Shown here in pieces: positions 1 to 64,000 of a stretch of 64,000 nucleotides of DNA. The stretch's first letter is position 1; each line of letters starts with the position of its first letter. Origin of the DNA: Caenorhabditis elegans (Eukaryota; Nematoda; Chromadorea; Rhabditida; Rhabditidae); the NCBI RefSeq assembly GCF_000002985.6, contig NC_003281.10, forward strand, positions 12,958,001 to 13,022,000. Direction: 5' to 3'. The position numbers and the translations under genes are program-made. The notes under the pieces are model-generated. The model saw only the letters and a program-made list of their open reading frames with translations. It made no database searches and was not told where the DNA came from.

Positions 1-1015
1 AAAAAAATTTTGACATAAAATTTTCAAAAAAAAATCAGTTTTAACAAGATAAAAAGAAATTAGCTTGAAAACTCCGCTTTGCACAAATTTTTAAGTTTTT
101 TGGAAAAAAATTCCAGGAAAAAGTTATATGAAAAACCAAAAAATTCATGCCAAAAGTTCAAAAAAGCAAAAAAGCAAACAAATTCTTACAAAAAATTGGA
201 AACTTTTCAACAGAAAAAAAAACTTCAAAAAAAATTCTTATTGCTTTCTGCAAAGCAATAAGAATTGCAAGACTGAAAATGTGAGGCATTCAAAAAAAAT
301 TCACAAGCGCATAATAAGAAACACGAGGAGAGAGATTATAGATAGTCAATGAAGGAAAAGCAGAAGAAGAACCAGATTGTATTTCCTGCCATCAAGCATC
401 TATCTATCTAGCAAAAACGAGAGACTTGCAAGTGAAAAGTGAAGGAAAAAAAAAACGATTTTGATCTACCTCCCTGTAAACGAGGCGAAAGTGTAAAAAT
501 TATTGTTAAGCTACTGGGAATTTAATTAATTTTAATTTACAGACTTTGGCAGACTTCTAGAAAATAAAAAGGTGAAACAAAACTTTGGTCAAGATCGTTT
601 GATGTGCCGTTTATGTAGGCGAGAGATGGACATAAGACTGCCTCTAAATGGTCTTCTGAATTCAAAAAGACACAAATTCTATGTCTTGAACTTCAAAAAA
701 TAAGTTGAGAAAATGTAAAGATCAAGTATTTTGTGTTTTCATCCATCAAAAATCCTTCAAAAATCTCAGAAAAAAGTTGTTGAAAATTTGAATTTTTTGG
801 GGTCGAATTTCCGGTATTCTCTACTTTTTGGCTACATTATTATTTTTTCGACAAACTCCCAGAAAAGTTGTGGAAACTAGGGAGGAACTACAAAAAAAAA
901 GGTACAAATTTTCAGGGCTTGAATTGAACTTTTTCAAACTAGTTGGGGAAAGAAGGAGTCAACAAAATAATTAGTGATTTTTTAGAACTCATCAGAATTT
1001 TTACAAAAACATTTT

Positions 1016-1080
1016 ACTTAGGCTTAAGATGAGGCTAATGCTTAGGCTTAGGCGTAGGCCTAGGCTTAGGCTTAAGCTTC
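1016..1080. repeat. Interstitial TTAGGC telomere-like repeat
   Basis: Degenerate tandem copies of TTAGGC, the nematode telomere unit, in plus orientation, mixed with variants such as GTAGGC and CTAGGC. About ten hexamers are recognisable. Confidence 0.8.
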
Positions 1081-2156
1081 AAATTAATTTGTGTTCAAAA
1101 ATTGTGATCTACAAGATTCTTAGGAAAAAAATAAGAATCCTTTAAAAAAATCATCTTCTGATCGCTTGATCTCTGATTTTAATACAATTTATATATAAAA
1201 AAAATATTATTAGATGCCCTTTAAAAGGCTCATGTGATAACATAAGTAGCAACAATATCACGTGGAAAAATATTAGGTAATTTAAAAATATTTTCTAGAG
1301 AACTGAAGAAAGCAATAAAAGTGCAGAAAATGTGAAACGGAAATTGTTTCGAAAAAAGACAAAAAAAGAAAGAAAAAAAGGAGGCCGAGATGATTTACAC
1401 ACCTCCCACACATATGAGAAACTAGTTTTTTTTTGTTGGAAAAATGATAGAGTTGAGACAAAAAAAAAGAGAGATCAAGTAAAGTGAAAAGGACGTAATG
1501 TGAACCGAACTCTTTATCAGTATAGGTGTCTTAAAAAAGTGTCAGCATTTTCGTGATTAAATGTCGGGGCTTTTTCATAAAATTTATATACATGTCGACG
1601 GAGGAGGAGGAGGAGTGAAAGTGTGATAAGGGGGAGACGTCATTCTAGTTTGTGATACAGTTTCGTGAAATGTATTCCGGAGAAGTACTGCAATTAGAAA
1701 TGACCTTATTAGGAGTGTGCGGCAATTGTGGCGAATTTGCCGCAAACACCTCAAATTGGATTTTAAAAAATTGACCGAAACTATTGATTTTGTTCAAAAA
1801 ATTATAGTAAAAAAACATAAAATTGAGGTATTCAAAAATTAAACTTGTGCTAAGAATTTAGTAATTTTGGAGCTCCTAGAAATATCATTAAAACTTTTTA
1901 AAATTTTTTTTTGGAGTTTGCCGAGCTGGGCAAATTTTGACTCCTTATGATGGCTCAAAGAGCTTCAAAATTTAAAAATCTTGCCAAGGTCAGCGAGTTC
2001 ACTCACAAAACTTATAGGATTAGTGAAAGGTTACTGTAAGAGCGCTTAGTAACGTAACCTGTGCAAAAAGATCTACTTTTAGCCACAGCGACCATGTCGT
2101 ATTTTCTATATTAGTCTCGCACTTAAAGGTGCTTTAGTCAATTTTTTAAAAATTGC

Positions 2157-2574
2157 TTTATTAGACTCTATATTGTTTGAAAACACGAAATTTCATAATT
2201 AAACTTCTTTAAAACTTCTCAAAAAAAAGGTTATGGCGGCTCAAAAAATGACTTAAAATAGGTTAAAATTTGAAATTTGACAGACTTGTCAAGCGGCTGG
2301 AAACTATTTTTTTTTGAAATCACCGTCTAATTTTAGGTATGGAAATCAATTATTTTTCTTTTTCAACTCAACTTGAGTACAATTAAGGTCGAAGGATCAC
2401 CAGATTTGGTAACTTGCGACATAGACAAGTTGGTCAAATTTCAAAATTCAACTAATTTGAGGTCATTTTTTGAGCCGCCATAACTTTTTTTAAAACTTTT
2501 TTCAGCATTTTTCAAAAAGTTTCATTATCAAATTCGGTGTTTTCTGACAATTTTGAGTCTAATAAACTTTACTG
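2157..2574. repeat. Fold-back (inverted repeat) element, about 415 bp
   Basis: The left arm runs from TTTATTAGACTC to GGCGGCTCAAAAAATGAC near 2265. The right arm from about 2460 (GTCATTTTTTGAGCCGCC) to GAGTCTAATAAAC near 2567 is its imperfect reverse complement. The arms are about 110 bp and the spacer about 190 bp. No protein is encoded; a non-autonomous palindromic DNA element is the likely class. Confidence 0.65.
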
Positions 2575-2639
2575 ATATCTCAACCAATTAAAACTTTTTA
2601 CTAAACAAAAATTAATAATAAAAACTTGGCAATTTTTGA

Positions 2640-2850
2640 TCATTCCTAGGACCGCCAAGATGAATTTATGGGTTGCACTACTATTCGAGGAAGTATGGTA
2701 TACTATCGACTACTGTAGTTTCGAGAGCATCAGGAACCTTCTCTTACAGAAAATATTTGATAATTCCTAGAACCGCCAAGATATGAGCTACGGGTAAAAT
2801 ACGGTATATTATCAGTTGCTGTAAGGTCACGTGTCGCCTGTTCCGGTGAG
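2640..2850. repeat. Two diverged direct repeats
   Basis: Two copies of a segment of about 110 bp start with ATTCCTAGGACCGCCAAGAT (2643) and ATTCCTAGAACCGCCAAGAT (2762). Each is followed by a related block containing GTATACTATC or GTATATTATC. Confidence 0.5.
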
Positions 2851-3430
2851 AACATCAAGTTCAAATGCACAACGAGTAAGTTATTAAAACAAACAAATAG
2901 AAAAAAACACATGTCACTTGAACTTCTGACTCAGCATGATTTCATCAAAAATCGTTCATGTATTCCGCTTTTCATAAGTTTCTTATCAGTAAATGTCAAT
3001 TGAAGGAAAATAGAAAAATGAAAAATGTGAGGGTCAAAGATGGGGGAAAATTGAAAGGACTGTTTATAGGGCGCCAACTATATTTATAGTACTGGCGGGA
3101 ATTTTGTAGGGCATATTTCTGAAATTTTGAAATTTTAAATTCTAGAAATCGTCATCACATGGAAGCTATGTAGTGGACGACGCCTTCAGAATTCTTTCAA
3201 TTTTTCTCATAATTATTAAAAACGACGAAGAGACATAGACAACACCGGACATATCAGAAGGCGTTGATATGTGACAGTAGCCATCAAACATAATGTATCA
3301 AGTGGACATGGAGAAGGACCGGAATTTGGCAATTTTTGTGTGGTGATATTTTTGAAGATTCAAAGAGAAAAATTTTAAGATACAGAAACCGACGAAACTT
3401 ATGAAATTTCGGGAATAAAATAGATTTGAG

Positions 3431-3522
3431 CCTAAATCTTAGCCTAAGCCTAAGCCTAATTGTAAGCCTAAGCCTTAACCTACGCCTGAGCCTAAGCCTA
3501 AGCCTAAGCCTAAGCCTAAGAT
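3431..3522. repeat. Interstitial GCCTAA telomere-like repeat
   Basis: About fifteen GCCTAA units (TTAGGC on the minus strand), five near the right end almost perfect. Orientation is opposite to the array at 1 kb. Confidence 0.85.
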
Positions 3523-3734
3523 CATTTAAACATTTTTCCGTTCCTCATGATCTTATGATGAAAGTGTGAGAAATGTGAGTTAGCAAGGAAAAATGATCGA
3601 AACATCACGTTTCTATCTCGTTTCCAAAAATGTTCAACCAATCAGTTGAAAGTTGAAATCAGAAACTACAATTGATAAAATGGAAAGTTAAAACTACGGA
3701 AAAAAATCAAGCAGGCAATCTAAAATTTCCGTAA

Positions 3735-3930
3735 AAATATATTACGAGAACACAAAATTCTGGGAATGCGTATTGCGCAAAATATCTCGAAGCGAAAACT
3801 ACAGTAACTCTTTAAATGACTACTGTAGCGTCGATTAACGGGATCGGGTTTTGCAATGAATTTCTTTTTTTTTTTAATTTTTATATTTTATCGACAAATC
3901 AAAAATCGAGTCCGTAAATCGACACCAGAG
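3735..3930. repeat. Family B fold-back element, one arm
   Basis: Starts with ATTACGAGAACACAAAATTC and continues through the family hallmarks GCGTATTGCGCAA, CTACAGTAACTCTTTAAATG and the TCGATTAACGGG-type segment. The matching second arm is degraded. Confidence 0.6.
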
Positions 3931-4597
3931 CCCAGATACATTCAGTGTAGTCTCAGTCGACCGATGCTAACAATTTTTGTTCCGATGGTTCAATGACATC
4001 ATCACTGTTCTTGCCCTTCAAAGATTGAAAAGTTTGTACGGAGAATGGCCAAGAATCGGTTTTGATTGGATGTATCTATAGTAAATAACGTAAGAATTAG
4101 AAAAAAAAATATAGAAGAGGTCAAAAATCTACCTCCAGAGACCAAAATACAAAAAATTCTTAAATTAGAATTTGGGGCTGTCCAGTAATTATTTGAAAAG
4201 AGTAGCTTGAAGAAAAATCTGGCACAAGATTCTGGTCTCATAGCGAAATAAATCGGGTTATTGTAGTTTTAATGAACTCTTGGAAGCTACGAAAAAGAAT
4301 CAGAATTAGCTGAAATCACGGAGTCTTCTGTTCCATTTTATACCACGTTTCCTGGGAGCAAACACCACCAAATTCGTGGCACTTTTCTACAAAAAAAAAA
4401 TCGTAGCGAAATATCAGCATAATGTTGAAAACATAATGTAGAAACTAGCAACTAGAAAATCGTGCGGGAAATGAAGAATTTTTTGACTGAAACTGAGAGA
4501 GATAAGGATTGTGATTGTTTTTCTGGAAAAATGATTTAGTTTCATAGATTGAACATCATTTTTCGATTGCTTTTTTTTGATATCGTTTTATTTATAG

Positions 4598-5135
4598 GCA
4601 GGCACGCCTTGGCACGATTGCCTTAGTTTCGCCTACCGCCTATTTCCCAATATAGTATGCTCAGCCTTCAATCTATAGGCACGTTTGTATCCAGGCATAG
4701 GTCGCCTTGAAGGCAGGTATGCCTACGTGTGTGCCTTGGTTTTTTGTGCCTACGTGTGCCATGAAAATAGGCAAATAAGCAGGCAGGTATGTTTCATGTA
4801 CTTTCAAGTCAGGCAGGCTTTTCATGCGAAAGTGTGCCTAGATGCCAGGCACGCAAGCATTCTTGTGCCTACCTGTCTTTTTGTGCCTTGAAGTCAGGCA
4901 AGCAAGTATTATTGCGCCTACATACCCCGCCTTTCATGCCTAGGTGTGCCTTAAAGCCTATAATATTGCCTAGGTACATTGCCTTCTGTGCCTACATTTA
5001 CCGTGATATCAGGCAGGCAGGTAAATGTCTGCCTACACGTCGAGCCTTTCAAGCCTACATGTGCCTTGAAGCCTATAATATTGCCTAGGTACCCTGCCTA
5101 CCGTGAAATCAGGCAGGTCGGTATTTTTGTACCTA
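4598..5135. repeat. Degenerate minisatellite rich in GTGCCTA / AGGCAGG
   Basis: About 540 bp of irregular tandem repetition of short blocks such as GTGCCTTGAA, GTGCCTAC and TCAGGCAGGCAGG. Longer blocks recur, for example the GCCTATAATATTGCCTAGGT block near 4957 and 5070. It lies about 100 bp beyond the end of the alternative first exon of the ttm-1-like gene, so probably in an intron. Confidence 0.7.
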
Positions 5136-5238
5136 CCGAGCCAAAAATCTTCAACTCCGAATCTATAATCCCCAAAATAATCTCTATTCTTTCTTGACAT
5201 TTACCCCATTTCTTTCAATTCAAAAAAATAGGTCTCAC

Positions 5239-5289
5239 CTTCGGTTTCTGGTCGCCACCATCATCATCACGCGGCGCTTTTATTTTCAT
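5239..5289 (-). CDS. ttm-1: Alternative first coding exon, probably ttm-1 short isoform (partial)
   Basis: On the minus strand an ATG at 5289 opens a 17-codon exon (MKIKAPRDDDGGDQKPK) that ends in AAG followed by the donor GTGAGACC. It ends in phase 0. The other candidate first-exon chain (8992 to 7174) also ends in phase 0, so both could splice to the same downstream exon left of the window. That is the pattern expected for two promoter isoforms of a cation-diffusion-facilitator zinc transporter; C. elegans ttm-1 has A and B isoforms with different N termini. Gene identity is inferred mainly from adjacency to bckd-1A (Y39E4A.3); the exon itself is short, hydrophilic and has no diagnostic domain. 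It could be a chance ORF with a good donor. Confidence 0.4.
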
Positions 5290-5585
5290 AATAATTTCAG
5301 AAGCAGTTTTTTCGAAAATAAATTGAATAGAAAAAAAAAACTGACACCAGAAAAATAAAAAAAAGTTAGAGGAGGTTGGGCGGAGGAGGACGGAGTTGAT
5401 AACAGAGAAAAAAAGGCTGATTTTGAACGGTAAACCATCAGATTGGGCTGGGTTAAATCAACTGGAATTGTTGTTACTGTCAAAAAAAAAACAAAAGAAA
5501 GTGTTTGGAAAATATGCCTGCCTGCCTCCATGCCTGCTTTGGAAATTATATTTTTAAAAATAGAAAATAAATCTTGGAAAAGGCC

Positions 5586-5820
5586 CCATCACGGATTTCT
5601 GGCTCCCCTCAAAAATTGAAATGGAAGAGTTTTTGCCGAACTAGGCCAGGCCATATCTGGAGTAGATTTACTGCGCGTTGCGTGTCGCGTCGCGGCTCGA
5701 TTTTAGTTGTAAAACTAAATGTATTTGTCCGTGTGGAGTACACGACTTTCCCACGCGTTTTCCGGCAGGCGATTGTCAATGGAGCGCGAAAATTTCAATG
5801 AGGAAGACCAGAACCCCGTG
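5586..5820 (+). repeat. Family A dispersed repeat, single copy
   Basis: Runs from CACGGATTTCTGGCTCCC through GCGTGTCGCGTCGCGGCTCG and TTTGTCCGTGTGGAGTACAC to CCAGAACCCCGTG. The same sequence recurs at 7.7, 8.4 and 52.5-52.9 kb. Its GC content is well above its surroundings and no protein is encoded. Confidence 0.8.
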
Positions 5821-6334
5821 CGACCTGTTATAATCTTAGTGAGAAAATTAGTTAGCGGCAAATTTGCCAAATTTGCCGGGCACGGTAAATTTCAAAATAG
5901 TGGGCTTGTCAAATTTGCCGAGCTCGGCAAAAATTTGCTCATTTCAAAATTCGCCGCACAACCTGTAATTTCTGATTTTTGGCAATTTTCCTTATGAATA
6001 CAATTGTTTTGGCACTGCGCCAGAAATTCTTGTTGTTTAACGTTGCACTTTCACTTTACAGCGACCTCCTGTCCTTAGAAAAGTTACACACTTGACCATA
6101 AATAGGGGATTATCGGTTGGTCATATAGTGGTTTGATTTTTTGTTTGTTTGTTTGTTTGTTTTTGCTAGATTTTGCAAAAGAGACTATCACTGGCACTGC
6201 AATGACAAAAAATCATAGCAACAAAAATTCCACAAATTTTCTACATTTTATATAATTTTTTGAAAATCGGAAAAGTCTCAGTTTTCACTAATTTTTTGGA
6301 AGTCGTCAATCAAAAAAAACTGATGTTTCAAATC

Positions 6335-6818
6335 CCGGGGTGGGCGGCAAACAATTTTGTCCGGCAAATCGGCAAATTGTCGGAATTGAAAATTTACGGC
6401 AAATCGGCAAGATGCCTATTTGCAGAATTTGCCGGAAAAATGGCAAATTGACGGAATTGAAAATTTCCGGCAAATTGCCAAAGTTGAAATTTTCGTCAAA
6501 TCGGCAAATAGGCAAACTGCCGGAATTGACAAATTACCGGCAAATTGGAAAATTGTCTATTTGCCGAAAAAAAGCTGAAAAAATGGCAATTGCCGAAAAT
6601 GTTCGGCAAATATATAAAGAAACCGGGGAAAAAGTTTCAAAAAGGCACAGTTTTAAGTGTTTCCGTCTTAAAAAAATCCCTCTAATCACTTCCGGCAAAT
6701 TGCCGGAATCCAGCATTTCCGGCAACTCGGCAAATCGGAAATTTGCCGGAGTCCAAAATTTCCGGCAACTCGGCAAACTGGCAAATTGCCGATTTGCCGA
6801 ATTTGCCGAACGGTAAAC
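6335..6818. repeat. Family E TTTGCCGG element
   Basis: Begins with GGGGTGGGCGGCAAAC and ends with TTTGCCGAACGG. The interior consists of irregular tandem alternation of CGGCAAATTGCCGG and GGAATTGAAAATTTCC plus part of the family core (AAAAAGGCACAGTTTTAAGT). The small ORFs here are products of the repeat. Confidence 0.75.
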
Positions 6819-7173
6819 ACTGCAGAGATTCCAACATTTGAGAGTGCCATATAGTTTTCTCAAAAAGGGGAAAAACTGACTTTTTGGCTGTCAATACAAA
6901 AATTTTAAGAAACTTTTCGAACTACTGTGATGTTTGGTCCTTTTGGCCAACTTCCACACTGGTGCTGCTTCACCTTTAAAAATTAAAAAAAAGTTTTTGG
7001 TCGACTTCTAAAATTATGGCAATTGAAAGTGAGCCCCACTTTGACTCTAAATTGAATAAAAAATGTTTTAAATTTTTTGAAAAAGTTGTAGTTTGATATA
7101 TTTTTTTATTTTTTCAATTTTTTTTTTGCACAATATTTATACAAAAAATTCCAAAAAAAAAAAAAAAACTAAC

Positions 7174-8992
7174 CGTATCCTCCCGTGAACTCGCAGAATC
7201 CGTAGATCCACCTCTCTCGACTCTGGCAACCATATCGTCGTCGTTCTCGTCCCAATAATGACAATGAGTCGTCAGAATTGAACGTCTTCCAACAAAATCT
7301 CCTCCTCCGCCTCCTTCGCCATCTCCCTCCTCCGTCGAAAACGCTACAAATCATAGTCTAAGTTTAATCCGGAAACCGCGTCTTTTTCTGACTAGAGGCG
7401 GTAAAAAATTGGTCAAGATCATTTTGTGTGTTTTGTTAAACTACATAAGATGGTCTTCTGAATTTCTGCCGTGCAGAAATCATAGAAGACACATTTTTTG
7501 TGATTTTGATCTGCTAGACGCGGGAGAAAGTTTTTTTTGGAAAAGATCAAAAAATGACTCAGATTTTTTGAATGTACTCAATCAAGACAAATTTACTAAA
7601 ATAAAACCCCGCCAAATTACACATTTAAAGAATTAAAGAAAATTTTGAAAATCTTTTTTATTAGGTTACAGAGCGCTTGTTTTCAACTGAGCGTTTTGCA
7701 ATTAAAATCGAGCCGCGACGCGACACGCAACGAGCCGTAAATCTACCCCAGATATGGCCGAGCCAAAATGGCCTAGTTCGGCAAACTCTTCCAGTTCAAT
7801 TTATGAGGGAAGCCAGAAATCCGTGTTTAAATATAAACTTTTTTTGCAAAGTTGAAAAAATCATATTATAAATTTACAAAAATTAATCAGTTTCTAAAAA
7901 TACCTACATTTTAAAATAGAGGTGCAATTGCGCTCCACGGACAAATAGAAACGGTCCGCCCACAAAACCATGGGTCTCGTTAGGTGTTTGGCCGCAAAAC
8001 CGGAAATTCGAACGTTTTTGATTGTTTTTCGAAAAACGAAACAAAAAATAATTGAAAACATTTGAATTAACAGTTTTGCCGCCATTACCTAACCCAAAGT
8101 TTGGGGGCGGAGCACTTTTATTTAGCCGTAGAGCGCGCTTGCACCTCGACATTAAAAACGAGCATTGTATGACTTTAAACATGCAAAAATCCTCTAAATT
8201 TCTCATTAATTTCTCACAAAATTGGTGGTCGAGTTTTTCTTTTACTGCGCGGCCATGTGTGCGGAAAATCTTTTGATTTCTATCAAAAAGTTGGCGCTGA
8301 TCATCTAATCAAATCAAAGAATTAATGACATCATTTTTATCATTCATTCTATTTCGTTTTCTCATGTGAAACTTTATTTTCTTGTGATTTTCACGGCTTT
8401 CTGGCTTCCCTCATAAATTGAAATGGAAGAGTTTTTCCGAACTAGGCCAGGCCATATCTGGGGTAGATTTACTGCGCGTTGCGTGCCGCGTCGCGTCTCG
8501 AGTGTAAAACTAAATCAATTTGTCCGTGTGGAGTACACGACTTTCCCACGCCTTGTCCGGCGGGCTATTGTCAATGGAGCGCGAAAAATGCAATGAGGAA
8601 AGCCAGAACCTCGTGCAAAAACTCACTCAAACTTGACAAGAGCCACAGTTTGTTGCAGAAATGTGTTGTTGAAAAATTAGAAATGATTAGCTTTTCTTCA
8701 ATTTTTATTTATTTAAAATGTATTTATTTTTCGTCCATTTCACGTGCAACAGAGCGCGTTTGCTCAAATTATATTTTTTAAACTTTTGAATCATTCCAAA
8801 ATTCTTATCGTGAACCTTCTTATCAGTTGCACTTTTCGCGCCTGGCACCAAATTGTAAAATTTGAATTTTAAAAATTTTCGTCATTTTTAGAAACTTGTC
8901 CTTTTAGGTCTTCTGCAAAAAAACTCACTTTCAGCAAAATTTTCGTCATCTGAAACCAGTCCTCTTCTGTCTGAAACGTCGATTTCAGCCAT
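7174..8992 (-). CDS. ttm-1: Probable zinc transporter ttm-1, N-terminal exons (partial)
   Basis: Two minus-strand exons fit together in frame. Exon 1 is 8992-8929 (ATG preceded by TTTTTCTTCAG and AAA; product starts MAEIDVSDRRGLVSDDE; donor GTGAGTTT). Exon 2 is 7343-7174 (acceptor TTTGTAG; donor GTTAGTTT). Joined they give 78 residues: an acidic start, a run of five glycines near 32-36, a THCHYW stretch and an acidic DENDDD segment, ending STDSASSREDT in phase 0. No membrane segment is reached; the rest would lie left of the window. The assignment to ttm-1 (SLC30/CDF zinc exporter) rests on its position beside bckd-1A, not on a domain. The exon pair itself is well supported by phase and splice sites. 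Confidence 0.55.
7698..7826 (-). repeat. Family A repeat, partial copy in reverse orientation
   Basis: Contains CGAGCCGCGACGCGACACGC and CAGATATGGCCGAGCC and ends with AGCCAGAAATCCGTG. It is the reverse complement of the left half of the 5.6 kb copy and lies in the intron between exons 1 and 2 of the ttm-1-like gene. Confidence 0.75.
8392..8615 (+). repeat. Family A repeat, near-complete copy
   Basis: Runs from CACGGCTTTCTGGCTTCC to CCAGAACCTCGTG with the same internal blocks as the 5.6 kb copy. With the reversed copy at 7.7 kb it could form a long-range hairpin. Confidence 0.8.
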
Positions 8993-9084
8993 TTTCTGAA
9001 GAAAAATAATTAAAATTATAAATAGGGAACATTTAAAATTAGATTTCTAAATGTGCTCGATTGAGAAAATTCGCGGTCTTGGAA

Positions 9085-9700
9085 CGACAAAAACTTCGTT
9101 AATTGCAAAAAGTTGTTGTGCGCCTTTAAAGAGTACTGTAATTTCCAAATTGTGTTTCTGCAGAATTTTTTTTAATCAATTTTTCATGGTTTTTCGATAA
9201 AAATCTCAAACAAAACACGAGAAAACAATAAAAAAATTTTAGAGTTTTTTGCAAAACTGGAAAAAAGCCTTTTTTGTTTTTTTTTCTCAAATGTAAATTC
9301 TCATAAATATTTTCCAGGTTTTCTACAGATTTTTTTTCTTTTTTATTGATTTTTATTGAAATTTAATTTAGATACTTGATAATTTTATAGATTTTTATCG
9401 AAAAAACGATAAAAAATTAATGAAAAATCCGCAAGAACACAAGTTTGAAACTACAGTACTCTTTAAAGGCGCATGCCTTTTTGCAATGTAAAAATTGTAT
9501 TTTTTTTAATTTTTAAATTTAACTTTTTCAGTTTTCTCCGGGTTTCATTGAAATTTTCTTTTGATATTTGATAATTTAATCGATTTTTATCCAAAAAACT
9601 ACGAAAAATTAATGAAAATTCCGCAAATACACAAGTTTGAAACTACAGTACTCTTTAAAGGCGCACACCTGTTTGCACAAAACTAAAATTGTCGTGTCGA
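9085..9700. repeat. Family G fold-back cluster
   Basis: One copy of GTGCGCCTTTAAAGAGTACTGTA (9120) faces two reverse-oriented copies of CTACAGTACTCTTTAAAGGC (about 9453 and 9640), separated by poly-T-rich DNA with ATCGATTTTTATC motifs. It occupies most of the interval between bckd-1A and the ttm-1-like start; no gene is seen here. Confidence 0.65.
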
Positions 9701-10221
9701 GACCAAAATCCTAAAATTTTCGTTTGAAAAAAAAAAGAACATAGAACATTAAAAATTTTCGGTCAAAACCGACAAGAGAAGATTGCAAAGAAAAGATATA
9801 GAGAAATCGTGAGAGAATTAGAGAAAAATACAAAAAAAAGATAAAGAAAATTGATAAAAAAAAGAAGAAATTTGTGCTGTCGTATTGATACGAACAATTG
9901 GTTGTTCAGTGGCAATAAATTGCAAAAATTAAAATTTTTCGAGCATTCGGTCTATTTTATTTGTTATACGCCCTATTCAGGACACAAAAATCGATAAAAC
10001 AGTGTGGGGTATCCTCTCCATATTGAAAGGTGGGAAGGGGCTGACAAAAGAAATATGCGGGGAACACGGGAAAAGGCACCTAGAAACAAAACATGAGGGT
10101 TCATAAATAAAAGCAAAATCTATTTGATAAAACACATCGGAATGGCACAGGAAAATCTACAAAAAAAAAACGTATTCTAGTAATATTTTCATAGAAAAAA
10201 AAAGCATCACAAAAAATGAAT

Positions 10222-13200
10222 TTAAGGCTTCGATTGAAGAGTCTCCAACATCGGATAATGCTCCTTGTACTCCGCAACATGAGCATCCAGCTCATCTCTC
10301 TGACGGCGAAGTCTGAGTGGAAGCTCATCATAAACATCCTCGAACAAATCATGATAATGCGCCTTCTTCCGCTTCTCAGCTGCGGCGAACTCGGTGAGCA
10401 CACGCTTCTTCACCTCTTTCTGCCATTCCATCTCCTTCTCCTCATTCCACCATCCACGTTCCGTGATGTACTTCTTGAAGCGAGTGATCGGATGATCCTT
10501 GTCTCCCCATGTTTGAACTTCATCGGAAGATCGGTAGGCGGTCGAGTCGTCGGATGTTGAATGATGGCCGAGGCGGTAGGTCATGGCCTCGATGAGCACT
10601 GGGCGGTTGGTGAGGGCGACTCGGCGGGCTTCTTTTGTCGCGTTGTAGACGGCGAGAAGGTCGTTTCCATCGACTCTGGAAAAAATTTTGAAATTTTTTG
10701 TTATTTTTTAAATTTCCAATTTTATATTTCAAAAATAGCTCATTTTTCCTCTTTTTAGAAGATAATATTAGATTATATAGATAGAATATTCGCAAGTGCC
10801 GCACAGAAAAATGGGCGGGGCGTAATTTTGCAACCCTGCGGCACGGTTTTTCCTTTATTTTTGATGATTTTTAAAAAATATATTTAGGTATGCAAACAGA
10901 TACTGAACAATCGATCCGTGATTTATTTCTTGCAAAAGAAAAAAGCTGCGTCGCACAGAAAAATGGGCGGGGCGTAGTTTTGCAAGTCTGCGGCGCGCCT
11001 TAAGATTCGATTTTTTTTTCAATTTTTGGCAAAATTAGTCAATTTTCTGAAAATCTACAATTTTCTCTTCTTTTTCGTAATTTTGTTCCACTTTTTCCCG
11101 CGATTTTCTCGTAAAATAAACGGCACGCCGCAGGTTTGCAAAACCTAAGCTCCGCCTCTTTTTCTGTGCGACCACAGAGTTCTGAAAATGCGTATTTCAC
11201 AACATATTTGACGTGATAACATATGTTGTGCAATACGCATTTTCAGAATTCTGTGATCGCACAGAAAAAGGAGCGGAGCCTCGTTTTCGCAAACCTGCGG
11301 CGCACTTTTTTAGGCTGAAATTCTTATTTTGGTGATTTTTTACCGATTAATTGTGGGTTTTTTCTTTAATTTTCGTATATTTTTTTTATATTTTCGAATT
11401 TTTGCCAATTTCACGAGAAAATCGCGAAAAAATGGAGGAAAAAAAGGGAAAAACAAGAGAAAATTGTAAAATTTCAGAAATTACAATTTTTTTTGTCAAA
11501 AAATGATTCAAAATCAAGCAAAATCAAGCCAAAAACTGCAAATTCTTGCGCTCCGCCTCTTTTTCCGTGCGGTGGCACTGCTTTTCAACGAATCCAGTTC
11601 TCTCTACCTAATAGTATGAAGACCATAAGCCGGTCCCTTTCCAGCAATTCCATCTCCTCCATACTGTTCACTAGTCGGCGTAGAAATGGCGTATCCGTTG
11701 TTTCTACAGAAGAAAATAATCGGGCATTTGAGAGTGGCGGCGAAGTTGAACGCTGCGTGAGCATCTCCTTCAGAAGCGGCTCCATCTCCGAAATAGACGA
11801 CTGCGATGCGATTATTATCCTTTTGTTGCTTGAAAGCGTACGCTGAGCCGACGGCTTGTGGAAGTTGAGTGGTCAGTGGAGATGAGATTGTGACAAAGTT
11901 TCGCTCTTTTGTTCCGAAATGCATTGGCATTTGGCGGCCTGAAAATGGAATTTTTGGTTTTTGAAAAAATCTTGGAATTCGAAGACCAGCGGCTGCTGGA
12001 GCTTTTGTTCAAAAATTTTCAAATTTTTTTTTCGGATTTTTAAAAAATTCCACTCAATTTTTCCTTAAAAATCGATTTTTCTTCGAGTTTTTCATCAGAT
12101 TTTTCCTTTTTTTTTAAATTTTTTCGTGATTTTTTTTGTAAAAAAGACAAAAAAAAACGACGCCGCACAGAAAAAGAGGCGGGGCGTAATTTTGCAACCC
12201 TGCGGCACGATTTTTCGAGACCCGAAGAACTCGGGGGATGTCCAATTGGGGGGATTACCAACTCGGGGGATTGGCCCCGCCCACAGAACCGTGGCTTGCA
12301 ATACGCCCATTTCTGCAACTGCCGCACGGTTTTAAAAATATTTTTTCTTGTTATTTCTCGCTCTATTAATAAAAATACAGTTTTAAAACCGTGCGGCAGT
12401 TGCAGAAATGGGTGTATTGCAAGCCACGGTTCTGTGGGCGGGGCCAATCCCCCGAGTTGGTAATCCCCCCAATTGGACATCCCCCGAGTTCTTCGGGTCT
12501 CGATTTTTCCTGGCTTTTTGATGATTTTTTTTCAAATTTTTTGGATAAATCGATTCGTGATTTTTTTGCAAAAAAAGCGCCGCCGCACAAAAAAAGAGGC
12601 GTGGCGTAATTTTGCAACCCTGCGGCACGGTTTTTCCTCCTTTTTCAATGGTTTTTTTCAAAATTTTTTTGAGAAATCGATTCGTGATTTTTTTTTGAAA
12701 AAAAATAGCGCGGCACAGAAAAAGGGGTGGAGCGTAATTTTTCAACCCTGCGGCACGGTTTTCCTCTTTTTTTGATGATTTTTTTCAAAATTTTTTAGAT
12801 AAATCGATTCGTGATTTTTTTTTTGCAAAAAAAAGCGCCGCCGCACAGAAAAAGATGCGGAGCGTAATTTTGCAACCCTGCGGCACGGTTTTTCCTCCTT
12901 TTTCAATGATTTTTTCCAAAAATTCACAATTTTTCTTATTTTCTTTTTTTAAGTAAAAATGTTACCTAATTCGCACAATCTTATGAGTAGTAAATTGAAT
13001 AATATTTTCAAGAAATATTGTAAATTTTCGGAGAAAAAAGGAAAAATCAACAAAAAAGAGGAAAAACCGTGCCACGTCGTTGCAAAATTACGCCCCACCT
13101 CTTTTTCTGTGCGGCACAGTTTTTTTTTGCAAAATTCGGGAATCGAAGTGAAGAAAAATTGAAAAAAAAACGGAAAAATAGGTTGACTTTCTCCAGAAAT

Positions 13201-13820
13201 ATCGATTTTTTAAAAGCAAAATCAAGGTTTTTCTCGGACCTTTTCCCAAGTCATCCGCATTTCCATAGCACTGATTCATGAAATTCTCCATAGTATATCC
13301 TCTCCACAGCAGGACCCCGGCTTCACGATATTGTCCATAAATCAGATCCTGTGGCTCGAGAGCGGCGGCACTTCCGACATGATTTCCTTCTTCTCCGAAG
13401 CTTGTCATATAAAACGAGATGCGTCCTTGACGCTGCGAATCATACAGGATCCGATCCATAATATTCAGCTGTGTCATCGTTTTGTACATTTTCAGCGAAG
13501 TTTGCTCGTCGAAATTTGGGTCCTGCGACTTGTCGATGACGTCACCGACGGCGTTGGTGACTCTGTAGATTGGCAGTGCTGGCGTGTCGTCGGCGTTCAC
13601 GATTTCTAGTTTTTCAGTGAAAGCGGCCTGAAAAAAGTGAAGTTTAGTATTTTAAATGGGGAAAAAATAGAAAAATAATAAATTAAGAATAAATTACTTT
13701 TCTATGGCCCAAATACTTTGAGCTGTACTCGCTGAGCCGGAAAGCGTCTCCTTCAACGGTAGAAGCCATGCTTCTGACGGTTGCCACCCGTCTCGAGGCG
13801 TTGAGAAGTGCTCTGTGCAT
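10222..13820 (-). CDS. bckd-1A: Branched-chain 2-oxoacid dehydrogenase E1 subunit alpha, mitochondrial
   Basis: Four exons: 13820-13698, 13627-13240, 11938-11608 and 10675-10222 (1,296 nt, 431 residues, stop included in the last exon). The product decarboxylates the 2-keto acids of leucine, isoleucine and valine with thiamine diphosphate as half of the E1 heterotetramer in the mitochondrial matrix. The first 20 residues ([18 protein letters not shown]) are basic and serine-rich, fitting a presequence. Family landmarks: [27 protein letters not shown], the cofactor motif [16 protein letters not shown] ... FFCRNN, and the loop [16 protein letters not shown], which in mammals carries the regulatory kinase serines. 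Length equals the family norm. The ATG follows CTTCAG directly, so the mRNA is probably trans-spliced. Introns 2 and 3 (1.3 and 0.9 kb) are filled with family I and J repeats. I recall the C. elegans gene as Y39E4A.3. Confidence 0.95.
10798..11580. repeat. Family I repeat cluster in bckd-1A intron 3
   Basis: Copies of the unit containing GCACAGAAAAATGGGCGGGGCGTA, GCAA and a GCGGCACG block occur near 10,802, 10,955 and 11,258 in one orientation and near 11,120 in the other. The alternation of orientation makes several short hairpins. Confidence 0.7.
11177..11265. repeat. Short near-perfect palindrome, family B type
   Basis: From AGTTCTGAAAATGCGTATTT to its reverse complement ending in CAGAATTCT, with the centre near 11,220. 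The arms are about 40 bp and only a few bases separate them. It is a miniature of the 360-bp family B fold-backs, nested in family I copies. Confidence 0.7.
12150..13120. repeat. Family I tandem-like copies in bckd-1A intron 2
   Basis: At least four same-orientation units (about 12,165, 12,583, 12,713 and 12,838) each read CGCACAGAAAAAGAGGCGGG with small changes, then GCGTAATTTTGCAACCCTGC, then TTTTTCCTC and a poly-T linker with AAATCGATTCGTGA. A reversed copy sits at about 13,065. The spacing of 125-130 bp between the last three suggests local tandem duplication. Confidence 0.75.
12217..12507. repeat. Family J hairpin: 120-bp inverted repeat
   Basis: The left arm (about 12,217-12,335) contains CCCGAAGAACTCGGGGGATG, GGCCCCGCCCACAGAACCG and CTGCCGCACGGTTTTAAAA. 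The right arm (12,383-12,507) is its almost exact reverse complement. The spacer is about 50 bp of AT-rich DNA. Arm identity is higher than in the surrounding repeats, so this copy is comparatively young. Confidence 0.8.
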
Positions 13821-14683
13821 CTGAAGGGAATAAGGAATTAAAATTTTTGAATTAAAAATATTTTTTTGAATTTTTTCAACAAAAAAGATACAATAAAACG
13901 TGGCAAATAGTCTATTGAATTTGCCACAAAAAAAATGCAAAAAAATGCAAAAAACCTGTGGAAAAATCACCAGCCACAGAAAAAAGTCCGCAAAATGTCG
14001 TCAAATGTGGTGTATTGACGACACTTTGTGTCACTTTTCATGTGTTTCAATCACTTTCAGTGATAAGAGCTGAGAGATATTTGGCGGAAAATCGATAAAA
14101 ATCAAACAACTAACAATCGGCAGAGTTTGCAACAAAAATCTGAGCCGGTTCTCTTATTCTCTTGAAAAATCTACAGTAACCTAGCAGAAGTTTAGAGGCC
14201 TAGGTTTTTTCTTTCGAAAGCTTTCTAATAAATTCATTGACTTTACAATGAAATTGATAAAAAATAAATCGTTATTTCATCGAAAAAACTCTAAAAATCC
14301 ACAGTACTCCTTAAAGGCGCATACCCGTTTTTATTTCACAAGAACTTGTCGCGGTGAGACCTTTTTGCTCAAAAATCTTTTTAAAAAAACGAACCATTTG
14401 ATGATTTCCCCAGGGAAAACGCGTGTTTCTTCGGCGAAAGACAGAACAAGAAATTGGATTTTCTAATCTTTTTCCAGAAAACAGGGCGACACGGGAAACT
14501 GAATTTAAAAAAATTTAAATTATTGATTTTCTTTAGATTAGAGAAAAAATTAATCATTTCTCGATTTCTATTCATTTCGAACGAAAACAGCAATTTATTA
14601 TCGGTAAGAACTTTTGAATTTCGACTGAAAATGTGATTTTTTCATTGAAATTCTGCAGATTATAAAACAAAAATATTGCAATT

Positions 14684-15100
14684 TGTAAGGATTCCCACCC
14701 TTTTCACTTCACATTTTACATAAATAAATACTAATTTATTTGCCTTTAAATTCTCTCTGATAATTTACAGAAAGAACGGACGAAATCGGTCGAGGACAAC
14801 GATTTCTACAGCGAAGGCAATCCGCGAGGAGGAGAAACTCCAGTTCAAACCGCCGCCAAGCTACAGAAGGTCGCCTTGTCGCGCCGAGACCCGTCGTCGT
14901 TAAAGGCTGCGCCTTTAACCCGGAATGCCTATATAAGGAGAGGACGACGCTCATTTGTGATCATTTATTAACTCTTTAACCCGTTACTTGTCGTTTTCCC
15001 TTTTCTCTCGTTTACTCTGTTTCGACGATGCAATTCGTCTGTTCCCTTTTACTTAATAAACCCTTATAAGATCGATCAGTGTGCGTGAGTGGCAGTTACA
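14684..15100. mobile_element. Possible solo LTR of a retrotransposon
   Basis: About 417 bp bounded by TGTAA and TTACA, with a TATATAAGG box near 14,931, a downstream CT-rich stretch and AATAAA near 15,054, the order expected in an LTR promoter/polyadenylation unit. Base composition differs sharply from the flanks (long CG-containing blocks around 14,760-14,930). After the right end comes a short ATG ORF (MSEEDDHDVETALMVNL) that stops at once. I find no target duplication and no reverse-transcriptase ORF nearby, so this is at best an isolated remnant. Confidence 0.4.
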
Positions 15101-15821
15101 TCCTATACCTTTATTAATTATGAGCGAAGAAGATGATCACGACGTGGAGACTGCACTGATGGTGAACCTGTAATTACAGGAAGACGGGGACGATTCGAAA
15201 CATTTTTCTATGGAATTGATGTCTGTTGTTCGTGGATTCCGGTTGGTTGGGACCAGGGCTGGGACTTTTTCGTTTTCGCGTTTTCGTTTTTTCGTTGTTT
15301 TCGGGGTTTTGACGAAAACGAATTTTTTCGTTTTCGTTTTCGAAAATGTTCGAAAAACGAAAATAAAACGACTTTATTTAATTCTGGTATTTTTTCCACT
15401 TTCTTTCGAAGTTTCGCCGAAATTTTGAAAAATCAATTATTTTCTGCTAAGACTCAGAACTGAAGATAAACTTTAAAAACAAAAAAAGCAACAGTTTTCA
15501 GTTTTGGAAAACAATTAAAATACTCTTTTGCGTAACAATAGATTCATTCATTTTAAGACAGGAAGTTTCTTTGTTCTGAGCTCCAATGTTGGGCTATCTT
15601 ATTGAATGCACCGAATTTGGCTAAAAATTCATTCAAGCAACAAGTAAAACATATTTCCACAGTATCTAATAAATTTTTGATGATTTTTGCTTCAAAAAAT
15701 GCAAAGTAAACTCAAAATCAGAAATACCACAAAAGAAAAGCGTGAAAAATCCCCGTGATTTTTCAATTTTGGCGTGATAGACCAATCAGCGATTCGCTCC
15801 GCCCATTTTTGAACCAATCAG

Positions 15822-17108
15822 ATGGCAGCTCTAATTTTGGAGGGAATTCAAACAAAAATCGCAATTTTTTATTTTTTTTTTGTGGTTTTTTTCTGAATTT
15901 CAGACTTTCCATTTTTCAGACCGCATACTTCATCTTCATGATCCTCATCCACTGTTTTCTCAACTTTTTTTCTTTGAAGAATTTCTGGAATGATGAAAAA
16001 ATATATTTTAAAATGTGACTGTTTCGGATTTCATTCATTTTATTTACTTTGTGTCAATTCTTCTCGCTTTTATGTCAGTTGGGTTTCAAATCATTGGGTT
16101 GCTGTATTTTAGTGTGCTGCTGGTTCCGCTGTTCTTGTTCAGTGTAAGCACGTGCTCGCTGGCTGTCTCAAAATTCACGTTTTCTCGCGGACGAGAAAAC
16201 TTGAGAAATGTGAGAAAATGGCCTAGAAAATCCTGGAAGAGGAGAATTCCTCGTCCACAGCCAAAATAGAGTGTGAAAGAAGAGACGCAGACGGCAAAAC
16301 GGTTATTCTTGGCGTTTTTCACGTCCAGAGAAAAAAGTAGAATCTGCGTCTCTCACGCCCAATGGATAGCGAGAGTTGGCGCCAACGTGAATTCTCAATG
16401 AGGTGCGTTTGCTTCAAAATTATGCAAAAGGACAGCCAGCGACCACGTGTGTAAGTGGGATCACACACACACAAAGAGAATGTGTACTGCGCAACATATC
16501 TGACGCGCAAAATATCTCGTGCACGTGGTGTCAGAAAGGCTCATCGCGGTTTGATCTACAAAAAATGCGGGAATTTTTTCCTAGAAAAATTGTGACGTCA
16601 GCATACTCTCAACCATGCGAAATCAGATGAGATACCTGCGTCTCTTCTCCCGCATTTTTCGTAGATCAAATCGAAATGGGACTTTCTGACTCCATGTGCT
16701 CGTGGTGAAAACTACAGTAATTCTTCAAATGGCTACTGTAGCGCTTTCAATTTTCCTCCACTTCTTCGGCTTTAAAGGAGGGTTTTTCCACGCGTGACGG
16801 GACCAGTAGCCATTTAAACAGGATTACTGTAGTTTTCGCTACGAGATATTTTGCTCGTCAAATATGTTGTGCAATACGCGCTCTCAGAATTTTGTCGAAT
16901 TTTTTATCCAAACTTTTCAATCATAATTTTTTAATATTTTCAGATCCTCGAGCCCATGTCATCTCCAAAACCCGAACCATCGACTGTGACGTCACCGCCT
17001 CGTTACAGCTACTGGGAACGAACGTACGGAGGGCTCGGAGATGTCTGTCAATTCACCAACAACTGCAAAAAGTCACTAGGAATTTTTATGGAACTGGGTA
17101 TGAAATGA
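15822..17108 (+). CDS. Candidate small membrane protein, incompletely resolved
   Basis: Two exons are well supported: 16079-16143 (acceptor TTTTATGTCAG, donor GTAAGC) encoding the hydrophobic GFQIIGLLYFSVLLVPLF, and 16944-17108 (acceptor TATTTTCAG) encoding 54 residues, ILEPMSSPKPEPSTVTSPP onward with YWERTYGG and two cysteines, ending GIFMELGMK and TGA. They join in phase 0. The upstream part is less sure: an ATG at 15822 opens MAALILEGIQTKIAIFYFFF, followed by a 38-bp putative intron and a hydrophobic exon from 15920 (TAYFIFMILIH). That exon needs a weak donor (GTTTTC at 15954) to stay in frame. The likely product is a short protein with two to three membrane helices and a Pro/Ser-rich tail. 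Family unknown. It converges on the RMND1-like gene. Confidence 0.4.
16480..16900. repeat. Composite of family C and family B fold-backs
   Basis: Family C arms (GGTTTGATCTACAAAAAATG at 16,547 and its complement near 16,664) surround a GACGTCAGCA segment. They are followed by family B arms with CTACAGTAATTCTTCAAATG (16,713) and the complement up to 16,890. The block lies in the intron before the last exon of the 15.8-17.1 kb candidate gene. Confidence 0.65.
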
Positions 17109-17241
17109 AATTGTTGTGAAATGAATTACACGTAGAAAATGGAGATTTCCATGGGAAACAGGGGGGAAAATGAACACTAAATTGCATATATATCTGGGCA
17201 AAAAATCTAAAAAATCGAATTTAAAATTAATCTAGATTAAG

Positions 17242-19862
17242 CTAGTTTCCTTCATTCCTGAGCTGCTGAGCTTTCGAAGAATCCGGCACAATCATCACAC
17301 TTTTCGGCGTTTTGTCTGCAAAATGGAAGACGTCGAAGATGACCTCGATGACGATGAGCACGATGATCATCCACTCCAGATGGGATGCGTGGCGAAGGGC
17401 GATCGTGTTGTCGACCATCTTCACGAGCTCCTCACAGTAGTCGAGCCGCTTGTTGAGGAGACTGGAAACAAAATTTTTAAATGGAAATCGGGACAAAAAA
17501 TTTGTATTTTTTTTTTTGAAAATTGGAAAACAAATTTTTAATGAAAATTTAAAAAAAAATTGGAAAAAGATTTTTTAACGAAAACTTGTATTAAAAATCT
17601 TTTTCTTTTTTTTTTGAAAATTAGGAAATATGACTTTTCTGGAAAATTAAGAAAAAAATTTTTTTAAAGTAAAAATATTGAAACTTATTTCCCGAAAACT
17701 AATTTTTTTTTTGAAAATTAAAAAAGTGTTTGTTGAAAATTTTTAAAATTAATTTTGATAATTTCGATTTTCCGGAAAATCGAAAAATTACAGGAATTTG
17801 AATTTTGAGATTTTTTAACGCAAAAATACAATTTACCGGTTTCGGCTTTTTTTTTGAAATTTTTCATCGAAACTTTTCAATTTTTTAAGAGAAATTCGAA
17901 AAATTACCCAAAATTCAATTTTTTATAAAATTTTGTTCAAGTTGCTGAAAAAATCACTTTTTTTCTAAAAAATAAAAGAAATCAAACTTTTGAAGCTATA
18001 TTTAAAAAATTCGATCATTTTTTTTTCGAAAAATGAAGAAAATTTAAAAATTTAAAGCTAATTTTCAGATTAATCGATTTTTTTCTCTAAATATCGCAGT
18101 TTTTCGTAAAATCGGATTACAAAAATCCGAAATTTCTGTGAATCATGTTCTGGCTCTAGATTTTTCGATTTTTACGTAAAAAAAACCAAAAAATTCTGAT
18201 ATGTATCGAAAAACTCATAAATTTTTCGATTTTTTTTCATGTTTTTAGCAAAAAAACTTCTATCGAATTCAGTGTGCGCCTTTTTTGGAATATATTTTAA
18301 AAAAAAAACAAAATTTTTTAAAGGCGCACACTCTTTTTAATTTGAATTTTTTTCGCGATTTTTTCAGATTCCTAACCCTATCCGTCTGTCTAGTGAGAAA
18401 TGGCGTCCCGTCATCGTATAATATTTCTCCAATTCAGGTCGTTCCCAATAGAAATCCTTATTCAACAGGGTACAATCAAGATTAATCGAGTGTCGAAGAG
18501 CTGCGAATTCTCCGGATCTCATGAGAGCCTGCTTCCGGCTCCACGGAATCTTTCCCAGAGTTAGCGATTTTGTAGTGTTGGAGAGTGGCTCCGCAAGATT
18601 GTTTAGAAGACTTTCCCAGACTCCGATTTTCACGGAAGCAGCGAATCCCTGACTGAGTGCAAATCGCTCTAAAATTGCTTCGTTCGAGCCGTGGAAGGCG
18701 TCCAAATGTTTTCCCGAGAGGTAGAAACGATCTTGACGAATGGTGGATCCTGTAGACCTGGAAATAATAATTTTCTTTTTTAATACTTTTGAGTTTTTCT
18801 TAATTTTAAAGTTTCTGCTGGAAAATGTCATTTTATTTTTCTTTTTTTTTTGAGTTAAAAATTGCAAATTTTGCAAAAAAAAAAGAGGAAAAACCATGCC
18901 GCAGGGTTGCAAAATGACGCCCCGCCTCTATATCTGTGCGGCGCCGTTTTGTTTTGCAAATTTCGCTTATATTAATAAAAAATTGTAAATTTTTGAATTT
19001 TTGTCGAGTTTTTCCTAATTTTGAAGCTTCTATTGGAGAAAATTATCTAAATTTTCTTTTTTGAACAAAAAAAGTGAATTTTGCAACAAAAAAGCAGTGT
19101 CGCACAGAAAAAGAGGCGGGGCGTAATTTTGCAACCCTGCGGCACGGTTTTTACTTACTTTCTTTTTTTGAATGAAATGTTATCCAATTTGATTATCATA
19201 AGGTTGTGAGGCTAAAACTCAAATTTAAAAAAAAAGAAGTAAAAACCGTGCCACAGGGTTGCGAAATTACGCCCGCCTCTATTTCTGTGCGGCGCCGTTT
19301 TTTTTTTGCAAATTTGACGATTTCAAGAGAAAACGTACTGCTCTGAAAATTTATAGAACATTCTATCCTGCTCATCCATCACAATCATCGAGTCATATGG
19401 AGCATCTGCGTATCGTTCGAGCTCCCGTAGAATATGCGATCGCTGACTAGAATCAACGTTCCAAAAAACGACAACTCCATCTCGAAACACGAAAATTTCA
19501 CTGAGTTCGCCTGGATTGATGGTATATTCCAGTTTTTTGACAAAGTGCAAGCTGTCATCCGCGTCCTCGTCGATTGCAGTTATATTATACATTCCATTGA
19601 GCTGTGCATCCATGATGACCTCATTGAGGTTCAGTGATTCTGAAAGTGCCATGGCGACGACTGAAGGTTCTCGTAGGGATTTTGGAACAACCGATGAAGC
19701 AACTGGGCGTCTCTTCTTCATCTTTCTAACTTGAACCCGTTCCAGATTAATTATCTCTTTGGGCTGGGTCTCGCTCCGCAGAAGTGCTGTGAATGAGAAC
19801 TGGCGCCTGGCTGGACCCGGCTTTGTAGCTACTAGAGCTCCCCGAAGTATTGATTTGAGCAT
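17242..19862 (-). CDS. RMND1/DUF155 family mitochondrial protein
   Basis: Three exons: 19862-19339, 18757-18377 and 17461-17242 (1,125 nt, 374 residues). The start MLKSILRGALVATKPGPARR is a typical mitochondrial presequence. The central part (LNEVIMDAQLNG ... EIFVFRDGVVVFWNV) and the later DRFYLSG, FALSQGFAASVKI and LRHSINLD blocks match the RMD1/RMND1 (DUF155) family. The C terminus is LEWMIIVLIVIEVIFDV, the family's inner-membrane helix. Human RMND1 supports mitochondrial translation; the same role is inferred here. The ATG follows ACAG directly and lies about 110 bp after the ubq-2 AATAAA, the geometry of a downstream operon gene that receives SL2. Both introns carry family I repeats or poly-A/T runs. 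The exon 2-3 join (ATAGG to TCTCCTC) is inferred from phase and homology. Confidence 0.85.
18885..19305. repeat. Family I repeats in alternating orientation
   Basis: Three copies lie near 18,885-18,950 (reverse), 19,100-19,150 (forward) and 19,240-19,305 (reverse), in intron 1 of the RMND1-like gene. They carry the AGAGGCGGGGCGTAATTTTG block seen in bckd-1A introns. Confidence 0.7.
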
Positions 19863-19972
19863 CTGTATTTTATAATGATTCTTTGTTACCATGTACAAAT
19901 CTCATTCCAAAAATCCAATATTTACGAAATTTACGTTTTGCACAAATAGCGACATTCAATTAAAATTAACGA

Positions 19973-19978
19973 TTTATT
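19973..19978 (-). terminator. Polyadenylation signal AATAAA of ubq-2
   Basis: AATAAA on the minus strand, 31 bp after the ubq-2 stop codon and about 110 bp before the trans-splice acceptor of the next gene. Confidence 0.75.
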
Positions 19979-20008
19979 TGCCAACACATGGACTGGAACG
20001 AGTGAAGA

Positions 20009-21174
<1,166 letters not shown>

Positions 21175-22112
21175 ATGCCAGGCGCTGACTACAGTGCTGT
21201 AAAAGGTGGTGGATTGAAATTAAAAGCCGGAAAAAAGAATTTGTAAGTGACATATTCAAGTTTAAAGTGTATAAAATCCTCCATTAATTCACTCGTTGCA
21301 GATTCAAAGTGGGAAAGGAGAAAAAGAAGAAGAACAAAGACGACAAGGAGAAAATCGATCCAGACACCGTCGAAAATGGTGGTTGGCGCAAAATTGCCGA
21401 TGAATTCGATATGAAAGGAGGAACCAACGTCGCCATCGAAGTTGCCAGTGGAGCCGGCTCAACGCGAACTTATGTCGCTGCAATGGACAACGGAAAATTC
21501 ACAATTGGATTTCCACATCCGGAGGGAGAAGGCCCGAATCCTGAGGAAATTTTCGCGCTCGTCAAAACTCCAGACGATAGTAAAATCAGTTTGAAGACAG
21601 GATTCGGAAGATATGTTGGAGTGGACAGCGAATATCAATTGGTTGCCATGGCTGAAGCTATTGGATCCCGCGAGCAATTCGTGTTGGTTTTCCAGGAGGG
21701 AAAAACCGCGTTCCAAGCCGTCTCCTCACCACTTTTCCTCTCTACAGTTCCAAATAAAGAGGGGCATATTTATGTGGCTAGTAGAACCGCTACGGAGAAT
21801 GAAATGGTTAATGTAAGTGCTAATTTAGATATAAATAGATAAAATCCGATTAAATTCAATTTCCAGATCCGTACAGACGCTATACAAGAAGGCCCAGTCG
21901 ATTGGAGATCTGTGGAAGACCGCAAAAACGCTCGGGAGTGTGAGACGGCCTACGTGAAGATGTATCAGCACTCGAAGGTTGATCTCAAGAACCGACATAT
22001 TGCGATTGACGTGAAGGACAAGAAAGGAGTTAAGAAAGCGCAGGCCGACGGAAGTGCACACGAGCTGCTGCTGGACAGACGGATGAAAATGAAATCTGAT
22101 CGATATTGTTAA
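21175..22112 (+). CDS. frg-1: FRG1 homologue, actin-bundling/nuclear RNA-associated protein
   Basis: Three exons: 21175-21242, 21302-21812 and 21867-22112 (825 nt, 274 residues). It begins MPGADYSAVKGGGLKLKAGK, followed by a lysine-rich putative nuclear signal (KEKKKKNKDDKEK), then GGWRKIADEFDMKGGTNVAI, GFGRYVGVD and EQFVLVFQEGKTAFQA, which follow the FRG1 fascin-like beta-trefoil. It ends in basic segments including LLDRRMKMKSDRYC. FRG1 (FSHD region gene 1) is a nuclear/nucleolar, muscle-linked protein; worm FRG-1 was reported to bundle actin (recalled, not shown here). Length is close to the roughly 260 residues of vertebrate FRG1. Splice sites are all consensus (GTAAGT donors). AATAAA lies 33 bp after the stop. 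Recalled locus ZK1010.3. Confidence 0.95.
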
Positions 22113-22144
22113 TAATCTTCACTTGTATTTGTTCTGTAAAATTC

Positions 22145-22150
22145 AATAAA
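22145..22150 (+). terminator. Polyadenylation signal AATAAA of frg-1
   Basis: AATAAA about 33 bp downstream of the frg-1 stop codon. Confidence 0.75.
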
Positions 22151-22190
22151 TTCTCTAATAATTATTCTTTTACTTTCTTTTTTTGTTTAA

Positions 22191-22860
22191 GGATGGAGTA
22201 TCGTCAATGGGGAAATTGCTTTAAAATACTCTTATAAGAGCTCTTATAGGGCCACCAAAAATCTCAGTTTTCACTATTTGAATTACCGCCAATTAAGTTT
22301 GTTCGACGGGGCGCGCTTGCATTATTTTTAAAATTTAATCTTATTTATTCTCGTTATTTGACTGATTTCCTTTATTACTTGTGTATTTTTATTGGAAAAA
22401 GAGAGAAAAATGCAAGATAAATGAAAATTGTTCATTAAAACATCACTGAAAATGCGTAAAACTATAAAATTATGAGTTCCGACGACAACAAGTCTGAAAT
22501 TAGCATTTTTCACACAAGTTTTACCAATTTTCAGTGATTTTTTAATGAACGATTTGCATTTTTCTCTCTTTTTTTAGATAAAAATACACAAATAATGAAG
22601 GAAATCAGTCAAATAACGAGAATAAATAAAAATTAATTAACTAAAATAATGCAAGCGCGCTCCATCGAACAAATCCAATTGGCGGAAATTCAAATAGGAA
22701 TTAGGGGGAAAACTGAGATTTTTCTAATTTTCAAAAAATCATATAAAATCTAGAACATTTTTTTGATTTTTTTTTTAATCATGATATTCGGTCATTGTGA
22801 CCCAATTTTGTGACTTTTTGTGACGTTTCAAAGCAATTTTCCCACTGAATTCAGCTTCAG
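22191..22860. repeat. Family H fold-back element
   Basis: Starts AGGATGGAGTATCGTCAATG and GGGAAATTGC, and ends near TTTCAAAGCAATTTTCCCACTG. Inverted blocks inside include TTCGACGGGGCGCGCTTGCA (22,301) against TGCAAGCGCGCTCCATCGAA (22,648). A second, better preserved copy is at 54.4-55.2 kb. It fills the gap between frg-1 and the next promoter. Confidence 0.7.
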
Positions 22861-23092
22861 CTCGCTTTTTCAAAGTTTTCTCTTCCGAGACGAGATTAAT
22901 GAAGGCCATATGCCGTCCTTGGATGGCATGCAAGCTTCAAGTACTTCCCCTCCACTCTTTTCCTTGAAATCGTACCTTCCTTTCGCCTATACTCCATATG
23001 GAAATCCGGTTCCACTGTCAATTCACCGGATGTTGTTGTATAAAAGAGGAGGCATATGAACTGTAGTTTACCAAATTCTGCCGAAAAAAAAA

Positions 23093-26000
23093 ATGGCAAA
23101 GTCTACTACAATTTTTCTAGTATTAGTTGCCGGTGCAGTGGTTACCGAGGCTGTGAGTATTTGGAAATTAAAAAAAAATAGGTCTCGAAAATATGATTTT
23201 TAGATTTTTAAAAGGTATTTTGAAGCTGAAATTGCAATTTTTCAACTAAAATTACGATTTGCCAGGTCTCGCAAAGAACGATATATATTTATATATTTTT
23301 GAACAAAAACGGTGTGCGCTTTTAAGAATTACAGTAGCCTATTTTTATATTTTTAAATTTATTTTAAAGCTGAAATTGCAATTTTTCAACTAAAACTACG
23401 ATTCCGGGTCTCGTACAGAGCGACATTTAATTTATTTTTTGAACAGAAAGGTGTGCGCCTTTAAGAATTACAGTAACCCATTTTCTTTTTTTTTTCTTAA
23501 AAAATCTTTTTCTGTTGAAAAACTACACTGAAATATTACGGGAACACAAAATTCTTAAAATTCTTCTTGCACAACATATTTGACGCGCGAAATATTTCGT
23601 AGCAAAAACTACAGTAATTTCTTAAATGACTACTGTAGCGCTTGTGTCGATTTACGGGCTCGATTTTTTAAAATTAATTAATATTTGAAATCGCAGCATT
23701 ATTTTCTCATTTTTAGCTTAATTTTAATATTTTATCGATAAAAAATAATATTTTAATCCACCCGAGCCTGTATATCGACACAAGCGCTACAGTAGTCATT
23801 TAAAAAATTACTGTAGTTTTCGCTACGAGACATTTTGCGCGTCAAATGTGTTGTGCAATACGCAAAAATTGAATTTCGTGTTCCCGTGATACACGAAAAT
23901 TCCCTAAAATCCAGAGAAAATTTTGGAAAATCGAAGAAAACTTGGAAATTGGTTACTAGTTTTTTTAAAGGCGCACACAATTTTTCGCGCCAAATTTTTT
24001 GAAAAACTTATGCTCCTGGCGAGATTGAGTGTGCCACGAAACATTTCCACATCAAAAAAAAATCGATTTCTTCAACAAAAAAAAATCTCTGGTGGGTATC
24101 ACAATTTCGCGAAATTCTGGCACGCGCTATTTTGGGTCTCGTCACGATCTCAGTCATAGTGACTGCTACAGGCGCCAAATTGTACAGAAATGTTCATTTT
24201 GGATAGAAAAGAAAATATAACAGATTTTGCAAATATTATACATTTGCGTTAAAAATTTCTGAAACTCTTTTCAGTGCTTATCATCCGGAGTGTGTGGCTC
24301 ATCATACTGTGCTGCTCCGCCGGCAGTCTCATGCTCTCCATCGTCATGTCAACCCGGCTACTCTTGTGGACAGTACGGTTGTGCGAGGAACCGCGCCAGA
24401 AGTGCAGTGACACAAAAAGTCGAGGGAATCTTTATCGATGACTCTGGAAATTCCAAGGAAAATTCGAGAGAAGTTGGTGGTCCAGTGGGATTACCGAAGC
24501 TGAAGGTACGATAAGAAGGGTGACATTTTGGGTCTCACCACGATCAGTTGAAAAAATTTTAGGGTCAGAAAAACAACATCTTCGGAATTCGCCGCGAGTC
24601 TTCTCGTGGATCCTCTGAGGTTCCCCAGCCAACAGCCGTGAATTACGAGAACTCCACATTGCTACAGTATACCGTAAGTTTTTTTTTGATCTACTAAATG
24701 TACGGTAATCAATCATATGTTAATTTTGCAAAAAGCATCTCCGCACAGGAATAGAGGCGGGGCGTAGTTTTCAAATCTGCGGCACGGTTTTTTCCTCTTT
24801 TTGATTTTTTTTTCACATGATTTTTTCAATAAAGTTTCGGTTTTATTACGGGAACACAAAATTCTGAGAATGCGTATTGCGCAACATATTTGACGAGCAA
24901 AATATATCGTAGCGAAAACTACAGTAATTCTTCAAATGGCTACTGTAGCGCTTGTGTCGATTTACGGGCTTATCAATCGACAAAATATATATTTTTAAAT
25001 GGCAAAAACTTTAAAAAAAAACTAAAAAAATGGAATATCGATGCTACTATTCGAAAATCGAGACCCCGTAAATTGACACAAGCACTACCGTAATCATTCA
25101 AAGAGTTATTGTAGTTTTCGCTACGAAATTGCGCGTCAAATATTCTGCGCAGTACGCATTCTCAGAATTTTGTGTTCTCGTAATACTCGTTTCATTAAAA
25201 AAAAGGTAAATGCTATCCAATTTTTTATCATTAGTTTGTGAGGATATGTCATGTTTCACAAACTAATGAGAGTTAAATTGGATAAAATTTTCCTTTAAGA
25301 AAATAATAAAAAAGAAAAACCGAAAGCGTTCTACTGGAGTATCGACTCCCGCAATTTTCGGAGATCAAAAGTTCAGGCTAAAAAATTCTGCTCCTGAAGC
25401 TTAATCATACGTTGACCCACTTGTACTTCTTTATAAAAAATCACAGTCTTGTACCTATTCCTGAACTTTTGTACCGTTCCACCACTTCAACTTCTTCCCC
25501 CTCCTCCTCCTAGTTTACCCGAATTTCCGGGATATTGCGCAACTACTGCATATCCGGTTGTATAATTACCCTCCCCCTGGGGGCGTCTTTTGATGTTTCA
25601 AAGTTTTCCTTTCACTTTCCACCCATATATATATATTTTATATATTTATTACAGAATCCCAACTTCATCTTCCGACAATGTTGCGAACAACGGGGACTTC
25701 CAGACGCTTGTCTCAATAAGTGTCATTTCAATACCTATACGAAAGATGCGGTAAAACTTATTAGTAGATCATTTTGAAAAACAATATATTTCAGCTCCAA
25801 GGAATGTACTTCAAAACCGACGGTTGTCCACTGGAGGCCGCCGCTGATATGCACTTTTGCGCGGCTCAGGGTAGAGATCATACACAGTGTTGTGTTCGAA
25901 ATGGTGTTACTACTACGCTGGCCGGGCAAAAATGTTTGACTTTTTGTGATCAGAGACCTGATAGGTAAGTAAGCTTCTAGTTAACCTCTAATGAAGCTTA

Positions 26001-26310
26001 AGGGGCCAAAATATAGGCGATGAAAATTGTGTTATCACTGAGTCCCCCATGTAGGTACAAAAAATTTATCTTGACTAAATCACGTAGTAACAAGGAATCA
26101 ACAATGAAAACTACAAAGAAACTGCGGTTGTAGATCATTTAACAATTCCTAGGAACAGTATTCTATATAATTTTTATCTTTTTCAGAGTAACAAAACTTG
26201 ATTATTCCTACGTGCCATGCTACGATCGCTTTGAAAACATGAAGCAATGCTTCTACAATGAGATCAAGCAACGGGCCGAGCAACAATTTGGAGCATCCCG
26301 ACGAAAATAA
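23093..26310 (+). CDS. Secreted cysteine-rich protein with DB-module-like domain
   Basis: Six exons: 23093-23152, 24275-24505, 24563-24673, 25655-25750, 25795-25964 and 26187-26310 (792 nt, 263 residues). Exon 1 is exactly a signal peptide (MAKSTTIFLVLVAGAVVTEA). Residues 21-60 hold a compact Cys-rich stretch (CGSSYCAAPP, CSPSSCQPGYSCGQYGC). Residues 98-134 are hydrophilic and low in cysteine. The C-terminal third from about residue 135 (FRQCCEQRGLPDACLNKC ... FCAAQGRDHTQCCVRNG ... CLTFCDQRP ... VPCYDRFENMKQCFYNEI) has the paired-cysteine spacing of the nematode DB module (PF01682 type), an extracellular domain of unknown function. The long introns carry family B fold-backs and a family I copy. 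A protein of extracellular matrix or cuticle is plausible. Phases agree throughout. Confidence 0.85.
23534..23893. repeat. Family B fold-back, complete
   Basis: The left end ATTACGGGAACACAAAATTC is mirrored by GAATTTCGTGTTCCCGTGAT at the right end. Arms of about 130 bp pass through GACGCGCGAAATATTTCGTA and CTACAGTAATTTCTTAAATG, with an AT-rich centre. It lies in intron 1 of the DB-module gene. Confidence 0.8.
24844..25190. repeat. Family B fold-back, complete
   Basis: Same layout as the 23.5 kb copy: ATTACGGGAACACAAAATTC at the left, AGAATTTTGTGTTCTCGTAA at the right, with CGATTTACGGGCTTATC near one third. It lies in intron 3 of the same gene. Confidence 0.8.
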
Positions 26311-26506
26311 CCAAAAAAGATTTGCTTATATGTATTTTAAGTTATTCATATTCAATTTATCAACTACCCCTTGACATTACCGTGTCTTTCTTTCATTTCA
26401 TCAGATAAAAAACTAGAATTCAACTGGTACTGGTTCTGAAGGCCTTTTCCGGCCTAAACTTGGCCCAAACCGAGGCCCAAAAACTACATTTTCCCTTTTA
26501 CAAAAA

Positions 26507-26512
26507 TTTATT
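26507..26512 (-). terminator. Polyadenylation signal AATAAA of the mucin-like gene
   Basis: AATAAA on the minus strand, about 30 bp after the stop codon at 26,541. Confidence 0.65.
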
Positions 26513-26540
26513 CTCTAGAAATCTCAAAAAATAAGGTTCT

Positions 26541-29393
26541 TCAATGCTTTCTCTTCCTCTTGTTCTTCATCTTTGGCTTAACGCTCAACTCGGCCACCTT
26601 CTTCACGTAGGTGTAGGCCATGTACGAAGCTACGTAGGCGGCAATACTGGTTGCAACAAGGACACTTCCGGTTCCAAGCTCGGCAGCAAACACTCTCTTC
26701 CTGAAATTTTGATGTTTGAATGTTGAAAAAGCTGGTGGAGAATCTCTCACTTCAACTCCTCCTCATCCTTTTCTGCCTGTGTTTTTTTATTGCTCGAACT
26801 CTTCAGTGGTTGTGCTTCAGGAGTTCCATCCTTTTCGCCAGAAGTTCCGTTTTCGTGGACCGGATCGACGGTTTCTGAAAGATAGATTTTGAAACTGGTC
26901 AAGAGAATAATTGGTACCATTTTTGGGTGGAGTCACTGGTGGCTTTGGTTCTGGCTCTGGTTCAGGTGATGGTGATGGTGGCGGTGGTGGCTGTGGATTA
27001 AGAGGCGAAGCCTCGGTGACTGAAAGAATTGTTGAAAAATGAGCTTCCAATAGTATCAGAAGTCGTGAACTTCTGCCCACTTACCAGGATCCACTGGGGC
27101 ATCTGTTGTCTGCTGAGGCAGTGCTGTAGATTGCGATTCGTTCGGACCATCCGTGACTGGTTCTGGCGTTGACTTTGGCTCTGGCTCTGGCTCTGGTGAT
27201 GGTGGTGATGGTGGCTGTGGATTTGGAACTTCGGTAGCTGAAAATTATTTAAAAATGAGCTGGAATGTTTTCCAAAAATTTCAGAACACACCAGGCTCCT
27301 CTGGGGCATCTGTTGTCTCGTCAGGCAATGCTGTTGAAGCTGTTGATAGTGGTTCTTCCGAAGTTGCTGGATCAACGATCACAACAGGCGGATTTGTCTG
27401 CACAACCGGATCAGAAGTCGTCGTACTTGGATCTTTCGCAGTTGCTGGTCCAGAGATCACAACAGGCGGATTTGGCGGCATAACCTGAGCAACGGTAGTG
27501 TCATTTGGTTCTTCCGAAGTTGCTGGATCAACGATCACAACAGGCGGATTTGGCGGCATAACCTGAGCAACGGTAGTGTCATTTGGTTCTTCCGAAGTTG
27601 CTGGATCAACGATCACAACAGGCGGATTTGGCGGCATAACCTGAGCAACGGTAGTGTTGTTTGGTTCTTCCGAAGTTGCTGGTCCAGAGATCACAACAGG
27701 CGGATTTGGCGGCATAACCGGAGCAACAGTAGTGTCATTTGGTTCTTCCGAAGTTGCTGGATCAACGATCACAACAGGCGGATTTGGCGGCATAACCTGA
27801 GCAACGGTAGTGTTGTTTGGTTCTTCCGAAGTTGCTGGTCCAGAGATCACAACAGGCGGATTTGGCGGCATAATCGGAGCAGCAGTAGTGTCATTTGGTT
27901 CTTCCGAAGTTGCTGGTCCAGAGATCACAACAGGCGGATTTGGCGGCATAACCGGAGCAGCAGTAGTGTCATTTGGTTCTTGCGAAGTTGCTGGATCAAC
28001 GAACACAACAGGCAGATCTGTAGGCACAGTCGGAGCAGCAGTAGTGTTGTTTGGTTCTTCCGAAGTTGCTGGTCCAGAGATCCCAACAGGCGGATTTGGC
28101 GGCATAACCGGAGCAGCAGTAGTGTCATTTGGTTCTTCCGAAGTTGCTAGTACAGGGACCACAACAGGCGGATTTGTCAGCACAACCGGATCAGCAGTCG
28201 TATTCGATTCCTTCATGGTTGCTGGCTTAGGGTCTCCACCATCGAGATTCAGAGGTTCATCTGCAGCAGGTGTAGTCGTACTTGTCTTGTTCGTAAATGA
28301 AGATGTACCGTTATCATCATCAGGGTTCAGACTCCCATCTGAAGCTGGAGTAGTCGTACTTGTCTTCTCCGTCGATGAAGAATTATCGCCTTTATCATTC
28401 GGAATTAGAAGTCCATTAGAATCAGGTGCAGTCGTACTGGTCTTGTTCGCAGATGAAGATTTCCCGTCGTCATCACCCACATTTGGAAGTCCATCTGTAA
28501 TATGAATAGTATTATTCATCCTATCCGTGAATAAAAATTTACCGTCGTCATCATCAGGGTTCAGACTCCCATTTGGAGATGCAGTAGTCGTATTTGTCCC
28601 TTCTGTGGATAAAGGCTTTCCGTCTCCATTTGCAAGTCCATCTTGATCAGTAGTAGTCGTACTAGGATCCTTCGCTGTTACTGGCTTAGGATCTCCACCA
28701 TCAGAACTAGTCGTACTGTTTCTATCCGTCAATAACGATTTCCCGTCTCCATCATCAGGGTTCAGACTCCCATTTGAATCAGCTGTAGTTGTGTTTGCCT
28801 TGTTCATCGATCCGTCTCCAGCCGGATCTGATTGTGTTCCGTTGCTTGGAACACCTGCATTGGGAGATGGATCAGCATCATCTGAAAAAAGTTCGTATTG
28901 ATGGATTTTTGTTGTCACAGAAATCTTCACAACGTACCATCTTGTCCAGCTCCAGTACCATCATCATTACCATCACCAACTCCATTACCATCATCGTTGG
29001 ACCACAGCTCATATCTTTTGACTCGACCAACTGAATCTGGATAGCGTTCTGAAACAAGTAAAGTTATAGTTATGTAATAGCACGGCGGACTACACGTGGC
29101 AAACCGAGCCGCGACGCGACACGCAACGCGACACGCAACGCGATACGCAACGCAATACGCGACGTGATACGCGACGCGACACGCAACGCAATACGCGACG
29201 CAATACGCAACGCGACACGCGACGCAACACGCAACGCGATACGCACCGCGACACGCAACGAGATACGCCCCGCTTGTCAATACTGCGAGCTCCCGGATGG
29301 AGAAAGAAACATACCGTAAACCTCTCGTTGACCAACCGCTTGATGAAGGAAGAACGTTATCAATAACAATTGACAAAGACGGAATGATCTCAT
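26541..29393 (-). CDS. Mucin-like type I membrane protein with Pro/Thr-rich repeats
   Basis: Seven exons: 29393-29315, 29048-28938, 28881-27292, 27237-27085, 27019-26918, 26874-26751 and 26700-26541 (2,319 nt, 772 residues; all internal junctions after exon 1 keep phase 1 until the last). It begins with a signal peptide (MRSFRLCQLLLITFFLHQAV). Exon 3 alone encodes 530 residues: an upstream Asp/Asn/Ser/Thr-rich part (repeats of NTTTADSNGSLNPDDG type), then about ten 28-residue repeats around SEEPNDTTVAPVMPPNPPVV. Exons 4 and 5 are Pro-rich (PPSPPSPEPEPEPK and PPPPPSPSPEPEPEPK), and look duplicated. Near the C terminus a single helix (GSVLVATSIAAYVASYMAYT) is followed by a basic tail KPKMKNKRKRKH. 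The many Thr/Ser and NTT/NDT sites fit a heavily glycosylated surface protein. No named family recognised. Confidence 0.8.
27480..28170 (-). repeat. Coding minisatellite, 84-bp units
   Basis: About eight to ten tandem units of 84 bp within exon 3 of the mucin-like gene. They are marked on the plus strand by TTTGGTTCTTCCGAAGTTGC and ACAACAGGCGGATTTGGCGG. The period is a multiple of three, so copy number changes keep frame. The units form two main subtypes (ending VIVD or VISGP) that alternate irregularly, a sign of unequal exchange. Confidence 0.9.
29098..29275. repeat. CG-rich short tandem array in intron 1 of the mucin-like gene
   Basis: About 180 bp of decamer-like repeats, ACGCGACACGCA and ACGCAACGCGAT in many variants (CGACACGCAACG, CGATACGCAACG). 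It starts with GAGCCGCGACGCGACACGCA, which is the core of family A, so it probably arose by expansion of that core. The surrounding intron is AT-rich. Confidence 0.85.
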
Positions 29394-29671
29394 AACGACA
29401 CGAAGAATGCGAGATCACTTGAAATTTCTGAAAAAGAGAATAAAAATCGATAGATTTTTTCGATTTCCCCCCGAGAAACACTCACCTTTGAAGATTTGGT
29501 TGATTCCGCAAAGTTCGAATGTGAGCAATAAAATTTTTGAATATTGATTTTCGGTAATTCCAACAACTAAAAAACCACGTGTTCAAATAAACTTTGAAAG
29601 CTCACGTTTTCAAATTTTTAATTAATCAATAATCAATTAAAAAAGCAGAAAAAATCCAGCTTCTTGACACG

Positions 29672-32600
29672 ATGCTTATAATTTTCCTGCTCCTGCCAAG
29701 CCTATCAATATCTGGTACCTCAAACTACAGTAACCTTTTTCAAAATTTCTATACTTCAGGCGATGAGCCATGTAGCTCCAAATCGTGCTCAGCAGGACCA
29801 GCTGGAAATACAGAATGCCAGAATTATGGATATTGTAACTCGGAGAAAAAAGTTTGCTGTCTAGGTAGGCAGAATACATTTTTTAAAAATATTTAAAATA
29901 AATTTTCAGGTCACTATAAAAACTGTACTTCTCCTGAAAGTCGTGCTATCCGGCCCAGAATTTCTTGTAAAAACCATGAAGATTGTGAAATGAGCTATTG
30001 CGATCAGAAGCTCGGAATTTGTTGCTCAGGTAAATCAATAAATTGGGGGAATTGTTAAAAACCACTCAAAACCACGAAATTTTCTTTTCCGGCAAATTGC
30101 TGATTTGCCGGAATTTTTGAATTTCGACAATTTACCGATTAGCCAATTTACCGGAAAGTTTCACTTCCGGCAATTTGCCGATTTGCCGGAAAATTCAATT
30201 TCGGCAATTTGCGGGATTTTCTGGCAATTTGCTGATTTGTCGGAATTTTCATTTCCGGCAATTCGCCGATTTGCCGCAAATTTCACTTCCGGCATTTTGT
30301 CGATTTGCCGATTTGTCGGGAAGTTCCAATTCCGGCAATTTGCCGATTTGCCGCATGTTCCGTTAATGGCAATTTGCCGATTTGTTGGAATTTTCATTTC
30401 CGGCAATTCTCCGAGTTGCCGCAAACTTCAATTCCGGCAATTTACCGATTTGCCGTTTTGCCGGATATTTTGATTTTCAGCAAATTGCCGATTTGCTGGA
30501 AATTTTGATTTCCGGCAATATGCCGATTTTCGGAAATGTAGGTTTTCTACAAATTGCTGAATTACCCAAAATTTCAATTCTGGCAAATTTGCCGATTTGC
30601 CGGAAATTTTGATTTTCTGCAAACTGCCGAATTACCCAATATTTCAATTCCGGCGATTTGCCGATTTTCCGGAGATTTTGATTTCCGGCAATTTGCCGAA
30701 TTGCCCAAAATTTAAATTCTGTGAAAGTTGCCGATTTGCCGGAAATGTAGATTTTCTGCAAATTGCCGAATTACCCATTATTTCAATTCTGGTATTTTTG
30801 CTAATTTGCCGGAAAATTTTATTTTCGGCAATTTGCCGATTTGCCGGAAATTTAAGTTCCGGTAATTTGTCGTTTTGATCATTTGCACAAAATTTCAATT
30901 CTGGCAACTTTGCCAATTTTGCCGGAAATTTCGATTTTTTGCAATTTGCCCGGAATTTCAATTCCGGCAAATTTGCCGATTTGCCAATTTGGCTGAAAAA
31001 ATCGTTTGTAAACAATATTAAACCATAAAATTCAAAGCAAAAATTTTTTTGATTGACAAATTCCAAAAAAATCTGCAAAAACTTAGGGTTGCCCAGTTTT
31101 CTAAAAATCATATAAAATTCAGTTTTTTTTTTCAGAAGGGACTCACCAGAAGGATATTGCCCTAATAACCTAACATTTTATGGAATCGAACCAACTTGCA
31201 AAGGAAAATTCTCAAGAACGTGCTCTATAGATTCATATTGTTATCGAGGGCATTGTTGTCCGAGGCGTATGTAGTTTTCGGCAAATTGTCAATTTGCCGG
31301 AAAATTCTATTCCGGCAATTTACCGGTTTGCCGGAAAATTATCTTTAAAAATATCTTTTAAAACTTTCCACACTGGAAACTATATTTCAGACAAAGTCCA
31401 CGGATCTACAGTAGCCCGCCGAATAAGACCCTATTATACAAATCGAAAATGCAGTCCCTACGAGGCTCCGCCATTCCGCTACACGTTTTGCACACGTGAC
31501 ACTAATCGATTAGCAATTCTTGGAATGTATATGGCAGATGGGTCGGATAACATTGACACAGAGAGATATTGTGGGAGTAACCGGTAAAAGTCTGATTATT
31601 TTTTGATTGAAAATTGGATTTTTTCAGGGACTGCTCAAGTACATCTGTATGTGTATTCACTAATTCAGTTGGCACTTGCTTTGTGGATCCTATGGTATGT
31701 TGTATTATTATTTCTGATTTCTGATTTTAAAGCCATAATTGAACTAAAAAATAATGTAAAAAATTCAAAAATTCTAGAAAAAAATTCTAGTAGAGTGTAT
31801 AGTCGTGAATATGTAAAGCGGGAACACAAAATTCTAAGAATGCGTATTGCACAACATATTTGACGCTCAAAATATCTCGCAGCGACAACTACAGTAACTC
31901 TTTAAATGACTATTGTAGCTCTGGTGTCGATTTACGGGCTTGATTTTTGAAATTAATTTCAATTTCTGCTCAAATTGTGACAGCAATACTCAATTTTCTT
32001 TTGAATTTTTTTGTTGTGTTTTTTGTCATTTTTGTTTTTTCTTTCAATATTTAATCGATTAATAAAATATTTCCGTTACTGTAATTTTCGCTACGAGATA
32101 TTTTGCGCGTCAAATATGTTGCGCAATACGCATTCTCAAAATTTTGTGTTCCAGTAACAGTTTCTGTGCAACCACACTGTGCCCCATTTCGGTTTGATCT
32201 ACGTAGATCTACAAAAAATGGGGGGTGGGCGGCAATTGCCGTTCGGCAAATTGATTTATCGACAAAGTCGGCAAATCGGCAAATTGCCGGTTTGCCGATT
32301 TGCCGGAAGTGTTTAATTCCGGCAAATTGCCGGTTTGCCGATATGCCGGAGATATTCATTTTCGATTTTTTTTCTAGATATTTTCATAGAATTTGCTTAC
32401 TTTTCAAAATAGATGAAAGAACATTCATAGGATGCGTTTTGCCATTTGGAAATGAAATTCTGAAATTCCCAAAAAAAAGGTGCAAAACCACAATTTGTCG
32501 AAAATTGTTCGGCAAATACGGCAAATCGGTAATTAGCCGGTTTGCCGATTTGCAGTAAATTTTCAATTCCAGCAATTTGCCGGTTTGCCGATTTGCCAGA

Positions 32601-33110
32601 AATTTTTAATTCCGGCAAAGATCGTTTGCCGCTACTGTAGCTCTTGTGTCGATTTACGGGCTCAATTTTCGTAAATAAACACTACAGTAGCCATTTAAAA
32701 AATTACTGTAGTTTTCGTTACAAGATATTTTGCGCGTCAAATATGTTGTGCAATACGCATTCACTGAATTTTTTGTTTCCGTAATACACAAAAATGGCTT
32801 AAGATCCATAGAAAAGTGCAAAAAATCTTTTAAAAAAACTTGGAAATTCGTTACTGTGGTAACGAATTTTTTTAAAGGCGCACACAATTTTGCGCGGCGA
32901 ATTTTTGAATTTTTTTGACTGAATTTTGTGTTCCCGTAATAGTCAAAAAAATCCTCAAAAAAATATTTTTTTCAGTTCACACCTGAACCGTTGAACTTCT
33001 ATGGACCTCTCTGGATTGCTCTATACACCATTATCCCTACCACTTTTCTCATTTTCGGATTGGTCTGCGGAATTAATTTCTGGAAGAAGGACTGTTATTA
33101 TGCAATTTAA
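29672..33110 (+). CDS. Cysteine-rich type I membrane protein
   Basis: Seven exons: 29672-29714, 29760-29864, 29910-30029, 31150-31266, 31391-31583, 31628-31694 and 32976-33110 (780 nt, 259 residues). A signal peptide (MLIIFLLLPSLSIS) is followed by three similar Cys-rich modules, one per exon: CSSKSCSAGPAGNTECQNYG ... VCCLG, then CTSPESRAIRPRISCKNHED ... GICCSG, then CPNNLTFYGIEPTC ... YCYRGHCCPR. A less Cys-rich region follows (CSPYEAPPFRYTFC ... YCGSN), and a membrane helix near the C terminus (LWIALYTIIPTTFLIFGLVC). For exon 4 the strong acceptor TTTTTTTCAG at 31,135 gives a stop; the next AG at 31,149 keeps the frame and is used here. Introns 3 and 6 are long and full of repeats. Family not recognised; an EB-like or similar extracellular module is possible. 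Confidence 0.75.
30085..30990. repeat. Expanded family E TTTGCCGG array
   Basis: About 900 bp of alternating GCAATTTGCCGATTTGCCGG and AATTTCAATTCC-type blocks in intron 3 of the Cys-rich membrane protein gene, about 35 units. Unlike other copies it lacks the conserved core, so it looks like a pure minisatellite expansion. A small fragment recurs at 31,270-31,345 in the next intron. Confidence 0.8.
31817..32160. repeat. Family B fold-back
   Basis: From GCGGGAACACAAAATTCTAA to CATTCTCAAAATTTTGTGTT, with the usual CTACAGTAACTCTTTAAATG and CGATTTACGGGCTTG blocks. It lies in intron 6 of the Cys-rich membrane protein gene. Confidence 0.75.
32218..32635. repeat. Family E element with core
   Basis: Begins GGGGGGTGGGCGGCAATTGC, CGTTCGGCAAAT and ends GATCGTTTGCCGCTAC. 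Between the two TTTGCCGG arms lies the core (TAGAATTTGCTTACTTTTCA, ACATTCATAGGATGCG, CAAAACCACAATTTG) shared with other copies. Confidence 0.75.
32636..32941. repeat. Family B fold-back, left arm truncated
   Basis: Starts inside the family at CTACTGTAGCTCTTGTGTCG directly at the end of a family E element and finishes with the normal right end GAATTTTGTGTTCCCGTAAT. The family E copy appears to have inserted into or recombined with this element. Confidence 0.6.
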
Positions 33111-33296
33111 TTGATTAATTTATTGATTTAAATGAATATTATTTGTTTGAACCTTTGTGTTTTTACTTTAAAGTATCGGAAAAGGTCACAAAAATACCTG
33201 TTTATTGGACAATGCCACTTCGTGTGTTCCCTTCAAAACACTTCAACATTTTCATTTTCAACAGTTTAAATCAAATTTTAATAATTGTCAGCTGTC

Positions 33297-34492
33297 ATGA
33301 TTTTTCCGAATTTCTTCGTATTTGTTATAGTTATTTTGCTGTCTGCTGATGCGAAAAAGATTTGGACCAAGGCTGATTTACCACAGTTCAGGTGAGCACA
33401 CTCTGAAAATATATATCCTTATAGGGATGCTGTAGGATTACTGTAGTTTTGGGTAAACAGATTTTTTATTTTGAAAGGATATTGGGTTGAGCTCAGTGAA
33501 GGGATAGGGTTGGGGTACTGTAAGAGTACTGTAGGGTTACTGTAGTTTGAGGTAAACATATTTTTTTGAAAGGATATTGGGTTGAGCTCAATGGAGGGAT
33601 AGGGTTGGGGTACTTTAGGATTACTGTAGTTTTAGAAAAATACTGAAATTTCAATCTTCTAAGAAAAATTTTGGCGGTAATTGATTTTTTTTTTGGAGAG
33701 AAATTTTGACGAGGTTGAATATTTCCGAGTAAAAAATTCCGAGGGATTTCACATTTTTCGGGAAAAAGCCTGGCGGGATTTCAAATTTTTTGGGAAAAAT
33801 TTTGGCGGGAGTTCAAATTTTTTGAGAGAAATTTTGGAGGGGTTCTAATTTTCTGGGAAACAGTTTGGCGGAAATTGAAATTTTATCAGAGACAAATTTC
33901 AAGGGATTTCATTTGAAATTGTCCTCAAAAAAAGTTTGGCGGGATTTTAAATTTTTCGGGAAAAAATTTGGCAGAATAAAAAACATTCTAGACAGCAATT
34001 TCTGGAAACTTTTAAAAAAAGTTCTGGAAGGTTTGGAAAACTCTAGGAAAAAGGTGCAACCATTCATGTATTTTTTGGTCAAACTCTGGATATTTTCAGA
34101 CCCAAAAAGCCAGTGGAAGAGCCCATCCCAACAGGCCCACGAAATCGAATCGTCGAGTGGAAAAATAATTTGAAATTCCAAGAAGTCAGCCCGAAGAATA
34201 ATGTTTTCTGTCGGGTAAGCGTCCTTCTTACTTCTAAGTAACTACTCCAGATTTATAGATTTTCGGGCTTTGTGCTCACTATTCAACTGGTGTAGTTGTG
34301 CTGAGCATGCTCTCAAAATGGAAGGATCGTGGAATGATCTACCCGTACAAAAAGTACGACGGAACACCTGATTCCAACTTACCAATGACTGATTTGCACA
34401 ATTTCGTTAGTAAGTTCTTTATTGTAAAGTTTCAAAATACCTACATATGATACTTTTCAGAAACTCTCCATAACAAGCCGAAAAATAATTGA
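33297..34492 (+). CDS. Small secreted protein, family unknown
   Basis: Four exons: 33297-33391, 34100-34214, 34259-34409 and 34461-34492 (393 nt, 130 residues). A hydrophobic start (MIFPNFFVFVIVILLSADA) reads as a signal peptide. The mature part is basic and has two cysteines (NNVFCRIFGLCAHYSTGVVV), then MLSKWKDRGMIYPYKKYDG and a C terminus KTLHNKPKNN. The frame of exon 3 requires the acceptor ATTTATAG at 34,258, not the TCCAG seven bases earlier, which would run into a stop. No family recognised. Intron 1 (708 bp) holds a local duplication and an E2F/CHR-like array. Confidence 0.7.
33430..33635. repeat. Tandem duplication of about 110 bp
   Basis: GGTAAACA followed by TTTTGAAAGGATATTGGGTT, GAGCTCA and GGGATAGGGTTGGGGTACT occurs twice (about 33,452 and 33,552) with few differences. 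It lies in intron 1 of the small secreted protein gene. Confidence 0.75.
33652..33985. repeat. Degenerate TTTTGGCGGGA-TTCAAATTTTT array
   Basis: About seven units of 45-60 bp, each close to TTTTGGCGGGAGTTCAAATT followed by TTTTGGGAAAAA. The unit recurs at 41.4-42.0 and 46.7-47.0 kb. Confidence 0.7.
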
Positions 34493-34679
34493 TTTTTTTA
34501 AATTCTATAAACGACTAGATTTTATATACGAAGTTGCAAATTCTTCATAAATGTACAAATACAGTTGAAAAGAAACGAGAAAAGACAGCACGGATTTACC
34601 CGAACTCTGAAGGCAAAGAAGAGGCGTGGGTGGGAAACCACGAAGAGATAAGTTAATGAGTGATCGGATCTTAACGATC

Positions 34680-35693
34680 TTAACGACGTGTTCCGTCCTC
34701 GAAGAAGACACCTCCGTCCAAGGCGCAATACTTTGGACAGATTCCACGTTCTCCTTGTGGTCCTGGCTGTCCTGGTTGGCCAGCTGGTCCGGCTTGTCCT
34801 GGATGACCTTGTTGGCCTGGTGGACCTGGTGGTCCTTGTGGTCCTGGCGCACCGTCGGATCCTGGACGGCCTGAAAAAAAAAACAAAATTTTTTTGATGA
34901 TATTGAACCTTATAAAATTGATATTTAATACTTACCAGCTTGTCCTTGATCTCCTGGAAGTCCAGATGGTCCCGGTTCTCCTGGTGCTCCTGGATCTCCT
35001 GGCAGAGCTGGAGTGGAGATTGCTGGTCTTCCTTGCTCTCCACGTGGTCCATCTCTTCCTCCTTCTCCGTTGTTTCCGGGTGGTCCTGGTGGTCCTTGTG
35101 GTCCAACTCCTCCATCATTTCCATTTCTTCCTGGATGCCCCGATTGTCCCGGGTTTCCAGCATCTCCTGGTGGTCCTGGTGGTCCTGGCTCTCCTGGTGG
35201 GCATGGTGTGCATGGTGGCTCGGTGATCTCCTCACACACTGCTGGTGGGCGTCCTGGGAATCCAGGTGCTCCTGGAGCTCCCGGCCGTCCTGGAGCTCCG
35301 TTCTTTCCTGGTGGTCCGTCTGGTCCAGGAAGACCTGGCAGACAGCATCCCTGGCAAGCGGCGGCGTCACGCTTCAGACGTGTCGTCTCGTTGGAAGAAC
35401 GACGCAGGAAGAATGGAAGATTCTTGTTTGGAGTCTGACGGAAGTTGTGCATTTCCAACATCACGTCACGGGCTGAGAGCTGCAAGACTTTCATATTTTA
35501 TTGATTTATTGATTTTCCTCATGACTCATACCTTGCAGAATTGCATCTCATCGTGGACACGAAGGTGTACGGAGTGGATGTAGTTGTTGACAAGTGGCAA
35601 CGTCACAAATACACTGACCAAGGCAATCAGTGAGAATGTGACGGCCGAGTAGGCGACAAATCGGAATGCCTTCTCACGTGAATCCTCCTCCAT
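34680..35693 (-). CDS. col-97: Cuticle collagen, probably col-97
   Basis: Exons 35693-35532, 35479-34936 and 34870-34680 (897 nt, 298 residues). Standard nematode cuticle collagen layout: a short cytoplasmic start ([13 protein letters not shown]), a membrane/signal-anchor helix (residues 12-35), a domain of about 50 residues ending in the furin-type site RLKR (88-91), a Cys-pair ([14 protein letters not shown]), a short Gly-X-Y block, the Cys group [12 protein letters not shown], and the main Gly-X-Y region with small interruptions. The tail is [20 protein letters not shown] then GTRR. Secreted trimers are crosslinked into the cuticle by the hypodermis. The symbol rests on recollection of ZK1010.7 and on its position between frg-1 and snf-7. 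Its C terminus is nearly the same as that of the 61 kb collagen. Confidence 0.9.
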
Positions 35694-36600
35694 TTCGTGT
35701 ATGACTTCTGGAATTGGGTCAGTGAGGAGTTGAAGGGAAAAGCATTCATAAGAAGATACATATACATAGTATACTAGAACTAGAATACACTAGATGATTA
35801 TATATATACATAGTTAATACATAGGTTCAAAAGGCTTGGCCCGGAGCCTTATTTTCAGACCCTTTGTTTATGTTGCAGAGGAACTTTGAAGCTTAAGATT
35901 GAAGTCGCTAATAATATTTTAAAAATAACAGAGTCGGGATCAAATTTGATATAAATATGAATGTATGAAAGTACAAGTGTAATTAGTTAATTATATGAAG
36001 CTTAAACAAGAAGAATACTTATAGAAAGTAAGAAGTTAAAAATGTCATTTTTCTAATTAAAGTTTAGAAAAAGTAACAAGTTTAGCTCAAATATATAAGT
36101 TAACAATTAACAGAACAAGAAACTAGAAATTAAAATTCTTATCAGATAATCAGATAAAACGAAAAGAAAGTCGATGAGATAGCTTTCAAAAGGTGACGGT
36201 ATCACAAAATGCCATTGCTACAGAGCTTATATAGACGACATATTGTACACGATACTACGACGCGCGCCGGGTGGGAGGCGGAGAGCGGAGAGAACGTGAG
36301 AAACAGAGGGAAAAACAGTGAACAAAAAAAGAAGAAACACTCGCAACGCAGAAGCTGAACCGAACTGTGGCATCGTTGCCGTCATCATCTTCAAAAAAAG
36401 TGAGGGGCGGGGATCTGGAGGTCGAGAGTTGGCTTGAGGAAGAGGGAAGGAGAGAAAGTTCTAGACGTACTTGATGGTTATGGAGAAAGGGAAATAGGAA
36501 ATAGGGAAGTATGTATGATTAAGGGTTTGCGGGAGGAATGAGAAAGGGAAATGAAAGTTATTGTAAGGGTTCAATGATTGGAAGTCAGATGGTGGAGCTG
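35694..36600. promoter_or_regulatory. Upstream region of the 34.7 kb collagen
   Basis: About 900 bp upstream of the collagen start. It contains CTAGAA/ATACACTAG and TATATATA stretches near 35,775-35,815, an AT-rich part, then a purine-rich GC-higher part (36,260-36,560) with GGGAGGCGGAGAGCGGAGAG. No gene is seen. Hypodermal or moult control elements would be expected but none can be named from sequence alone. Confidence 0.35.
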
Positions 36601-36603
36601 ATC

Positions 36604-37250
36604 TATTACGGGAGCAGTAAACTTTGAGAATGCGTATTGCGCAACATATTTGACGCGCAAAATATCTCGTAGCGAAAACTACAGTAACTCTTCAAATGGC
36701 TACTGTAGCGTTTGTGTCGATTTACAGGCCCGGTTTTTGAAACTACATAAATCGAAAATCGTAATCCGACAAAGTAGTAATTTGAAGAATTACTGCACGT
36801 GGTGTCAGGCTGTCCTATTACGGTTTGATCTACAAAAAATTCGGGAAATTTTTGTACAGAAAAATGTGACGTCAGCACGGTCTTAACCATGCAAAATCAG
36901 TTGAAAACTCTGCGTCTCAACTCCTGCTTCTTTTGTAGATCTACGTAGATCAAATCGAAATGGGACACTCTGACACCACGTGTTACTGTAGTTTTCGCTA
37001 CAAGATATTCTGCGCGTCAAATATATTGCGCAGTACGCATTCTCAAAATGTTGTGTTCCAGTAACAGTTTCTGTGCAATCACGCTGTGCCCCATTTCGGT
37101 TTGATCTACGTAGATCTACGAAAAATGCGGGAGTTGAGACGCACAGTTCTCAACTAATTTGGCGTGCTAACGTCACAGTTTTCGGGCAACAATTCCCGGG
37201 TTTTTTTTAGATCAAACTGTGATGGGACAGCCTGACATCACAGCGGTGCA
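36604..37250. repeat. Nested family B and family C fold-backs
   Basis: The outer family B arms run from ATTACGGGAGCAGTAAACTT to CATTCTCAAAATGTTGTGTT (37,062). Family C segments with GGTTTGATCTACAAAAAATT, TGTGACGTCAGCACGG and GTAGATCAAATCGAAATGGG lie inside, and another family C copy follows to about 37,250. The remaining DNA to 38,213 has no gene; the stretch 37,640-37,670 is GC-rich (GCGCGCGCCGCGCGCAGCGG). Confidence 0.7.
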
Positions 37251-37939
37251 AGTGTGCTCTACCGAGTAATTGGGTGTAATTGGGTGAGCATATTAACACC
37301 AGTTAACAGAGCATTCTCCGTAGAACCCCTGCACCCCTGTCCATATTCGAGTGAGCAGTCAATTTCCAGCGACCATTGTTCTGAAGCTCGCTGTGACTGC
37401 TCCAGCAGATCTTGTTCAAAAAATGTTATTAAAAGTATTAAAAGTCACATTTTGAGCTCATAGCTCATTTTCAAATTTGTACGAAATTATGTCACCTATT
37501 AATCAGAATAGTACATGAAATACCCGTTCAATTCCTAATCAAGTAACACCAACACCATCAATCATCTCTGTGTTCATCGTCTCCTTCAACACATTTTCTA
37601 TAAAAAGTGAATCATTTTCTCATTTCCCTGTGTTGCGCGCGCCGCGCGCAGCGGATCGTCTCGGTTGCGCGACCGCGACGTCTTCAGATGACACTTAGCT
37701 TCTGCTGCTGCTGTTGATTCTGAAAATTCGCGTACAGAATTTTTATTCATTTGGCATCACAAGAGATCGGAGAAGGAAGAGGGAGAGAAAATGAGGAACA
37801 GTTATGGGGAGGAGGAGAACAATAATAATCATCATCAAATGTACAGGAAAAGAGAAAGGAAATTATTGAAAGGGAAATTTATGTGGAAGCAAAGGGCATT
37901 GAATGCTAGATGTGATTTTAAGGCAAGGGAATTTGAAAA

Positions 37940-38110
37940 AAATTCTTTAAAAAAATCCTGGAATGTTCTAGAACCTTTTGGAAATTTTTAACAATTTCTG
38001 GAATGTTCTAGAACCTTCTCAGAAAATCAAAAATAATTTTGGAATTTTCTAGAACCTTCTGAAAAATTTGGCAAAATTTTGAAGTATTCTAGAGCCTTCC
38101 GAAAAATTCA
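37940..38110. repeat. Heat-shock-element-like minisatellite, 3' flank
   Basis: Four or five units of about 35-40 bp around TTCTAGAACCTTCTGAAAAA, just beyond the stop of the four-transmembrane gene. It is the same unit as the intronic array at 38.5-40.2 kb. Confidence 0.8.
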
Positions 38111-38213
38111 AAAAAAAATCTGGATATTTTTTTGGGGTTTTATTTAAACAAAAACAACTATCAATATTATGCACCAGTTGTGACTTTTTCAACGCTTTTT
38201 GAACTGCGGAGCT

Positions 38214-41200
38214 CTACACATCATCCTCAAAACCCTTCAGCTTGCTCTTATTCCTCTCAATCTCCACATGTTCGCGTTCTTCTTGCATTCGCCTTCTCAT
38301 CTCCATCGGCATATTCGGCAAATCCTCTGGCCAATGCTGGTAATAGAGCTTCTTGATTCGTTCGGCCGGCGTCTCTCGCTTCGCCCGCAGTGTCTCGTTC
38401 ATCGTCTTGTACTTCCACGGAAAACCGATCTGGTCTGGTTCGGGCGCGTAGAAGTCGAGTCTGAAGAAAGTGTGAAAATTTTTGCGTGTGAGAGAGGGGT
38501 CTAGAGGGCTATTCACTAGAACATTTAAAAAATCCAGACGCTTCTAAAATGTTCTAGAACCTTCAGAAAAATTCCAAAAAAAATCCTGGAATTTTCGTGA
38601 ACCTTCTGAAAAATTTGGCAAAATTTTGGAATGTTCTAGAACCTTCGGAAAAGTTTTAAAAAAATCTGGAATTTTCTAGTACCTTCTGAAAAATTCGGCA
38701 AAATTTTGGAATGCTTTAGTACCTTCTGAAAATTCCAAAAAAATCTGGAATGTTTTAGAACCTCCTGAAAAATTTGGCGAAATTTTGGAATGTTCTAGAA
38801 CCTTCTGAAAAATTCTAGACACCTCTGAAATGCTCTAGCACCTTCTGAAAAATTTAAAAAAATATATTTTGGAATGTTCAAGAACTTTTTGAAAAATTAC
38901 AAAAACATCTGGAATGTTCTAGAACCTTGTGAAAATGTTTTTTTTTTAATTCTGGAATGCTCTGGAACCTTCTGAATAATTCAAAAAAATTCTGGGATGT
39001 TCTAGAACTTTCTGAAAAATTTAACAACATTTTGGAATGTCCTAGAACCTTCTGAACATTTTTTTGGAAATTTTTGGAATGCTCTAAAACCTTCTGAAAA
39101 ATTTTTAAAAATTCTGGAATGTTGTAGAACCTTCCCAAAATTCAAAAAATATTCTGGAATTTTCTAGAACCTCCTGAAATTTTTTTTAAATTTTGGAATG
39201 TTCTAGAACTTTCCGGGAAATTCGGAAAAATTGTGAAATGTTCTAGAATCTTTTGAAACATTCATAAAAATTCTGGAATGGCCTAGAACCTTCTGAAAAA
39301 CTTGGCAAAATTTTGGAATGTTCTAGAGCCTTTTGAAAAATTCAAAAAAAATTTTTGGAATTTTCTAGAACCTTCTGAATCTCTCTAGACACCTCTTAAA
39401 TGTTTTAGAACTTTCTGAAAAATTCACAAAAACGCTGAAATTTTTTAGAACCTTCTGAAAAATTTTATACACCTCTGAAATGTTCTAGAACGTTCTGAAA
39501 AATTCACAAAAACGCTGAAATTTTTTTAAACAAATAATAAAAATTTTCAGAAAATTCTGGAATGTTCTAGAACATTCCGAAAAATTTTAAATCGTTCTGG
39601 AATGTTCTAGAACTTTTTGGAAAATTTGGAAAAATTCTGGAATGTTCTAGAGCCTTCTGGAAATTTTAAGAAAATTCTGGAACTTTCTAGAACCTTCTGA
39701 AAAATTTTAGACACCTCTGAAATGTTCTAGAACCTTCTGAAACATTCCAAAAAAAATCTGGAATGTTCAAGAACCTTCAGAATAATTTGGCAAAAATTTT
39801 GGAATTTTCTATAACCTTCTGAAAAATTCACATAATTCTAGAATTTTTTTAGAACCTTCTGAACATTTTTTTAAAAAATTATAGAATTTTCTAGGACCTT
39901 TTGAAATTATTTCAAAAAACTTCTGGAATTTTCTAGAACCTTCTGAAAACTTCGGGAAAATTTTGGAATGTTCTAGAACCTTTTGGAAAATTTTAACAAA
40001 TTCTGGAATGTTCTAGAACCGTCTGAAAAATATGGCAAAATTCTGGAATCATCTAGGGCCTTTTGAAAAATTCACAAAAATGCTGGAATGATCTAGAACC
40101 TTCTGAAAAATCGTAGACACCTCTGAAATGTTCTAGAACCTTCTAAAAAATTTTTTAAAAATTTCTGGAATTTTCTAGAACCTTCTGAAATTTTGGCAAA
40201 ATTTTGGAACTTTCTAGAACTTTTTGAAACTCACTTTGTACTCGGGCCTGGTGCTCCAGGCCCTGGTGGAACATTATACCCCATTCTCCTCAAATCCTCC
40301 TTCCTCTGCTTATTCAAATGCCTCTGTAACTGCACATCAGGCACCGCTGGCCACTCTCTTCTCCAATCCGGAACTATTTCCGGAACCAACAGGTCACCCT
40401 TCGGTTTCGGGGTGAAAAGGGCCGCCGAGTCAAGAGCCAGATAAGGAGCCGCAGTGACAGGCTCAGGAGGTGCCAGTTGAAGTTGTGGAGGAGCGACAGG
40501 TCGAGAATAGGAATGAGATCTGTGATGATGCTTCTGATGGCGTCGAGCATCATTAGGATCCAGGTAAATTTTTGATACATGATTTCGACGACGCCTTCTG
40601 CTGTGCTTCGGGCGTGTTGAGATAAGGGATCCGGAGAGTCGAGAGAAGAATACTATCACAACAATGATTGTAATAACCTGAAGGGAACAATGTAGAATTT
40701 TTTTTTTCTTATAAGTTACTTACATTTATCGCAACTGACATCACGAATTCAAAAATTGACATAGTGAGTTGCTCATTGAATACATCCTAAAAATTAAAAT
40801 TCTTTTCAGAAATTCTCAACTTTATTTTCAATAAAATTTTAAGAGTTTTTAGACACCGAAGTCACAGTCTTCTAAATAAGATACCTATTCGTTTCGAAAA
40901 AAATTAAATTAAAAAAAAAAAATTTCAGATGAATTTTTAGATAATCGAACATTTCTATAACGCGCACTTTTTAAAATTATAATAAATGAAACAAAATAAT
41001 TATTTTTTATTACAGAAACAAAAATATTCAGGCAATGTTTTTAGGTTGCAATTACTATAAAATACTGCTCTTCAGAATTTCGTGTTCCCGTAGTGAAAAA
41101 AAAAACCTTCTGAACTTACCCCACTCCACCACAAAACCGAGTAAGCTGTTGTCATAATGCATAGCGGTACGGAAGTTCCAAACCACGGCCAAATTAACAC

Positions 41201-42471
41201 TTTCAAATACTGAAAATGTGGTTTTATATGTTTAGAAGTAAAAGAAAGCTCACCTTAAAAGCTGCATACAAAAGTAAGACAGACGTGAGTAGATTTAGAA
41301 TGGCAAAAATGACGCAAACGATTATGATGACGTACATGGCTGAAAATTGAAGATTTGTTCTTTTTTCGGTAGGCAATGTTTTTTGACCATATTTTAAAAA
41401 TCATACTTTAAGCTGGAATTTTTTTTCCGGCAATTTTTAGTTTTTGGCGGAAAAGTCAAATTCACTCACTATCAGAAGAAATATTGGCCAAAAGTTCAAA
41501 CTTTCTAATAAAACTTTTTGGCGGGAGATTCAAATTTTCTCCGAAAAATTCCGGCGGAGTATTCAAGGGTTCTTATGAAAATTCGTGCAAAAAACTCAAA
41601 TTTTTCAGAAAACATTTTGGCGGGAAATTCAAATTTTCTCAGAAAACACAATTTTTCTCAAAAAAATTTTTTTGCCGGGAGTTCGAATTTTCCCAGACAA
41701 CATTTTCGCGGAAAATTGAAGTTTTCTGAGAAAAACTTTCTGGCAAATTGCTAATTTTTGTATTGTCAGAAAAAAAAACTGACGGAAATTCAAATTTTCT
41801 TGGCAGAAAAAAACCAATTTTCGTAGAAAAAATTTATAAAAAGGGGGGGGGGGGGATATAATTTTCCTGAGGTAAATTTTTGCCGGGAAATTCAAATTTT
41901 ATTAGACAAATTTTTGGCGGAAAACTCAAATTTTATCATAAAAAATTTTGGCAAGAAATTAAAATTTTGTTAGAAAACATTTTGGTGTAAAATTAATTTT
42001 TTTAAAAGTAATCTTTATTTTGATAAATTTTCCATAAATTCAAAATCAAAGTAACGCTGCTCTTATTAAAAAATTTTAAACGTTTTCTTACCATTAGCTC
42101 GTCTTCTTTCCGGGGTCTCCGTATAAATCTGATAAAGTCCAGGGAATCTTGCTTGAAATCCATCAATTCTAAAAATATAATTTCATTTTATTTTTTATGT
42201 CTTGATTTTTATAATTTAATAATTATAGTTTAAAACAAAATCAAAATGAATAAACTCACGCTCCAGTTGCCGGAAGTTGTCGATTTTCATACTCTGCCAG
42301 GATATTCTTGACAACTTGAAATTGCCATCCAAGAATTCCGAATTGAATAAAGCAATAGATCTGAGTAATGCATTGCAAATTTCAAAAAAAAAAATTGAAA
42401 ACTCAACTTACAATATTCCAGACAGCAATCGCAATTGTGGCCCCCCGCAGGCAATAAAGCGGGTCCGCCAT
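38214..42471 (-). CDS. Four-transmembrane protein with long basic cytoplasmic tail
   Basis: Eight exons: 42471-42412, 42360-42260, 42168-42092, 41339-41254, 41209-41120, 40786-40724, 40677-40235 and 38460-38214 (1,167 nt, 388 residues). Hydrophobic segments lie near residues 9-30, 81-105 (MYVIIIVCVIFAILNLLTSV), 112-135 (LIWPWFGTSVPLCIMTTAYS) and 148-170 (ending TIIVVIVFFSRL). After the last helix comes a tail of about 215 residues: RPKHSRRRRRN, a His/Ser stretch (RRHQKHHHRSHSYSR), Pro-rich sequence, and charged repeats ending KLKGFEDDV. A TTTTCCAG acceptor upstream of the ATG suggests trans-splicing or a 5' UTR exon. The layout resembles nematode tetraspan families of unknown function; no named family recognised. 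The last intron (1.77 kb) is almost wholly a heat-shock-element-like minisatellite. Confidence 0.8.
38520..40225. repeat. Heat-shock-element-like minisatellite, 1.7 kb, intronic
   Basis: Roughly 40 units of 35-45 bp follow the plan GGAATGTTCTAGAACCTTCT then GAAAAATTC and A-rich linker. By eye about 13 copies of TTCTAGAACC are exact, and TTCTAGAA occurs about 20 times. TTCTAGAACCTTC is three alternating TTC/GAA pentamers, the canonical HSF1 arrangement. The array fills the last intron of the four-transmembrane gene and continues as a short block past its 3' end. Confidence 0.9.
41440..41990. repeat. E2F/CHR-like degenerate array
   Basis: About ten units around TTTTGGCGGGAAATTCAAAT (best copy near 41,618) with linkers such as TTTCTCAGAAAA. 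It lies in the intron between the third and fourth coding exons of the four-transmembrane gene. Confidence 0.75.
41843..41855 (+). repeat. Poly-guanine tract, 13 G
   Basis: An uninterrupted run of 13 G preceded by AAAAA and followed by ATATAA, embedded in the array above. It stands out strongly in this AT-rich intron. Confidence 0.95.
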
Positions 42472-44660
42472 TCAAATAATTAACTGATATGGTCTGGTTA
42501 TTGATTATGTTCTGGAAAAGTTAAAAACAAATTTAATCGTTTCTAATAACAAATTCTCAATTTTCTTATTCAGAAAAACCGGGAAAAGTATGACTCAAAA
42601 CCTGTCTCACCATGTGAGAGTGTGTTGTATACTATAGGAAAAGGTATGTGGAAGAAGAGAGTGCAGAATGAAATACAAACAGTGAAGGAGCCATGCGGAA
42701 AGTCATCCCCACACAACCGATGCATGTATTTGTTTGCTTTTGAATGTAACCGCATAGCATCCTCCACCTTCCCGCAGATGTGTTGTCCTTGTTTAATTTA
42801 TTATTGAATTTTCGAGAAAATCTATTTGAATATGTGTTGGTAGCAAAAGTATTTTCTAGAACTGAAGTGCAAGGTGGTATATATAAAACTGTTAGGCTTA
42901 AAGGAGGAGCAGGCAAGGTTGTAGGGCCTGACAACTGAATTCTGGCAACACTCATTTGGTTTCGCCGGCTCATTTTTTCGTGATCTGCATGGAAGTCCTC
43001 AAGTACCTATTAATAACGAGCTGAACATTTAAAAATATTCTAACATCCAGATTAGTCTTCTGAAATTGGGGAAAAAATGACCTTTCTTCAAATTTCCCAA
43101 GTTTCGAATTTTTGGTAATTTTGGATTTTTCTGGCTCATGGAATTTTTGGAAGTTCTGAAGTTTCCGAAATTTTTGAACATTTCGAATTTTTTGAAGTTC
43201 TGAAATTTTTTTGAAATTCTTTCCTAAATAAATTCAGAAATTCAGAAAAATTTTAGCTTTGGAAGTTTTTAAAATTTAGAAATTGCTAAAATTTTGATTT
43301 TCTTGAATTGTTGGAGTTTTTTAATTTCGGAATCTCCTTTTAATAAATTTTAAAGATTTTAAGAAAAACCCAAAAAGTTTAACATTTCGAAGTTTTTAGT
43401 TGTTGGAATTCTCTAAAATTTTTGAAATTTTTTTCTAGAATTTCAGAAAATTCCGAATTTCAAAAATTTCCAAAATTTAAAATATTACTGAATTTTCAGT
43501 TATTTTAAAAGACAATAAAATATTTAAATTTCTAAAGTAGGGAACTTTCTGAAATTCTAAAAATAAATTTTTAAACAAAATTTCAAAATTTCAATTCCAA
43601 AAATATTCTTCGAAATTTTTGAAATTTTGTAAACCAATTAATTAAGAATTTCAGAAAATTCCAAAATTCAGAAGTTTCAAATATTTTACTGGCTTTTGAA
43701 ATAGTTGGAAATTTAGTAATATTTGAAAATTTGGAATTTTGGAAAATTTCCAAATAAAAAAAAATTCCGAAATTCTGGACAACTTTCAAATTCTGAAATT
43801 TGTAGTTTTGTTGGATTTTCAGGAATTTAGAAATCACTAAAATTTGAATTAAATTAAATTTGAATTTTTGACCTTTTTAAAAGTATAAAAAATATGAATT
43901 TTTATCATAATTTTTAAATTTTAATAACTCCCGAAATTTCAAAATGTTTCTGAATATCTGAAAAACCTTAAACCTTTTTGTATATTCAGGAATACAGAAA
44001 AATTTTAAAAATTCTAAATTTAGAGTTTTTGAATACTCTAAAAATTTTCAGTACTTCCAAAAATTGCAAATGCCAAAAAATTTCGGAAATTCCAAAAATC
44101 CAAAACTCCAAATTTCAAACCAATGTTTTCCTTTTTAATTTTTTTCCTCCTCAAACCATCATTTTCATATTGTCTTTTTCTTCTGCAGCTTCTTCTTCGT
44201 CATCTTCTTGCATACTATTTCCTAACTCTCTTTGGCAAAGAGTCTTTGCAAACCTTTCTCCCCTTTGGTGTTCCCCTTCTCTCCTAAATCTCTTCACAAC
44301 CTAATAGTCTCTAATAGTTTTGCCCAGAAAATGTTGGAATGTCTGCTCATCTCCGTCTCTTCAAATTTCGCGTTTTTCGCGCATTAAAAATAGAACGCAG
44401 ACACCGAGAGATGCGATGCAGGGAGGCCTTGAAGGGTGTGCGGTGCCATTGAACCACGTATGTTTTTTCCAATTTTCCTGCTTCTCTATCCATTCTTTTC
44501 CACTTTTAATCATGCCCAGGACTACTTGCATACATTAGGACGTCTTGTTGAGTTTCAAATCATATATCTAGTGTTTTTTGTAAGAGCTTTAAAGGTAGAG
44601 AATAATTTTAGGTTCCTAAAGTGCCCTAAAAATCTAGATTCCACTATAGTTATCCTGGAA
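42472..44660. other. Intergenic, no gene recognised
   Basis: 42,472-43,000 is unique-looking sequence upstream of the four-transmembrane gene and probably includes its promoter. 43,060-44,130 is low-complexity DNA built from GAAATTTTTGAAATTC-like words. 44,150-44,660 is CT-rich unique sequence without a convincing exon. Confidence 0.5.
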
Positions 44661-44664
44661 ACCT

Positions 44665-44760
44665 AGGAATTCATGACATTGTGGAGTGTCGCCAGTGGTG
44701 TGAAGTGCTTTAAAACATGCCTATGGCACCACAATGACCAAATATCTTTTTTTTTTGATT
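44665..44760. repeat. Family H fragment
   Basis: GGAGTGTCGCCAGTGGTGTG, AAGTGCTTTAAAACATGCC and CACAATGACCAAATATC match the end of the family H fold-backs at 22 and 54 kb. Confidence 0.55.
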
Positions 44761-44839
44761 TTTGGTCACTTTTCAAAAAAACTTCCTACCAATTTTATGA
44801 TCTACTTTTGTTTCAAATTTTAATATTTAAAGCAAACGA

Positions 44840-45838
44840 TTTTTTCCGGCAAATCGGCAAATTGGAAAATTGCCGGAATTTAAAGTTTCATGCAAATTGG
44901 CAAATTGCCAGAATTTAAAATTTCACGCAAATCGGCAAACCGGTAACTTGCCGGAATTTAAAATTTCATGCAAATTGGCAAATTTCCGGACTTTTTTTTT
45001 CAGACAAATCGGCAAGCCGGTAAATTGCCAGAATTTAAAATTTCAGGCAAATCGGCAAACCGGTAACTTGCCGGAATTTAAAATTTCATGCAAATTGGCA
45101 AATTTCCGGACTTTTTTTTCAGACAAATCGGCAAGCCGGTAAATTGTCAGAATTTAAAATTTCAGGCAAATCGGCAAACCGGTAACTTGCCGGAATTTAA
45201 AATTTCATGCAAATTGGCAAATTGCCAGAATTTAAATTTTCAGGCAAATCGGCAAGCCGGTAACTTGCCGGAATTTAAAATTTCATGCAAATTGGCAAAC
45301 CGGTAACTTGCCGGAATTTAAAATTTTATGCAAATTGGCAAATTGCCAGAATTTAAAATTTCCGGTAAATCGGCAAACCGGTAACTTGCCGGAATTTTAA
45401 ATTTCATGCAAATTGGCAAGTTATCAGAATTTAAAATCTCAGGCAAATCGGCAAGCCGGAAAAATTGGCGATTTGCCGAATTCGCCGGAAAACCGTAATT
45501 GCCGAAAATTTTCGGCAAACTGTGGTTTTGCACATTTTTTTTTGGAAATTTAAGATATTCATTTTTAATCGGCAAAATTGTGCGCATCCTATGAATGTTC
45601 CTAAATTTCTTTTGAAAAGTACGATGAAAGCATCTAAAGAAAACGGGAAAGAAATTTCAAAAAGGCACAGTTTTAGGTGTTTCCATCTTATAAAAAGTCC
45701 TTCTAAGCATTTCCGGCAAATCGAAAAACTGGCAAATTGCCGGAGTTGAACATTTCCGGCAAATCGGCAAACCGGCAATTTTCCGATTTGCCGAATTTGT
45801 CGACCAAAAAATTTGCCGAATGGCAATTAATGTACTCT
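44840..45838. repeat. Family E element, 1 kb, with internal amplification
   Basis: The left part is a tandem array of about eight higher-order units (AACCGGTAACTTGCCGGAAT, TTAAAATTTCATGCAAATTG) with a period near 110 bp. The right part carries the family core (CGCATCCTATGAATGTTCC, AAAAAGGCACAGTTTTAGGT) and the closing arm CCAAAAAATTTGCCGAATGG. Confidence 0.8.
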
Positions 45839-45965
45839 ATATTTAAACAAAAATTTCTAAACAATTTGTGTCCCAGAATAATTTGCTTTTTTTCACTTAA
45901 TTTCCTTTTTGCTGTGAACCTTAAATTCGGATTTCCTAGAGCAATTTCTTTATATTGATTTTCAG

Positions 45966-47280
45966 ATGAACCCGGCGCTCTCCCCAGACCAACCATTTTT
46001 CGACAACCGAGTATCATCTTCCTCTCGCATTGAACATATAAACAATGATGGCCCAATGTCATTCACATCTTCTTGTATGAGAGATATGGGAAGGGAGAAG
46101 ATTGAAATTGTCGAACGTGGTCTGCTCCATGCTCTCTATTGTCCAAGAGCACATCATTCGTGTTGCCTTCTGTGCACCCGAATGAAATTTGTCATTAGTC
46201 ACACGAGGAAATGTGTTAGGCGACGGAGGGAGGTGTGCGAGGTGTGCAGTACAGTTGTCTCGATTACGGTATTTCATGCAAGAGTTTGTGACGAAGAAGA
46301 GTGCCAGATTCCGTTTTGTCACGAGATTCGAGATGCGATGGAGGTAATTGATGTCAGAATTTTTCAAAAAAACCGTAGGTTTAGGCTCAGGCTTAGGCTC
46401 AGGCTTAGGCTTAGGTTTAATCCTAGAGAGGGAGTTGGGCTTAGGCTTAGGCGGAGGCTTAGGCTTAGGTTTAAGCTTAGGCTTAGGCTTCGGCTTAGGC
46501 TTAGGCTTAGGCTTAGGCTTAGGCTTAGGCTTAGGCTTAGGATTAGGCTTAGGCTTCTGTTTAGGCTTAGGCTTAGGTCTAGGCTTAGGCTTAGGTTTAG
46601 GCATAGGCTTAAGCTTTGGCTTAGGCTAAGACTTATGCAGTTTTTGATAGGTGTCAAATGTTGGCCAAAGAAAGTTCAAATTTTCTCAGAACTTTTCTTT
46701 GCGGTAATTTCAAAAATTTAAAAGAAAAATATTTTGGCGGGACACTAAAATTCTCATAAACGGTTTTGGCGGGAAATTAAAGTATTCCACACAAAAAAAA
46801 ATTTCGGCAGAAAAAACCTACTTTTGCAGAAAAAATTGACAAGAAATTTCAATTTTGTCACACAAAAAATTTGGCAGAGCCTAATTTTTTCTAGAGCATT
46901 TTGACAGAAAATTGAAGATTTGAAAGAAAAATTTGGCGGGAAATTTAAATTTTTAGAGAAAAAAGTTTCAAAACTCGCGGAAAATTAACCGCCCACCCCT
47001 GGTAGCTATGCGAAATATATTCTTTAATCAATTTACTAAAAATTATACAAAAATCAATTAAATTCCGTTTTAGACATATTCCGCCGGATCCTACCATCTC
47101 TACGATCTCGACCACTTGGTGCATCGAGTCGTCCGTCGCCTACAGGATCTCTCCCCCGATCAACAACTATCAGATGAAGAAGACGGAGAAGCTGAAGTCG
47201 CTGGAGATCAGCACTGGAATTATTTCAAATTTCTCGAGCAAGATCAAGTTGCCGAGGTCTCTTCCACAACAAATGACTAA
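45966..47280 (+). CDS. Small TAZ-type zinc-finger protein
   Basis: Two exons: 45966-46343 and 47074-47280 (585 nt, 194 residues). After about 40 polar residues ([15 protein letters not shown] ...) comes a TAZ zinc finger: [56 protein letters not shown] and [14 protein letters not shown], with the His/Cys triplets expected for three zinc sites. In CBP/p300 TAZ domains bind transactivation domains of transcription factors. Here the domain stands alone, without KIX, bromodomain or acetyltransferase. The C-terminal 69 residues ([20 protein letters not shown], then acidic [11 protein letters not shown]) look helical. Exon 1 begins directly after TTTTCAG, fitting trans-splicing; an upstream exon cannot be excluded. 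It precedes the SLC6 gene by 271 bp on the same strand, possibly an operon. Confidence 0.8.
46374..46636 (+). repeat. Interstitial TTAGGC telomere-like array in an intron
   Basis: About 260 bp of TTAGGC units, nearly perfect from 46,485 to 46,550 and with TTAGGT, TCAGGC and TTCGGC variants outside. It is in the single intron of the TAZ gene, 30 bp after its donor. The Gly-Leu and Pro-Lys ORFs over it are repeat translations. Confidence 0.95.
46660..46990. repeat. E2F/CHR-like degenerate array, third copy
   Basis: Units such as TTTTGGCGGGAAATTAAAG and TTTGGCGGGAAATTTAAAT recur about every 45-60 bp in the same TAZ-gene intron. Confidence 0.65.
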
Positions 47281-47551
47281 TTCATAGTACTTGTTTTTTT
47301 TGCGTTGCCAAACAATATGAAGTGTAAATATTTATAAAGTATTGATTAATTAATTTAATTTTTGATTTGAAGTTGGAAAAAAACTAGGGTCACGTTTTTT
47401 GCCACGTTGTCAAGAGATCGATAAGAGAGGGGAGGAAAATCGATATTCCAATTATTTCATAATTTCTCCTCGAATCAATTGATGGTCAATGAGGAAGCTG
47501 TTTAAAAATTAAGCAGAAGATTTACGAAGAAAATAAAAGAACCAGTGGACA

Positions 47552-50500
47552 ATGGCTCAGTCAAATGCTTTAACAACAACAACAACCGGATCAAGTGCAC
47601 CATCCGTGATTCCTCCAACTGCTCCAACAGCGTCTGTAAAGACAAAGGCACCAACGAAGGGACCTGTTCAACCACAAAAGAAGCCTACTACGGTGGATAA
47701 CGGGAGAAGAGCCTACAGAAATCAAGTGGTGGTAGAGAATGTCGATCGGCAGGCATTTCGTGGTGTAAGTCATTGGATCCTTTTCTCCAAAAAAAAAGAC
47801 GTGGTTTATTTAGGATATGTGGATTTGAGCACGTTTGCATAGTAAAAAGTTTCACGGCAATTTTCAAGTTTAATTCATTTTTAAAAAAATGTTGAGTCAC
47901 CATATGGATTCTAAATGAAACCTATGTCATTTGAAGGAGGTCTTTCAAACTAGCTCGCTACAAAAATTTAGAGCACTTTAAAGTCGATCTGAAACTTTTT
48001 CCGTTCATTTTTCCATATTTTAGACAAACGGCTTTTTTTTTCGGCAAATTGGCAAATTGCCGGAATTGAACATTTCCGAAAATTTCCACATTTCTTTTGA
48101 AAACTTCAGAATTTCCATTTCAATCAGCAGAATTATAAGTGTTTCCGTCTTATAAAAACCCCTCTGAAAAATTCCGGCAAATCGGCAAATTGCCGGAATT
48201 GAGAATTTCCGGCATGTTGGCAAACCGACAATTTGCGGGAATCGAAAATTTCCACTTTTTTTTTTTGGAAACTTCAGAATTTCAATTTCAGCCAGCAAAA
48301 TTTTAAGTGTTTCCGTCTTATCAAAATTCCTCTGAAAATTTCCGGCAAATCTGATATCCGACAAACGGCAAATTGCGGGAATTGAAAATTGCCGGCAAAT
48401 TGGCAAACTGGCAAATTGCCGTAATTGAAAATTTCCGGCAAATCGGCATATTGGCAAATTGCCGGAATTGAAAATTTCCGGTAAATTGGCAAACTTCCAA
48501 TTTGCCGAAAATGAAAATTTCTGGCAAATCGGCACACCTACAAATTGCCGGAATTGAGAATTTCCGGCAAATTGGCAAACCAGAAATTTGCCGAATTTAT
48601 CGACAAACCAATTTGCCGTCCATCCCATATTTAACAAACCTGGAGGACCAAATTAATGTACATTTTTATTACAGATCGAATCGTTTCTGAGTTCTCTCGG
48701 ACAAGCTGTCGGACTCGGAAATATCTGGAGATTCCCAACAACCGCTTATAAAAATGGAGGTTTATCATTTCTCATCGCATACGTTGTATGTGGAATACTG
48801 TTCGCCGTTCCAGCAATTCACATGGAATTCGCTCTGGGACAGTATGCAGCCAAGTCGCCGCCTGCGGCCTTTCGAAGAATGATGCCTATTTTGGAAGGAG
48901 TCGGATGGATGACTTGTCTAGTCGGAGCGATCATAGGTGTCTACTATATGATTGTCATCTCGTGGATAGTTTTGTACCTTTTCAATATAATATACGCTAC
49001 CAAGATCAGCAAGTGTAATAATGATTGGAACAAGAATCGATCGACAATCTGTTATGAAGGTGTCAAGCAGAAGTTATGCAGCGGATATATGCTGAATAGT
49101 TCTCTGGTGATGACCAATTTGACTAGAAATGCGTCAGTGCACAGCAAAATGATGTATATTGATGGAAAGTGCCAGAACGCGACAAATATGAAGTTGGCAG
49201 TCGGGACTGAGCAGTTTTTTACGTATGTTGTGGGGAATCGTTTTTCGAAAAACTAGGCTTTTTATAGCGTTCATAATTATTTGAGCGCGCTTGCTGACAC
49301 GTGGACTACAGGGCTGGGACCAAAAAACAAAAAATTAAAAGTTTTTGAAAAACCAAAACTGGACACACGCATCAGAGCCAAGGGTGGGCGGCAAATTTGC
49401 CGGTTTGCCGATTTGCCGGAAATTTTCATTTTCGGCAAATTGCCTATTTGCCGGATATCAGATTTGCCGGATATGTTTAGATGGATTTTTTTGCCAAACT
49501 GTGCCTTTTTGAAATTTTTTACAGTTTACTTTAGATATTTTTATAGAATTTGCTTACTTTTCAAAATAGAAGTAGGAACATTCATAGGATGCGCACAATT
49601 TTGCAGATTGAAATTGAAATTCTGAAATTTCCAAAAAAATGCGCAAAACGATAATTTTCCGAAAATTTCCGGCACATTCGGCAAATCGACAATTTGCCGA
49701 ATTGCCGGGTATTTTCAAGTCCGGCAATTTGCCAATTTGACGATTTGCCGGATATTTTCAAGTCCGGCAGTTTGCCGGTTTGCCGATTTGCCGGATATTT
49801 TCAAGTCCGGCAGTTTGCCGGTTTGCCGATTTGCCTGAAATTTTCAAGTCCGGCAGTTTTCCGGTTTGCCGATTTGCCGGATATTTTCAAGTCCGGCAAT
49901 TTACCGATTTGCCGCAAACTTCAATTCCTGCAATTTGCCGATTTGCCGGAAAAAATCGTTTGCCGCCCCCCGCCCTTGATCTACGCGAATTGCAGAAAAA
50001 TTTAGACGCGTCTAGACCAGGGGTGTGTGGCAAATTTGCCGGCAAATTTTGAGATTTGCCGCACACCCTCTGATTTCGCAAGACGTCACAATTTTCTAGG
50101 GGAAAAATCCCGCATTTATTGTAGATCAAACCGCTATGGGACAATCTGACACCACGTCGTACATAGAATATCAACCAACAATATAATTTTTTCCAGAAAC
50201 TTTGTTGTCAAACCATCGACAGGCTTTACCGACTTCAACTCGATCAACGTCCCGATGCTCGCCGCAGTTGCTGTCTGCTGGGTCATTGCAATCATTAGTT
50301 TGATACGCGGAATGAAGGCCATCGGAAAACTGTCCTATTACACTGTACTTCTCCCGTATGCTATAATAATTGCACTCATGATTCGCGGGCTTACTCTTGA
50401 AGGCGCCAGTACTGGATTACACTTTCTTTTTTGGGGAAAACCAAATGAATATGGACATTACGATTTTGCTGGGCTTTACGATCCGGACGTTTGGATAGCT

Positions 50501-53130
50501 GCGCTCATGCAAATGTGCTTTTCGCTGTCCATTGGACAAGGTGGACTCATGAATATTGGATCGTATAATAAGAAAACGTACAATTGGTATCGAGTAAGTT
50601 TATTATTATCGTCATTTATATACGGTACCTGGTCTCGAAACGAAAAATTTTTGTTAAAGGTGTGCGCCTTTAAAGAGTACTGTATTCTTGAACTTTCATT
50701 GTTGCGAAATTTTTATTGATTTTTCATATTTTATCGACACATAAAGCGAGAAAAAATCGTCGCTGAAAATTGAATTTATATATTTTTTAAAACATTAAAA
50801 AATTCATTCAATTATATTATTTTTATTGAAAAAAAACTAGGAAAAATCGATAAAAATTTCACAACAATGAAAGTTGAAAGCTACAGTATTCTTTAAAGGC
50901 GCACACCCATTTGCATTTGGCAAAAGTTTCGTCGTTTCGAGACCTGTTCCCGTAATTTTTGCCGCAAAAGTTTGCACCATATTTTTTGCCCAATAATTTC
51001 GAAAATTCAATAAAGGCGCGTAAATTATCTGGAGGAAACTCCCCCGCAGGTACGGTAGCTGGGAAAATTCGTTCGTGCCAGGACCCGAGGTCGTGGCTTA
51101 GGGTATTGAACACAATATTTTTCAACATATTTGACGCGCAAAATATCTCGTAGCGAAAACTACAGTAACTTTTTAAGTGTCGATTTACGGGCTTGATTTT
51201 CGAAACGCAATAAAATAATTTATTTATCGATTGAAAATTGAAATTTAGCAAAAATTTAGAAAGTATTACAAAGAAACGAATAAAAATAGAATATCGCTGT
51301 TACACATTTTTTAAAATTTCCCCCAGTTGAACATTTTCCCAGCTCCGTTTATGGCAGCCCGCCGGCATGACGCAGCGTTTCCTTTTTCAATGCATACACT
51401 CCTTTTCGCGGGTTTCCGGCGTGATCAGGTGGCCGAGTGGTTAAGGCGATGGACTGCTAATCCATTGGGGTTTCCCCGCGTCAAATCTCATCCTGATCGA
51501 ACATTTTTTGTTTCAGGATGCATACTTGGTCGTCTTGTGTGACACGCTCATGTCTCTTCTTGGCGGTACGGCGGTCTTCTCGACTCTCGGCTTCTTGGCC
51601 GAGCAAAGGAACATTTCGATTTCAAATCCAAAAGGCTTCAATGAAGTTGTCCAGGAAGGTCATGCGCTTGCATTTATTGTCTACACTGAAGCAATCGCCC
51701 AAATGCCTTACCCATTCCTCTGGTACGCATTATTTTTCGTAATGCTTTTTCTACTGGGAATTAGTACTGAAATTGGTGAGTTGTTGGCAATTCTAGTTTT
51801 CATCTACATAATTGATATCTGATATCATAAACAAAGTTACAGTAATCATTGAAACAGTGTGTTCTTGTCTTGCGGATCGCTTCCACTACCTTCGCCAACA
51901 CCGCTGGATTACTGTAGTAACAGTTTCAACGACATTCTTTCTATTAGGACTTGTCATGACGTCTGATGTAAGTTGATATGTTAAGTATACATCCTATGTT
52001 TCCCGTATCCAGGCTGGCTTCTATTGGTTCGACCTCTACGACGAGTATAGTGCAGGAGTCTCAGCGACCATTGGAACTGCAATCATGTGCCTCACAGTTT
52101 GCTGGTGCTATGGGCTTGATAATTTTCGAGCAGATATCCGAGAAATGTGGGAAGAACCGGAAAGCCGGCTCGATAAGTACTTGGGACCGGGCGCCTATGT
52201 TTGGACTATTGTCTGGAGATTTGTTACTCCGATCTGTTGTTTGGTTATAATGTTCGCTTGGATATGGGATAAAAAGTACCCATTCAAAGGAGACAGCAAG
52301 AAGTACCCTCCAGTGTTTGATGTATGTTGGATATAGCTTTTTGAATGGCTTAAAATATTTTATTTTCAGGCTTTTGGCTGGTTTGTAGCAGCGCTCCCAT
52401 TTTTCGTTGTTCCAGTGTTTGCAGGTTTTGCAATCAAAAGGTTCAAGGATCTGAATATTGTAAGTTCTCGATAATGTGTGAATTTTCGCGCTCCATTGAC
52501 AAGCCGGACAACGCATGGGAAGTTCGTGTACTTCACACGGACAAATACATTGAGACCGAGCCGCGACGCGACACGCAACGCGCCGTAAATCTGCCCCAGA
52601 TATGGCCAAGCCAAAATGGCCTAGTTCGGCAAACTCTTCCATTTCAATTTATGAGGCACGGATTTCTGGCTTTCCTCATAAATTGAAATGGAATAATTTG
52701 CCGAACTAGGCCATTTTGGCTCGGCCATATCTGGGGTAGATTTACTGCGCGTTGCGTGTCGCGTCGCGGCTCGATTTTAGTTGTAAAACTAAATGTATTT
52801 GTCCGTGTGGAGTACACGACTTTCCCACGGGTTGTCCGGCAGGCGATTGTCAATGGAGCGCGAAAAATTCAATGAGGAAGGCCAGAACCCCGTGATGAGG
52901 GTGGTCAGAAACGCGTATTGTCTAATTTATTAAAAAATAATAATAATTTTCAGCCAATCCGTGGAGTTTTTATGGTTCAAAAACAACACCCCGCTTACGA
53001 TCGAATCAGTGAAAAGTGGCCGGAGTGGAAGCAAAAAATTGGAGATAAACTGCCAGAGCTGGAACCTGGCGAGGATGACTTGGAAGATGGCTTAGAAGGA
53101 TCTGATGACGATTTATTTTATGAGTACTGA
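47552..53130 (+). CDS. snf-7: SLC6 sodium-dependent transporter, probably snf-7
   Basis: Eight exons: 47552-47764, 48675-49222, 50197-50593, 51517-51775, 51843-51967, 52013-52321, 52370-52459 and 52954-53130 (2,118 nt, 705 residues). A 70-residue Thr/Pro-rich cytoplasmic start leads into TM1 with the SLC6 signature LGQAVGLGNIWRFP, then AYKNGGLSFLIAYVV and IHMEFALGQYAA. The large extracellular loop has N-glycosylation sites (NSS, NLT, NAS, NAT) and paired cysteines. Later landmarks: QMCFSLSIGQGGLMNIGSYN in TM6-7, and FLAEQRNISISN. TM1 has AVGLGN instead of the aspartate of monoamine carriers, favouring an amino-acid-like substrate; the substrate is unknown. The C terminus is acidic (LEPGEDDLEDGLEGSDDDLF). 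Symbol from recollection of ZK1010.9. Introns hold family E, G and B elements, a tRNA-like gene and a 410-bp fold-back. Confidence 0.9.
48035..48620. repeat. Family E element with duplicated core, snf-7 intron 1
   Basis: TTTGCCGG arms flank two copies of the core segment (AATTTCAATTTCAGCCAGCA and TAAGTGTTTCCGTCTTAT near 48,120-48,165 and 48,265-48,325). It ends with ACCAATTTGCCGTCCATCCC. Confidence 0.75.
49383..49972. repeat. Family E element, complete, snf-7 intron 2
   Basis: The left end AGGGTGGGCGGCAAATTTGC and the right end ATCGTTTGCCGCCCCCCGCC, CTTG are inverted. The core lies at 49,500-49,670 (TAGAATTTGCTTACTTTTCA, ACATTCATAGGATGCGCAC). A small fragment follows at 50,027-50,066. Confidence 0.8.
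50631..50943. repeat. Family G fold-back, complete, snf-7 intron 3
   Basis: The left end GGTCTCGAAACGAAAAATTT, GGTGTGCGCCTTTAAAGAGT is mirrored by CTTTAAAGGCGCACACCCA and TCGTCGTTTCGAGACC at the right. The arms of about 115 bp also share TTTCATTGTTGCGAAATTTT against its complement; the spacer is AT-rich. Confidence 0.8.
51103..51200. repeat. Family B fragment
   Basis: TTTGACGCGCAAAATATCTC, GTAGCGAAAACTACAGTAAC and CGATTTACGGGCTTGATTTT without the second arm. Confidence 0.6.
51423..51499 (+). tRNA. tRNA-Ser(GCT)-like gene, probable pseudogene
   Basis: Acceptor arms GATCAGG and CCTGATC pair perfectly over 7 bp. The D arm is GCCGAGTGGTTAAGGC. The anticodon arm is ATGGA-CTGCTAA-TCCAT (anticodon GCT). 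A long class II variable arm, GGGGTTTCCCC, follows. The T arm is only about 12 nt (GTCAAATCTCAT) and cannot form the usual 5-bp stem with a TTCRA loop; roughly five bases of the B box are missing. It lies in intron 3 of snf-7, ending 17 bp before exon 4, on the same strand. A damaged internal promoter suggests a pseudogene. Confidence 0.7.
52480..52900. repeat. Family A fold-back, complete, snf-7 intron 7
   Basis: Two family A copies meet head to head. The left arm (about 52,480-52,662) carries ATTTTCGCGCTCCATTGACA and GCCGCGACGCGACACGCAAC. The right arm (52,659-52,895) carries the complements and ends CCAGAACCCCGTG. It occupies most of the 494-bp intron and begins about 20 bp from the donor. 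Confidence 0.85.
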
Positions 53131-53141
53131 GGTGTTTTCTG

Positions 53142-53147
53142 AATAAA
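53142..53147 (+). terminator. Polyadenylation signal AATAAA of snf-7
   Basis: AATAAA 12 bp after the snf-7 stop codon. Confidence 0.7.
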
Positions 53148-53239
53148 GTCGGTTTTTAGAGAATCTTCTTCAAAAAATTGTTTAACATTACGGTCTCGAT
53201 TTGAGGTTTAAGTATAAAAGATCTTATGTCGTATCTTAT

Positions 53240-53948
53240 GTCAATTGCCGTTCGGCAAATTTATTTTATGGCATATTGCCGGTTTCAGTGTCAACAGGAT
53301 TTGCCGAAAGTTTTTGATTTCAGTAAATTGCCGGTTTGCAGTTAGCCAGAAGTTTTCAATTTAGGTAAATTGCCAGTTTGCCGATTTGCCGGAAGTTTTT
53401 GATTTCAGTAATTGCCGGTTTGCCGATAAAACGTTTTTTTATAAGACGAAAACACATAAAACTGCCTTTTTGAAATTTTTTTCCTGTTTTCTTTAGACTA
53501 TTTCATATGTAGAATTTGCTTACTTTTTGAAATTGACGTGCAAACTGCCGATTAAAATCGAAATTCTGAAATTTCCAAAAAAAAATGTGCAAAACCACAA
53601 TTTGCCAAAAACTTGCCGGTTCGCCAATTTGCCGGAAACTTTAATTCCGGCGATTTGCTGACTTGCCGGAAATTTCCAATTTTGGCAATTTGTTGATTTG
53701 CCGATTTGCCGGAAATTCCCAATTCTGGCAATTTGCCGATTTGCCGATTTGCCGCAAAAGTTAGATTCCGGCAATTTGCAGATTTTCCGGAAACTTCAAG
53801 TCCGGCAACTTGTCGATTTTCCGGTAATGTAAATTCCGTTATATCGGCAAATTGCAGGAATTTTAAATTCTGGCAATCTGCTGATTTGCCGGAAATTTCC
53901 AATTCCGGCAATTTGCCAATTTGTCGGAAAAATCTTTTGCCGCCCAAC
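53240..53948. repeat. Family E element, complete
   Basis: Begins GTCAATTGCCGTTCGGCAAA and ends TCTTTTGCCGCCCAACTCC. The core is at 53,440-53,620 (TGCCTTTTTGAAATTTTTTT, TTTGCTTACTTTTTG, AATGTGCAAAACCACAATTT). It starts about 90 bp after the snf-7 polyadenylation signal. Confidence 0.75.
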
Positions 53949-54437
53949 TCCGGTTTTATTTTCATCCCTATATTTGAAAAATTTCACCTTAAAAACTTCC
54001 ACCGATGTGTCTCTTTTTTTCCCTTGAACTTGTTGTGTTAGTTTGCCAGTCAGTTAGCATTATCTCCGTCCGTCCTGTCAGTTTTTTTCCGTTTCTCCTT
54101 TTCCTGTCGACCGACAATCATCTCCACACCATCTTGTCTTCTTCACCGAATTCGGAATGATGTCAGACTGTGAGAGTAAATGGATTGGAATGGCAGGTCA
54201 CACACACACACATATACTTACAACCAGATCAGAGAATAAATGAGTCGATTGGGAAACACTGACGGTTTTACCATTGATCATTTGATTTTTTGTTCGAAAA
54301 ACGGTTTGCAAAACTTGGAAACTACATTATTGTTCCAGTTTCAACTTGTTTCTTCTGTTCGCAGTTATGTACTCTAATTTTAAAGTGAAAGCACTTTTTT
54401 TAGAATAACTTCGTAGGGTCAAATCAACAAGCACTTA

Positions 54438-55168
54438 AAGGTGGAGTATCGTCAGTGGGGAAATTGCCTTAAAACACGCATATGGTACCACAATGACCGA
54501 ATATCATGATAAAAAAATTCAAAAAAAATTTCTAAATTTTATATGATTTTTTGAAAATTGAAAAAATCTCAGTTTTTGCCCAAATCCTATTTGAATTACC
54601 GCCAATTGGATCTGTTCGATGGGGCGCGCTTGCACGTTTTTAAATTTATTTATTTTATTTATTCTTATTTTCCACAGATTTTTAATGTTCTCGGTGTACT
54701 TTTGCTTGAATTTTGAAGAAAAAGTCAAAATAAATGCAAAATTTCGATTAAAAAGCACGCTTACAGGCGTAAAAATCAAAAAGTAACGCTTTTAAACGAT
54801 TTCACACCTGAATTAATTAATTTCACTGATTTACGCCTGTAGACGTACTTTTTAATCGAAAATTTGCATTTATTTTGACTTTTCTTCTAAAATTGAAGCA
54901 AAAATACACCGAAATCATCAAAAATCGGTGGAAAATAACAAAAAATAAAATTAATAAATTTTAAAACGTGCAAGCGCGCTCCATCGAACAAATACAATTG
55001 GCGGTAATTCAAATAGGAATTAGGCAAAAACTGAGATTTTTTCAATTTTCAAAAAATCATATAAAATTTAGAAAATTTTTTTGAATTTTTTTATCATGAT
55101 ATTCGGTCATTGTGGTACCATAGGCGTGTTTTAAAGCAATTTCCCCACTGGCGCTACTCCACCTCTAA
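54438..55168. repeat. Family H fold-back, complete
   Basis: The ends AGGTGGAGTATCGTCAGTGG and CCACTGGCGCTACTCCACCT are inverted. Inside, TGGTACCACAATGACCGAAT pairs with ATTCGGTCATTGTGGTACCA, and GTTCGATGGGGCGCGCTTGC with GCAAGCGCGCTCCATCGAAC. The arms reach about 350 bp around a short AT-rich centre. The flanking bases CTTAAA and CTAAATTAA suggest a TTAA-like target. Confidence 0.85.
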
Positions 55169-55335
55169 ATTAATTCTACAATTTTAATTTAATTCATGAT
55201 TAAAATTTCTCAAAAAGCGCAAAAAAAAATCAGCCAAGTCTTCACAAACTTGATGTGAGACAGTTCTTTTCAGTTTGAAATCTAATATAATAATATATTA
55301 CCCGGGCTCGAAATGTTAAGATTTTGGCCCCGAAA

Positions 55336-55935
55336 CTACGGTACCCGGTCTCGACACGGCAATTTTTCGTTTAGCACAAAGAGTGCGCTTTTAATGGGTA
55401 CTGTAGTTTCAAACTATTGTTGCTCTGGTGTTTTCATAAATTTTTAACATTTTTTTTGTTAAAAGAACTAGATTACAGTTAAAGGCGCACACCTTTTTGC
55501 ATCTTACAAAAAAAATTAATTTTTTCACAAATGTTTTTATGTAGTTCAAATTTAAAAAAAGGGGAAAAAGTCAATTTGTCAGTTTCAGCAGTTTCAGCAT
55601 TTGTGGTAGTTTCAAAAAGTTTGGTCAATTTGGGCAAAATTGCCAATTTCAGCAATTTCAACAATTTAAACGACTTCGAAATTTTTGGCAATTCCGGCAA
55701 TTTTGGCAATTTCGGCAACTGTGAATAGTGGGAGAATTTGGACAAACCTAGAAATTTCAAAACTTTCGGCAGTTTCGGAATTTTCGGCAATTTCAAAAAA
55801 TGGTTGAAATTTCAGCGATTAAAAATATTCGGCAGTTATGGAAATTTTGCCAATTTCAGCAATTTCAAAACATTTGGCAGTTTCAAAAAGTTTTGCCAAT
55901 TTGGGAAAACTTGGCAATTTCACAGATTTGGGTAA
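55336..55935. repeat. Family G fragment followed by a TTTCGGCAATTT short repeat
   Basis: 55,336-55,500 has CGGTCTCGACACGGCAATTT, a GTGCGCTTTTAATGGGTACT block and AAAGGCGCACACCTTTTTGC. 55,600-55,925 is an irregular repetition of TTTCGGCAATTTC-type words. No gene is seen from 53,150 to 58,106 apart from these. Confidence 0.55.
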
Positions 55936-56814
55936 CATAATAAATGTTTTCAATACGCACAGTTAAAAAAAAACTACGTCATTAAAATCGAGTTCCAAAA
56001 GTAATTGCATGTTCCACAAATCATCAAATCTGAAATAACTAGCATATACTTATCGTCTTCTGTCCTGTAACCAGTTTTCTGACCGGTTCATCACCAGATA
56101 TCAGTGTGTGTCCGTCAAATTGTTTTTTATTCTCTTTTTTTTTTGTTTTCCGATTTTGGACGTGTCGGGCACTATTTTCCTGTGTTGATTGATCATAGAG
56201 ACAGTGGAATTTAAGTGGGGTTTCCTCGGTTGTAGGACTGGTTAAACTGTTTATATCAAATTGGAAAATCTAGTAGATACCAAGGTGTGAGTAGTAGTAG
56301 AAAACCGAGTGAAAATAGTTTTGGTGTTTTTTGTCCAGAAAAAAGGAGCTGGGTACTATAACACTAAACTAGTAAAAATGCATGCAAAGCAAGACAAAAG
56401 CTTCCAGAAACATGTAGGAATTTTTCAGGTAACAGAAAATGGTTGAAAATTATAAAGATGGTAATTTAACCAAAAAAAAGGGTTGTTATATTGTTTTTAT
56501 ATTTTATATTATTCAAAAAAATTTTACATGATTTATAGAAAAAAAAGTATAGAAATTAGAAAGAGCTGATATATTTTTGTTTTTTTTTTTTAATTAATGC
56601 GCAAATAAATTATTGTTAGTATTTTTAGTGTTTTCCAGCTAAATTAATTGGGTTTTCTACATTATTTTCGAAACATTTTCAGTAAAGAACACTTGAAATA
56701 AATTTGCCTTTTTTTGAAACAGGCCTAAAAAATCGATAATTGAAAATTTTTGAATAATTTTTAATCCATAAAAATGCCTAAGAATCGGACGTTGATGAAA
56801 AAAAAAGTCGAAAC

Positions 56815-56975
56815 CAACACGTGGAGTCAGGAAGTCTCTATTCGCTTTGATCTTCGAAAAATGCTGGAGAAACGACGCAGACATCTCATATGATTTCTCA
56901 TGGTTAAGAGCGTGCTGACGTCACAATTTTTTGGGATAAATATTCCCGGATTTTTCGTAGATCAAACCGCAATTT
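56815..56975. repeat. Family C element
   Basis: CACGTGGAGTCAGGAAGTCT, TTTGATCTTCGAAAAATGC, GTGCTGACGTCACAATTTT and GTAGATCAAACCGCAATTTG match family C arms at 16.5 and 36.8 kb. Confidence 0.6.
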
Positions 56976-57121
56976 GCGAAGGAATTCAAATATAATTCTG
57001 TCATTTTTTTTTAGTTTTAAAAATTCAGAAATTTTTCATAATTTTTATAGTGATTTTCTTGGTAGCCCATTGGATATCATTTTTAGTAGAGTCGTTTGGG
57101 TGAACTTTTTAATTAATTTAA

Positions 57122-57445
57122 TTACCGTATTTCCTCTATTAGTCTTGCATGCAAGACTAATAGAGACTGCGAGACTAATTTTCGAAGATCCAATAGCTTT
57201 GCAAAATTGATAATTTATCGTCAAAAATTTGTCTTGAAACAGTCTAAATCGTGCAAAATACATACTTTTCTATTGTTTTATCAATCATTTGAACACTTTA
57301 AAATTTAATTTAGCTGAAAAATGGCGAAATTTTTGAAGTTTTCACAAAATACTGCTGGTCTGGCAAGAATCGGGGCGCAAGACTATTACCGTATTTCCTC
57401 TATTAGTCTTGCATGCAATACTAATAGAGGCTGCAAGACTAATTT
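57122..57445. repeat. Element with paired TATTAGTCTTGCATGC palindromes
   Basis: ACCGTATTTCCTCTATTAGT occurs at 57,124 and 57,391. At the first site CTCTATTAGTCTTGCA (57134-57149) is followed at once by its exact reverse complement (to 57165), a perfect 32-bp palindrome. The second site has one change (AATACT). Both are followed by GACTAATTTTCGA. Confidence 0.7.
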
Positions 57446-58106
57446 TCGATTGACCTGTAGGGGTGCGATATACTTATTCAATTCTACTTATAATATTTGC
57501 TTTCAAATAACATAAGTTTCATATAGAAATTTCACAAAATTTATTTTCTAAACTGCGCAAAGAACTGATCAAGTTCTTTGATCTAGCATAAATATTGCAC
57601 CGAATTTTGAATTTTTGCGGATGCATAATATATTTTTTTTCTTTTAAACCGCATAACTTCCGTGATCCCCCAAGATGACAATCAGGCGAATGTTATTCAC
57701 TTGGGTATAGTGTTATCACTAAACTGGTGAAAAAGGAAACTCGCATCCCTTGGTCAAGGAAGTCAATTCTCGATTCCAAGATTCCAAATGAAGGACACAA
57801 CCAATCTTCGTGTCTTATGGTCGTTGAGACCTTCAATTTGGGTAAACAGGCCCAGCGGACATGAAGACTACTACTACTACTACCAGTGGCGAGAAATTCA
57901 ATTTTTTGGAATCGGTAAAAACTGTTTTTGTGTTTTTGCAATGTGACTCTTGAGACTAACGGCTGTTATGGGAGGCAGAAAAGAGAGGAAGAGTGAAAGT
58001 AGTGAAGTGTAGAAGTGCGTGATTCGTTTTGAACATTTAATTTGATTTGACTTCAGGTTTTTCATGAAACGGAAACTATTCCGGCTGACAAAAAATGACA
58101 AAACCC

Positions 58107-58178
58107 TGCCCCCAGGCGGGATTGAACCGCCGACCTTCTGTTTACGAGACAGACGCTCTGCCACTGAGCTATACGGGC
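58107..58178 (-). tRNA. tRNA-Thr(CGT)
   Basis: 72 nt on the minus strand. The acceptor stem GCCCGTA/TGGGGGC has one mismatch. The D arm is GCTC-AGTGGCA-GAGC. The anticodon arm is TCTGT-CTCGTAA-ACAGA (anticodon CGT), the variable loop is short, and the T arm is GGCGG-TTCAATC-CCGCC, with discriminator A. The A box (TAGCTCAGTGG) and B box (GGTTCAATCC) are intact and no intron is present. It is isolated in an intergenic region. Confidence 0.93.
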
Positions 58179-58331
58179 ATGATTTTGGCTTCAGAAACTT
58201 GGTGTTAAGACGCAGGAGTCGAGAGAGGTAGAATAGTCAGACAAAAAGCATGGAAGGGGGGCTTGGCAAAAATGTAACATTTTTCGAACAAGCAATTTGC
58301 AAAAATTTTCTAGTTTCTTTTTAATTTGCAC

Positions 58332-58650
58332 AAAAAATTATATCTCATAGCGAAAATTACAGTAATTCTTTAAATGACCACTGTGTGGATTTACGAGCTC
58401 GATTTTTGAATTTTTGACTTAAAATCATTCATTTATCAAAATAGAATATTAAAATTAAACAGAAAAATAACAAAATAATACTAAAAAAACTGAAGAAAAT
58501 TTAATATCGCTGTCGCAATGGAAATTTATTTCAAAATCGAGTCCCCGTAAATCGACACCAGTGCTACAGTAGTCATTAAAAGAATTTTAAAGGATTACTG
58601 TAGTTTTCGCTACGAGATATTTTGCGCGCCAGAATTTTTTGTTCCCGTCC
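58332..58650. repeat. Family B fold-back
   Basis: CTCATAGCGAAAATTACAGT and TTTAAATGACCACTG at the left; CGACACCAGTGCTACAGTAG and TTTTCGCTACGAGATATTTT at the right, ending TTTTTTGTTCCCGT. Confidence 0.7.
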
Positions 58651-59114
58651 TATAACTACACTTAACTGGCCAAGTTTCAAAATCATGTCGAACAAAGTAA
58701 CAAACTTTCAAAAGTTCGACCACAGAACTTCCCAATAAAAAACTTGTTTTTTGATCTCTACATAATAACAATCAGGCTAATTGTTCAGCTAACTGTGATG
58801 CCATTCCCAAGACGCGTTCTTCTCATCATGTGCTGCCCTTTTTCCAAAAAATAAAAAATACAAGAAAATATCATCAAATTCTGCTACAAATCACATCTGA
58901 TCTACTATCTCTTCTACCACTCTGCCTTTTGACTTGTTTAGCAAATGAAGGTCAATTTAGAGCGAGAAAAGATTTGAAAAAGAAAATAAAACGGTAATTT
59001 TTTTTCGGATAGCATCGGGAATCAGAGACTATGTGGTTGTTCCGTGTGACGATCTACAAATTTTTCGAGAAATTTGAAATTTGGTAGAATAAGAGTAGTT
59101 GAATATTTGCCAGG

Positions 59115-59396
59115 GGTTATTTTTGCAATTTGCCGGTTTGCCGTTTTTGCCGGAAATTCTTATTTTCGGTAAATTGCCGATTTGCCGTTTGCCGGATATC
59201 AATTTGCCGGAAGTATTCAGAGGATTTTTTTACAAGACGGAAATACTTAAAACTGTGCCTTTTTGAAATTTTTTTGCAAAACCTTTTTCGGCACTTGCCG
59301 CTTTTCCTGCAAATTCGGCAAATCGGCAATTTGTTGGTTTGCCAATTTGCCGGAATTTCTCAATTCCGGCAATTTGCCGATTTGCCGGAAAAATAG
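59115..59396. repeat. Family E element, short
   Basis: TTTGCCGG arms around a shortened core (AAAACTGTGCCTTTTTGAAA). Confidence 0.7.
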
Positions 59397-59834
59397 TTTT
59401 TTTGGTCTTTCTGAAAAAATGAATTTCAAATTAATTTACTGCAATTACATAGATTTTTAAAATACATTTTGAAATAGGCCCCAAAATCTGGATTTTTCAC
59501 CAAATTCGATTTTTTTTCAGGTATTTTATGTTTCTGGAAGATTTTTGGAAAATTTTACTTTTTGAAAAATTCTGAATTTTTTTTAGGTGAAAAGTATTCT
59601 GATTAAAAAAAAAATTAAAATTTATAAAAATAACACTATTCAAATTTTGACTGGAGATTTGCCAAATTAACAACAAAAACAATTTTTTAGTACATCTGTT
59701 CAAAATTTTTTTGAAAACTGTTCATTTTGTTTCAAAAAGTGGCACATACTGAGTTTTTGCCACTTTTTGAGAAAACTGTAGCACTCCTATGTATACTATA
59801 TTTGAATATTAATATTTGAAACATAAGTATTTTG

Positions 59835-60283
59835 GGGTGGGCGGCGATTTCCGTTCGGCAATTTTTTTCCCACCAAAATCAACAAATCGGCAAATTGCAA
59901 GTTTGCCGATTTGCCGGAAATTGTCAATTCCGGCAATTGGCCGTTTGCCGAACATCAATTTGCCGGACGTTTTTTAGAAGAATTTTCTATAAGACGGAAA
60001 CTGTAAAAAATAGATTTAGGAACATTTATAAGATGCATACAATTTTGCCGATTAAATTTGAAATTCTGAAATTTCCGAAAAAAATTTGCAAAACCACAAT
60101 TTGTCGAAAACTTTCGGAAATTGCCGGTTTGCCGATTTACCGGAAATTTCAAATCCGGCACATTGCCGATTTGCCGATTTGCCGGAAATGTTTAATTTCG
60201 GCAGTATGCCGATTTTCCGGAAACTTCAATTCCGGTAATTTGCCGATTTGCCGGAAAAAATCGTTTGCCGCCAACCCCTGGCA
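59835..60283. repeat. Family E element, complete
   Basis: The ends TGGGGTGGGCGGCGATTTCC and AAATCGTTTGCCGCCAACCC, CTGG are inverted. The core (ATAAGACGGAAACTG, GGAACATTTATAAGATGC, AAAACCACAATTTGTCG) lies between the arms. Confidence 0.8.
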
Positions 60284-60965
60284 CACGGTACCTACTTGCC
60301 AAAAAAAGTCAACATATTACTGTAAAACACTTCTACCAAATGCAAAGGCCAAAAAATTTGGAGAGAAAAATCCCGAACCTTATTGGCACTCGATTTATTC
60401 GAAAACAGAAAACGGATGTTTTCTTTTAGAGATTCAAAGAACATAAAGATTTGCGTGCCATTTTCCAACTTGACAATAACAAATCCAAACGGTGGTCAAG
60501 GTTGATTTTTAAAAAGGTGTTCAGGAAAAAACAGGAAAAAGATTAGATGAATTAGTTAATAGGAAATTGACTTTTTTATTGTCGTCGTGCTAAAAACTTC
60601 CCTGTTTGGGAAAATGGAACATATATAGATATATCTTAGATGTACATTATTTTCCTATTTTCTATATATCCCAATCTATATAGGTATCTGTATTAATTTC
60701 CCCCAAAAAAAAAACGAAAACATCAACTGTTTCTACCTTTTCTATTTACTTCACCCCGTCTCCTCCCACACGATAGTTGCCACAATCCAAAGTGACCATG
60801 ACTTTTTCTATTAAATGGGCGGAGAGGTTCTTCGCGCGACCTGAAATCACCGCCGAAATACCATTGCCGGAGATGGAGACGCAGGCGCCAACGGAATCGA
60901 GACCTAAAATGAAAATACCGTTTAGCAGGGAACCGAATGCTAACTAAACGGTTCTACCGGTGGGG

Positions 60966-60972
60966 TATAAAA
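60966..60972 (+). promoter_or_regulatory. TATA box of the 61 kb collagen
   Basis: TATAAAA 54 bp upstream of the ATG at 61,020 and only 21 bp upstream of an in-frame ATG at 60,987. With a normal spacing of about 30 bp, transcription would begin near 60,995, so the second ATG is the likely start. Confidence 0.6.
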
Positions 60973-61019
60973 GGACGGCGAAACGGATGGGAAAGGCAGT
61001 CAGGGAGACCAGCATCGAG

Positions 61020-62117
61020 ATGGACATTGACGTGAGGCTCAAGGCTTACCGGCTTCTAGCCTTCTCGGCAGTCGCGTTCTGCGTTCTTTCCGTCGTTTCA
61101 GTAAGTCTAGCTTTTAATTTTTTATATTTAATATTTTTTTCTATAAATTTTATTATATGATTTTATAATAAAAAGGATTTTATTTACTTCACTTTTCTTG
61201 AAAAAGGTTGAAAAAATTCCAGGTATGCATCACCCTGCCGATGGTGTACAACTATGTCTCTGGAATGAGAGTTCGTCTAGTTCAGGAGGTAATATCATAT
61301 ATATCTTCCTATCCCTTTAATCCTGTTTTAAACCCTGTAAATTTAGGTCTCATTCTGCAAGCACTCTGCCAATGAGGTCTTCACTGAGGTCAACCATCTT
61401 CGTGCCAGCGCTACCAACAGCACCCGTAGCGCTCGTCACGCTGGATACGGAGGATACGCTCAGCCACAAGGAGGAGGTGGCGGTGGTGGAGGCCAATGCT
61501 CCACATGCTGCCGTCCAGGACCACCAGGAGCCGGCGGTACTCCAGGAAAGCCAGGACGTCCAGGAGCCCCAGGAGCATGGGGAATGCCAGGAAACCCAGG
61601 AAAGGGAGGAAGCGGACCATGCCACCCGGTTGTCCCAACTCCATGCAAACCATGCCCAGGAGGACGTCCAGGACCACCAGGACCACCAGGACGCCCAGGA
61701 TCGGATGGACAGCCAGGAAGACCAGCTACTGGAGGAGGTGCCGCACCAAGACCAGGACCACCAGGACCAAAGGGACCACGTGGAGCCCCAGGAAACTCTG
61801 GAAGAGCCGGAGCACCAGGACAGCCAGGAAACGATGCTCACGGATACGGAGGAGGAGTCGGAGCCCCAGGACCAGCCGGACCACGCGGAGCCCCAGGACC
61901 AGCTGGACACCCAGGATCGTCGGGAGGTGGCCGTCCGGGACCAGCCGGACCAAAGGGAGCCCCAGGACAGCCAGGAAGACCGGGACCCGATGGACACCCA
62001 GGACAACCAGGACGTCCAGGACAATCCGGTGGATCCGGAAATCGTGGAGTGTGTCCAAAGTATTGCGCCATCGACGGAGGAGTCTTCTTCGAGGACGGAA
62101 CCGTTCGCAGAAAGTAG
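61020..62117 (+). CDS. col-98: Cuticle collagen, probably col-98
   Basis: Exons 61020-61100, 61223-61288 and 61347-62117 (918 nt, 305 residues). It starts [20 protein letters not shown], a short cytoplasmic part and signal-anchor helix in the conserved cuticle-collagen pattern. A putative subtilisin site RSAR (76-79) is followed by GGYAQPQ and a poly-Gly run. Then come [14 protein letters not shown], a short Gly-X-Y block, the Cys group [15 protein letters not shown], long Gly-X-Y with three small interruptions (one HGYGGG), and the C terminus [19 protein letters not shown]. The nearly shared C-terminal block with the 34.7 kb collagen points to a common subfamily. An upstream in-frame ATG (60,987) would add 11 residues but lies too close to the TATA box. 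Symbol recalled from F14F7.1. Confidence 0.9.
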
Positions 62118-62201
62118 AGAATCTTCGATGTTCATTGTGAATTTTGTATCACTGCCTTGCCTTTATTCACTTCAGGAATTTTATGTTTTACTTGTAATCT
62201 C

Positions 62202-62207
62202 AATAAA
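62202..62207 (+). terminator. Polyadenylation signal AATAAA of the 61 kb collagen
   Basis: AATAAA about 85 bp after the stop codon. Confidence 0.7.
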
Positions 62208-62369
62208 AATGAACTTTCAAATTAATAATAACAAACTAATTTTCTAGTTTTACATCAGATATCTGCTGAGCTTCTGCTCCTCTTCCGTCAAAATTAAATC
62301 AAATTGGCTGAGCAGCGGCCCAGTCAACTAGCGAAGTTAGGACATAGGTTTTCTTTTTTTTTTTTGTTG

Positions 62370-62765
62370 AAATGGGCAAATTGCCGGAATTGAAATTTCT
62401 GGCAAATTGGCAAATTGCCGGAATTGAACATTTGCCCAAATCTGCAAATTGCCGGAATTGAAATTTCTGGCAAATGGGCAAATCGCCAGAATTGAAATTT
62501 CCGCCAAATTGTGATTTTGCACTTTTTTCTGGAAATTTCAGAATTTCAATTTCAATCGGCAAATTTGTACGCATCCTATTTTGAAAAGTAAGCAAATTCT
62601 ATGAAAATATCTAAAGAAAACGGGAAAAAAACTCAAAAAGACACTGTTTTTAGTGTTTCCGTTTTATAAAAAATGCCTCTAAACATTTCCGACAAATTTG
62701 ATGATCCGGCAAACGACACACCGGCAATTTGCCGACGAAAAAAGTTGCCAAACGGCAATTGTTAC
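62370..62765. repeat. Family E element
   Basis: GAAATGGGCAAATTGCCGGA at the left, the core at 62,510-62,680 (GTACGCATCCTATTTTGAAA, GTGTTTCCGTTTTATAAA) and GTTGCCAAACGGCAATTG at the right. Confidence 0.75.
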
Positions 62766-63008
62766 TGGATCTTATAGTGATCAAATTTTGGAAAACTCAA
62801 GTACAGTCAGAAAAGCAGTCAGAACCCAGGGTCTATTAAAACATCTTTTACACATTGAAAAGTTACATATACTTGAAAAAAGGAGACATAGAGAAAAACT
62901 CAGATACTGTCTCTGACAATTTTTCTGCTTTGTGCCACTGAATGGTAAACAAGCTGAAAGGTATAAAAACTATTGCAATTTTTGACAGAATGGTATTTGA
63001 AATCAAGG

Positions 63009-64000
63009 ATGATTATTCTACTGTTTGTGGTTTCCAGTGTAGTTGGAATTGTTAGGTTAGTTTTGTTTTTTTTTCAGATTTAGTATCGTAAATGGGGAAA
63101 ACTTTAAATATCATTTTTTTAAACTTGAATCTACGAGAATGGCTAAATTTGAATTAAAAAGTATGTTCATTATAGTTGCTCTATTTATTTTTTGATAATT
63201 GGTACGTCTATCAAGCAGAAAATGTTTTTTTTTTTTAAGTTTTTAATATGTACTCCAGCGGTTCATCTACGTAAAATAATGTTCTATAAAATAAAAATAA
63301 AAGCGCGGCAATTTAAATTTTAATGGAATTGTTCTGACTTTGATAAGTATTGAGCTACGTGCCAGGGATGGGAGGCAAATCGGCAAATCGACCATTTGCC
63401 GAAAATGAAAATTTCCGGCAAATCGGCAAACCGGCAATTTTTCGACAAAAAAATTTGCCAAATGGCAATTGACGCCCACCCCTGATATTACGTTAATTCT
63501 TTAATAAAATTTCAAAACTTTTATTATAATCTTACAGTTACTATTTCTGGACATGGACCTATTGGAGACGTTGTGGAATTCCTGGCCCACAGGGTTACCC
63601 GTTCTTAGGATCAGCTTTAGATATGATGGATCACGAAAACCCTCCATTTTTACAACTTAAAAAATGGACAAGCCAATATGGAAAAGTTTATGGAATTACT
63701 GAAGGACTTTTGAGAACACTGGTGATCTCTGACACCAATTTGATACATGAGGTTTTTGTGAAACAATATGATAATTTTTATGGAAGAAATCTGAATCCAA
63801 TTCAAGGTGATCCTAATAGAGAAAAGAGAGTGACCTTATTCTCAGCTCAAGGCCATCGGTGGAAGAGATTGAGGACTATTGCGAATCCCACGTTTTCCAG
63901 TAATAATTTGAGGTATTAAAACAATTTCCTCAAAATAAAAAATGCTAATTTCAGAAAAATACAAGTTACTGTAGAAGACAGTGCTCTCGAACTTTTGAGG
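63009..64000 (+). CDS. cyp-13A11: Cytochrome P450, CYP13-like, 5' part (runs off the window)
   Basis: Three exons so far: 63009-63055, 63538-63912 and 63955 to the window end, 156 residues. A short N-terminal anchor (MIILLFVVSSVVGIVR) is split from the catalytic part by a 482-bp intron. Then follow the proline hinge (CGIPGPQGYPFLGSAL), the CYP3/CYP13-clan KKWTSQYGKVYGI, ISDTNLIHEVFVKQYDNFYG, and the helix C motif W-K-R-L-R (HRWKRLRTIANPTFSSNNL), whose Trp and Arg contact the haem propionates. The haem-binding cysteine lies beyond the window. It acts in the ER membrane as an NADPH-dependent monooxygenase; the substrate is not inferable. The family is secure; the exact symbol is recalled from the F14F7 gene order and could be its neighbour cyp-13A12. 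Confidence 0.85.
63363..63484. repeat. Family E minimal element in P450 intron 1
   Basis: Only about 120 bp: CAGGGATGGGAGGCAAATCG at the left and AATTGACGCCCACCCCTGA at the right, with a single pair of CGGCAAATCGGCAAACC arms and no core. This is the smallest form seen and it defines the termini well. Confidence 0.8.

Follow-up and report, generated by a model that had tools for sequence, protein, structure and literature searches.

The Helitron HelitronY4_CE of Caenorhabditis elegans has been described as carrying a 40-base GAATGTT repeat and a 15-base repeat (PMC4039745), and a satellite of family 5_40_94 is listed as part of it in a work that treats Helitron satellites and excludes intronic satellites from its further study (PMC9918286). 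According to Garrigues 2019 (PMC6927752), Helitrons hold 61.4% of genomic heat shock elements (HSEs), eight copies of HelitronY4_CE are reported with over 100 HSEs, and upon heat shock both HSF-1 and Pol II generally rise at Helitron HSEs; at col-88, which has 10 Helitron HSEs, occupancy is given as below that at hsp-70. That Helitron-borne HSE arrays recruit HSF-1, as an earlier sequence-only reading of the locus treated here had pointed out, is thus published (Garrigues 2019, PMC6927752). A further system for comparison is human satellite III, a tandem repeat to which HSF1 is reported to bind in nuclear stress bodies (PMC9737000, PMC6453478). Worm HSF-1 granules are reported to be able to reform at similar locations (PMC9737000, PMC6453478, PMC9261439), and their binding sites were termed unknown in 2019 (PMC6453478).

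Our analysis concerned a 64-kb window, i.e., the whole stretch III:12958001-13022000. We consider it rather likely that what fills intron 7 of one gene in this window is a decaying orphan array belonging to the 40-bp satellite of HelitronY4_CE-type Helitrons. The gene, the intron and the two 40-bp arrays are the following (window positions).

38217..42471, minus strand: host gene, 8 coding exons, 388 codons, no internal stop, stop codon TAG at 38214-38216; modelled from splice signals and the open frame
38461..40234, minus strand: intron 7 of the host gene, GTGAG...TTTCTTCAG; splice sites and open spliced frame, read from sequence
38541..40229, plus strand: large array, a 40-bp HSE satellite of about 42 units with consensus TTCTGGAATGTTCTAGAACCTTCTGAAAAATTTTAAAAAA, five of eight pentamers intact; from TRF, unit alignment and HSE counts against shuffles
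37946..38116, plus strand: small sister array in the same orientation as the large one; TRF period 40, 4.2 copies, five of eight pentamers in the unit consensus, two copies of GAATGTTCTAGAA

The large array is a 40-bp HSE satellite of the HelitronY4_CE kind, with which it shares the 40-bp period, the GAATGTT core and the TTC/GAA phasing, the consensus being nearly equal in the arrays compared. It differs from that element in being intronic, in lacking both the Helitron ends and the 15-bp repeat, and in being more decayed, with 0.841 identity to its own consensus and five of eight pentamers left. Similarly, it is a dense HSE cluster of Helitron type like those of Garrigues 2019 (PMC6927752); however, HSEs were assigned there to genes within 2.5 kb upstream, and the word "intron" is absent from the main text of that paper, whereas the window array is intronic. 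It is as a fresh example of an already known repeat family, ordinary in kind and clear as an example, that the array is presented here.

TRF called the large array at 38548-40229 with a period of 40 and 41.5 copies. In contig coordinates the array spans III:12,996,541-12,998,229; it starts straight after the 5-nt donor GTGAG, leaves 80 bp of non-array sequence at the 3' side of the intron and makes up 95% of it. The boundaries 38520..40225 given previously are accordingly amended to 38461-40234 for the intron and 38541-40229 for the array. Pentamer counts (alternating TTC/GAA at 5-bp spacing) stand in here for an HSF-1 matrix score. Scanned over 38541-40231, the large array holds 86 two-, 42 three-, 19 four- and 6 five-pentamer sites, overlaps counted, while 500 dinucleotide shuffles gave at most 13, 2, 1 and 0, respectively, with a mean of 0.19 for three-pentamer sites. 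HSEs of at least three pentamers are thus present well above chance, in support of the HSE arrangement proposed earlier. The remaining 61.65 kb of the window contains 6 three-pentamer sites, a number attained in 1 of 50 shuffles; two-pentamer sites are in modest excess there (119 vs. a shuffle mean of 87; 0 of 50 shuffles reached this count). Since a repeat multiplies any motif, the 40-bp unit was shuffled as well; the consensus unit of the window array carries a run of five consecutive pentamers, a length reached by none of 20000 unit shuffles. The earlier count of about 20 cores in one intron agrees with the 21 copies of TTCTAGAA found in the large array, which together with 3 in the small array and 5 elsewhere give 29 in the 64-kb window, against a mean of 1.78 and a largest value of 7 in the shuffled window. 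To describe the intron as made almost wholly of HSE triplets was too strong, although the array itself is real, because a run of at least three pentamers occurs in 23 of its 41 full units, at least four in 13 and five in 4.

A 13-mer, GAATGTTCTAGAA, served as positive control. Six of 20 HSP20 matches were taken as loci; they represent three divergent gene pairs of chromosome V, with two copies of the 13-mer, searched on either strand, between the genes of each pair. We take these pairs to be the hsp-16 genes and the 13-mer to be their HSE. In the window it occurs 9 times in the large array (eight copies on one strand and one on the opposite strand), twice in the small array and nowhere in the rest, and genome-wide 254 times, compared to 4 for the reversed control.

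The unit in Helitron arrays consists of four TTCnnGAAnn blocks and forms a near-continuous HSF-1 site. Divided into tens, the unit of L031 reads TTCTGGAATG TTCCAGAACC TTCTGGAAAA TTCGAGAAAA, i.e., eight alternating pentamers in phase, and its tandem consensus is therefore one unbroken HSE. This continuous structure is largely known, as extended motifs fitting tandem overlapping HSEs have been described (PMC6927752). Six-pentamer runs number 1554 genome-wide and 0 in the reversed control. Among 23 arrays, the consensus has all eight pentamers in five (L031, L034, L036, L042, L043), seven in 14, six in L046 and L048, and five in both window arrays; the 18 arrays from Helitron-ended loci all keep seven or eight. 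The longest exact runs comprise 33 pentamers in L034, 37 in L036 and 6 in the large window array, whose own-consensus identity is the lowest of the 23. The four 10-bp blocks of the unit also bring to mind a PATC-like element, in which A/T tracts phased at 10 bp would shield the gene from germline silencing. A/T-tract power does peak at 10.15 bp, with a height equalled by 5 of 200 block shuffles, but it reaches 1.1 as opposed to 6.3 and 3.6 in two Helitron arrays, and the phase is broken by 24 inserted bases; we find this role scarcely credible.

A DNA search of the worm's own genome (100,286,401 bases, 7 contigs) gave at least 137 matches. The best one outside the window, among those listed, lies at IV:2754798-2756461 (76%), and this closest listed relative has kept one worn Helitron end. 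Helitrons have the form TC...CTRR. The ends in the relatives match it, consisting of TCATTACYTATATATA and a GC-rich hairpin finishing CTGG, nearly always flanked by A and T. Twenty relative loci, chosen from the best matches and from paired-array loci and thus not a random sample, were searched for these ends. Both were found in 12 and, loosely, in L034; one was found in four (L035, L038, L045, L047), where the other may in some cases fall beyond the sequence examined, and none in three (L042, L046, L048). At least one end is thus present in 17 of the 20 loci, and the 3' hairpin/CTRR end in 15. Seven further places, with flanks of about 1.5 kb, yielded at least one end in four, in L001 by weak matches only, and none in L023, L024 and a place at 334 kb on chromosome I. 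The Helitron kinship suspected earlier is supported by both sets. In addition, each of the 17 loci with an end among the 20 has satellites of 123, 15 or 32-35 bp near the array, arranged for example as 123-bp, 40-bp, 15-bp, 32-35-bp and 40-bp.

The longest run among those found is at V:7,916,954-7,925,020 (L013-L018), where about 8 kb lies under overlapping matches to the 40-bp HSE repeat. In L018 a Helitron 5' end and 15-bp and 32-35-bp satellites precede this run.

At the window array, the Helitron ends that the sequence-only reading had proposed to seek at its edges were not found: the 5' TC end (TCATTACYTATATATAAA) is absent from the whole 64-kb window, including 33-48 kb, at up to five mismatches, and so is the 3' hairpin with CTRR in both of its hairpin types. 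An insertion evidenced by ends was consequently rejected for this copy, and we regard the array as an orphan given that the window holds none of the known end types. The 15-bp satellite CCATCGTGG(T/C)GAGAC is missing beside the large array, the window having just two imperfect matches (2-3 mismatches), both near 24 kb. No 123-bp or 32-35-bp satellite adjoins the array; both types occur in other introns, about 4.5 and about 1.2 kb away.

41442..42001, plus strand: degenerate 32-35-bp GGCGGG satellite filling most of host intron 3; the type is also found inside Helitrons
33422..34051, plus strand: degenerate satellites (123-bp, then 32-bp, then traces of the 40-bp repeat) within what looks like an intron of the adjacent plus-strand gene

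No Helitron ends were found at the 33422-34051 satellites. A second degenerate 32-35-bp GGCGGG satellite is located at 46651-46968. A flank shared with the relatives was also considered and rejected, as the 82 bp left of the large array match none of the 20 relative loci or the 7 other places.

The lack of an end or of the 15-bp Helitron repeat beside the array speaks against our preferred explanation and leaves the insertion without a direct sign. Furthermore, 6 of the 27 other places are end-less too (7 of the 27 with flanks of about 1.5 kb only), so the satellite may travel alone. It could accordingly be an independent 40-bp satellite that spreads by itself and is picked up by Helitrons, the window array never having been part of one, and other satellites of Helitron type do stand alone in introns of the window. 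We nevertheless judge this to be unlikely, in view of the satellites accompanying the array in every end-bearing locus of the 20 and of the worn end retained by the closest listed relative. Divergence among units points the same way: it is 0.159 in the window array, 0.129 in L042, 0.113 in L046 and 0.063 in L048, and ranges from 0.015 to 0.097 in the 18 others, so that three of the four end-less arrays exceed every one of the 18 in divergence, as expected of old remnants, L048 being the exception.

The share of units matching the consensus was then compared between pentamer and other columns in 22 arrays, the small window array being left out, with labels permuted within base type; the arrays share ancestry and are not independent, and single-array p values stem, uncorrected, from 22 tests. 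In the large window array the HSE columns score 0.873 and the others 0.822 (p = 0.11), and selection on its HSEs was therefore rejected as not significant, although the slightly better preservation of these columns may reflect weak maintenance. The end-less arrays, the window array included, show better-kept HSE columns in 2 of 4 and p < 0.05 in none, while the Helitron-ended arrays show them in 15 of 18 and p < 0.05 in 3 (L045, 0.0005; L039b, 0.0015; L041, 0.0475). The better-kept columns of the ended arrays may indicate selection on HSF-1 binding inside Helitrons. These results bear on the proposal that the array is maintained as a heat-responsive enhancer within the gene or as a sink for HSF-1, in which selection would keep the HSEs and bound HSF-1 would alter host transcription or be titrated. 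The very high HSE density of the large array would suit such a role, and a review reports that germline HSF-1 prefers Helitrons under heat (PMC9737000). However, significant excess conservation of the HSE columns is lacking here, as it is in all four end-less arrays against 3 of the 18 ended ones, three of the eight pentamers have gone from the window consensus, and unit identity is the lowest of the 23 arrays, which makes maintenance distinctly unlikely. Of the options that had been offered for the locus, a satellite that spread fits best.

The host protein has a long C-terminal tail and, in a 19-residue hydropathy scan, three hydrophobic segments over 1.6, so the description of the gene as four-transmembrane was not confirmed. 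No Pfam family scored over its cut-off; five sub-threshold hits were obtained, and the one to Herpes_glycop was taken as chance. Gene capture was considered and rejected as well, since the own-genome search did not find the host protein a second time in full length but gave one partial relative, III:13729585-13729827 (35% over 82 residues, 79-160).

The extra cores noticed past the 3' end of the host gene are those of the small array, which has 3 copies of TTCTAGAA and lies downstream of both the host stop codon and a minus-strand AATAAA at 38139. That the two represent one array split by the last exon was rejected, because the small array scores 166 bits with L048 and 161 with L036 but only 158 with the large window array. 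The large array lies within the transcribed region, and the small one, just past the AATAAA, would be included in heat-induced read-through. An effect at the RNA level might be imagined, the palindromic units giving self-complementary intron RNA that would influence intron 7 splicing or form dsRNA, also in such read-through. Folding of 1000 nt (39230-40229) gave a z value of -8.3 on the transcribed strand and one of -20.4 on the opposite strand, none of 20 shuffles being as stable in either case, and heat-shock dsRNA foci are reported to overlap partly with HSF-1 granules (PMC6453478). However, TTC/GAA alternation yields such folding without any function and the untranscribed strand folds better, and we hold this effect to be very unlikely.

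Returning to the orphan Helitron satellite, what our analysis revealed is a unit akin to that of Helitron arrays, HSE phasing, the absence of known end types from the window and the lowest unit identity. The array would have originated by insertion of a Helitron or by ectopic copying of its satellite, its ends having been lost or never present, and it would have decayed after arrival and now be drifting. HSF-1 trimers would probably still bind the units with at least three pentamers on heat shock, as suggested by the shared 13-mer and the published binding of the family, with presumably a small effect on the host gene. It is probably a decaying fossil and a candidate HSF-1 binder. The array also provides a natural test of an HSE satellite inside a gene without its transposon. 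Since its units are diverged, unique mapping of short reads should be easier here than in the near-identical Helitron arrays, which would allow a cleaner view of HSF-1 occupancy.

The family view weighs more, as a satellite forming a near-unbroken HSF-1 site is candidate DNA for HSF-1 granule binding in the worm. The dispersed 40-bp HSE satellite might even be the DNA scaffold of HSF-1 nuclear stress bodies in the worm and so correspond to human satellite III while being a product of Helitrons, though we see this as a long shot. Human satellite III is pericentromeric, whereas the worm satellite is short, dispersed and Helitron-linked. Under this scaffold reading the window array stands apart as a worn member of the family, and the run of about 8 kb at V:7.917-7.925 Mb is the longest found. 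Among the literature titles and abstracts covered, none described this array or proposed Helitron satellites as a scaffold for HSF-1 granules.

Other repeats were also observed in the window. A 78-bp tandem repeat of 10.9 copies lies at 27350-28198, and its period, divisible by three, points to a possibly coding repeat. Satellites of GGCAAATTGCC type are dispersed across the window, for example at 30218-30877, 44843-45459 and 49690-49950.
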